The notes beneath the pieces are model-generated. The model searched no databases and was not told the origin of the DNA. It saw nothing but the letters and a program-made list of their open reading frames with translations. This document shows positions 1 through 64,000 of a stretch of DNA of 64,000 nt, in pieces. Source of the DNA: Ricordea florida (Eukaryota; Cnidaria; Anthozoa; Corallimorpharia; Ricordeidae); contig OX453281.1 of assembly GCA_949710005.1 (NCBI GenBank), positions 19,647,561-19,711,560 of the forward strand, in the 5' to 3' direction. A program made the position numbers and the translations under genes. Every line of letters begins with the position of its first letter. Within the stretch, counting starts at the first letter, position 1.

Positions 1-805
1 TTTGTATCATGTTAAGTTTCTCCTCAAGTGAACTCCTACATGTAGAGTGGGCGTCGTTCACATTTATCTCCTTTTTTTAGAACGTTAACCCTTCATTAGA
101 CTTTTTCAAAGTCCGTTTTCGTGTGGTCCGTTTGCACTTGTGTCCAAACGTCGACTCGTATGCAAGTCTAGCCCTTAAGGAGTTACAATTATACAATGTA
201 ATTATTTAAATATAGGAAAAAACCTCGCAACAAATTACTTAGGGAAACGCCTTAAATGGTGAGAAGGAATTTCCATTTTTGTTGAAATTCCCTCTCACCA
301 TTCAACGTGACAGCAATATATTTTTCTATCTCGATTCTATCCTGCACTAATGAGATGAAGTCGCTGAAAACGAACATAACATTTTTTAGAGCGTTGATAT
401 AAAGAAAGTATTTGCCTAGCATAATGAGGTGGTTGAGGGTCAATGGTGCTCAGTACAGGGACGAGTAATTCCAAATAATTCCTCTGCTTCGGAGAGAAGT
501 AAACTCGCGTTACTTACGCTAGAATACCAACTTTGGAACTTATACCAAAAGGAAGACGCTTGCGGGCAGCTAATAAACAAATGATGTATGTTTTAACTAT
601 CAGAGATGGTCAAAGCAAGTCTAGCCCTTGATCAAAGCAAATTTGTAGATAGGCGACATTTCGGCTTTTCGTTGTTTGCCGCTGTTGTTCGGCAGATTTA
701 CGAGAAGCCCGAACAAGCGGTTCTTCTAACAACCGCGTAATATACTTCTCAATTTGTTTTATCGTTTTTTTGATAGGTAGGTAACTACATTATTTGCTCT
801 TTTAG
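1..805. other. POLRMT intron, no feature recognised
   Basis: This is intronic sequence upstream of the first visible POLRMT exon. I found no exon-like coding segment for the residues expected before motif B, so the preceding exon lies outside the window. No long palindrome is evident. Confidence 0.5.
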
Positions 806-3800
806 GTAGCCAAACTAGTGGAGGCTGCTCGCTTGCGTGATGCTGCAGCGGGTAACGAAATCGCCAAAGATCTTGAAGGAAAAGTGAGCCGGAAGGTGGT
901 AAAACAGACTGTGATGACGATCGTCTATGGCGTCACGTTTGTCGGGGGCCGTTTGCAGATCGAGCGCCAGTTAAAGGACTTAGATATGGACGACAAGTCA
1001 GTATTTAAAGCATCCACGTACCTCGTTACTAAAGTGTTCGCCAGCATAGGAGAAATGTTCACAGCGGCAAGAGCGATTCAGGTAGGCTCCTGCTAGTTCC
1101 TGCATGCAAGCGCTCATTAGTTACAAGTATTGTGGGGATAGTTTCTAAAGAAACTGGTGCTGCGTCGGTGGGAAGTTGAAACACAAGAAAATGGGTGAAT
1201 CAAACGAGTTGATTAAGTAAGTTATACCACCGTAAGGTAAAAAGGAGGTGCTGACGTTTCGAGCGTTAGCCTTTCGTCGGAGGGCCAACGCTCGAAACGT
1301 CAGCACCTCCTTTTTACCTTACGGTGGTATAACTTACTTAATCAACTCGTTTGATTTACCCATTTGCTCATTAGTTACAGTCGAACTTCGGTGATGTGGT
1401 CTATTTGATTATCCGGTCTCAGGGATTACGAAGGCCGTGCGTCATGCGCGTATGGCGCATAAAGCTACGAAATGGCGCATTAAAAAAGAACTTACCGGGC
1501 CTGTGATGCGCCCAAGCTGCGAAACAGCTAGTAAAATAGACACTACTTTGTGAAAAGTTGCTCGGAGTTTCATGCGCTTTCGGTGTTTTCGCGTGCTTTG
1601 AATATATTTGCATCTGTTATTAACCTCAACTGTTTAAAGTTACCATGCCTCCGAAAAACTACAAGGAGAAAATAATTACGTAACCTTTGTTGAAAATGTT
1701 CCTGGCCCATTTAATTACCCTAATGGGACAAACGTTTTTATCAATGGCCCATAACTGTCCAATGACAGCTGGGGCCATAGGCTCATTTGCCTGTATTTCT
1801 TCCAAATCTCTGTGTACTAATGCAAATGTCGCAATCTGATTGGCTGAGCTGCTGCACACTATTAAACAATTAGATTATGAGCTCGAGATTTCTATCGCGT
1901 GACAGTTGACGAGAGCGCAGCCCGAGTCAACTATCACGCGATAGAAATCGAGAGCGAATAATCTAATTGTTTTAGTATAAATCTACTAGTTGTTCAAAAC
2001 TTTGTCTTTTCTGGAACAGCCTGGACCAATAAACTGTCTAAATCTTCTTCATGGACACTTCGAAAACGTGAAGAAGCGGCCGCCATTACGCTACTCACTA
2101 TCTATCACAGAATAGATAGTGGGTAGCGTAGCCAATATAAATCAGAGCGCGGCATTTGTGATAGAACGCTAGTAGATTTATAACATAGCTTTAGGAAAGA
2201 TCGCGCTATGATTTGCTACTGCGCACGATCCATTTGCCCATGGGTTGCATGGTGACGTGAGGTTGTGAAGTTGCGGAGTCTTATCTTATAAAAGAAATGG
2301 TAAACGCAGCAGCTGTGCAACCATCGAGCTATGGACGCACTTGGACGCACGAAATTTTTTTCCTGGTGATGGGCTCCTGGCCCATTTAATTACCCTAATG
2401 GCCCAAACTTTTTATAAATGGCCCATAACTTTCCAATGACAGCTGGGGCCATAAGCTCATTTGCCTGTATTTCTTCCTAATCCCTGCGATCTTGTTTCTC
2501 TGGTCCCGTGTTTTTTTTTGTTTTTTTGTTTTTTTTTTTGTTTGTTTGTTTTTTTTGTTTGTTGTTGTTTTTTGTTTGTTTGTTTTTTTTGTTTGTTTGT
2601 TTTTTTTGTTTGCTTTTTTTGTTTTTGTTTTTGTTTGTTTTGTTTTTTTTTTTTTGTTTGTTTGTTTTTTTTGGGTTTTGTTTTTTTTCAGAGGAATTAA
2701 TAAGATATGACGCTGGAACGACATAACAAGCACATTAATCCTTCTAAACGTGTGTTTAAATTCGGGGTTTAAATCTGTTTGCAAATGTGTTAAAACTTGG
2801 AGTTTACGATTTGTTTTAGTTCGCGAGGGCACGAGACAACTATTGTACACAAATATATGCGATATCAGCTGAATTCTGATTGGCTCAATTATTCTGTTGC
2901 TACGGTAATACCATGCTTGATTAATTTATCCACGTCGCTCAGTTTAGCCTGGAAACACGCAGTCGATCGTTTCAATTGATTTGTATTGGACGTAAGAATT
3001 TTAGTATTCTTTTGTTGACTTACAAGACACTACGTGGGTTAGCACCTCCTTGGTAACTAAATCTTCCCAAAATTTACGACCCAGTTAGGAGTTTACACTC
3101 TATGTCAAGAACCTTATGATCTTGACATAGATATGAACTATGAATAGAAAGCAGTGGATGACGAGCATTTCCTGTTTCCGCCTCCATAGCGTGGAACTGT
3201 CTACCAGATAATATCAGACAAGCTGAAGAGACAGACTCTTTTTAATGACTTTAAAAATGCGCCTTTTTAAGCAAGCTTTTTGTGCATGAATTCTTTTCAT
3301 TTTTCCCTGTGTTATTCAATTTTTTAAAAATTTTTCTGTTATTGTGTATTTTTTAAAATCTGTTTTGTAAATCGCTGTTGGGCTATTGCTTTTAGGCGCT
3401 ATATAAATTTCTTGTTATTGTTGCTATTGCTATTGTTGTTATTGTTGTTGATGTTGTTGCTGTTGTTGTTGTTATTGTTGTTATTGTGATTGTTGTTGTT
3501 ATATTGTCATTTATTTTCATAACTATTTTTTGTTTTCTCGTCAAGAACTGGTTCGCCTCGTCAGCCACACAGATCGCCCTGTCAGGTCACTATGTCGACT
3601 GGTACACCCCTCTTGGTCTTTACGTGAGTCAGCCGTACTCCAGAAAAGCCCCGACAAAAGTATTAAAAACCAAACTTCAGTGGATGCTCATAAAAGCCAA
3701 GGGTCTGCCGCACATTCCACCGGACTCCAGAAAACAACGTGGCGCCTTCCCGCCAAATTTCGTCCATTCTCTCGACTCCACGCATATGATGCTTACCGCG

Positions 3801-6800
3801 CTGTTTTGCCAGCGATCTGGCGCGACGTTTTCCTCGGTGCACGACAGCTTCTGGACTCACGCTGCTAATGTCGACGTCATGAATCAGGTGACTACACTGT
3901 CGTCTAATGAATTCAATAAGAAGCCTTAGCAAACTCGGAGATATGGTAGTATAGTGGTTAGCATGACGGACGTCTTAGTAGGAGGTCCGGAGATTGAGGC
4001 CTGGTGATCGCGATGTGTTGTTTCCTTTGACAAGAAACTTAACTCCACACTGTCTCTCTCCACCCAGGTGGATAAATGGGTACCAGCGATATAATGCTTG
4101 GGGTAACTGTGTTGGACTAGCATCTCATCCAGGGGAAGAAACAATGCTCTTGCGTCCCTCATACTTCAGAAACCGGGATTCTTGGTTCGGTTGCGCCTTT
4201 TCTTAAGCAAACAATCCGACGAAGGAGTTAGCGAAAAAATGAATTTGCTTTTCCCTAGTATCAACGCAGCAAGCTTACTTCATTTTGCTTCCATATTTCC
4301 AATTGTTGCCGTTCGGATTTCATCTCGAATTTCTGCGTTTACAATTTTTCCTTGCTGTTGTACAGTCGTGTCCTTTCAGGTTGTTATTTTGCAGATGACG
4401 ACAAGTATACTTACCAGGACTGTATTTTCACATGTGGTCTCTGTTCGTTCTTTAACGCTATTTTTTGGTGCCGTCGAAGTCGTCTTCGTTGTCTTGCTTT
4501 ACATACATACATACTTACTTACACACTTTTATTGGCTCGTCCCCAACGGGGCGTTTCAGAGTCAATTTTACATTAAACACGACATAAACGTTTTCCTAAG
4601 AACCCAACTGGCGGAAGGCAGACCAGTTGGCTATTTACAAGCGTGGCCGATTATATGAAGGATATGAAACTCGGGATTACCGTATTACATATCCAGGTAG
4701 TGGTCAGAACGAGAATCGAACCCGGGACCTTGACCAGATTATGAGTCCAGCGCCCTAACCACTCGGCCACGCTGCTTTGCTTAAGCTTCCTAATTGTGCT
4801 TCTTAATTTGCGTTTTTATAAGTTGATGCAAATACCGGAGGGATTCAAGAGCTTTTCAAAGCTCATACAAACTCGAATTGGATTTCTAATAAATTTATAA
4901 ATTCCTCTTCTGTTGTAAACAGTTTATGTAAACTGACACGAAACAGCCATCTCCGCTTCTTTTTTAAAATTAAGGCAAGAGGGTATGACGTCATAGTCAT
5001 GTTAACATAGCCCGCTAACAAAATGGTAGCGGACCAATTAGAGCGCGCTTTATATCAGTTTCATTTTATAAACCAAACGCAAGATATCTTTACACTTCCA
5101 GCTAATTTTTATACTTCTGCGCGGAAGAAGTTTTAGAACGTTTAGGGCAGTTCTTCTGAAATCATTAATTAACCCACATCCTGAGTGGGGCATACTTTGT
5201 GATCCCTTGATATTGATTTCGTCATTAAAATCGGTATCAAGCCGTTTTTAAATATTAGGCAACCGTTATGGCTTTGAAGGTTAAGCCAATGTAAAATTTG
5301 CAACGTTTTCTTAATTTTACATTGTGTGTTGTACTGCAGATTTGTCGCGAGCAGTTTCTGGCACTTCATAGTGAGCCCGTATTGCAGGAACTGCAGGAAC
5401 ATTTTCAAAAGAATTACTCGGATCTGAAGTAAGCTTGGTGATGTGTCATTGTTTGCTAGATCAAGTTATAGCATTTATTACATCCATTTTAAAATCGCAG
5501 GTGTTCCCTGCATTTTGATTGGCCCATGGCAGTGTGATTTATTCACGAATCGCACTATCTCGGGTTCTAAATCGCATCATATTTTTTCAGCCAATGAGAA
5601 TAAACTGAATTGAAATGTAAAAAGCGTTTTTGGTTCCTCATTTTTCTAAAAACCAGCCACAAGATCAATAAAATATTGTCAGTTAACTAACAGAAATCCT
5701 GTAATAGGACTATTTAATTGTGCGATTTCAAAACTGGATGTAATAAAGTGGTAATTGAACTTCGTGTCGTGCAATTTTGGTCTGAACTCATACTTGTGAT
5801 TTCAAATCTAACTCGCGCTGCGCGCTCGTTCGATATTTGAAATCACGCGTATGATTTCAGACCAAACTGCATTCCACTCAATTCAATTGCCATGATTAAT
5901 CACTCGACATGTTCAGTTCATCGGTGTTACTTGGTACCCACAGTAAGATTAGTTTCAGGTAGCGCAAGAAATTCGCTCTATTAATACTCTATAGAGAGAT
6001 CAAAGGCTCCTTCGAGCTACCTCATGGTCTGTGGTAATTATTCCATGAAGTGCTGTCCTTTCCCCAGACCATAAAGCGTTCATTCCGAATAGTTCGTTTT
6101 GTGCACTCTTGCTACGACTGATCGATTACTCGTCGTCCAAATTGGAGACATCGTCACGTTCAAGACTTTAAAACCCATTTCTCTCCACTCGAGCATTCTT
6201 GAACACATTTCCTGTTTGTGTATTTTGATCAAAGATGGAGCAAAAGGAACGAAAACCCGCCTTGACTGGCAATCTTTGCGTCGGGCTAGACTGACAACAG
6301 ACGCAATTTTTGTAAACATGTTCTGCCGCTTTGTCTCACCCCCTCCCCCCCCCCACATATGTGAACATAAAACAATTGCACGACTTTGTGGACAAAACCA
6401 AACCTAGCAGGGGAGTCAGGGGAGAACCTGTTTAATTCACATTTAATGCGGATTTAATGCATAAATTAATTGTCTAACGGGAATGGAGTGACCAATCCAA
6501 CCATCACTATACCTCATGGTATGACGTACCTACCATGAGGTAAAAATTGGTACGAGGAAAACTCGCCGGAATTGTTTCGAAACGGTAGAAAGCCATATTT
6601 ATCTGCGTCTAAAAAGCGCAAAAGGCATTGTACACTATCAGAAACTCATGAGATTTGAAACGTGTAACGCGCGTTCACATCTTTTCCAGATTCAATATTT
6701 CATAATCACCATGTTATTCGGAAACTGGTTGCCTCAATCTTTGAGCTTGTTTGCTCTGCCTCTCTTCCATGGCGCGTCGTAAACAACTTTCATTTGCAAC

Positions 6801-9800
6801 AACGACGTGTCCGCCATGTTTTGAGCAGTATTTCCCAGGAACTACGTCATAACAACTGAAGCCAGTTTGATTAGGTTCATGTTACTTTCCCAATATGATA
6901 GTTGGTGGATTGAACGTGGACAAGCTGTGGTCTGAGGCATTCACTGGTACTTACTTGTTTCAAGTCTAATGGGTTTTTGACGTCATATAATTACCCCCTT
7001 AAGTCCAGGTGGATAGTTGTGGTCGTATACCGTGCCATGAAGTGTCGAGGTATATTTACAGCACTATCCAACCAACCCGATAAGTAATGGTAGTGGTTGT
7101 TTCAGTGTTTACGAAGTCTTTGAAATAGAAATTGAAATGTCCCTTGTTCAGAGACTGTCGAGAGGCCACTTTACTCCCGTCACCTAGGGTAGGGTACAAA
7201 CTAGATTGTTTCTAGGTTTGTTCTGTGGCGAGTATTAATTGTGACTTTTAAATTGTCTTTTCCTCTTTTCCCCGCCTCGAATAGCCCTCGCTAATTGCGG
7301 GCAAAAGTTTTGTAATGTTAGAATTTTCGCTTAGATCTAATAAAGACGGTTGGGTATTCCGAGTTGTGAGATCCAATCAAAATGCGCGAAAATTTCCATC
7401 CGCTGATTTGTTTTCTGAAGTAGAAATGTGAATGACATAAAGACAGTATCACCATAATCAGTTATTAAGGGGTATAGGGGATGTTATTGCAACGGTTTCT
7501 CTGTAAGCTTGCTTTTTATTAGTGATTTAGGGAAGGGCCACAGATTTATCAGTTTTAACTGTAAAGTGTTATTCTTCTTAAAGAAAGTTTTCTTTTCTTT
7601 TTTTCTTCTTTTTCTTTTTTTTTCTTCTTTTTTTCTTTTTTTTTCTTCTTTTTTTCTTCTTTTTTTTCTTTACGTTTCTGTTTTTTGTTCCTTTTTTCTC
7701 CTTTTTCTTTCTTTTCTTTTTCTTTTTTTCTTTTTTTTTTCTCACGGTAGACGGTCAATTCAAACCCTTTTAATCAGTTTGCAGTTGTGTGGGCAGTGTA
7801 GTACATGTACGAAGAAGCTTGTTATTTATCCTGATTTTTTTCTCGCAGACTCGCACGTCCTCTTAAGCTCAAGGAAACAGGAGAAGAAAGAACGCATGTC
7901 TGTTTTGAAGGACTGCCTGAACCAGGTAACGTACATTACAGTATGCAATATGTACCTGTTTTGATCGCGTTAGGAACTGTTTTGCAGAATAATGTGATTT
8001 TAGCCTTTTCATCTGTTAAACAAATCTTTTTGCGAAAAAAATGAATATAGTATATTTTGAGCTTTATGAAAGATGTATTTTTTGGTTACTGCATATGAAA
8101 AATTAATGATGCAGGAGCCAATATATAGAGGATATTACACGGTGGCGCGAAGATATGAATTTTATTTTCGGGTGGCAAAACAATATTTTACGAACGAGCG
8201 CAGCGAGTGAGTAAAGTATTGTTTTTGCCACGAGAAAATAAAATTCATATCTTCAAGCCGCCGTGTAATGCTCTTTTTATTATATAGACAAAAAGAATTC
8301 TTCGTGGGCGCGTGACGTCACAAAATTATGCAGATTATCTGGCGGCCATGTTGGTGCACAGGTCACGTAATTCATTTCGAAGTCCAGACCTATGTAGTTT
8401 GTAATATTGCTATGGATTCCGAAACATCAAGTTCTTTAGAAGACCTGAGCGTTGTGGAGAAAGATTACCAAGTGCTTTCAGAGTATTATAGAAGTCTCGA
8501 ACCTCATGTTAAGCGAAGATATCTGCTGAAAACATCTGCTGTAGGAGTAGATCCGGCTACTCTCTTGGACGAACAATGTGACGCGGACTGTATTCCCCCT
8601 GTAGAATCCATGGATCTGGTAAGCTACCTTGTCCTCACAACAAGCTACTACACGAAAGAACAGTTTAAAGCATATAAAAGCCTTCAGGCTTATAACCAGA
8701 TGGTTTCAGGGTTTGTAACCAATGTTCGTGGCCGTATCGTGAAGGATAATTACGTGGTTCTGGCTAGCGTGCGCCATTCACAGCGGATGAACGATGCTTT
8801 GGTTTCAGTCTGGCTGATAACCAGCATTGATGGCACAATTTTATCTTCCCACTGCCTTGGGTGCAAGGCCGGCCTTTCAGAGTCCTGCTCCCACATAGCT
8901 AGTGTTTTGTTTTACCTAGAGGCTTACACTCGAATCAACGATAAGCTGTCTTGTACCCAAGTCAAGTGCGCTTGGCTTTTGCCGTCATTTGTGAAAGAAG
9001 TTCCGTATGCCAAAATTGCCGATATAAATTTAACTTCCGCCAGAAAAATGAAAGCAGACCTCGACAAAAGCATCGATAGCTTATCACTCGGAGATCATGG
9101 AGCATCAGAGATGCCATCTTTTCAAGCTCGAGATTCTCAAGGGGGAACCCCAACACCAACACGTAGTGAAATGGATTTATTTTACTCTGAACTCAGCAAG
9201 TGTGAGACCAAAGCTGTTGCACTGTCCCTGATTAAGCCCCACGCAGAAGCGTTTGTCAAGAAAAGCCGCAACGTTCCAACAGTTTCGGATTTTTTTGATA
9301 GAAAATATTTGGCTTTTTCGTACCCAGACTTACTTACAGCTTGCAGCAAGGTTAAAATTCAGTTGTCGGAAAGTGACATGCTGCAAATTGAACAAGACAC
9401 AAGGTCACAAGCCAAAGGTTCAGGTTTCTTTAAACATAGAGCTGGACGCATTGGTGCATCTTTGAGTGGTGCAGTATGTCATACTAATCCAGCCCTTCCC
9501 TCACAGTCTCTCATCAAGTCCATCTGTTACCCGCATCTCTTTAAAGTAACTACTAAGGCAGTACTTCATGGCTGTCAACATGAGAAAGATGCCATTTTGC
9601 ATTATGAAACTGAAATGAAAAAGAATCACAGAGATTTTCAAGTAAAAGACTGTGGTACTTTTATCAACAGAGACTATCAATTCCTACATGCAACACCTGA
9701 TTTTTTGTGTTCATGTTCATGCTGTGGAGAAGGTTGTGGGGAGGTTAAGTGCCCAATATGCATTGAAGGTTCTGATTTTGAATCCTATCTTTCAATGAAA

Positions 9801-12800
9801 GCAACATGTTTGGAAAAGGTGAATGGAGTGTATAGACTTAAAAGAAAACACAATTACTACTACCAAGTACAACAGCAACTCTTCTCTGCAAATAAAGACC
9901 TTGGGTATTGTGACTTTGTAGTCTGTGCTGTTTGTAATGAGAAAGATACTGCCATTGTTCAGGAGCGAATATACAAAGACCACAAACACTGGGATGACTG
10001 CCTCCCTAAACTTATCACATTTTGGAAAACTTGTATTTTACCAGAAGTTCTTGGACGATGGTATACCAGGAGAATAACTAGTCCAGAAGGTCCTAGCACT
10101 TCAAACTTAAACTCAATTTGCTTTTGCAGAATGGACAAACAAGACACTACAGCAACATGTGCTAACCCTGCTTGCCTGTATGTTACTTTCCATCACTCTT
10201 GCCTGGCCATTTCGACTTCTATTCCGCCCACATGGTACTGCCCACTCTGTCGAAAGCTACCTCAGTTCCAGAAAAAAAAAGGAAAACCAAAGAATGTATC
10301 TGCCCCAGCAGAAGCCCTTAGCCTTTCTCATATATGTGTTTGCAAGGCCAAAGCAGAGAGTAATGCCAAGCTTCTGGAATGCCACAATGTCAGTTGTTCC
10401 AATGGAAAGTTTTTCCATCTGGGTTGTTTAAACTATAAACGGTTGCCTAACAACAGCAAATCCACATGGCAATGTCCAGCCTGTCGAGGATCTACAGCAC
10501 AATTTTCCAGCCACTGGGTGCCCAATCTTGGTCTTCCTCCCACACCCCCTACCCAGGGGTCACCTGGTGCAATTCCCAGACCCCCTACTCAGGCTTCACT
10601 TGTTGAACCTTGCATACCCACCCCTACCCAGGGCTCACTTGGTGTACCTTCTTCCCTCCTTATCCAGAAGGCAGTCCCTGTCATACCCCTTGCCCAAGGT
10701 GCACTACCTACAGTCCATCATGCTCCAACTAACACCAGAATTTATAGAACCCCTCATCCACACTTTAAGGACCTTCTTGGAGAGCTTGATAGTAATGACT
10801 ATAATGTGATACTCTCTATAAATGGATGGCTACACTGTTCAATAATTCAACAGGCTCATGTACTGTTACAAGAAGTAAATCCTATGATAGAGGGTTTTCA
10901 GAGACCAACACTTGGACCAATTAGAAATTTCACAATCATGACAGGTGAATTTATTCAGATACTTCATACAGGTAACCAGCACTGGGTCTGTGTGAGCTCG
11001 GTGGGTTGCTTGCCTGGCATGGTTAATCTTTATGATAGTTTATTCCATGATATCATTGAGACAGAGGTGGAAGAGCAAGTAAAGAGCATGATGGCTGGTG
11101 CCTATAAAGGTCTTCAGAATGTCCCTGTTCAACAGCAAAACAATGGTAGTGACTGTGGGGTATTTGCCATTGCATTTGCTACCTGCCTAGTGTATGGTAT
11201 CAAACCAGAAGATGTGGATTTTGATATTAGAAAAATGCGTCCACATCTGCTTAGTTGCTTCAAAAATAAGAAAATGTCACTTTTTCCAACAATAATTTAA
11301 GTGCACACATATGATAAACATAATATGAATGCAATGAATCAAGCTTAAAATTTTTTGGTATCATAATGAATTTAATTATTTTAATCATTAATTATTTTCT
11401 GATTAGAATTGAAATGAATTGCAGTAGACTGTAAATGTTTGTCTTGGAAAAAGTTTCACCAGGTTCAGGATTTCAAGAAATGGTATTTATGTAGCTGAAC
11501 CTTTCTGAGGGGACATGCCACCATACCCCCAGAGACTCAAGCCCTTCAATGGTGCTAGTGTCATGTCTGTTGACATCAATAACAACTCTGGCTAGTTCTA
11601 AATGGGAACAGCAACTTATTTAGAATCTTACTGGAAACCCTGATGGTTTAAATTAGGTTTTTCCACTATCAGAGATGTCAGCAACCTGTGAAATACATAT
11701 TGTTTACGTTCAATACGTGTCAGTAATTAAAGATTAAAGTTGTTTTCAGGCTTAATTTTACAGCTGCTTAAGTTGTGTACATAACTGCGATGATCAATTA
11801 ATGTCATTACATATTACTCCGCAGTTCAAATATATGGTCTTTCATATATTCATTTGCATCATTCTTTTCCATCTACAGGTATGTTATGAACTCACAATAT
11901 GACCAGCTCCCAGTAGGCTTGATAGATCAGTTGGTAGAGCACTGCTCCGGTATCGCAGAGGTCATGGGTTTGAATCCCGTTCAGGCCCGAGTTTTTTTTT
12001 TCAGGCTTAAATTTTACGGCTGCTTAAGTTGTGTACATAACTGCGATGATCAATTAATGTCATTACATAAAGATAAACAGTAAAGATTCACATAATCAAC
12101 TTTGCCTTATATTCAGTAGAATGATCAATGTTGTTAATTTTGTGACTAATCAAAAGGAATAATTGGTGGGCATAGATTGATCAGTGCAGAACAAACCCTA
12201 ATAATGCGATCAATCATAGGAACTCTGCTATCCACCGTGCCTGAAGGGTTACATTTAAGCAGATCTATGGGGAGTGTTCCTTGTAAAATAGTATATTTCC
12301 TCCGTAACAGGCCAATAACCCTCTCCACATGGATTCTCACATTAGCAATCCCTCTTGTGCGTTCCACATCTATAGGATCCAGCTGGGACTTTCCTTTCGT
12401 AAAGGCAGGAATTACAAGACTTGCTTGCTTGTACATCACACTGTCATGGATAGTAAATCCCCTGTCGGCCATAACCATGTCTCCAGGGAGAAGCTTTTCA
12501 AGTATTCCACAATTTTCTGTGAGATACTTATCTGAGGTGCGACCACCCCATGCTTCAGATACAAAAGAAATGGTTCCTTGAGGGGTTATACCAATAAGCA
12601 CCTTGATGGTGTTGTGGTGTTTGTAGTTAGAAAATGTTTGAGCCCTTGCTAGAAGGTTGCTTGGTCGATCAATAAAAATCTCAAAACAATCTAAAATAAC
12701 TGTTGTCCTTTTCCCAAAGGAATACTGGAAGCATTGTGGCATGGTAGCCCACAAACTCTCCCGGTCTGGCCAGGAAATAAGTGGGCTCAAACGAGCGTCC

Positions 12801-14745
12801 ATGACTTCCATCCAAGTAGATATTATACGATTAACGGTTCTTCTGGAGATTCCGAATCGGTAGGCCAGATCCTGTAAGAACACATTAAGTCTCAGTCTTA
12901 TCAGGACCAAAATAAACTCCTGGAACTGCGTCAGGCTCTTGGAGCTTTTATCAACATGTGGTGCAACATGGTTTAAAGTTGTTTTTAAAACTGAAAAGCA
13001 TGGCAGTCCAGTATAAAAACGGACTTTATCATCGTCGCCAGAAAAATAGCTTTCGCAGAACGGTTGGTAGGAGCTGGTTTTCTCAAACATGTAATCAAAC
13101 TCCTCCGTCTGACAACCTTGGTCTACACGCTGAAAGGAGTCATCCGAAAAACTACAAGACGGGAGACTGTCCTTAACAAGCGGTTGTTTTTCGTCAGTTT
13201 CTTCTTCCACAACGTTAAAATCTAAGGAACAGATGGTTTCTCCTGGTTCATGAAGTTTTTTTACCTTGCTCGCGGTCTCCAAAGCTTGCATTTCAAGGCC
13301 TCTCTTCCTTCGCTCTCTCACCCTATCTGCCCGAGCACTCATAGCCTCATGATCCACTTGGCGTCGTTTTGAATGTCCCAAATTTAACGTGGGTACCCAA
13401 TCCACATTGTGTTTGTCCCATAAAGGCGAAGGACGACCAGACACAAAATGCTTACTGCATACACGGTCGTTGCACAAAATCTTCTCAGTCAACTTCTCCC
13501 GACTAATGGCAGAGATCCACATCATTCGTCGCTCATGCGAAAGCTCTTCCTCCTGTTCCCCTCTATCTTTAACAACAGCAGGCACTCGAAAGAAAGAAAC
13601 ATTCTTATCTCGACCACTTCGCACCGAGCATCCGAGCACCATACATAAAACCATTGTGAAACCTTGCAAATTTCGTGTCCAAGAAAGGATCGCACGTAGA
13701 TTTGTTTACCTGACCTGTACACCAAAATGGCGGCGTAGCAACCGTTGCTACATTACTGATCACGTGAGCGCTCACCGAGAATTTTGGAAGGAAATTACCG
13801 AAATTACGTCATCGATAAACTCACGTGTGAGATTATGGAAAATAAACCACTCGGGTCCCGGATGTAGTTTTTATGAATTTTACGAGTGGTATATTTTCCA
13901 GTAAAACACTCGTGTCTATATCATAAATCAAAGGAAACATGAGTGATTGAGTGAGTGAAGGAGCCAGTCAGCGCATGTCTAGTATTTAGCCAATCACAAT
14001 GCACAATACAATTCGCGCACCGCAAGGAATTATAATTGTGTTTAAACTCAGAAGAGAATAATTTATGTAAAAGTAATGAAATCGAGGAAAGGCGATAGGT
14101 ATGGCAAAAAGGTCCGAATAAACTTAATAAATGCTGTAGCCGCATGCATGCAATGCTTGCCTATTTTTGGCTTTGTCACGGGCAAACTCAGAAAAATGAA
14201 AACACGAGTTCTCCCAACTGGAGTCCAAGCTACGACGCGATTACTAGTTCAGACGCTCTACCACTCGGGTATAGGATGCTCGTGGGAGCAAGATCATTAA
14301 ACGAGGTTTATGGGGAACACATCCTGCTGACTGCTAGGATTTGAATGTCAAAGTTAAAGGGTTTGAAATAATGAAAATGGTCTATTTTGAGCCTGAAGAA
14401 TGTGTGAAAGGTGTATTTCTGGCACTATCAAAGGCAAATGCGGGTAAAGAAAGCTTGAGTTCTTCCCAATAGTGGTCGAACTTGCGACCTTCCGGTTACT
14501 GGTTCAGTCGCTCTACCACTGAGTTACAGGAGACTCGTGGAAGCAAGGCCATTAAACTAGATTCATGGGACAAAACATCCTGCATACTGCAAAGAATTCG
14601 CACCTACGACCAAATGACTGTTACAAGACTGTCGTTACAGTAATAGCTCTTGCCGATCACGATGCATGAACATAATCACAATCTTCGATTTTCAGGTGAT
14701 TTTGACATCAAGGAGGTCCTTGATTCCGTGTACTTTTTCAGTTGA
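806..14745 (+). CDS. POLRMT: Mitochondrial DNA-directed RNA polymerase, C-terminal 277 residues (3' part of gene)
   Basis: Exons 806-1081, 3546-3887, 5340-5428, 7849-7925 and 14696-14745 have AG/GT borders and join in frame (278 codons including TGA at 14743-14745). This is the single-subunit T7-type polymerase that transcribes mitochondrial DNA. Exon 806-1081 carries the motif B/O-helix ([14 protein letters not shown]). Exon 3546-3887 carries [15 protein letters not shown] and motif C with the catalytic Asp (SVHDSFWTH). The third exon reads [17 protein letters not shown], as in the family's C-terminal part. The protein ends in YFFS, matching the family's conserved aromatic-Ser end. The N-terminal domains and promoter lie left of the window. 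The last intron (7926-14695) is swollen by a two-gene transposon. The first four exons are very secure. The last two rest on reading phase plus the C-terminal motif. Confidence 0.93.
1191..1363. repeat. Foldback element, 77-bp inverted arms (copy 1)
   Basis: Arms 1191-1267 and 1287-1363 are reverse complements with one mismatch that I could find, around a 19-base loop. Copies with the same arms occur at 34568-34836 (longer loop), and a shorter relative lies at 35740-35806. The flank 1141-1190 recurs in inverted order next to the copy at 34840-34893, so the unit is larger than the hairpin. It lies in a POLRMT intron. Confidence 0.85.
1699..1816. repeat. Dispersed repeat, direct copy of 2375-2487
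   Basis: The segment starts CTGGCCCATTTAATTACCC and ends in TGCCTGTATTTCTTCC. It is repeated in the same orientation at 2375-2487 within the same POLRMT intron. Scattered substitutions separate the copies. Confidence 0.75.
1865..2185. mobile_element. Composite palindromic MITE (copy 1)
   Basis: A hairpin (arms 1865-1910 and 1926-1971) is joined directly to a segment with terminal inverted repeats TATAAATCTACTAG at 1974-1995 and 2164-2185. A second hairpin around 2085-2125 lies inside. The same two-part design occurs at 17388-17686. The 5' flank 1820-1860 matches the inner start of the MITE family seen at 19123, 44614 and 48407. Confidence 0.7.
2220..2345. repeat. Dispersed repeat, inverted copy of 51355-51590
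   Basis: The segment contains GATCCATTTGCCCATGGGTTGCAT and GCAACCATCGAGCTATGGACGC. The reverse complement of this order is found at about 51355-51590 in an ASS1 intron, where a further inverted repeat of the TATGGACGCA end is present. Confidence 0.65.
2375..2487. repeat. Dispersed repeat, second copy of 1699-1816
   Basis: Direct repeat of the unit at 1699-1816. It runs immediately into the T-rich tract at 2505. Confidence 0.75.
2505..2692 (+). repeat. T-rich (TTTG/TTTTTTG) low-complexity tract
   Basis: About 190 bases of T runs broken by single G, rarely C. It produces spurious open frames on both strands (Phe/Cys-rich on +, Lys/Thr-rich on -). Confidence 0.9.
3411..3507 (+). repeat. (TTG/TTA)n microsatellite
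   Basis: An imperfect trinucleotide run of TTG with TTA and GCT variants, ending about 40 bases before POLRMT exon 3546-3887. Confidence 0.85.
3943..4190 (+). mobile_element. tRNA-derived SINE, family B (copy 1)
   Basis: The tRNA-like head (GGTAGTATAGTGGTTAGCAT with a degenerate B box) is followed by a body containing CCACCCAGGTGGATAAATGGG, a GCTGGGG-type segment and AACCGGGAT. Inverted copies of the body are at 20565-20715 and 45185-45450. The tRNA part does not fold to intact stems, so I call a SINE and not a tRNA gene. Confidence 0.7.
4500..4785 (-). mobile_element. tRNA-derived SINE, family D (copy 1)
   Basis: On the minus strand the head reads GCGTGGCCGAGTGGTTAGGGC, an A-box, then a B-box (GGTTCGATTCTCG). 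The body has ACCTGGATATGTAATACGG and GAGTTTCATATCC and ends in a TATG/TAAG-type tail. The plus-strand copy is at 45700-45937, followed by a long microsatellite. Confidence 0.8.
5474..5747. mobile_element. MITE with ~26-bp terminal inverted repeats
   Basis: The left end TTTATTACATCCATTTTAAA and the right end are reverse complements over about 26 bp with two differences. The 274-bp body is non-coding. It lies just after POLRMT exon 5340-5428. Confidence 0.8.
5771..5870. repeat. Palindromic element with ~39-bp arms
   Basis: Arms 5771-5810 and 5832-5870 (GCAATTTTGGTCTGAA... and its imperfect complement) surround a GC-rich loop of alternating GCGC. Together with the neighbouring MITE it forms a dense repeat cluster. 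Confidence 0.7.
5999..6545 (+). repeat. Repeat A, uninterrupted copy
   Basis: About 545 bp starting ATCAAAGGCTCC, with TACCTCATGG near the start and CCATGAGGTA at the end. A second copy (55348-57432) is colinear but interrupted at the position equivalent to 6508-6518 by a 1.5-kb insertion. This copy therefore gives the empty-site sequence. It also lacks a 25-bp hairpin present in the other copy. Confidence 0.85.
6650..6975. repeat. Dispersed inverted-repeat element (copy 1)
   Basis: It starts near TTTGAAACGTGTAACGCGCG and contains CTTTTCCAGATTCAATA and a run ending TTTCAAGTCTAATGG. The same order is found at 16349-16606, whose ends are inverted copies of each other (TTGAAACGTGTAA against its complement). 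Confidence 0.55.
7586..7742 (+). repeat. Polypyrimidine (TTTC)n tract
   Basis: Roughly 155 bases of almost pure T and C, ~105 bases upstream of POLRMT exon 7849-7925. Overlapping Phe-rich and Lys/Glu-rich frames here are artefacts. Confidence 0.9.
8131..8273. repeat. Left-end hairpin of the ISL2EU-like element
   Basis: Arms 8131-8190 and 8211-8273 are imperfect reverse complements (ATTACACGG, GAAGATATGAATTTTATTTT and GGTGGCAAAACAATA, with their complements). The loop holds GAACGAGCGCAGCGAGTGAG. It is either part of the transposon terminus or a separate palindromic MITE beside it. Confidence 0.7.
8345..8370 (+). promoter_or_regulatory. 26-bp motif shared upstream of both transposon genes (left copy)
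   Basis: It matches the complement of 13706-13731 at 23 of 26 positions. It contains a CCAT(G/T)TTGG core preceded by a GC-rich stretch, resembling a YY1-type (GCCGCCAT) promoter element, and GGTCACGTAA. It ends 41 bp before the probable ATG at 8412. A CRE-like GTGACGTCAC lies just upstream at about 8312-8321. Confidence 0.6.
8412..11300 (+). CDS. Transposon accessory protein: SWIM - YqaJ nuclease - two PHD fingers - Ulp1-like protease (962 aa)
   Basis: Single-exon frame, intact. An in-frame ATG at 8328 would give 990 aa. I prefer 8412 (M29) because 8345-8370 looks like promoter. Residues are numbered on the 990-aa form. SWIM-type zinc motif at 176-189 (C176, C179, C187, H189). YqaJ-like PD-(D/E)xK nuclease about 365-570 with E419, D458, E472-V-K474 and the Gln motif [13 protein letters not shown] finger 1 at 598-641 (C598, C600, C611, C616, H622, C625, C638, C641). 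PHD finger 2 at 670-719 with the same C4HC3 pattern. A Pro/Thr/Gln-rich linker at 736-790. C48-type protease about 820-975 with triad H885, D903, C943 and Q937. It probably works with the neighbouring transposase, processing DNA ends or chromatin/SUMO targets. That role is inference. Confidence 0.85.
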   Translation: MDSETSSSLEDLSVVEKDYQVLSEYYRSLEPHVKRRYLLKTSAVGVDPATLLDEQCDADCIPPVESMDLVSYLVLTTSYYTKEQFKAYKSLQAYNQMVSGFVTNVRGRIVKDNYVVLASVRHSQRMNDALVSVWLITSIDGTILSSHCLGCKAGLSESCSHIASVLFYLEAYTRINDKLSCTQVKCAWLLPSFVKEVPYAKIADINLTSARKMKADLDKSIDSLSLGDHGASEMPSFQARDSQGGTPTPTRSEMDLFYSELSKCETKAVALSLIKPHAEAFVKKSRNVPTVSDFFDRKYLAFSYPDLLTACSKVKIQLSESDMLQIEQDTRSQAKGSGFFKHRAGRIGASLSGAVCHTNPALPSQSLIKSICYPHLFKVTTKAVLHGCQHEKDAILHYETEMKKNHRDFQVKDCGTFINRDYQFLHATPDFLCSCSCCGEGCGEVKCPICIEGSDFESYLSMKATCLEKVNGVYRLKRKHNYYYQVQQQLFSANKDLGYCDFVVCAVCNEKDTAIVQERIYKDHKHWDDCLPKLITFWKTCILPEVLGRWYTRRITSPEGPSTSNLNSICFCRMDKQDTTATCANPACLYVTFHHSCLAISTSIPPTWYCPLCRKLPQFQKKKGKPKNVSAPAEALSLSHICVCKAKAESNAKLLECHNVSCSNGKFFHLGCLNYKRLPNNSKSTWQCPACRGSTAQFSSHWVPNLGLPPTPPTQGSPGAIPRPPTQASLVEPCIPTPTQGSLGVPSSLLIQKAVPVIPLAQGALPTVHHAPTNTRIYRTPHPHFKDLLGELDSNDYNVILSINGWLHCSIIQQAHVLLQEVNPMIEGFQRPTLGPIRNFTIMTGEFIQILHTGNQHWVCVSSVGCLPGMVNLYDSLFHDIIETEVEEQVKSMMAGAYKGLQNVPVQQQNNGSDCGVFAIAFATCLVYGIKPEDVDFDIRKMRPHLLSCFKNKKMSLFPTII
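11301..11746. other. 3' flank of the YqaJ gene, no feature recognised
   Basis: AT-rich non-coding sequence between the YqaJ stop codon and the SINE-like array. I saw no canonical AATAAA close to the stop; an ATTAAA variant occurs near 11728. Confidence 0.4.
11747..12070 (+). mobile_element. tRNA-derived SINE array, family A (252-bp unit)
   Basis: A tail segment (TTCAGGCTT ... GCTTAAGTTGTGTACATAAC ... GATGATCAATTAATG) occurs at 11747-11811 and again at 11999-12068, 252 bp apart. Between them lies a tRNA-like head, about 11917-11988, with A box TAGATCAGTTGGTAGAGCA, an anticodon-loop-like CCGGTAT and B box GGGTTTGAATCCCG. The head would read as tRNA-Thr(GGT), but the anticodon stem has a mismatch and it is joined to the SINE tail. 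It lies between the two convergent transposon genes. Confidence 0.75.
12146..13654 (-). CDS. THAP-domain DDE transposase (502 aa)
   Basis: Single-exon frame, intact. The start at 13654 ([11 protein letters not shown]) gives the canonical beginning of a THAP finger; the frame upstream of it opens only on TTG. Residues are numbered from that upstream end. THAP C2CH at C9, C14, C71, H74 with W51. A basic coiled region about 100-125. HTH_Tnp_4-like helix-turn-helix about 246-296 ([19 protein letters not shown]). DDE_Tnp_4 catalytic core with D327 (ILDCFE), D402 (MADRGF) and E449 ([10 protein letters not shown]). The THAP finger should bind the element's ends and the DDE core cut and join DNA. It is antisense to POLRMT and converges on the YqaJ gene. 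No frameshift or stop is seen, so it may still be active. Confidence 0.9.
13706..13731 (-). promoter_or_regulatory. 26-bp motif shared upstream of both transposon genes (right copy)
   Basis: Reverse complement of 8345-8370 at 23 of 26 positions. It ends 51 bp upstream of the transposase ATG at 13654. On the minus strand it is preceded by GCCGCCATTTTGG, a good match to a YY1 site. A TGACGTAATTT sequence lies further upstream near 13810. Confidence 0.6.
13820..13914. repeat. Right-end hairpin of the ISL2EU-like element
   Basis: Arms 13820-13853 (CACGTGTGAGATTATGGAAA...ACCACTCG) and 13883-13914 (CGAGTGGTATATTTTCCAG...CACTCGTG) are imperfect reverse complements. They lie just inside the outer TCTATAT at 13915-13921. 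Confidence 0.7.
14180..14600 (-). mobile_element. Two tandem tRNA-derived SINE fragments, family C
   Basis: On the minus strand both 14200-14300 and 14455-14545 contain a tRNA-like A box (AGCTCAGTGGTAGAGCG type) and a B-box-like GGTCGCAAGTTCGACC or degenerate form. Shared flanks are CTCCCAA/TTCCCAA upstream on + and CACATCCTGCT/CATCCTGCATACTGC downstream. Neither folds into an intact tRNA. Confidence 0.6.
14696..14745 (+). CDS. POLRMT: POLRMT terminal exon (50 bases)
   Basis: The acceptor TTTTCAG at 14689-14695 is followed by [16 protein letters not shown] and a TGA. It accepts the phase-1 end of exon 7849-7925 (which ends in LPEPG). The polymerase family ends in Phe-Phe-Ser, and these residues sit near the active site in known structures. 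The exon is too short for ORF finders and lies 6.8 kb beyond the previous exon, so it is easily missed. Confidence 0.85.
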
Positions 14746-14912
14746 TCAGAAACACTGCATTCTTCTCCAGGCAGTAGCGTCGAAAAGTAATGGGAACGCT
14801 ATCAACTTCTGACTTCATGTCACTGCGAACAACGATGCTGGAATTTTAAGTTGAAACTCATGAAATGTGAACGTTGTTTGCTGACTGAGGCCGCACTACG
14901 ATCGGGAACCAG

Positions 14913-14918
14913 AATAAA
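14913..14918 (+). promoter_or_regulatory. Candidate POLRMT polyadenylation signal
   Basis: AATAAA lies 168 bases after the POLRMT stop codon. It is the first canonical hexamer I see downstream. Position and motif are the only evidence. Confidence 0.45.
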
Positions 14919-15785
14919 ACGCATTCGAGGAACGTGGTCCTATTCAAGGTGCTTCATCCCGTAAGACCCAAGATAAACAGAAAAGCACTCTTCTCCGTTT
15001 ACTGCCTTCTCTTAGCGAAGACAGCGCAAGAGTGATCAGCCGGCTGTATTCACCGTTCCTATTCCCAATGCCACCAAATGGCTGTGCTTTTCACAAGTTT
15101 TCGATAGAGTGGTAACACGGCATGGTTTTATCCACGTGTTGCGGTTTATACAGTGCATGGTTAAGGTAACAAGAAGTACCAGTAGTCCACATTGCCAGGC
15201 TTTAGATGGGATGCTTGACCGTAATTTGGACTGGAATCACCAGCAGGAAACAAGATAAGAAATCCTAATAACCTTATTGTTTGCTGTGCTTGTGTATTAG
15301 TGGCTGATTTCATGGGTTAAAGAAATGCCGAGGTGAAATTCACTTAAACCCACTTATGTGTGGCTTACACGAAATGTGTATGACACGATCGGATTCATTT
15401 ATTTGTCCACCAGAGTCGAGCGTCTGTCACGTGGTCTAGTAAGTGACACTGAACCAAACAATAGCGGGCTCATGGTGAAAATGGGTTTTGAGTGAGAGAC
15501 GCGGGATTAGACACTTGCAAATTTACAACTTTTGCCACCTTCGATCACGTCATAAAAATCTTAAATTGAATCCAAGGACTTCGGAAAGGGTTAGACGCAG
15601 TTTCCACATGTCCATCGCCGAGTGGTACTGAAGAACCAAATTTAATAGACCCAAACCTATCCATAATAAGATCTGTTGTGAATGTGAATGTACGAAAATT
15701 TCATCTATGTGAACTGCGGAAGAAACGTTCAACAAGTGAAAGATCATCGCAGTTATTAACGCAAGTTAAGCAGTTGGAAAAATAA

Positions 15786-15870
15786 GACCTGAAAACATTT
15801 TGCGGCTTGAACGCAATTCCAACCCATGACCTTGCAGTACTGGTGCAATGTTTGTTCTCAATCAGTAGAA
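15786..15870 (-). mobile_element. Degenerate family A SINE fragment
   Basis: Antisense tail and B-box-like sequence (CCTGAAAACATTTTGCGGCTTGAACGCAATTCCAACCCATGACCTTGCAGTACTGG in outline) resembles the complement of the family A unit at 11747-12070. It is degenerate. Confidence 0.45.
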
Positions 15871-16104
15871 CGGTCAATATCCAAAGGAGTCGTCACACAG
15901 AGCAATTGATTTTACCGTTTAATTTCACGCTAGAATGAACCACCAGGTCTCACAAAATCGTTTTTAACATGTCAAGATGCGCCCACGATATAACACAGCG
16001 GTAAATTAGACAAAATCACCGAGGCAACTAGTTAATCATTAAATGGCCAAATTATTACAATTTTTCGATTCTTAACAATGCTCTAACCATAGTTAGTAGA
16101 GGGG

Positions 16105-16200
16105 ACTGACTATGCTCTAACCAACTGAGCCATCAAGCCAACTGGGAGCTGGTGTTATCTTTGCAACTGCTTAAGTTTTATAAATAACTGCGATGCTCTT
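16105..16200. mobile_element. Family A SINE fragment with mixed orientation
   Basis: The head AACCAACTGAGCCATCAAGCC is antisense, but the following AACTGCTTAAGTTTTATAAA and AACTGCGATG are in the sense orientation of the family tail. This is the order expected across a head/tail junction with an inversion. Confidence 0.5.
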
Positions 16201-16348
16201 TCACTTATAAAAACTTGTTATGTTATTACTAATCGCTTCTATCACGCCTTAAAAAAACTTGAATTGAATCGTAGAACTGTTGCAGTTTATACAATTCCGT
16301 GGGGTATTGATCTATTGTAACAACGTTTTAGAACTCAAACCAGAAACC

Positions 16349-16606
16349 CGAAAGACTTGAAACGTGTAACTGTCTGTGAATGTCTTTAACCACAGCTTTT
16401 CCACATTCAATCTACCAACTACCATATTTGGAAAATCGACAACACCAAACAAACCAATCAAGTTGATTTCAGTAATATGACGTATTTACCGTAAAATGCC
16501 CGTGTCTCCTCAAAACTTAGCAGTTTCCAAATACGGTACTTATGAATTACGGTAATACTGACTTTGGACAAGGTGTGAACGCGCGTTACTCGTGTCAAGT
16601 CTTATG
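16349..16606. mobile_element. Inverted-repeat element (copy 2)
   Basis: The ends AAGACTTGAAACGTGTAAC and GTTACTCGTGTCAAGTCTTA are imperfect reverse complements. The interior shares CTTTTCCACATTCAATC with the copy at 6650-6975. Confidence 0.6.
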
Positions 16607-16794
16607 GCAGAACCAAGCCTGTTACAATTATTATCAAAAGCCTACTGGTATCAACCACGCCCTATTTTTATTTTCCAAGAACAGCCTGCGAAAGTTTTAC
16701 TCTTAAAGTAGAAGCACGACTCTTTTAAAACCAAGCGAACATATTTAAATTCACGCGAACAAGTCTTCTTTTCATACGTTCCTAAAAAAATGGG

Positions 16795-16975
16795 GTATTT
16801 CGGACGGGCAGTCGGAGGCGAAATCCATTACGCATTATTGGATGCCCGTGGAGTAAATCTGGACCGGGAAAGCCCCCATCCGGACTGTCCGGATCGGCCC
16901 GGATTTTTCCGCGCGCGACCGGAATGAGGGCGAAGCCCGGATTGGCCGAGGCAAAAGAACCCTCCACCACCCCCT
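16795..16975. other. GC-rich patch of unknown nature
   Basis: It is markedly GC-richer than its surroundings, with repeated CCGGA/TCCGG motifs. An open frame on - (62 aa) has no recognisable domain. It could be a foreign or CpG-rich repeat fragment. Confidence 0.35.
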
Positions 16976-17278
16976 AACAGGTTACTTACGGAATTTTGTT
17001 CCCTGACTCAATTTAACAAGGAAAATTCACTGTACACTGAATGTGAATGAAACTGAATGTGGAGAAACAAAGAAATAATTACAGATTGTTTGAAGACAAT
17101 GCTAGTTCAAGAAAATTAGAGCTCCTAAAGAGCTGACGAATAAAGTTTGGGGTCATCATTGCGTTCAAACATTTACTTTTGCTAACAATTTCTTCCATAT
17201 TCTTTAGACTTTCCACTGCAATTGCACTGTGATGCTTGTCATTTCTTCATGTGTATCTTTGTCTTCACTTTGGTCCAC

Positions 17279-20200
17279 TTATTTGACCTTTTCTCCTTTA
17301 CTGCTTGCCTCTTTGTTGCCTTCTTTGCCTTTTTCGTCTCCAGCTTGTTTGCTGTGAAAAGCAAGGGAAAAACAAACTTAACAATTAACAATTATTCGCC
17401 GAAGGCGAAGTGATTCTCGGTGAATATTCACCGAGACGAAGTCGAGGTGAATATTCATCGATAATCACTGAGCCTGAGGCGAATAATTGTTTTAGTATAA
17501 ATACATAGGTGATTATTTCAAAAAAAGAAAAAAGCATTGTACAACACGAAAAAATTATATTTCATCAAAAGCGCGCGAACGACTGGCAGCCATTTTGTTC
17601 GTCGAGGTGATTATCGGCTGATAATCCGAGATAGCGAACCAATCAGAGCGCGCGATTTTGTATAATCACCTGAGTATTTATACTAACAATGGATAATTAT
17701 AATGGGATCCTGTCATACTCCCGAATACATTGGCTATGTTTTTCTTTCGGTGTCCAAAGGAAACTGTCTCAGAGAAACATTTTTCAGCTCTGTGATTGGC
17801 TGAGGTTTCGAATTTTAAAAACTGGACAAAAAAAGAAGCAAAGGACTAGTACAGTGCCCCTTTGGCCTCTCTAATGATTATTGTTCCTGCACAACTAATA
17901 ATGCGTATTACAGTATCACTCAGAGATATTGAACCATCCACTTTGAAGTGCAAGTGAAATGTGTGTGAATTTTCCTGTGCATAAAATGATGTGCACCTCA
18001 TGTGCAATTGACTTTTTTCAATATTCACTGACCATCAGTAATCTGTTTACCTTTCATCTTGTCCTTTTCCTTGGGGGCATGGTTCAGTATTACACTCTTT
18101 AGATTCAGCATTTGGTCCCAGGTTGCTACAGTCCTTTCCGCCATGGGCTGGTTCAGGGTTTGTGCATGTACGGCTACGAGTTTGAGTACCACCCCCACAG
18201 GTTACAGAACACTGGTCAAATTCGCCCCAATCTGAATACCCTCCATCAACTAAAACATAAGATATTGCATAACTGGTTGTTTCAGTGCCACCACTACAAA
18301 TTACAAAACAGGAGACATAGACACTCCAAGCCCAATATCATTCATGACTCAGAATACAGAAAGGTACTGTTCAGTTTGTTGCTAAACTTCCATCACTCCG
18401 GACGATCTTGGTCAGTTTGGGATTCTGTATTAATCCTACCATCTAACTCAAAACTAGCTGAGGTTGCCTCCAACTGACATAACATTACAACATAAGGCTA
18501 AAGTTTATTTTGACGCTTTTGTTTGCTATACAAGTCAAGATTGGGCAATATGTTTCAATATACTATTCTTTCATCAGTAACAGTATTACACACAACTGTG
18601 ATCAAATGTGCTACCTGTGACTTTAATGGATATTTGTAGGTTTAAATGAATTTCAGATCAAAATGGTTCCAAACTGGTTTTATTGTTTTTATTGTTTCAG
18701 ATTAATTTCCATAATCCTCCAATAATCTGAAACAAAGGAGAAAACAAATCAAACTAGTTTGGAACCATTTTAACCTACAGCAGATACTCATACCAATATT
18801 ATAATGCCTATAACTATAATTTGGACAAAAGGAAGACAGCAATTATACTCAGAATTGACTTAAAGTTAGTACCAGCTTGCAACACAACCAGTGGACTAAG
18901 GTGGCAGTATTTACTTCATATTTAAAAACTCTACAGGGTGCAATATGCTTGCATATCCAAGGAATGCAGTTTTCCAAAGCTGTGTGGTTTTGGGAGCAGG
19001 GTACTAATGTACTTACCAACGCATCAACAACAATGTGGAGTGCATGTATTTCCACTCAATTCATTGACCACAATTTTGAGAGTTCCCATTTCAATGCATT
19101 ATTATTATTTTCTAATTATCATTAGTAAAAATCTACTTGTAGACTAATGCAAATGCCGCAAACTGATTGGCTGAGCTACTGCAGACTATCAGCCTTTACA
19201 CAGCACTTGGTTGAAGATTGTTTTCAAAATGGTGACATATGGGCACTTTTAGCAAAGCTTAACAGGAAGATTCAGTATTTTGGTGCTTTTTTTCACTGAC
19301 ACATAATTTGTTTATTATGATTTTTACTGAAACAATTACATTATTCGCTCTTGATTTCTGAGGTGATAGTTGATTAATTCAGCTTTAGGCCTAAAAAACT
19401 ATCATCCCATAGAAATCTTGAGCTCATAGTTCATTTGTTATCGTTATCATAGTCATTATAATTTATTAGACATTATATAATTAAGTATTATTATCATTAT
19501 CATTATTATTATTATTATTTGATTATCATACATACTTGAGCAAGGCTCCTCATTACAAGGCCTAGTTTCGACTTCTTCTCCCAGGTCCTTCTCTTTGCAT
19601 GTTTTACCACCGTTCTGTGGTGCAGGATTGTCACATTTTCGTTCACGCTGCTGCACGCCTCCTCCGCAACTCACAGAACATTCTCCAAATTCTGCCCAAG
19701 GTCCAAAGCCTCCATCAACTAACAAACCAAAAAATAGCACGTACAGTAACTACAGCTGTATGGTAGTCCTTTCATCCTCTTAAATTTACTGTTACTTATT
19801 AAATATTTTGAAGGAACTGAATTTCATGATTTGTTCAAAAAATACATGTACATTATCAGGGAATTAAATTTCACAAAAAGTGTCAAATAGTGATATGCAT
19901 TTAACAACTGTTGGTCTCAGAATTGGCATGAATGATTTTAAGTTTCTATAGCGAAAGTTGCCATTACACTGAACAAACAATATAACGTGAAAAAACTGTA
20001 TTCTAAACAGTATTACAAGTCCCTTTGCAACAAAGTAGAACCACAGTAGACAAGTGTAGAATATCAGGAGCCAATAAACTGCACTGTCAAGCTGCAGTTA
20101 CAGCTGGAGGTTTATAGCAGGTTTATAAATTTTGGTTAATTTTGTGAGAACTTTTTCTCTGCAAGCACATTATAATGCTTTGACATTATACATAGAGCCA

Positions 20201-23200
20201 CTGAATGTTATTTTTAGACTGTACAGTACAAATTTAACAGTATCATTTACCAGGGCATTCCACTTGGCTGCAAGCCTGTGTTTCGTGACTTGGTCCAAGC
20301 TCCAACTTTTGGCAGCTCTTTCCCCCGAACATGGGTTCGGGGTTATTACATTTTCTTTCCCGCTTTTGTTCACCACCACCGCAAGACACTGAGCATTCAC
20401 CATAGCTTGACCAAGGACTGTAGCCACCATCAACTGTATGTGAACACAAGAATGAACTTTGCTAAAGGTGATCTACTGTGAACATTAGTTTTGGGCAATA
20501 TAGCTGTAATAGCTGCTGTGGAGATTTAAAGGGGTGCCGTCACTGATTTGATTTCAGGGCTGGAGCTGATCCCGGTTTCAGAAGCATGAAGCACCGGGGG
20601 GGTATTACTGCTCCCTGGATGCGATGCTAGTCCAACACTGGGTTATCCCCAGCATTGTATCACTGGTACCCATTTATGCACCTGTTGTATTGTAAATCCA
20701 TCAGGACCTGACATTAAAGCTCAGTTCACACATGTGAGGTAAACACAAGCATAAGCATTAGCACAGGAAAATGCTAGTGTGCACTGAGGTGAAATGAGAA
20801 ACAAACATTTTGCTTTTTCTTAAGCTTGTGTTATGCTTATTTCACAAGTGGAAACTGGCGTGAAATAATCACAAGCATAAGCCTAAGCTGCCATCTCGTT
20901 TCTCCACTGATGTGACTCACATAGTGCATACATAAGTGTGAACATCCTTGTGCTCATCCCAAAAGTTTGAACCAAGCTTTACTACCCAACGAAAGTAAAC
21001 ATGGTTCTTGTACTGTAACTGATACAAAATAAGTGCAATTAACTTTGATGGTGCATTTGTTGTTTGAGCATTTTGCCTTTAGTTGGTTGCAGTGGTTTCA
21101 TCGAGGGCTGGGCAACGTGCAAACTGACTGACAGTGAAGACAACTTTGCCCAACTGCTTTTGATATCTCAACCAAAAGAACAAAAACATGTACATGTAAG
21201 TTTTAAGCAATGTACAGTAAGCCTGAATGCCAAATCCAGATGCACTCCCTGCTTGAAACTTGAATGAAGCCCTGGTGTTGAAGTACAGTAATTAAGGAGT
21301 CTAAGGACAAGTATTGTGCACACACCTGGGCAGGGCAGCATGTTACACTGGAATGTTTGAGTATCTGGACCAAGGAAAGAGCAGTTAAGACCACCAAACT
21401 TGGGTGTAGGGTTTGTACATGTTCTTACTCTGAATCTTGTCCCTATTCCACAAGATTTTGTACACTCTGAAAACTCAGACCACTCTGAGTAATCTCCATC
21501 AACTAGAAAGTGAAGGAAAGAACATTTACATTGTATTTAGTAATAATTATTAATCTTAAAGTTCTAGATAGGCTACATGTACTTTTAAAAGGGAATCAAA
21601 ACCAAAATTTAGTCCACTGCCAGTTACCTCAGTACAGAACAAGTTCCTGTCTCCTCAGAAAGGGTTTTAACTTTTTGTTTCATGCAGTGTTAACCAGTTA
21701 TTACATGTAAAATAATTATGCTTCACTGTAAATTTGTATATTGGTTCTTTTTAACCAGAACCGTTAAAGAATAGAACTTGCTGCCTAAACATTTGAAAGA
21801 CTGAGTACAAGACCATGAATGCAAGTGAATATTTTCAATGTTTTTTTGTTGTAGTTGAATATTGTTTTTCTAACATTAATATTATAATATATCGACTGAA
21901 TTTTCTAGTGCTTCCTCCCCAGCATTTGAAACACGGTGCTTTGAATTTTTTTTCTACCGGTTTGCGATTGCAGAACAAAGATAAAAGGAAACTCCCTTTA
22001 TACATAAACAACTGTGTCTTTATGAGGTTTTATTAATCCTTGCTATTGTGACATGACATTTTAATCAGTGTCATGCTGAGAGTGAGAGAATACAATACAC
22101 TTACATATGGAAACATACTGACCAGAGGACAAGGCAAGCATGCAAAATTTACTTTGAAATCAAAACAGAGCCAGCTACAGCACTTGAACTCTTACTAACA
22201 GTTTGGTAAAAGGATAAAAAGAACAGTACTTATCCTTTTTTTTTTGAGTGCATTTACTGTAGCTTTTTGCCTGATTGCAATAATTGAAACATTTGCCTAA
22301 CCATGGAAACACCTTTTTCTCTTCAGTTTCTTATTAACATCCTAAATCAGCCTCCCACTAGGAAGGAAAACGTGTTAACCCTACTCTGTACATGTAACTA
22401 CCCTGACCTCAATGAAAGCCAAAATAGACTGCATTACAGCAGTCCCCTCTACTAAGTATGATAACAGTATGCAGACTTCATGCAAAATCTCCTTTGGTTG
22501 AACCACACGCTCCTAAACACGCAGTAAACAATTCTACTGATACTGTAACTTCTCACACAGAATTCTGGACTTTTCTGCTAATCATCTGTGAATACAGTAT
22601 GCTGATGGAAATCTTTACTACCTACAAAGAACGTCAAAGTATATAGGGGTCTCATCGAAAACTTAAAGTTACACTGTAAATACATGAGCAGTCCCATTTT
22701 GATCAGAGTTCATAGCCTAACTCAGGTCTCATCTTCGATAAAATACAAAAGGAGCTGTCCAAAAATACTCTGTTACATAACTATGTTGAACGTGATATTG
22801 GAAATTTAAAGCAAATAGTAAATCAGCAATAATTAGTACGAGCTGAAGGAAAACAATATGAAGGTTGCATGAAGATTTCGATGCCAGTCTAGTTTAATAC
22901 TTGTCTTTATACAGTATCTGTGGTTCTCGTCGATCGGGCAATACATCCTGTCTGACTTTATCATAATCGTTAGCAAACTTGTCAGCATGATTAATCATTA
23001 CTTGAAACTGAAATGTGTAAGACTTACCTCTTAAAATATATCTTACAAAGTTGTGGGTCACGTAAAATATGGTAGCCACTAGAACTATCACGGTTATGGT
23101 TTGCAAGACGTGTCGAGGCATTCTTTCTACAGTACCAGGTGAGAAAGCTATAAGACGGATTACGATCTGTGATCGCCACGGAATGTCTCCTACAAATGTA

Positions 23201-23223
23201 GCAACGTAAATGGGAATTAGCAT
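17279..23223 (-). CDS. Four-TSR thrombospondin type 1 repeat protein, probable single-pass membrane protein (336 aa)
   Basis: Six exons on -: 23028-23223, 21326-21502, 20251-20433, 19536-19718, 18051-18249 and 17279-17351 (stop 17279-17281). Phases join throughout, and the four TSR exons each begin in phase 1 with Asp-Gly-(Gly/Asp) after the junction codon. Exon 1 encodes a short N-terminus and one hydrophobic helix (VLQTITVIVLVATIFYV), giving a signal anchor, so a type II topology is likely. Each TSR has W in (S/A)EF or SSY context, the CSV(S/T)CGGG/CTKSCG O-fucosylation consensus and six Cys. The full WxxW C-mannosylation motif is missing. The last exon encodes a Lys/Glu/Gly-rich tail ending KGEKVK. 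The likely role is extracellular adhesion or recognition. Partner unknown. An ATG at 23236 is out of frame. Confidence 0.85.
17388..17686. mobile_element. Composite palindromic MITE (copy 2)
   Basis: A hairpin (arms 17388-17432 and 17446-17491, AACAATTATTCGCC against its complement) is joined to a segment with terminal inverted repeats TTAGTATAAATACATAGGTG (17492) and its complement ending 17686. It has the same two-part design as 1865-2185. It lies between the last two TSR-gene exons. Confidence 0.8.
18634..18779. mobile_element. Palindromic MITE
   Basis: Arms 18634-18703 and 18722-18779 (TGTAGGTTAAA, AAATGGTTCCAAACTGGTTT and complements) surround a short spacer. It lies in a TSR-gene intron. 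Confidence 0.75.
19123..19430. mobile_element. ~300-bp MITE, family M1 (copy 1)
   Basis: It starts AGTAAAAATCTACTTGTAG, then GCAAATGCCGCAAACTGATTGGCTGAGC, and ends in a hairpin around GGTGATAGTTGATT (about 19340-19430). The same order is found at 44614-44938 and 48407-48695, and in truncated form at 1820-1990. It lies in a TSR-gene intron. Confidence 0.8.
19440..19520 (+). repeat. (ATT/ATC)n microsatellite
   Basis: An AT-rich trinucleotide run next to the donor of TSR exon 19536-19718. Confidence 0.75.
20565..20715 (-). mobile_element. Family B SINE body fragment (copy 2)
   Basis: GATCCCGGTTTCAGAAGCATGAAGC, GATGCGATGCTAGTCCAACAC and CTGGTACCCATTTATGCACC match the complement of the 3943-4190 body and the 45185-45450 copy. 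The tRNA head is missing here. Confidence 0.75.
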
Positions 23224-23489
23224 ATCCACGCTTCATTTTTGGTTCGACCGGTTGTGTTTACGTGGTCGAAAATGGTCAATGTCTCCAAGCACAACGAGAT
23301 CTTCAAAGGAAGAATCTCAAGGACAAAAACGACCAGGCGAACAGGTCGCAAGGTAAGGACTGGGCAGTATTATTACGTTTCACCACTGGCAACAGTTGAA
23401 ATCGCGGGCTCAGTAATTTGAATTCTGTTGAATGATTTTTTGAGCGCTGTTACAACCCAGGGACCAACCTGAGACTTCGTTTCGCTACC
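23224..23489. promoter_or_regulatory. Probable bidirectional promoter between the TSR gene and the quinone oxidoreductase
   Basis: The two start codons (23223 on - and 23490 on +) are 266 bp apart, head to head. No TATA box is obvious. The interval also contains a short + frame starting ATGGTCAATGTCTCC (about 23271) that runs to a perfect donor (CGCAAG/GTAAGG near 23352), so a transcribed first exon may start here. Confidence 0.5.
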
Positions 23490-26400
23490 ATGTCAATGAA
23501 AGCACTGATCGTCGAAGAGTTTGGAGATTCATCCAAGCTCAAGTACGCGGACGTACCAATTCCAGAACCGGGGAAAGGAGAGGTATGTTTTACCTCGCAC
23601 ATTCGAGCAGAATTAATGCACTTACAGGCCAAGTATTTTGCAGTGTCATGCTGTTTGCGTGTTTGCAACATATTCGCGTACATTTTAAAATGCAAAATTA
23701 AAGCGTACGGCGTTTTGTATGAGTATATTTGATTTATTACTTTGTTAGTCTGTCGGGTGACGCTAATATATAAAACGGAGGGTATACCTTTTTGTAGCGT
23801 TAGCCCAAGAGCGAGATCAATTTGGGCGTGGCTCGAGCTTCCTAGAACCTACACAGGGTTCGCACAGTCTTGAAAAGTCCTTGAATTTTAGGGGGAGTCC
23901 TTGAACTCAATTTATCCTTGAAAAGTCCTTGAATTTCTTTACAAGTCCTTGAAAAGTCCTTGAATTTTCTCAACCTTCGAACGCAGTGGAGACGAAAGCA
24001 AAGTTGCTTTGCATTGTTATTCTTTTTCTGATGTCAAGGAACTCGCAACACAGCAAAATAAGCTAACTAAGGATAACAGCAAGTCAGACGGAGGTGGAGC
24101 AAAAACTTGTGGCCTTGAAAACCTGTTAGTTTGGAATATGCGTACGTGTATGTCTATTTGTATTTGCCATCCCTGAAATTAAATTCCTGTTTGGGGTCCT
24201 TAAAAATCACATTTGATCCTTGAAAAGTCCTTGAAAAGTCCTTGAAAAATGGTTGCAATTTTTTGTATGAACCCTGCTACATCCATGTGAATTTAATCGG
24301 TAAGATTTCCTCACAGGTCCCTACTTCATTATGCATGCTGTAGCCGTACGGTTTCGTTCTCAGAAATGTTTGCACGCGCACTTCCCAAGACAATTCAACT
24401 ACAGCATGCATAATGAAGTAGGGACCTGTGAGGAAATCTTACCAAGTAATCTATAATATCATACTCTCTAAAAATGATCTCCTTTCTTCCTGACGACTTA
24501 ACCAAAATGACAAGTGAACAATGACAACGTACTTTTGGATTGCAGTTTCTTCTAGGCATTATGTTCGGTTTTTAGAACACACTCATAGAGACCAAAATCC
24601 ATTGTTCCTGTACCATTTTTCCCTAAGTGCAATTTTAGGGGACTGGTTATTATTTATAGGGTTGAGAGGGGGAATGGTGCAACAGTGAACATCACATGTT
24701 TGGTTTTTCCTTACCCCTGTTAGAGGTAGGCATGATTTATCCTAAAGGCTTCTCCCCCCCATCCAACTGAATGTATAAAATAAAAATCAAAGGGGATTTT
24801 TTTCTGGCTATATATTTGAACAAATTTGTCTATCCCCCCTCTCCCAATTTGGCCATGCAAAAAAATTGGTGACCCACACCCTTTTTGCACCAGCCCCCAC
24901 CACCATGGTATTGCTTTCCCACTGTGTTTGGCACCTGTTGCAGTGGTAAGAGGGGTGGGATAGGGGGAAGGTTAGGGGGTTGGGCTACTATGTAGTTGGG
25001 TTGGGTGGGTTAAGTTAGTCTAGTGCTAGAATCTGAAGGAGGAGTAATACTTGCAGTAGGGATGGGGTAATACCGTCACAATCAGGATAACAGCTAGCAT
25101 GTTAATTGTTTGATTTTTAATAAAATTATGGAAATCCTGCTGTTTCTTAGCTAATGTAATTACATTGCAGTTGTTTGTCAAGTTTGAACAGCCAGGTGTA
25201 GGTACTGCTTAGAATAACTATCATTTACTTTACTTGACTGATGTCTGGACAACATGGTCAGAAATCAACATCAGCATTGATGTTAACCCTTGTATTAAAG
25301 GTATTGATGCCCAGGTAATCAATTTCAACAAACAACTACAGAGACTCCCAAGTTCAAACCATCTACAATAATTCTACTTACTAACATACTACTGACCTTA
25401 AAGATGATTCACTGTTAGCCTAGCACAGGGCCAAGCCAATATACTGTTTGTTTGACAGACCCAAAAAGTTTCATCACAGGGGTAAAATTCGAAATATTAA
25501 AACCCATCCACAAGGTACAGCCATTTCATTTCAGTAAGAGAAAGATTTTTTTTTTCTGAAATATATTACTAATTATGTTTGACAGGTCCTAATAAGGAAC
25601 AAGGTTTGTGGCCTTAACTATCTTGATGTTATCCTAAGGAATGGAGGTATATCCCTTGAAAGACTGGGATGTTCTTGTTTCCCTGTGACAATGGGAGTTG
25701 AAGCTGCTGGGATTGTGGAGAAGCTTGGCCCCGAGGTGACTGGTTTGTCTGTTGGAGAGAGAGTGGCATATACAGTCATAGGATCAGGTAGGGAGTTTTC
25801 AAAAGGGGCATGTCATAGTGTTACAACCAGGGTACTGGACCCCCTCCAGGGGTTTCAGAGAGCAAAGGAACAGAAGCATTTATTTTCAGGGAACAGGGAA
25901 TGTTTTTGAAGCTATACACAGTACAATTAGGGATCATGAGATTATCATTAATCACACTCTAGCTATAATTATTATTTTCCCATGTTTGATACATCGTCAT
26001 GTATGTTCTTGCTCCATCTATTTAAATGCTATGTAGTTTTTTTATTATATGTACCGGTAATAGTAAATCAGGTAAATAATCTATTCTGCTAAATTTGATT
26101 GTAAGTTACACAGCCCGCCTCAATTAGCTTTGCTCTATGCGGGTTCTGTACTTCTAAAATTTTGTTAAATTTAAACATTGAAATAAAATAATGATGATTT
26201 GTTAATGGGGAACATGTGAGAAAATGCAAAAAGATTAAGGGAAGATGCAAACATGTGCCCCTCCCCCCTGTGAGGGGCTTAGTACTTAACAGATTGTGAC
26301 GCAGTATTACCCTAAAAGTAAATTTTACATGTAGTTTTAGTTGAGCAGTGAGAAGGAGATCTTGCAAATAAATAATATTGGCAAAGGGAATGTCTAGTGC

Positions 26401-29400
26401 TAATAAACTCTTAGGCCATGTGGTATTTTAATTTTCTTTTTTTTTTTAATTCTCAGGTTTGTTAGTTTTTGTGTTGTTAAGTTTAAGTTCATCACAATCA
26501 TTGTAATGTAGCTGGGAGCATGGATATGCCTCTGACCTTCCCCCTTTGTGATATTTATAATTATTACCACCAAGGGGGGAGTTCATGGTAATAACTAAGC
26601 CCCCCCCTCCACCCCCACAGCTATGTCCTTGTAAGTGAGCACTGTAACTGGTCAAAAGCTCATTCAAATTCAAAAGTGGCAATTTGCACAAGGTTAGGAT
26701 TGGGACGATAGACGTGGGGAGGGGTAGATAAATAGATGTAAGTGTAAACAGGAATCAGCTCAAAATCACCAGTTTCATTCATTCCTCAGATCGTCTGGTC
26801 TGTTTGCTTTATAAACAAACAAATTTGGGATTGAAAGGGTAAATGCATGATACAAATTTGGGTATGCATGCTTCAAATTGGCTAGTGCCTATAGTTATGC
26901 CTCTCAGTTTACAAATTAAAGTACATTTTGTTCTCAGTTTGTATCATGTTCTCAATACTCACACTACAAGTATTTAGGTAGATTTGCTACTTATATCATG
27001 ATAATGAATATGCTAATCTTTTTGTTGTTGTTTTTTTGTTTGTTTGTTTGTTTTTTGGTGCAGCTGCAAATGCAGAGTACTCTAAACTGTTAGCATGGCA
27101 ACTCGTTAAGATCCCTGACAACATTACCTTTGAGGAAGCTGCAACTTCCATGATTCAAGGAATGACTGCGCATTACCTTGTTCATACTATTGGCCGAGTC
27201 CAGCCTGGGGACAAGGTTTTGATACATGCCGTGGCCGGGGGAACTGGGTCTTTGGTTTGCCAAGTGGCTAAGAATGCAGGTGTGTTAATGGTGAAATAGA
27301 AGAGCATATTAAATGGAATTTTAAGACATTGCAATTTGATTGGTGGCAATGTAGTGTTAAACCGTAACTAAAGCTTCATACTTCATACAGCAACTGTCTA
27401 AATATCGAGAACTCGTTGTTAAATTGAAATCCAAACTCTTAACTGTAACTATGAACAGTAATAGGGTCGAGTATGGTGTCACGCCCGGGGGGGGGGGGAG
27501 ACTCCCATATCGAATGGACGGGGATGCTCGTCGTCTCGCTTAGGGGTGTAAATTTCGGATTTTGGTCTCGCTTAGGGTGTTCTGGGCAAAATGTCATTAT
27601 TTTTAGCCGTCAAGGTCTCGTTTGGGGATTCTTCATATTTACTCAATTCATATAGACAAAGTTTTCCATACCGTTAATATCTTAAGTCTACTGTAACAAA
27701 ATGTCTTTGTCTTGGTCTCTTTTAGGGGTCTGCTAAGCGTCGGCTACGCACAGATTGGTCTCTTTTAGGGGTTAAATTCAAAATTTCCGACGAGCATCTC
27801 CGTCCACTCCATATGGGAGTTTCCCCCCCCCCCCCCCCCCCATGTCACGTTTTCAGTCTACGGCCGAGGGTATTAAAATTACTATTGCTTTGCCGGGGCG
27901 TGCCACGGAGAGGGTTCCGGGAATTTCCCTTCTTTGCAAACAAACTTTTTGACGCCGAATCTATATTCGCCAAATCAGTTACGGAAACATATTAACGAAC
28001 ACAACAATAACAGTAACAAAGAACCTAGAACACCCCTGTTGAAACCCCTGAGCACGCCGCTGTGATTGCCTGTCTCATGAAAAGAAAACTGAAATCACCG
28101 TGCTTTCGTGGGAGAGTGAAACGCTCAAGAATGGTTTATGAAACGAGTTGATAGCGATCAACATGCTCTGACTAGCACGTTCAGGGTGTTCATTAGGCAT
28201 CGGAGATCGGAGAATTCTCCGGCTACTACGAAGAATTCTCCGGTCAAATTTAGATCGCCTGAGCTAGTTTTAAACTCAGACATAGAGCGCTTTCAGAGTA
28301 TTCTCCTGTTGCTTAACACAGTTATCGTTCTGCTATAATTCTTATTGAAAACCCTGCCAAGGGGTAGTAATATTCCGTAGTAACGCTTAATTTATTAACC
28401 CGTTCACTTGATTACCCCAGTTTTCTGTGTCGATGGTCTAACTTTGCGGAATTCTTCGACTGGGTCAACGTCTCCGCTTTCTTTATTAGTAGCTGTAGTA
28501 ATTCTGATGTCTCTAGTCATGGCTCCCTACTCTTCTTCTAGGAGCCTTTGTGATCGGAACAACCAGCTCGGAAGCCAAGGCAGCCAAGGGGAAGGAGGCT
28601 GGGGCCGATGAAGTGATTCTTTACTCAGAGAAAGATTTTGTGGAGGAAGTCAAAAGAATCACTGATGGCAAAGGAGTGAATGTCGTCTATGATGGCATAG
28701 GAAAGAAGACTTTCTTGAAAGGTGTGTACAGCTCTTATGTCCAACGGTAGCGGGACTCTTAGAGCAGGCGCGATTTATCGCCACACGCACATTTAATTGG
28801 TGAAAACGGTTACAGTCTATCATAATCCGTGCGCTTTGATTAGTCAGAATGACTATATTGCATTTTGTCATTATGATGCACGGACGCTTTGGTTAACTAG
28901 TTACAATGATTGCATTCAACAGGGCTGCAAAAATTGGTGTCCATTTTGGTCGGACAAAACAAGAATGTAGTCGGACATACCAAAAAGAGAAGGTTGAACT
29001 TTATTCACGTTTACTATTAAACAATACATGACAAAAAATTGTCTGGACATCATGTCCGACCACAGTTGGGATTTCGTCGGACGTGAGCTAATTTTGGTCG
29101 GCCAATGACCGATGGCCGACTGTTATTTTGCGCAGCGCTTTGATTGGTGAAAGCGATTGCATTTTATGAAAGAAAGTGAAACAAGCGTGCCACCCAGGGG
29201 GGGTTCTGCCATATATGGGCTATAATATAGGTATGTGGCGCTGTGAAGGGTATGATTTTCAAGCAGTTTACTCCAGCATAGGAAAAAACTAGTTTGTCAA
29301 AATGCCCGATCAAGAAACTAAAGGAGAGGACCACTCCCCCCCCCCCCCAAAAAAAAAAAAAAAAAAAAACTGAACAAGTATAAATAAATCATTTTTGAGA

Positions 29401-31445
29401 GAGAAACGATTGTGGTGTAAGGTTTTGTTTTAGCTAGACTGTGCTAGTGACCTCAGTTTCTGGAAAACAGCTACTCTAGGATAGGAGTAATTTGGGGGGT
29501 TTACTCTAGTATAGGGTAGCAAAATTCAGCTGAACCAGCTCTGGTATAGGCTAAGGGTTCCAGAGTTTCAGCGGCACCTTCCCACCCATAAATTCCTAAA
29601 GTGCCTCCCCCGGGGCGTGCCACCACGGGTATGAAAAAGAAACAGACCATTTTCTTCATGGGATGTTGTCCGCGGCGTCGTTGTCGTGTTTGCTTATAAC
29701 GTCATCATTCTTATTTAAGGGACGGACCATTAGAAAAGGGATGGGGGGGGGGGGAATTTTCAGCTTGCACGATTTTTTTTTTTGCTCACTGCTTGTGCAG
29801 AAATTTTGTTTTCAGGTGAACCCCTCTGCACGAATTTTTTTTACTACGTGCGAAAAAGTCGCAATTGGACCTTCCTTCTGCATTAATTTTTTTTTACCTT
29901 CTTCTTTGCATGATTTTTTTTCTTGGCATTTTCCCTTGCATGAATTTGTTTTTGGTTTTTTCCCCACCTGCCCCCCCTATCACTTTTCTAATGGTCCGTC
30001 CCTAATAAATGAAAGGTCCTCACAGTTGTGTAAGCGACATAGTCAGTCGCCAAGATAAAACCTGAAAAAAAATTCAGGCTGGAACATTTTTCTTATCCAT
30101 GACCTTGTGATACCGGTGCAACACTTTTGCCAGGTTTAGAAACTATAGCTAATACATTCATGTCCTATATACACCAAACATTTAAAGCATTGTAACTCTT
30201 CTGCTTTTCAAGACATCTTGCTGAAAAAAATTTATGTAAACAAAGCATCAAGTAAGAAACAACGTGTAGAAGTATAAGGTTTTTTGCTGCAAACGTTTTC
30301 GTGTAATTATCGATTGAAAACTCAAACAGGTCTGGAAGAACGGCTCCAAAATATAGGACATGAGTGCATTACCGAACTATACGTTGAAGCGCGTATAATT
30401 AAAATCGCTTAATTAATTGATTAATTAAAGAAGCCGCTAAGCCGTTACAGCCCCTCTTATTTCACGGGGTATGTCCAAGGTTGGCTTTAACTAGATAAAC
30501 ATTTATCTTGCGAAATCGGGCGGAGTATCGCCTGATCCCAGAAGCCCATGACTGGGAGCGGTCATCTCCTTTAGTTTCTTGATCGGTGCAAGACTAGTCA
30601 TTTCTTTTGACAGTGGTCGGAACATAGGGCACTTGACAATACTTGTCCAGCGAACTCGGTTTTTAGCTGCTCATTCAGTTAACTTGCTCCCTTAGTCCGA
30701 TGCTCTCATACTCCTTAATATTCCTTATCCATGACTTCGTGGGGCTACGCCTCTTCCTGTTTCCCAGATGGTTCCACTCCAATGCCTGTCGTATGATGTT
30801 AACGAATTCCCTTTGAGTGGACCCGATCCACCTCCATTTCCCATATTATAGAAGCTTCAATTCTTTCCTGCTTAGTGCGACGTCACAGATCTTTATAAAA
30901 TATTCTTGCTGGCCAGAAGACTCCAAGGATGTAACAAAGTCTGCAGTTAGTGAAAGCTTGTAGCTTGTATTTCCTTTGGCTTCGTATGAGTTGAAGGCGA
31001 GTAGTCTGACCTGTGCGTCTGCGCCATCCCCAACCTCGATCCCAGGGTTCTTTTCGGGCTTGGGGTTGGCCGGAAAAGTGCCCTGGGATCGAGGTTACGT
31101 CACCCCTGCTCTCGCTGATGTATTTTCGTCGCCCGCTTTTCAGGATTCGAGTGCTTGGCCCCTCTAGGAATTATGGTCTCATACGGGGCCGTCTCGGGTG
31201 CTCCTGACCCCCTAGATGTGACCATGCTGTCATGTGGTTCGTTTACAATCTGTCGGCCAGTCTTATACCACTACATCGCCAAGGAGGAAGACTTAAAAAA
31301 GCGAAGCGATGCTGTTTTCAGTTGGATCACCGAAGGCAAAGTCAAGTTTGGCGACTTTACGGTGTTTTCGCTAGAGAAAGGAAAAGAAGCTTTCGAAATG
31401 CTGGAGAGTGGAAAGTCGACTGGGAAAATACTGATCAAGCCCTGA
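23490..31445 (+). CDS. NADPH:quinone oxidoreductase, zinc-independent MDR family (330 aa, complete)
   Basis: Exons 23490-23582, 25586-25787, 27064-27279, 28542-28721 and 31144-31445 join in phase (331 codons including TGA at 31443-31445). One-electron or two-electron reduction of quinones with NADPH is the family activity (QOR/zeta-crystallin, bacterial QorA). Features seen are an N-terminal GroES-like domain (VCGLNYLDVILRNGG, then MGVEAAGIVEKLGPEV), the Rossmann nucleotide motif AVAGGTGSLVCQVAKNAG in exons 3-4, and the C-terminal GKILIKP. No structural or catalytic zinc ligands are present, as expected for this branch. Length matches the ~325-aa family. Kozak context and the second in-frame ATG two codons on (MSMKAL) make the exact start slightly uncertain. 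Cytosolic, as no signal is seen. The introns are packed with MITEs. Confidence 0.93.
23852..24280. mobile_element. Element with GTCCTTGAAAA subrepeats
   Basis: The ends CAGGGTTCGCAC and ATGAACCCTG are inverted. Both flanks contain short tandem units of TTGAAAAGTCCTTGAA. It lies in QOR intron 1 and is non-coding. Confidence 0.75.
24299..24443. mobile_element. Palindromic MITE with ~45-bp terminal inverted repeats (copy 1)
   Basis: The ends GGTAAGATTTCCTCACAGG ... CTACTTCATTATGCATGCTG and their complement run almost perfectly over about 45 bp. A second copy is at 40243-40396 in an ASS1 intron. Confidence 0.85.
27484..27842. mobile_element. MITE with G-run termini
   Basis: The ends (a run of G followed by AGACTCCCATAT...GGACGGGGATGCTCGTCG, and the complement ending in a run of C) are inverted over about 45 bp. 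The interior repeats GGTCTC(G/T)(C/T)TTAGGGGT. It lies in QOR intron 3. Confidence 0.8.
29190..29620. repeat. Repeat element with CCCGGGG-rich ends
   Basis: The start GCCACCCAGGGGGGG and end CTCCCCCGGGGCGTGCCAC are inverted in outline. A poly(C)-poly(A) run (29337-29370) and repeated CTAGGATAGGAGTAA/CTAGTATAGGG units lie inside. It lies in QOR intron 4. Confidence 0.55.
29719..30002. mobile_element. MITE with TAA target duplication (PIF/Harbinger-like size)
   Basis: Terminal inverted repeats GGGACGGACCATTAGAAAAG and complement, flanked on both sides by TAA. The interior is T-rich with repeated TGCA(C/T)GAATTTTTTT units. A 3-bp T-A-A duplication fits PIF/Harbinger-type insertion, but no coding evidence is available. 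Confidence 0.8.
30060..30130 (-). mobile_element. Family A SINE fragment
   Basis: Antisense tail-head junction (CCTGAAAAAAAATTCAGGCTGG then CCATGACCTTGTGATACCGGTGCAA), matching the complement of the family A head at 11917-11988. Confidence 0.6.
30365..30600. repeat. Dispersed repeat, direct partner of 31566-31765
   Basis: It shares ACGTTGAAGCGCG(T/C)ATAATTA, AGCCCCTCT...CACGGG(G/A)TATGTCCAA and CGAAATCGGGCGGA(G/A)TATC with 31566-31765, in the same order. A related end occurs inverted near 29293 and 32095. The two copies flank the last QOR exon. Confidence 0.7.
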
Positions 31446-31565
31446 CTTAATGAATGCATAAAATGCGGTGTTTAGAGTACGCAACTGTAAGTTTATCCGT
31501 TTAATGTAAGAATTTTGTCGCTTATTAGAAACTTAACAATAAGAGACATTTGCCAGGGTTAGGAA

Positions 31566-31765
31566 AACTACGTTGAAGCGCGCATAATTATAAGGCGTTT
31601 CAAGAAGCCACTTACCCCCTATAGCCCCTCTCACGGGATATGTCCAAAATTGGCCTTAACATTTAAGAGTTATCTTTCGAAATCGGGCGGAATATCACCT
31701 GATACCCGGAGCGCATCACTGAGAGTGGTCCTCTCCTTTACTTTCTTGATCGGGCATTTTGACAA
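31566..31765. repeat. Dispersed repeat, second copy
   Basis: Direct, diverged copy of 30365-30600, lying about 120 bp after the QOR stop codon. Confidence 0.7.
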
Positions 31766-32521
31766 ACTATTTTTTTCTAGAAATGCCTTTCGCAAGAAGG
31801 GATGGTGTTTTCGCCCAGTTTTTGCACATGTTAACAAAAGTAATATAGCTGCCAAGTATGTTGTACTTCATTAACATTGTACAGGGCGTTTCTCAGTACA
31901 ACCAGTTTGCAATCCTATAACTCCTTTCAGCAATCACACAAGAAGGTTAGCGGTCTTGATAGAGGTTGGTTGGTTTTTAAAACATTTGTTTGTAACAAAA
32001 CCACATTACCTTGACGAAACATTTTGCAATAATTTGAAGCAGTAAAGCAAAACTGTTAAAGGTGTCACAAAGCGAAGTACTAGGTGAGTTAAAATGCCCG
32101 ATCCAATAGGTAACAGCGGAGAGGAACGCTCCGAGTGTTCGGCTTCTGCTAACACTTAGCGGAAAAGGCCCTTTATGTTGTATTTACCTCGGAAAAACTC
32201 CTGTTACTTAGTATTAAAGTAATTTTGTTCGGTTTCGAGTCTTAAACGTTTTTAAATCATGCCGCCATTTTTTCGCCTCACAAAACAAGTCAATCAGATT
32301 TCACTAGGTACGAAGATTTACTCACAGAAATTACAATAAATAAAATTCTCAGTTAAAATTCAGTTTTCGCGCTGCTGACTGAATAAACCATATTTATTCG
32401 CTTGTATAGTTTTTCGTTCGCTTTCCGTTTCTTATGGCTGAATGGAAAAGTGTTGTTCGAGAAAATGCTCGCGAATTAAACTCGGTACCAATCGGTTTAA
32501 ACCAATCACAGAAACGAAGAT

Positions 32522-32757
32522 TGCTTTTTATTTTATTTTTATTGCGTTTTATTTTATTTTTATTTATTTTTTTATTAATTTATTTTTTTTATTTTCATTT
32601 TTATTATTTTTATATTTTATTATTTTTTTATTTTTTTTTATTGCTTTTTATTTTATTTTTTATTTATTTTATTTTTATTTTGTTTTTTATTTTTTTGTGT
32701 TTTAATTTTTTATTTTTTTATTGCTTTCTATTTCTATTTTTAATTTTTTTTTTCATC
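32522..32757 (+). repeat. (TTTTA)n AT-rich low-complexity tract
   Basis: About 235 bases of nearly pure T and A in TTTTA/TTTTTAT units. The hydrophobic Phe/Leu/Tyr-rich frames here are artefacts. Confidence 0.9.
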
Positions 32758-33083
32758 CACTCGTTAATGTGTATCTGAGACTAAATCGTAACATGCCGTT
32801 GCGCTCATCCGTTCACGACCTCGGTCAAGATTCTCCCATACAGACCGACTAAGCTCGGGTAGTAAGCGCTAAACACTACCCAACCACTCACAAGTGGTCA
32901 TTCGCTTTTCGACACTCGACCCAATTGTTTTTTATCCTCAGATGAGGGTAGCCTGGTTCTCAAACAGCCCGACGACGCTCGTCCTCACTTCACTATTACT
33001 CAGTCCTCTCCTCGTGTGTGAGGGAATTTTGTACGAGCAAACTCTGATGGTATGGGGCCGGTTGTTCGAAGGCCGATTAGCGG

Positions 33084-33391
33084 TAGTCTCCTTCGCAGCC
33101 GTTATTAGGGTCGTCACGTAACGCTCCTCCCCAATAACGGCTGCTCACGAGAGAGACACATTCCTTTCCCTAAAACTGACCAATAAGAAGCAGGCTTCCA
33201 TATTCTGGAAACCTGGTCCAAGTCGTTTCGCACGTGTGCATCTGTCATGTTTTGTTTTCGACACTAGCCGATAACAATAACGTGCATTCTATTGGTTCTC
33301 AAAAACAACGGAAAGGAATGTGTCTCTCTCGTGAGCAGCCGTTAGTGGGGATGAGCGTTGCGTAACGACCCTATAACTGCGAAGGAGACTA
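33084..33391. mobile_element. 308-bp MITE with 8-bp target duplication (hAT-like)
   Basis: Terminal inverted repeats start TAGTCTCCTTCGCAG and continue for about 85 bp with few differences. Flanks 33076-33083 and 33392-33399 are both ATTAGCGG. An 8-bp duplication is typical of hAT and P elements. No coding capacity. Confidence 0.88.
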
Positions 33392-33809
33392 ATTAGCGGT
33401 AACCCAATGTTAACTTTTAACATGAGTTTCTTTCCCTCTTGTTCAAAAGCGTTTTCTCCTCTAACTTTCTCTATTTTATTCAGAGCATACAATCATCAAA
33501 TTGTATTCAAAAAGAATTATACTGAATGTGCTTTCTAAGCTCCCATATCTCCATTTAAATTTCGCACTAACCGTGGGTTACCTTAACCTTGCTTCGAACA
33601 ACCCGGCCCTGAGAATCAAGCTAAGGGGCGTTTAGTTAGGAAAAAAAAAACAACCGTAAAACACTGGCTAGTTTATGTTGTTAGCACAATATTTAAATGC
33701 CAATATTTAAATTTCAATTAAAGGTAAAAAGGTGTATATTTAATGCTCTTGAAAATAAAATGAGCCCATTCACAGTGAGCAATGCTATTTGGTTTTGCGT
33801 GCGCATGTA

Positions 33810-34061
33810 AGCCTGGTTTACACTACGACGCAAGCACAAGGATTAGCAGAAAACAAAGGAGAAAACAAAGGATTGAAGTCAAGCGTATGACATAAGACAT
33901 TGACCTAAGCATAAGACATCGACATAAGACCAAGCATAAGCAAAGTAAAGACAAAAGAACAAACAAAGGAAAACACCGTCCTTTTGTCTTGTAAAGCCCC
34001 TCAGGACACGTTTTTGTTTGTTTTTATTTGCTTATGCTTGCGTAGTAGTGAAAACCAGGCT
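33810..34061. mobile_element. MITE with ~33-bp terminal inverted repeats
   Basis: The ends AGCCTGGTTTACACTACGAC and its complement (from TTGCTTATGCTTGCGTAGTA to AGGCT) are inverted. The interior repeats AAGCATAAG(A/C). A possible 3-bp GTA duplication flanks it. Confidence 0.75.
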
Positions 34062-34567
34062 GTAGTGAGTGATCCTTGTGACTGGCAACTGAGAAGCTCT
34101 CGCTCGCGGCTGTTTTGTTTGTGCTGTTGTAAGACGCCAAAAAAATTGGGTAGCAATCCGTGGGAGAACAATAAAACAAATGCAGTAACGGCAGAAGAAA
34201 CCACTCGGAAAACAAGAAAGGGTTTTAACGAACATCCCAGTGGAACTGGGTTTGGTCCTACAGATCTGAAGCCTCGTGCTGAGTTGCCGCCACTGCTTGG
34301 TAACCCCTATTAATGTCCATTGCACTCAATAAACAAATGACACACGCGTTTTGGAGGGTTGTCCAATACTCCGACAAGTTTAGGCAATGCATTGTATTGT
34401 ATTATATGGCCATAGACAATAGTTCAACAAGGCATTCTAGAACGATACAATACAACACAATGAATTTTAATACAATGCATTGCATAAATTTGTCACAGTT
34501 TTGGGCCTGAACTGATGAATTTAATAGGATTATGTCACGTGTTAGCCGGGATACGATACTACTGAAA

Positions 34568-34836
34568 ATTGGGTAAATCAAACGAGTTGATTTAGTTATA
34601 CCACCGTAAGGTAAAAGGGAGGTACTGTTGTTTCGAGCGTCAGCCCTTCGTCGGAGCGAATGGGAGGATTGTGGGTTACGTTCAAGTTATATAGAGAAGT
34701 AAATTATTATAAATTGAACGTAACCCACAATCCTCTCATTCGCTCCGACGAAGGGCTAACGCTCAAAACGTCAGCACCTCCTTTTTACCTTACGGTGGTA
34801 TAACTTACTTAATCAACTCGTTTGATTTATCCAATT
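34568..34836. repeat. Foldback element (copy 2, enlarged loop)
   Basis: It has the same arms as 1191-1363, but the palindrome extends inward by a further ~45 bp (GCGAATGGGAGGATTGTGGG and complement) to a short AT-rich loop. The right flank CACCGACGTAGCACCAG continues the family. Confidence 0.8.
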
Positions 34837-35440
34837 TCCTGTGTTTAAATCTCCCACCGACGTAGCACCAGTTTCTTTAGAAACTATCCCCACAATACGA
34901 TACAACTGCCTTGGGTGGGAGGTTAGGGTAACAAAGAAGCAACGAGCGAGAACAAACGTGATAAGCTTGAACAAGCGAGGAATAACTGCGACCAGATCCT
35001 ATCCTGTCACCCCTATTAAATTATATTAACTTTATTAATAACACCAAATCTTACACAAAAAACACTAAAAACGGTGGAGCTGCCACAGATAGAGACGCAG
35101 TCAGAAAAAGGCTTTCAAGATCCATAATCCACCGTTGTTTAACTAGGTCAGTTTCCATCAGCGAACAGTGAAAACGGGCTTGACGCAAACGAAAACGCAA
35201 ATGCTATGAGCAAAATATTTTTTCCTTGTGTTTGATTGTTTTCCGTTCATCTGGGTTGTGAAGGTCAAAACGGAAGTTTACGTCAGCACAACCCAAGCCT
35301 TCAGTCTGATAGTATTGACACAGATCATAACTATGATAACTTGCCAATACTACTAACCATAGTATTGACAACTGAGCCTAAGAACAGCTAATAGTACATT
35401 CAACTGTAATTGAAAAATGATGATCTAGCAAACGACTTGT

Positions 35441-35698
35441 AGGGGTGGCTAATGGTCCTTCAAAAACTCTGGGTCTCGCAAAATTTTAGTCAATTTTCAG
35501 GGGTCTTGCAGTCTCGTTTTTTAGCGGTTATGTGCGTCTCGCAGTCTCGATTTTTATACGAAGGAGTCTCGAACTCAAAACACTTTGAAGTCTCGGTCTC
35601 TCAATCTAAAGAGTCAAAATGTCTCGGGCTCGCAAAGAAAAACGCTAGTCTCGCCGTCTAAGTCTCGCATTTACCATTCGCCACCCCTACTTGACAAC
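35441..35698. mobile_element. MITE with GTCTCG-rich interior (copy 1)
   Basis: Ends AGGGGTGGCTAATGGTCC and GACCATTCGCCACCCCT-type complement. The interior contains about ten (G)TCTCG units. The second copy is at 37629-37863. Confidence 0.85.
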
Positions 35699-35739
35699 GT
35701 AAGTTTTTATTAGTTCCGTAGGATATAAGGAGTGATCAC

Positions 35740-35806
35740 ATTGTTAGTGTTAGCGGCCCTTCATCAGAGCCACTGATTCTCTCTGATGAAGGGCTAACGC
35801 TTGAAA
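35740..35806. repeat. Short foldback relative (copy 3)
   Basis: GTTAGCGGCCCTTCATCAGAG and CTCTGATGAAGGGCTAACGC form a hairpin with the same AGGGCTAACGCT core as the larger foldbacks. The flank (TACCAACGCAGCACC) also matches. Confidence 0.65.
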
Positions 35807-37628
35807 AGCCAGAAACCCTTTAGTCCATCAGCAATCATTTTTGTGTGTGTTTCAATTTCCTACCAACGCAGCACCTGGGCTTTAATTTCTTTATTCAGTG
35901 TTATTACTCTTGCGTCTAATTAGTGTGAGAGAAGAAACGATTCGGCTGACTCCTGAGTCAGAAGTAATAGCATTTAAGTAAACAGGAACACTGACAAAGA
36001 GAAAGTATGACGTGAGGTTTCTTGGAAAACACACCCTGCCATTATTATAATTATAGCTGAGTACCTTCTTCAAACATAGTAACCAGCTAATAACCACCAA
36101 ATTTACATATACGTGTTGGAACCCGGAACTGAAGCTTATTCTATTTCAAAACGTGTTCACAGTGTCATAGATTTCCGTAATTATTTCTGAGAAGATGAAC
36201 TTATAAATCCGCTCTCGCTTAATCACGCGCGAGCATTGACGTGAAAAGAGCGTCACGTAAACACATTCTTTAGAACAGACGTGGAGTTTTTGGGAAGTAA
36301 AGTCGCATGTGTTCTCTCAGTTTCACAAATAAAACAATCAATGGATAAGTAAATGAATAAAGTAGCCAATCGATTGAATGGAAAATACGTAGGTTTTATC
36401 TGGAGCTAATTTAATAGTATTATGTCACCTGTTGGCCAGGATACAACTGCTATGGGTGGGAGGGTAGGGTAACAAAGCCTAGATCAGATAAATACTTAAG
36501 TTAAAGGTAACAAACAGATGGACCGACCCCTTTACGGCACTGAAAAATGACAAAGAAAGAATTCCTCTAATGAACTAGCACCGTCAAATGCAGCAGTGAT
36601 GCCGATATTATCCGCGTAGTTGAGGTAAAGTTTGCCTCATTGCCATAAACTCCTTTAAGTACGTTCTCGTTTAGGTAAGTCCCTGCCTCGATTTCGTAAA
36701 ATCCGGTCGAATTTATATGGACAAATTAATGTTGTGATATAATCAATATGCCGCCGAATTGTTCGCTCAGCAAACATCAGACCGAACTGCTGTGCATAGC
36801 ATTTCAATATTGCGGCTGAAAAATGGTTCAAACATGTACGAAGCACACAAAAACAATTTTGATGCCACCCAGTTTGCATTCCGTCAAAGTACGTTAGATA
36901 TCGCTTTTGGCTGATTCAAATAAAATGTTAAAATAACTTGGAACATAAATTGTTATATGCTGGTGTAAGACAAGAAGTTTCAGGAAATTAAAATCGCATA
37001 CAGGCGGCATTTGAATTGCATTTGTTTTCACTGACTGGAAACGATTGCGTGTAAGCTTAGCATTCAATGGAATTCTCCCAAGACTGAACTGATTGAATCA
37101 AATGTAAAGAAAATGACCGAGAGAACAGAAATGAAGCACGAATTCAAAAAGCATGGGAATTGAGCTCGTAAAATCCTCATTTGTGAGTTAAGAGGCCTCG
37201 CTTGAGTGAGCCGCAAGAAGAACAAACAAGCGCACCGCACGAGAGACTTCTTTAATGATTTTCAGCGGGTAAATAAATATCATGAAAAGGGTTTTCCATG
37301 CTTTAATTTTTTTTTATTGGCAGAGAAACAGTGTTTTTTTGCGAGCATTTTTTAATCGGAAGGTATGTTTTCACAATCGCAATTCGAGGCAGAAACGTGA
37401 AGCACTGTTTACAAGCATACTATCAAGTGACGTGAACAAATAAATTTGCGCCAAAATCATCGTGCCTCAAGTGTTTATATTGGCATCCTGAACTTTTTCC
37501 ACAACACTTAGACAGATCAAGCTTTTCAAGCGGAAACTCAAATATAGAGGCCCCCGTTTCTTAGAAGTACAGTATGGCTGGATTCTAGAAATGACCAATA
37601 ACGCCATTTTAGCCCATAAAAGCCCAGA

Positions 37629-37863
37629 AGGGGTGGCGAATGGTCCTCGCAAAATTTTGGTCGAATTTCCCGGGTCTCACAGTCTCGTTTTTTAGCGGTT
37701 ATGTGCCGGTCTCGCAGTCTCGATTTTTATACGAGAGTCTCGCACTCAAAACTCTTTGAAGTCTCGGTCTCGCAATCTAAAAATGTCAAAATGTCTCGGG
37801 CTCGCAAAGAAAAACGCTAGCTCGTCGTCTCGCAAAGTCTCGTATTTACCATTCGCCACACCT
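37629..37863. mobile_element. MITE with GTCTCG-rich interior (copy 2)
   Basis: Colinear with 35441-35698 in the same orientation, with ends AGGGGTGGCGAATGGTCC and its complement. Confidence 0.85.
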
Positions 37864-39004
37864 GAGAGAGTTCAGAAATTTCCGTGAACTTCGTACAATA
37901 AAAATAATCCTCTCGAAGGAAGGTAAACTGTTTTAGCTGGCATTGTTTAAAGAACTTGGGTCACGAAATTGTTGAAAAACCAAAACATTTATTTGCATTA
38001 ATAAAAAGCAAGAATAGTAATCATCGGCTGAATTGTGGTAAGAATATTTCAACACTGTATTCAAACAATTTTGCTTTCTGAGTTTTTACATGTGGATGGC
38101 AAGGATCAAAATTGTTGACAGCTTGAAAAATGGAGGCTAAATTTTCCACGATGGGTCTTGCAAAAATGCTAAGTGTAATCGTGAGCCACTCTCCCTTTAC
38201 AAATTTAATTGCTTAGATATCTTTGTTCGGTTAAAAGATCATGTTCGATTATCATGAAATTCATATTCCGCAAATCCAAGGTTAACCGAAAGTAATGAAA
38301 ATTTACAATCTTGTACAACGTACGAAATAACATTGTGCATTTTTTGACTCTAAGTTGGTGTTGTAGTCAGGAAGGGAAGGGAACGGAAAAAGCGCTTTAC
38401 GTCACACCCAAGAGTGGTTTGAGCATTTGGCATTTTGAATAAGTTCCTGGTTTGGTGTTAGCTGAATATTGATCTAGTCGGATTCGATAAGATTCGAGAA
38501 AGCCGTATCCAAATTGTACTAAAATGTTATTTTTGATAAAAGATTGCTTGCTTTGAATTAGCCAAAAGTGTTGCGCACTCTTTTTGTCTACTTTGAGCTT
38601 GGATTATAAAGAATTTATATCAATGGCGAAGAGATAACTGCAATATCGGTGATGGTATTCGTTTTCTGGTTTTGTTCATCGTTTAGTGGAAGAGGGAAAG
38701 AAAACAGATAAGCTTAGCTCGAGCAATTAAGCAAACTTTTCCATCTTATAAAATCAAAATACTGCCAAGCTGACAGACATTGCTGATTTTCTAGGAATTC
38801 ATATTTCTGTCCAGGAAGTTTATGTCACGGAATTTAATGTTGTTCCTTTTCCTTCGCCTCTTAGAATATTCGCGCGAAAAATCTGGGAAGCCGCAGCTGA
38901 TAACATCAACCAATCAGAAAAAAGCCCGTGGATAAGCTAACCAAGGAGAGGTCAGGTTTCTCAGAACGCGGAGCGAACAAACATATGTTATCGTCCGTGA
39001 GATT

Positions 39005-39010
39005 TATAAA
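39005..39010 (+). promoter_or_regulatory. Candidate TATA box of ASS1
   Basis: TATAAA lies 66 bp before the ASS1 start codon, followed by a pyrimidine-rich stretch (CTTCCCGTACTTCTCATTTC) suited to a start site about 30 bp on. Position and motif only. Confidence 0.45.
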
Positions 39011-39075
39011 CTCCTGACACTTCCCGTACTTCTCATTTCGTTCCCCACTTCAAAAGCCGTCGTTGAGATAGAAAC

Positions 39076-53262
<14,187 letters not shown>

Positions 53263-53468
53263 CTCAAGCAGTGGATCAGTCCTTCATTTATAGATGAGAA
53301 ATGCAAAAAATGTCTCGGCTTTAAATTAAATCTTCTTAAGAAGATGTAGTATTTGAAAAACAAGTCAAAATTGTTTATGTAGGGTCGTCACACAATATCC
53401 TTTGAAAAAAGAGCGGTCCAACGCTTTCAATCATCCATACTGTTTAGGAATTTAGGTCTTAAAATGGT

Positions 53469-53474
53469 AATAAA
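53469..53474 (+). promoter_or_regulatory. Candidate ASS1 polyadenylation signal
   Basis: AATAAA 207 bases after the ASS1 stop codon, the first canonical hexamer downstream of the stop that I noticed. Confidence 0.5.
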
Positions 53475-54184
53475 ATGTAAAATTGAAGAGCTTTAAAAAC
53501 AAGCGTGCGTGGGGATTCTGTTCGTCATCAGCGTTTTAAGAACGTGTGATTAATACTTGGGAAACAGCACTTTCGGAATATTCCCACTTTTTCTCCGCGT
53601 TCTGAACCCACATATTTGTTATCCTCATACACGGTTTTTGTAAGAAGCGTAACCTTTTTGCAAAAGTCGGTAATCATTTCTATTTTTTCTGTCTCCCAAC
53701 CCACGTGTTCATATAATATTATTTTTTATTCGTCATTTGCGAAATGCCTGGCTGTTTTGTCTCGGTCTCTGTATTTCGAGAAAACGACAATAGATTTTAT
53801 CGGGCGTTGTGCTTGTTTGAATGTTACTTCAGCTTTGTAAGTTCGATTCAGGTCGCTCGATTAATCAATGATCGGTTTATTGTGTGCCGCTAACAAAGGT
53901 GTCTGCAACTTTTACGTGGCGTAATTAGCATCGTAAATAGAGCGCGCTTTGGATCTTTTCATATTTGAACTGTAATTTTTTAATATTCCAAGTGTTACGT
54001 GTGGGGCGACATGGGTGAGACCTCCACGATAGCTGTGATCATGACACGTCATAGAAAGATATAGCCAATAGCAAGAGAGATTCTATTACAGCCAATTGGC
54101 TGTGATGCTATATAACAGCGCCTACTATTGGCCAATGACTTTCATGACCTAATAGGTCATACGTGGGCTGGCCAGTGAGATGTA

Positions 54185-54372
54185 CAAGTTCTTGTCTCAA
54201 CAAATCACTTGCGAGGACGAAGCCAGCGGATTAGTCAGACGGTTTTTACCGAGTTCTTGTCTCGACAAATCATGTGCGTGGACGAAGCTAGCGGATTGGT
54301 CGGACGGTTTGTTACGAGCTCTTGTCTCGGTAAGTCGAGGACGATGCCAACGGATTGGTCACACAGTTTTCC
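54185..54372 (+). repeat. ~66-bp tandem repeat, three units
   Basis: Units begin AGTTCTTGTCTC(A/G)ACAAATC and contain GGACGAAGC(C/T)AGCGGATT(A/G)GTC. The third unit is shorter. An 83-aa open frame here follows the repeat. Confidence 0.85.
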
Positions 54373-54904
54373 CCGACCTTGATAATTGCCTGGTTTATTA
54401 CAGATTCTGGTGGGCTTATTACATGACTTAAAAAAAAAGCTTGTGTCCGAAAGCCGATACCTTTATCGCGAATAAGCTCGTTTCCATTTATCCGGACTGC
54501 AAGGGCTGGTTTAATTCCAGGCAACACAAACGAGTCAGCTCTTGAGGACTACATTTTTTGATGTAGCATCATTCTTGATAGATGAACTCGTAGTAGTTCG
54601 CTTGTAAGTTGATCTCTCGGAAAGTTCGCGAACCGAACTGTTCCATAATTTACATTTCATGTCCTTTAGCGTGTGTCTATACCGAACAGTGTGTCCACTT
54701 GTAAGTGGAGTGACGGAACTCAGACGTTACTCTGAATTTGTTCACTTTTCCTGAACACAAACTTCAAATATTCTCACGATAACCATGTTCTCAAGATTGG
54801 TGACCAATACTTTCTTTTGTCCACATGCTGTGATGTTACCCATGCTCTTTAAAACGCAGTCAGCGTTTATGACTGAATACGACAAAGAACCCACGCTATT
54901 TTTA

Positions 54905-55347
54905 GACTTGGGCAATACCCGCCCAAAAACTGCCCCTTTTTGCCAATCAAAATAACCAAAACTGCCCCCATTTAACTATCCAAAAACTGTTCCTCTTTAA
55001 CCGTACAAGACAATTGACCACCAAAAACTGCCATTTTCATGGAACCACCTAAATTAATCGGCTAAGACAACTGTTTTTAACCATGCAAAAAAACTGCCCT
55101 CTTTCAACTATCAAAGGTACCCCCACAAAACTGTCCGTTCTTAACCAATCAAAATAATTACCAAAACTTCCCTTTTGGAATCACCAAATTTATTCACCGA
55201 AACTCTCTTTTTAACCATCCAAACCATTCACCAAAAAATGACCCAATTTAACCATTCAAACTATAAACCACCAAAAAATGACACCTTTTTGCCATCCAAA
55301 CTAACCACCAAAAGACTGCCCCTTTTTACCATCCAAACTAACCACCA
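54905..55347 (+). repeat. ~35-bp minisatellite, left part
   Basis: Diverged units of about 35 bp (ACTGCCCCTTTTTAACCATC, then CAAACTAACCACCAAAA). It is split by the insertion of Repeat A at 55348 and resumes at 57425. Confidence 0.85.
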
Positions 55348-55811
55348 ATCAAAGGCTCCTTCGAGCTACCTCATGGTCTGTGGTAATTATTCCATGAAGT
55401 GCTGTCCTTTCCCCACACCATAAAGCGTTCATTCCGAATAGTTCGTTTTGTGCACTCATGCGACGACTGATCGATTACTCGTCGTTCAAATTGGAGACAT
55501 CGTCACCTTTTAAGACTTTAAAACCCATTTCTTTTCCCTCGAGCATTTTTGAACACATTTCCAGTTCGTTCGCGAGATCTTCAAAAGTGTATTTTGATCA
55601 AAGATGGAGCGAAAGAAAGGAAAACTCGTCTTGACAATCTTTGCGTCGGGCTCGACGCAACAGACGCCAATTTGTAAACAAGTGCTGCCGCTTTGTCTCA
55701 CCCCCTCCCCCCACATATATGATCGTAAAACAATTGCACGACTTTGTGGACAAAACCAAACCTATTACGGGAGACAGGGGAAAACCTGTTTAATTCACAT
55801 TTAATGCAGAT

Positions 55812-55836
55812 CAAGAGAGAATCTCATTCTCTCTTG
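55812..55836. mobile_element. 25-bp hairpin insert with 7-bp target duplication
   Basis: A perfect hairpin with arms CAAGAGAGAAT and ATTCTCTCTTG around CTC. It is flanked by TGCAGAT at 55805-55811 and 55837-55843. The uninterrupted Repeat A copy at 5999 has a single TGCGGAT here. A similar hairpin core (AGAGAAT TTCTC ATTCTCT) lies at about 60960. Confidence 0.75.
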
Positions 55837-56079
55837 TGCAGATTTAATGCATAAATTAATTGTCTAACGGGAATGGAATGACCAATCCAACCATTACTAT
55901 ACCTCTAGCCTGTGCCAGGCTCTCGGATTGTGGGCACGATCGAAAAGCGGGAGAGCGAGAGAACAAATCGGCGGGAGTCTGGGAAGGAGAAAAAGGGAAG
56001 GAGAGCCTGTAAGAATTTTAAATACATCATTCCGCCCACTGACACACCCACTTCCGGAATGACACTTCCTCCTGTCATA

Positions 56080-56454
56080 ATGTCAAACGTCAAAATATCA
56101 AAGGATCAAAATGTGCAGTGTACGGTTACGTTTCGCGCGAGTTCGATCTTTTTCGTGTGCTGGCTGAGGTCGCTCATGTCTTCATCGTGTACTAATTCAA
56201 ACGTGCAGGTTCGCCATCTTTCGAAGTCCTGCGGATTTTGTAACAAAAATGTTACTTGTCTTGGGACTAAAATCCCAAGAGTTTCTTTATTTAACGTCGT
56301 CCGGAACAAGGAATTGGTTTTCTTCATTGGCGATGAATATTTTGTGTTTGCCGATATTGTTAGTTCGTTCGGTTTCGACCTTGTGCGAAGCGACAAACTT
56401 TCAGATGTGAGCTGTCTGACCTGTGCGAGTACATTTAAGAAACTAATCGAGTGA
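56080..56454 (+). CDS. Small Cys-rich ORF inside the TIR element (124 aa)
   Basis: The open frame starts at ATG 56080; the upstream in-frame extension is terminal repeat. It contains CGFC near residue 49-52 and CLTC near the end, about 60 residues apart, and ends TFKKLIE. The CxxC...CxxC spacing resembles a ZAD-like or treble-clef zinc domain, but I cannot assign it to a family with confidence. It is divergent to the helicase fragment on the other strand. It may be a captured gene piece or an element-encoded protein. Confidence 0.4.
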   Translation: MSNVKISKDQNVQCTVTFRASSIFFVCWLRSLMSSSCTNSNVQVRHLSKSCGFCNKNVTCLGTKIPRVSLFNVVRNKELVFFIGDEYFVFADIVSSFGFDLVRSDKLSDVSCLTCASTFKKLIE

Positions 56455-56639
56455 AGAGATTGTCAGGGCACCTACAAAACGAGTTTCAAGCAACTCGCCA
56501 ACGGGAGTTTCGCGAAGAGAACTCGGAAACATGTAGCGACTGATTCGAGTAGATCTCGACGTTCGCTTGTATTTCAAAAGGAAAATCAACATTATTTCCT
56601 CTATGGACTTGGCTTCTGAAGTGTCACCAAATCAGTAGC

Positions 56640-57157
56640 CGTTACGTACCATTGTGTTACGGAGTGAACTTCATTTATAGCTACGGCAGCCGTCTGCTTT
56701 CCCAGTTTGCCTTCCTTTAGCTTCTTTACCCATGTTTTAGATAGCCAGCTCTCGGGGCTTCCAAAGACAATTTCACAGTCTCCATTTCTCACCTTGTCCT
56801 CGTGGCATTCCTCGCCGATCCCTATGGCTGCAGCAGAAAATGTCAGTTGTCGTAGCTGTTCTACTTGGTCTCTCATTATTGAAACCAACGGCGGACAACG
56901 ATTATTGTCGACAAGCCTTGGCCTCCACTTGAGCGTAACGTTTTCGCGATTCGGGGAAAAAGCTGAAAAATTAAACTCTTCCCGAATCCGGTGGGAAGAA
57001 TCGCAAACACGTCTTTTCCACGGGCTTGATTAAATAGGCACATCTTTTGTTCTGATCCAAGAGCTTTGATATTCGGGAAATCTGCTATGCACTCATCCTC
57101 TGTAAACAGAGCTTCGTCGAACTCACGCGCGTAGCACACACTCGCCAACTTAGCCAT
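56640..57157 (-). pseudogene. RecQ-type helicase fragment, frameshifted and truncated
   Basis: Minus-strand frame from ATG 57157 (MAKLASVCYAREF) through the nucleotide-binding motif I (AILPTGFGKSLIFQLFP) to about 56885. There a single-base frameshift moves the similarity to the frame MRDQVEQLRQL (motif Ia). It continues to FGSPESWLS and to motif II, here INEVHSVTQW in place of a DEAH-type motif. The alignment then stops, so motifs III-VI are missing. The Asp of motif II is replaced by Asn. It lies wholly inside the 55906-57393 element, so it is probably a captured host gene fragment. RecQ-like genes are common in cnidarian genomes as I recall. Confidence 0.8.
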
Positions 57158-57424
57158 TTGATGCTGAAAGTCGAGTGAGCAAGAGTGATGACATATATGA
57201 GACTTGTTGATGTCAACTGTCAAAATGAACCAATCGTAGGGTATACCAGGAGCTGGTATACCGGAATGATGTATTTAAAACAATTCTTAAAGGCTCTCCT
57301 TCCTTTTTTCTCCTTCCCGGACTCCCGCCGATTTGTTCTCTCGCTCTCCCGCTTTTCGATCGTGCCCACAATCCGAGAGCCTGGCACAGGCTACTATACC
57401 TCATGGTATGAAGTACATACCATG

Positions 57425-57535
57425 AGGTAAAAACTGACCCCCTTTAACCAAACTAATCACCAAAAACGGACCCCTTTTAACCATTCAAACTAACCACCAA
57501 AACTCACCACCAAAACTCAACACCAAACACTTCTA
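57425..57535 (+). repeat. ~35-bp minisatellite, right part
   Basis: Resumes the CCACCAAAAAC(T/G)GACCCCTTTTAACCA units after Repeat A. Confidence 0.8.
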
Positions 57536-58758
57536 CTCCTAAAGTAAATTGTTTAAGGCGTTCTTTTCTCCTTCCTTACATCCGTCTCCCCTCGTGTTCC
57601 CCTTTGTTGGAGAGTCATGTAACCTATATCTTACGCACAAATGATGAGATACAAATTCTCCTTTGTGGGCCTTTTACATTTCACACAGTGGCACTGGGGA
57701 GAATGTGTCGGAATATGAACAGTGTTCATTCCATATATTCTTGTTAGTTGACTATATTTATTGCTATGTTTTGTTCTCAGTAGTAGTAATAGTATTGGGA
57801 CCTGAGGGATTTTAGAATCCGCTTTTTTTTTTAAGTATAAACAGCACTGCTGCGTAGGTTTAAACGCATAAAATTTAACAATTGGCGATTTGTGTTATTT
57901 CGTTTAGGTCCGAAACAAAAACCGCCAGCTCTATGGGCCAATCTCCAAAACAATTTCGACGCGCTGATTGGCTGAAAGCACGTCAATTAATCCCAAACGG
58001 TGCAGAAATTTTAAATTGAAACCACAAGATTGAATGAGATCGAAATTGAGTGCAGGAATTTAAAATTAACTTTTTTGCATGTATTCTATTAACAAGTTGT
58101 CAAATTATTTCGAGTGTAATTTTGTATAAAAAAGCACTCGACTCTAAGACTCTAAATTGTACTTGTCCTACGGGCTAGTGGAATTTTTATAGTCTGAAAA
58201 ATTTACTTGCATTGATTTGTTCCAAATTGCACTCGAAACCGTTTGACTACCAAAACAAATACCGTGGAAGTTGAAATTTTTGTCTGGAAAACTACTTGAC
58301 AGTGCGCCGCCTACACGCGATATCCAGACATTCTGGCTCGAAATATAAAGCGCTGCCAATCAACTTCGAGCAGTATTGTAGTTATGTTTGATGACCAGTT
58401 ACGGTGGTTCTGAGCTCCCATCTGGGAATAAATCCCATTCATTTAAATGTGGCGAACTTATTTCTACGATCTACGTTTCTTTTGTTTGTTTTGCAATGTA
58501 CTTTCCATCGTTAGAGCGATCGATTTCTTAGTGACCTGTGACACAGGAATCAGCTGATCCACCCTTTTATTTTGTCGGTGTTGCTTGCAGCGTCGGTTTT
58601 GATTGCTTGGCAAGAGGCGCTGGAATCCATCTCAGCTGTGTCTCCGGTCCTCCTGCCAATCTCGTACATGATTGGTTAATTTTCCTCTCTTATGCAAGGA
58701 AACGAGCTAGTTGGTTTTAACTTCGCAGAGTTTGCGTGCCTCTGATTTCAAAGTAGCC

Positions 58759-61700
58759 ATGGAGGGATTGGCAGCATTCGTGCTTCTCCTTACGATAGCC
58801 AGTGTCTCGGCCAAAAGGTAACTGGTATTTTCGCCTCGATATTTCTGTCGTCATGTCAAGTTTTACTTTTGATACATTGACCTACAAAAGAATAATACCT
58901 ATATGGATTGAGTCCTAGAAGTCCGTTGTCCACGACCTCAGCTTTATGCTTGTAATGACATGCATTTCACTCGTTGTTATGATAAATGCAGGATGTCGCC
59001 AGAACATTTAACGAACTCATCGCAAGGGAGTTACACCCCAGATCCTGTTTCTTATACATATATTGTAGTTCTACGTTAATTTGTCTAGAGAGATGGAAAA
59101 CCACGAAGAACATGACTCTTAGTTTAAGACAACTGAATCTCACGCTGGGTGGTACTGTCCGGTATCTGCTAACAAACTATGCAGTGTGACCATTCTTTGG
59201 AATGCTACTCAAAAGTAACACACTGTGGTATTTTTTCAGGTTTCACTGTGCAATGTTTCATCTGTAGTTGAAACGGCATGTCGTGACCATTCTTTGGAAG
59301 AGAGCCGATCTCTATTTCCGCATGCTGTCGCTTATTCAGATTATGATCATTTTCCAAATTGAAACTCGGGTTATACGATGTGGTCCTAAACTTTTTACCT
59401 ACGAATCAAATTACACAGTGTGACCATTCTATATATAGTTACTGCACAGTACTGTACTTTGGTATTGTTTGTTGTACTATACACTATTAGTGGTTCTAAC
59501 TTTTTTTGTATTTGGTGCAAACTTTGCTGTGTGACTATTCTTTCAGTGGAAAGCTACTGAACAGTACTGTACTGTGGTACTGTTTGTTTTATTATACAGA
59601 GTAGTTCTAACTTCTTCATTTGTGGATCAAACCATGCAGTGTAACCACCATTTGTAAAGCTACTAAACAGTACTGTACTGTGGTACTGTTTGTCTTACTC
59701 TACAGTGTGGTTCTAACTTTTTCATCTGTGGGTCAAACCATGCAGTGTGACCATTCTTTGGAAAGCTAATGAACAGCTGTGGTTTTGTTTTACTATACAT
59801 TTTGGTTCTAACTTTGTGGATCAATCCATGCAGTTTGACCATTCTTTAAGAAGCGATTGAACAGTACTGTACTGTGATACTGCTTACGGTTTGCTATACA
59901 TTCTGTGTGATCCTAGCTTTTTTACCTATGGATCAATCCACGCTGTGTGACCATTCTTATAAAAGCTACTGAACAGTACCGTACCATACAGTGTGGGTTT
60001 TAGCTTCCGCCTGATCTTGCCTGCTTGTGGAACCAACCACATGATAAAGCCGGGCGTGTAACATGATGAACGGTGCTCGCCAAGACGTACTTGCCTGGCA
60101 CAGGTTAAGTTTGAATAAAGAGAGGAACACAAAAGAAAAGAACAACCATGATCTCAAAATGGACAAGCCTAAACCTGAGTGGGTCGTCGTGACAAGTGAC
60201 AACGGAAAGAATAAAAAGGAGAAGAAAAAGGAGAAAGAGAAAATTTGCCCATCGAAACTTCGCATCTCAAACGAGTTCCCTCTTAAATGCAATTTCGTTC
60301 CTTTCTCTTTCTCCCGCCGACCGGTTAGTTCAGTTTGTTGAGCACTGGATTATAGTGCGGGAGGTCTTGAATTCGAACCTTGGCCGGACCATCACTCTGA
60401 GTCTGAAATTTTGAGGGGAAAGTGCTGTCTTTGCATTGACATATGTGAATGATTAGGCTTCCCAGTCTTTTCGGAGAAGGATGAGAAACCGTAGACCCCA
60501 TCTCACAACTCTTGTTCGTAACAGTAACTTTGTGGGATGTTAAAGAACCCACACACTGTTCGCGAAGAGTAGGGGACGTAAATTCGTCTTGTAAGGTCCA
60601 TTTGAATGTTTACATGAAAACTGCCTGGTATTAATTAATAATTGTGAATGATTGTCTTTGTTTTTTACTCGAATTTGAGACTCGCAGACCTTAAATAGTT
60701 TATGCATAAAATAGATAATTTAGAATATTAACCTTGAACTTGCTAAGTAGGAGATAGTTAACTGCCTTACCATTCAATAGGGAGCTTAAGATTTTACGAC
60801 GGCGACGGCAACAACATCGCCGCAAAACAAAGATATCATTGGTTAAAAGAGCATAAATAATCGTGCTGCACGTGCAGCACGGATTCTAGCAGCAAAACGA
60901 ATAACGACGACGTGAAATTACCAAATTTGAGGTTTTGACGACAACGTAAACGTGCAACAGAGAATTTCTCATTCTCTATTTTAACTCTGAAACCGCTCGT
61001 ACCAATTTATTTTTAGGACATTTCGCCCATATTGTAGGACGTGAATGAAACTGAACAATCGCGAAAGATTTATGATCAAGCAAAGTTATATTTTGAGGTG
61101 ACGTTTTCGTCGACCGTCGCCGTCGTAGATCTTAAACTCCCTAATTTCCCGCCTTAACAGACCCACGGTAATGCTACAGCTGAACATGCATTCGAGCAAC
61201 TTCATCTTTGCAATCTGTTCTAACTTGTAGATTCTCCATAATGGCTCCAAATGTTTTCCACGTTGGGGTGAAGGAGAGAGTATCCATAGCCGTTTTTGAC
61301 CCTGTGCAGGCCCCTGTGAGAGTCACTTTATACCTCCAGGACTTCCCACTCAGGAGAAAAACGTTTTCTCAAGTACAAGGAATGGTGGACGAAGGTGGAT
61401 ACACTACATTCTTGTCAAAGTTGTCTTGCATCTTTCAAACTATAAATCAGTTATTTGAACGAGATTTAGACGGAGCTCAACGGAACCGTTGTATAAATTG
61501 AGTTTGCGCAGCTCCAACTTAAGCTTTTAAGTAATGGTCCGCGTAAGAACTAGGCAAAATAACAATAGGCTAGTGCAATAGCTCTAACTTTTGATTGGCG
61601 CATAGAACAATGCTAATATTTGAATGTGAGGTAGACAGGAGGGACCAGGGGAAAACTAAGGAGAAAAATGTTGTTTATGTCGGGTTTTTCATTGTTTTTT

Positions 61701-64000
61701 CGGCGATTTTTGGCCGTCCACCAATCAGATTCGTCGATTTAATTGATATTAACAATTAAGAGTTCACACTTTTGAATCGATTTTGCGTTTGACCTGCCTA
61801 GTTCTTACGCGGACCATTACTTAATCGCTTTATAGACCAAATGCATAAATGGTGGCCAAAAATGTATTCTTTTGTTTATATGCTAATTAAAGTCACTAGC
61901 CTCGCTCTCAAGCAACATTTCTTTTGAATTTTGGCCGTGCAAACGATGCTAGTGAGTCTAATTAGCACATAAACAAAAGAAAATTTTTTTGGCCGCCATT
62001 TATGCATTCGGTCTATACCTTATCAGAATACGTAGTTAATTACTTCTCACTAAAAATGAATTAGTCTGATTTAATTAATCGCTAATTGCCGTCAGTTTCG
62101 AACACTACCAATTTTAAATCCCAAGTGGATTTAGTTGCTAATAGTTAAAACAACCGGTCCATATCTTTAATAAGGTAATGGAAAATGGTATGGTTGTGGG
62201 ATGTGGCATAAAATGACAAAATCAAAGTGTAGTACGAATAGGTTAAAGCCACACATGTGCGCACTAAGGCGGCAATAGTAGAAAGACCTTATTGCTACTA
62301 AAAAATGGTAGAAAAATAGAGCTCAAAAGCCAGCAGCCATGGGCAGCTGTTTCTTGGCCTTGTTGAGCAAATACCATCAATTAAGTATGATAGCATGTTT
62401 ATATTTTTGTTTTTGTTGGAGCCATGGACAGCTGTTTCGGCCTAGATGAGACCTAACAAGCCGAAAAAGCTGTCCATGGCTTCTGGCTTTTGAGCTCTAT
62501 TTTTGTACTTTTTTTTGGTAGCAATTAGAGCGGTCTTATCCCTTCTTCGATCTTAAGATACAATCTTAAGCACTGAGAAAAACTGAAGGTTTTTTATCAC
62601 TTTGCTTTATTTGAGTTGATCAATCTCAAAATTCTCAAAACTAGCATATGTGGAGGTGTTTGAGACTCAACGGTGAGAATTTCCATTTTTATCTTGACAG
62701 TGAAAGGATTAAATTTGCAGATGCGTCCATGATTAAAGTTTTTATTTTTTGGTAAATACTTGGTGCAGGCTGTGGTTTGAGAGACTCACCCATTAAAAGA
62801 GTGGTCTGCGTTATAAATATAGTCGCCAACCTTTACCTCAGCTGTACTCTAGCCGTACTCATCCTTAGCCGTACTTTAGTGTTCTTAATCATCCCTAGCC
62901 CATGCTTACTTTAGTGTCCCTACTATTTGAGTGCAGCCTTAACCAAGTACTTACCATTTTTTTCTTTTTTGTTGCAGGACAAACTATATTTCTCTATGTG
63001 AAGGTAAGGTTTAATTTGATTGATTAATTGCTTTATTATTTATCAAAATATTTTCAAACACTTAAAGGAGAAAATGAGCTTCATTTTCACAAATTTCACA
63101 CCCACCAGCAATATAACAAAACACCAAAATAACACAAGCTTGTCCCCAGGTCTTCTCGGTTAACGGTGCATTAACCTGCGAAAACGCTGCATTTTTGACG
63201 TCATTTCATCGTTAAAGTGAAAATTCTTCCAAATTTGGTCATCAGTAACTGGTTATGGTGAATTAAACGTGTGCTTTTAGCCAATCAGAATCGGAGAAAT
63301 ATTTTGAATGAATAATAATTGATAGTATTTGCTCAAAAAGTCCAAAGCGCCGCTGAGGTCTGCGGCGAACCAATTGATTGCAACGGGGCGATTCTCTATG
63401 CCTTTTATGGACCACCGGCATTTTTGATGCCAACACCTGCAAACGTTGCCTCTTAACTCGTCGTTTATTTTCTCTTTATTCATTGGATACAGAAGCCTGT
63501 ATTCCAAAATCCCCATAACGTTGCGGGCCAACTCTATTTCTAAGGCCTGGTTCAAACGTCGAACTTTTCGCTTACCAAACCTAATAAAAGTGAGAAAAAT
63601 CTATTTTTTTCCTCATTTGCATTAGGCTCCGCACATGTAAAGTTCGACGCTTGAACCGGACCTTTGTCGGAGTCTTCCACATGTTTGTATTCCTGTTGTG
63701 TTGGGCACTCTATTGTTTATGTTGATAGTGAGTACCTTGCCAATCCAACTGGAACATTTGTGACAATATGCTGGCTGTGTTCTAGAAAAGCCAATAAGTG
63801 CTAATTCAGGGTCCAGTGGTACGAACTGGCTATTGTTTGAATCCAGGGCAAAGCGTAAAGATTTATATACTGATTGCCACAGATCAGCGCTATTCCAGGA
63901 AAACGTGTCTAGAGGTGGTTACTGTTACGTTCTAGGGTTTACTTTACAGTGTTGAGTGTTAAGTTGAGTGTTAAAGTTGACTTTCTGTCTTACAGCGGCT
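58759..64000 (+). CDS. 5' part of an alpha-2-macroglobulin/complement C3-type (TEP family) gene
   Basis: Exon 1 (58759-58817) encodes a signal peptide (MEGLAAFVLLLTIASVSAKR). Exon 2 (61231-61394, phase 2 in) encodes FSIMAPNVFHVGVKERVS...DPVQAPVRVTLYLQDFP, which resembles the first macroglobulin (MG1) domain of C3/C4/C5 and TEPs. A 26-base exon (62978-63003, QTIFLYVK) and an acceptor at 63995 fit the phase but are less certain. The rest, including the thioester and C-terminal domains, lies right of the window. A secreted innate-immune protein is likely. C3-like versus A2M/CD109-like cannot be decided from MG1 alone. Confidence 0.65.
59150..60000 (+). repeat. ~110-bp tandem satellite, locus 2
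   Basis: About eight diverged units of CA(T/C)GCAGTGTGACCATTCTTT, AAAGCTACTGAACAGTACTGTACTGTGG and GTTCTAACTTTTT. It is the reverse complement of the array at 49090-49580. Both arrays lie in introns (ASS1 intron 13 and intron 1 of the C3-like gene). Confidence 0.85.
60318..60600 (+). mobile_element. tRNA-derived SINE, family E
   Basis: Head CCGGTTAGTTCAGTTTGTTGAGCACTGG with B box TTGAATTCGAACC and acceptor-like GGCCGGACC. The body has GAGAAACCGTAGACCCCATC and GTGGGATGTTAAAGAACCCAC and ends near TTCGTCTTGTAAGG. The tRNA stems are imperfect. Confidence 0.7.
60779..61142. mobile_element. 364-bp MITE with AAT target duplication
   Basis: Ends AGGGAGCTTAAGATTTTACG...ACGGCGACGG and the complement CCGTCGCCGTCGTAGATCTTAAACTCCCT. 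AAT is present on both sides. The interior includes a GCTGCACGTGCAGCACG palindrome and a short AGAGAAT hairpin. C3-like gene intron 1, ending 88 bp before exon 2. Confidence 0.85.
61531..61820. mobile_element. 290-bp MITE with TTAA target duplication (copy 2)
   Basis: Ends GTAATGGTCCGCGTAAGAAC and its complement with TTAA at 61527-61530 and 61821-61824. Same family as 42465-42764. Confidence 0.88.
61833..62015. mobile_element. 183-bp palindromic MITE with TA target duplication
   Basis: Ends TAGACCAAATGCATAAATGG and the complement ATTCGGTCTA with flanking TA on both sides. Inverted arms exceed 60 bp (TTCTTTTGTTTATATGCTAATTA and complement). TA duplication suggests a Tc1/mariner-type origin. 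It lies 9 bp after the previous element's TTAA. Confidence 0.85.
62284..62537. mobile_element. MITE with ~65-bp inverted ends
   Basis: AATAGAGCTCAAAAGCCAGCAGCCATGGGCAGCTGTTT and its near complement (62436-62515), with outer AGACCTTATTGCTAC and GTAGCAATTAGAGCGGTCT. Confidence 0.8.
63004..63995. other. Intron of the C3-like gene, no feature recognised
   Basis: Between the 26-base exon and the acceptor at 63995. An AT-rich stretch and a 92-aa minus frame (63277-63555) without recognisable domain are present. Repeats of TTCGACG(C/T)TTGAAC near 63550-63655 are inverted and may bound a small element. Confidence 0.4.

What the first reader, a model, noticed from the sequence alone, without database searches (positions are those of the whole stretch)
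8412..11300. Fusion of SWIM, YqaJ-type nuclease, two PHD fingers and a Ulp1-like protease in one transposon protein
I see a complete PD-(D/E)xK set (E419, D458, E472-x-K474), two C4HC3 fingers and an H885-D903-Q937-C943 protease set in one exon. A DNA nuclease, histone readers and a SUMO/ubiquitin-like protease in one mobile-element protein would link DNA end processing to chromatin and SUMO control. I know YqaJ as an ISL2EU partner and Ulp1 domains in some other transposons. I do not recall this chain being described.
Basis: partly seen in the sequence, partly recalled or inferred. Interest (0 to 1): 0.8.

Follow-up and report, generated by a model that had tools for sequence, protein, structure and literature searches.

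The report
Five-domain helper protein of ISL2EU transposon
A recently mobile jumping gene, probably from a coral or a relative, makes a helper protein that joins a DNA-end-chewing enzyme, three zinc-binding modules and a SUMO-protease-like enzyme in one chain; the same chain recurs in related elements of corals, sea anemones and lancelets, and we found no paper describing it in the library we could search.

Summary
The chain is real. The 962-aa single-exon ORF (8412-11300) carries a SWIM-like zinc domain, a lambda-exonuclease/YqaJ nuclease, two ING-like PHD fingers and a Ulp1/SENP protease, backed by profiles or predicted folds, with catalytic residues intact. It is ORF1 of a two-gene ISL2EU-type transposon (8299-13780, AT target duplication) with a convergent THAP-DDE transposase. 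The host genome holds 26 full-length ORF1 copies, mean pairwise difference 0.14%, 25 without a stop; 25 could be read at both ends. The chain is the rule in its family: 91 of 120 listed homologues reach Ulp1, and 14 of 15 divergent host copies do; shorter ones stop at scattered places. Named hosts are anthozoans and lancelets. 'Histone readers' is not shown: PHD1 lacks the H3K4me3-cage aromatic in 87 of 87 rows. ISL2EU descriptions seen mention only YqaJ. Extra find: an inverted subterminal motif at both ends of three families. Likely role (inference): a transposition helper that resects donor ends and strips SUMO-like tags at the site. New variant of a known kind.

The parts
8299..13780 (.). 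ISL2EU-type transposon, 5482 bp
   Evidence: Similarity between host copies ends here on both sides
8297..8298 (.). Left target-site duplication AT
   Evidence: AT in 24 of 25 copies, TT in 1
13781..13782 (.). Right target-site duplication AT
   Evidence: AT in 25 of 25 copies
8299..8311 (+). Left terminal inverted repeat (10 of 13 match the right one)
13768..13780 (-). Right terminal inverted repeat
8342..8370 (+). Left subterminal inverted repeat (29 bp, 86% to the right one; core 8344-8361)
13706..13734 (-). Right subterminal inverted repeat (core 13715-13732)
8412..11300 (+). ORF1, 962-aa helper protein
8637..8981 (+). SWIM-like region, residues 76-190; ligands C148, C151, C159, H161
9414..10091 (+). 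YqaJ / lambda-exonuclease-like nuclease region, residues 335-560; E391, D430, E444, K446, Q485
10107..10259 (+). PHD-type finger 1, residues 566-616
   Evidence: (5.7e-11 to ING)
10311..10499 (+). PHD-type finger 2, residues 634-696
   Evidence: (3.7e-6 to ING)
10767..11282 (+). Ulp1/SENP-like protease, residues 786-957; H857, D875, Q909, C915
12146..13654 (-). ORF2, THAP-HTH-DDE_Tnp_4 transposase, intact, convergent with ORF1

Best explanation
The protein is ORF1, the helper protein of an ISL2EU-type cut-and-paste transposon that was mobile very recently. The THAP-DDE transposase (ORF2) recognises the element ends, perhaps through the terminal and subterminal repeats, and cuts and joins at AT. 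ORF1 works at the same site: its lambda-exonuclease-like domain resects broken DNA ends (most likely the donor break left by excision), its zinc modules (SWIM and two PHD-type fingers) hold it to chromatin or partner proteins, and its Ulp1 domain removes SUMO or a related Gly-Gly-ended modifier from proteins at the break or from the transposase. Resection would favour repair from the sister or homologue and so restore the donor copy. Shown by sequence: the anatomy, intact active sites, the two genes lying in one mobile unit, and recent mobility. Inferred: enzyme activity, substrates, and the role in repair.
For: Each domain has a profile or fold match. Catalytic and zinc residues are near-invariant while linkers are free to change (mean pairwise identity 0.23-0.38 in the three linkers against 0.49-0.67 in the five domains; 73 rows). 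ORF1 lies inside an AT-bounded unit, 25 copies read at both ends, 26 distinct left flanks. Two divergent host families (ORF1 57% and 50% identical) both carry an intact convergent THAP-DDE transposase. ORF1 shows constraint: lineage L026 against the other copies dN/dS 0.15 (13 synonymous, 7 non-synonymous), within the 25 other copies pN/pS 0.58, Fisher p 0.043, small numbers. W806 and W858 sit where Ulp1 has two Trp that clamp the Gly-Gly tail (recalled); the alignment range 787-955 to 430-620 fits. Domains share history: Spearman of pairwise identities 0.35-0.59 against permutation maxima of 0.15-0.20.
Against: No biochemical datum exists. Whether ORF1 is needed for transposition is unknown; Han et al. 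[quoted passage not shown] The nuclease could be an endonuclease. PHD1 lacks the cage aromatic, so chromatin tethering is unproven. Copies with a broken or partial ORF1 exist (L023, L028-L030) and may have moved in trans or decayed later. The empty-site query did not complete. The Fisher test is borderline.
Confidence: 0.5

Rival explanations
1. Anti-silencing first: the Ulp1 and PHD-type modules act against SUMO-dependent heterochromatin at the element's own copies, and the nuclease is secondary.
For: A protease of the SENP fold with its active site kept beside ING-like zinc fingers. SUMO-dependent transposon silencing in animals is recalled, not from a call.
Confidence: 0.2
2. Direct catalysis: the YqaJ domain takes part in cleavage or trimming of transposon ends within the transposition complex, and the protease matures or recycles that complex.
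For: Two genes in one mobile unit in three families; both ends share a subterminal repeat.
Against: DDE transposases usually suffice for cleavage and joining (recalled); of the PHIS groups only ISL2EU has YqaJ, others have Myb/SANT proteins, and Spy elements have the transposase ORF only, so related transposases do without it. No adenain-like self-cleavage site in ORF1.
Confidence: 0.2
3. ORF1 is a host or viral gene that merely lies beside or was captured by the transposase, with no role in mobility.
For: YqaJ and Ulp1 folds also occur in large DNA viruses.
Against: ORF1 lies inside the AT-bounded unit in 25 copies; two divergent families keep the same gene pair and orientation; constraint.
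Confidence: 0.05

Closest known systems
ISL2EU group of the PHIS superfamily (Han et al. 2015, PMC4482050)
   Same: THAP-HTH-DDE transposase ORF plus YqaJ ORF; AT target duplication; short imperfect TIR; animal hosts (here by nearest named relatives)
   Different: ORF1 also carries SWIM-like, two PHD-type and Ulp1 domains; SWIM, PHD and Ulp1 do not occur in the paper's main text. TIR starts TC, not the usual GG; subterminal repeats 43 and 46 bp from the ends
Ginger1 transposons with C-terminal Ulp1 and PHD (PMC2836005, passages)
   Same: A Ulp1 protease and, in Ginger1-9_HM, a PHD finger in a cnidarian DNA-transposon protein
   Different: There they are fused to an integrase-like transposase; here to a separate YqaJ protein with two PHD-type fingers
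Mutator elements with Ulp1 (cited in PMC2836005)
   Same: Ulp1-type protease carried by a DNA transposon
   Different: Different transposase; no YqaJ in the passages seen
Lambda exonuclease / YqaJ recombination nucleases
   Different: Eukaryotic multidomain protein; extra conserved Cys cluster near the catalytic D and ExK
ING-family PHD fingers
   Same: Nearest solved fingers for both PHD1 and PHD2
   Different: Cage Trp replaced by a non-aromatic residue in PHD1 (87 of 87); one aromatic kept in PHD2 (84 of 85)

Membership tests
ISL2EU (criteria of Han et al. 2015) | AT target-site duplication | tested here: met
   Left AT in 24 of 25 copies (1 TT), right AT in 25 of 25; 1 of 26 copies unreadable
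ISL2EU (criteria of Han et al. 2015) | Target A|AT|T | tested here: inconclusive
   The base outside is A or T in 25 of 25 (left) and 24 of 25 (right), but often not A before and T after
ISL2EU (criteria of Han et al. 2015) | Two ORFs: THAP-HTH-DDE transposase and YqaJ protein (most autonomous elements) | tested here: met
   also in two divergent families
ISL2EU (criteria of Han et al. 2015) | TIR 6-259 bp | tested here: met
   13-bp imperfect TIR, 10 of 13 identical
ISL2EU (criteria of Han et al. 2015) | TIR usually begins GG (described as usual, not universal) | tested here: not met
   Begins TC; not treated as defining because the paper says 'usually'
ISL2EU (criteria of Han et al. 2015) | Transposase falls in the ISL2EU clade of the PHIS tree | not tested
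   No reference transposases were at hand
YqaJ / lambda-exonuclease nucleases | PD-(D/E)xK core with E, D, ExK, Q and the fold | tested here: met
YqaJ / lambda-exonuclease nucleases | 5'-3' exonuclease activity | not testable with these tools
   Needs purified protein
Ulp1/SENP proteases (C48) | H-D-Q-C catalytic set and fold | tested here: met
Ulp1/SENP proteases (C48) | SUMO specificity | not testable with these tools
PHD fingers | C4-H-C3 zinc ligands | tested here: met
   PHD1 85 of 86, PHD2 83 of 85 rows
PHD fingers that read H3K4me3 (ING type) | Aromatic cage: Trp before Phe-His and Tyr before the first Cys (positions from the HMMER alignments; the cage role is recalled) | tested here: not met
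   PHD1: no aromatic at the Trp position in 87 of 87, Tyr position I/V in 67 of 87. PHD2: F/Y at the Trp position in 84 of 85 but I/V at the Tyr position in 84 of 86
SWIM domains | CxCx(n)CxH zinc site (recalled) with strands followed by a helix | tested here: inconclusive

The most novel reading that the evidence does not exclude
A distinct ISL2EU lineage of cnidarians and lancelets encodes a self-contained break-handling enzyme: a lambda-exonuclease-like resection nuclease tethered by SWIM and PHD-type modules and carrying its own de-SUMOylase, so that the transposon itself sets repair choice and SUMO signalling at the breaks it makes. Its two genes share one conserved, inverted subterminal motif at both element ends.
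Probability: 0.3. Interest if true: 0.75.

Novelty: new variant of a known kind. Interest (0 to 1): 0.55.

Why it matters
The function of the second ORF of ISL2EU elements is an open question in print (Han et al. 2015). The chain predicts two separately testable activities, resection and removal of a SUMO-like tag, in a protein from an element with many near-identical and largely intact copies, so it can be assayed directly. It would be a natural case of a nuclease, chromatin-type modules and a SUMO-type protease in one protein. It also warns annotators: a relative is filed as 'Inhibitor of growth protein 5' in Stylophora and another as 'YNG2' in Exaiptasia.

Tried and rejected
Rejected: gene-model artefact or unique fusion. 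A stable class of relatives without the PHD-Ulp1 extension was sought with a shorter query that excludes proteins over about 849 aa (120 of 372 hits listed). The 79 newly listed short relatives end at scattered query positions, 364 to 757 with one at 961, so they look like truncated copies; more distant ISL2EU proteins (fish, insects and others) were not reached. A PHD-PHD-Ulp1 module without the rest was sought (120 of 173 listed); the 113 newly listed rows all match this family's own HMMs. Adenain-like self-cleavage sites: none in ORF1. The hairpins 8123-8290 and 13814-13922 were first taken for the element ends; the copies show that both lie outside it. Viral and prokaryote contig scans found no relative. 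Foldseek had no match at E <= 0.001 for the SWIM model. The transposase has no NCBIfam hit. Left ends of three further host families: one motif match with 3 mismatches, two with none up to 5. A first motif control used the first 1,200 bases of each locus as fetched, which for minus-strand copies is inside the element; the proper control on oriented outside flanks is (0 matches with up to 2 mismatches and 1 with up to 3 in 35.9 kb). The host copy number of the transposase and a paralogous empty site could not be obtained.
Full report
WHAT IS THERE. Pfam finds YqaJ (3.8e-15) and Peptidase_C48 (1e-5); the convergent ORF 12146-13654 (-) is a THAP-HTH-DDE_Tnp_4 transposase (its ATG) with D327, D402 and E449 present in the 507-aa numbering (that these form the DDE triad is recalled). 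Against solved structures, a 33-sequence profile matches ING PHD fingers (5.7e-11), a Ulp1-like SUMO protease (4.5e-7) and the mimivirus R354 nuclease (2.7e-5). Separate profiles place PHD2 with ING fingers (3.7e-6) and the C-terminus with Ulp1/SENP (1.3e-6).

CONSERVATION. Of the 119 other listed homologues, 87 were aligned with the window; the 32 left out are mostly short. Nuclease set intact in 84 of 86 gap-free rows, protease set in 78 of 81, PHD1 in 85 of 86, PHD2 in 83 of 85, SWIM in 79 of 84, and all 29 residues in 65 of 73 rows with letters at all of them. A Cys cluster inside the nuclease (C435, C437, C438, C442, C447, C466) is kept in 83 to 88 of 87-88 rows; it may bind metal (inference). 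The two Trp that clamp a Gly-Gly tail in Ulp1 (recalled) have counterparts W806 (83 of 85) and W858 (83 of 83).

PHD FINGERS ARE NOT CANONICAL H3K4me3 READERS. In the HMMER alignment the ING cage Trp falls on residue 592 of PHD1, which is never aromatic (0 of 87); the Tyr position is I or V in 67 of 87. In PHD2 the Trp position is F667, F or Y in 84 of 85, but the Tyr position is I or V in 84 of 86. They may bind unmodified H3, another mark, or a protein partner.

FAMILY, NOT ONE-OFF. One search gave 153 homologues, 120 listed (one is the window's own). With family-specific HMMs 72 of 120 have every part and 91 of 120 reach Ulp1. The short ones end at scattered places, not at one boundary. Named hosts include Montipora, Stylophora, Acropora, Oculina and Nematostella, Exaiptasia and Branchiostoma. 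Pairwise identities of the five domains correlate (rho 0.35-0.59; permutation maxima 0.15-0.20, 200 permutations each), as expected if they have mostly travelled together.

THE ELEMENT. The host genome (unnamed, 537.8 Mb; probably anthozoan, judged only from the nearest named relatives) holds 59 matching stretches: 26 span residues 1-962 at 99-100% identity, 25 of them without a stop (counts there are lower bounds). Mean pairwise difference of these 26 ORFs is 0.14%, maximum 0.83% (325 pairs). Comparing copies, similarity ends sharply at 8299 and 13780. Of 26 copies, 25 could be read at both ends (one is masked): AT on the left in 24 and TT in 1, AT on the right in 25; the base outside is A or T in 25 of 25 on the left and 24 of 25 on the right. 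The 26 left flanks all differ, so these are separate insertions. The hairpins at 8123-8290 and 13814-13922 lie outside.

CONSTRAINT. The most divergent full-length copy (L026) differs from the commonest codon of the other 25 by 13 synonymous and 7 non-synonymous changes (dN/dS 0.15), whereas distinct changes within the 25 are 9.5 and 19.5 (pN/pS 0.58); Fisher p 0.043. Numbers are small, but the pattern is that of a protein selected while moving and less so after insertion.

OTHER FAMILIES IN THE SAME GENOME. Fifteen divergent copies (49-58% identical) appear; 14 of 15 also match in the Ulp1 region. For two families the neighbourhood was read: both have an intact convergent THAP-DDE transposase, 60% and 57% identical to the window's.

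A SHARED SUBTERMINAL MOTIF. A 29-bp inverted repeat (86%) lies 43 and 46 bp inside the two ends (0 of 200 shuffles reach its score). Its core, SGCCATKTTKGYGYACAG, occurs twice in the 64 kb with up to 2 mismatches, against 0.06 expected (the pattern was drawn partly from these two sites, so this is descriptive). The core recurs at both ends of family 2 (0-1 mismatch; 3 of 200 shuffles reach that repeat's score) and near both ends of a family-3 copy whose exact limits were not set (2 mismatches each), i.e. 6 of 6 ends of three families. Left sides of three further families: one match with 3 mismatches, two with none up to 5. Control on outside flanks of the 26 copies: 0 matches with up to 2 mismatches and 1 with up to 3 in 35.9 kb. 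It could be a THAP-transposase site or a promoter element: in the window it starts 70 and 80 bp before the two start codons and holds a YY1-like core (YY1 consensus recalled).

LITERATURE. Han et al. 2015 (PMC4482050; parts 1-2 of 4 and passages read) describe ISL2EU by AT duplications and two ORFs, the second with YqaJ; PHD and SWIM and Ulp1 do not occur in the text; its supplements were not seen. PMC9179366 (passages) says the same. PMC2836005 (passages) reports Ulp1, OTU and PHD in Ginger1 transposases and proposes roles in repair. Passages of PMC12730594 and PMC9587614, PMC7826175 and PMC10225492 add nothing on this chain. Searches with ISL2EU, YqaJ, Ulp1, PHD, SWIM and cnidarian terms showed no description in the listings. 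The library is open-access only and Repbase cannot be searched, so 'undescribed' means 'not found there'.

MECHANISM. Shown: two genes in one AT-bounded mobile unit, both with intact active sites in this copy. From the families: the nuclease should digest duplex ends and the protease should cut a Gly-Gly-ended modifier. Inferred: that this happens at the donor break and promotes its repair and the element's copy gain. The rivals (anti-silencing, direct catalysis) remain open.

VERDICT. Observation confirmed; novelty reduced because the chain is a family standard, but apparently unreported and now tied to a recently mobile element.

Noticed in passing
8344-8361 (+) and 13715-13732 (-); L051:2260, L052:1168, L059:1033, L060:1055, L061:282, L062:615, L063:300: Inverted subterminal motif SGCCATKTTKGYGYACAG shared by three ISL2EU-type families of one genome; candidate THAP-transposase site or promoter element
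   Followed up: partly
11740-12069: tRNA-Thr-like stretch (11916-11988), possibly a SINE, between 96% direct repeats, lying between the two convergent ORFs; present in 24 of 26 host copies, the other two being masked or interrupted
   Followed up: partly
8123-8290 and 13814-13922: Two hairpin-forming sequences just outside the element on each side
   Followed up: no
P0076 and P0196: Public records name relatives of this transposon protein 'Inhibitor of growth protein 5' (Stylophora) and 'YNG2' (Exaiptasia); P0076 also holds two Ulp1 domains
   Followed up: partly
P0090: A Nematostella record joins a Pif1-type helicase domain to this protein; probably a gene-model chimera with a neighbouring element
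   Followed up: no
9714-9809 (ORF1 residues 435-466): Highly conserved Cys cluster near the catalytic D and ExK of the nuclease; possible metal site
   Followed up: no
7575-7745: Long T/C tract upstream of the element
   Followed up: no
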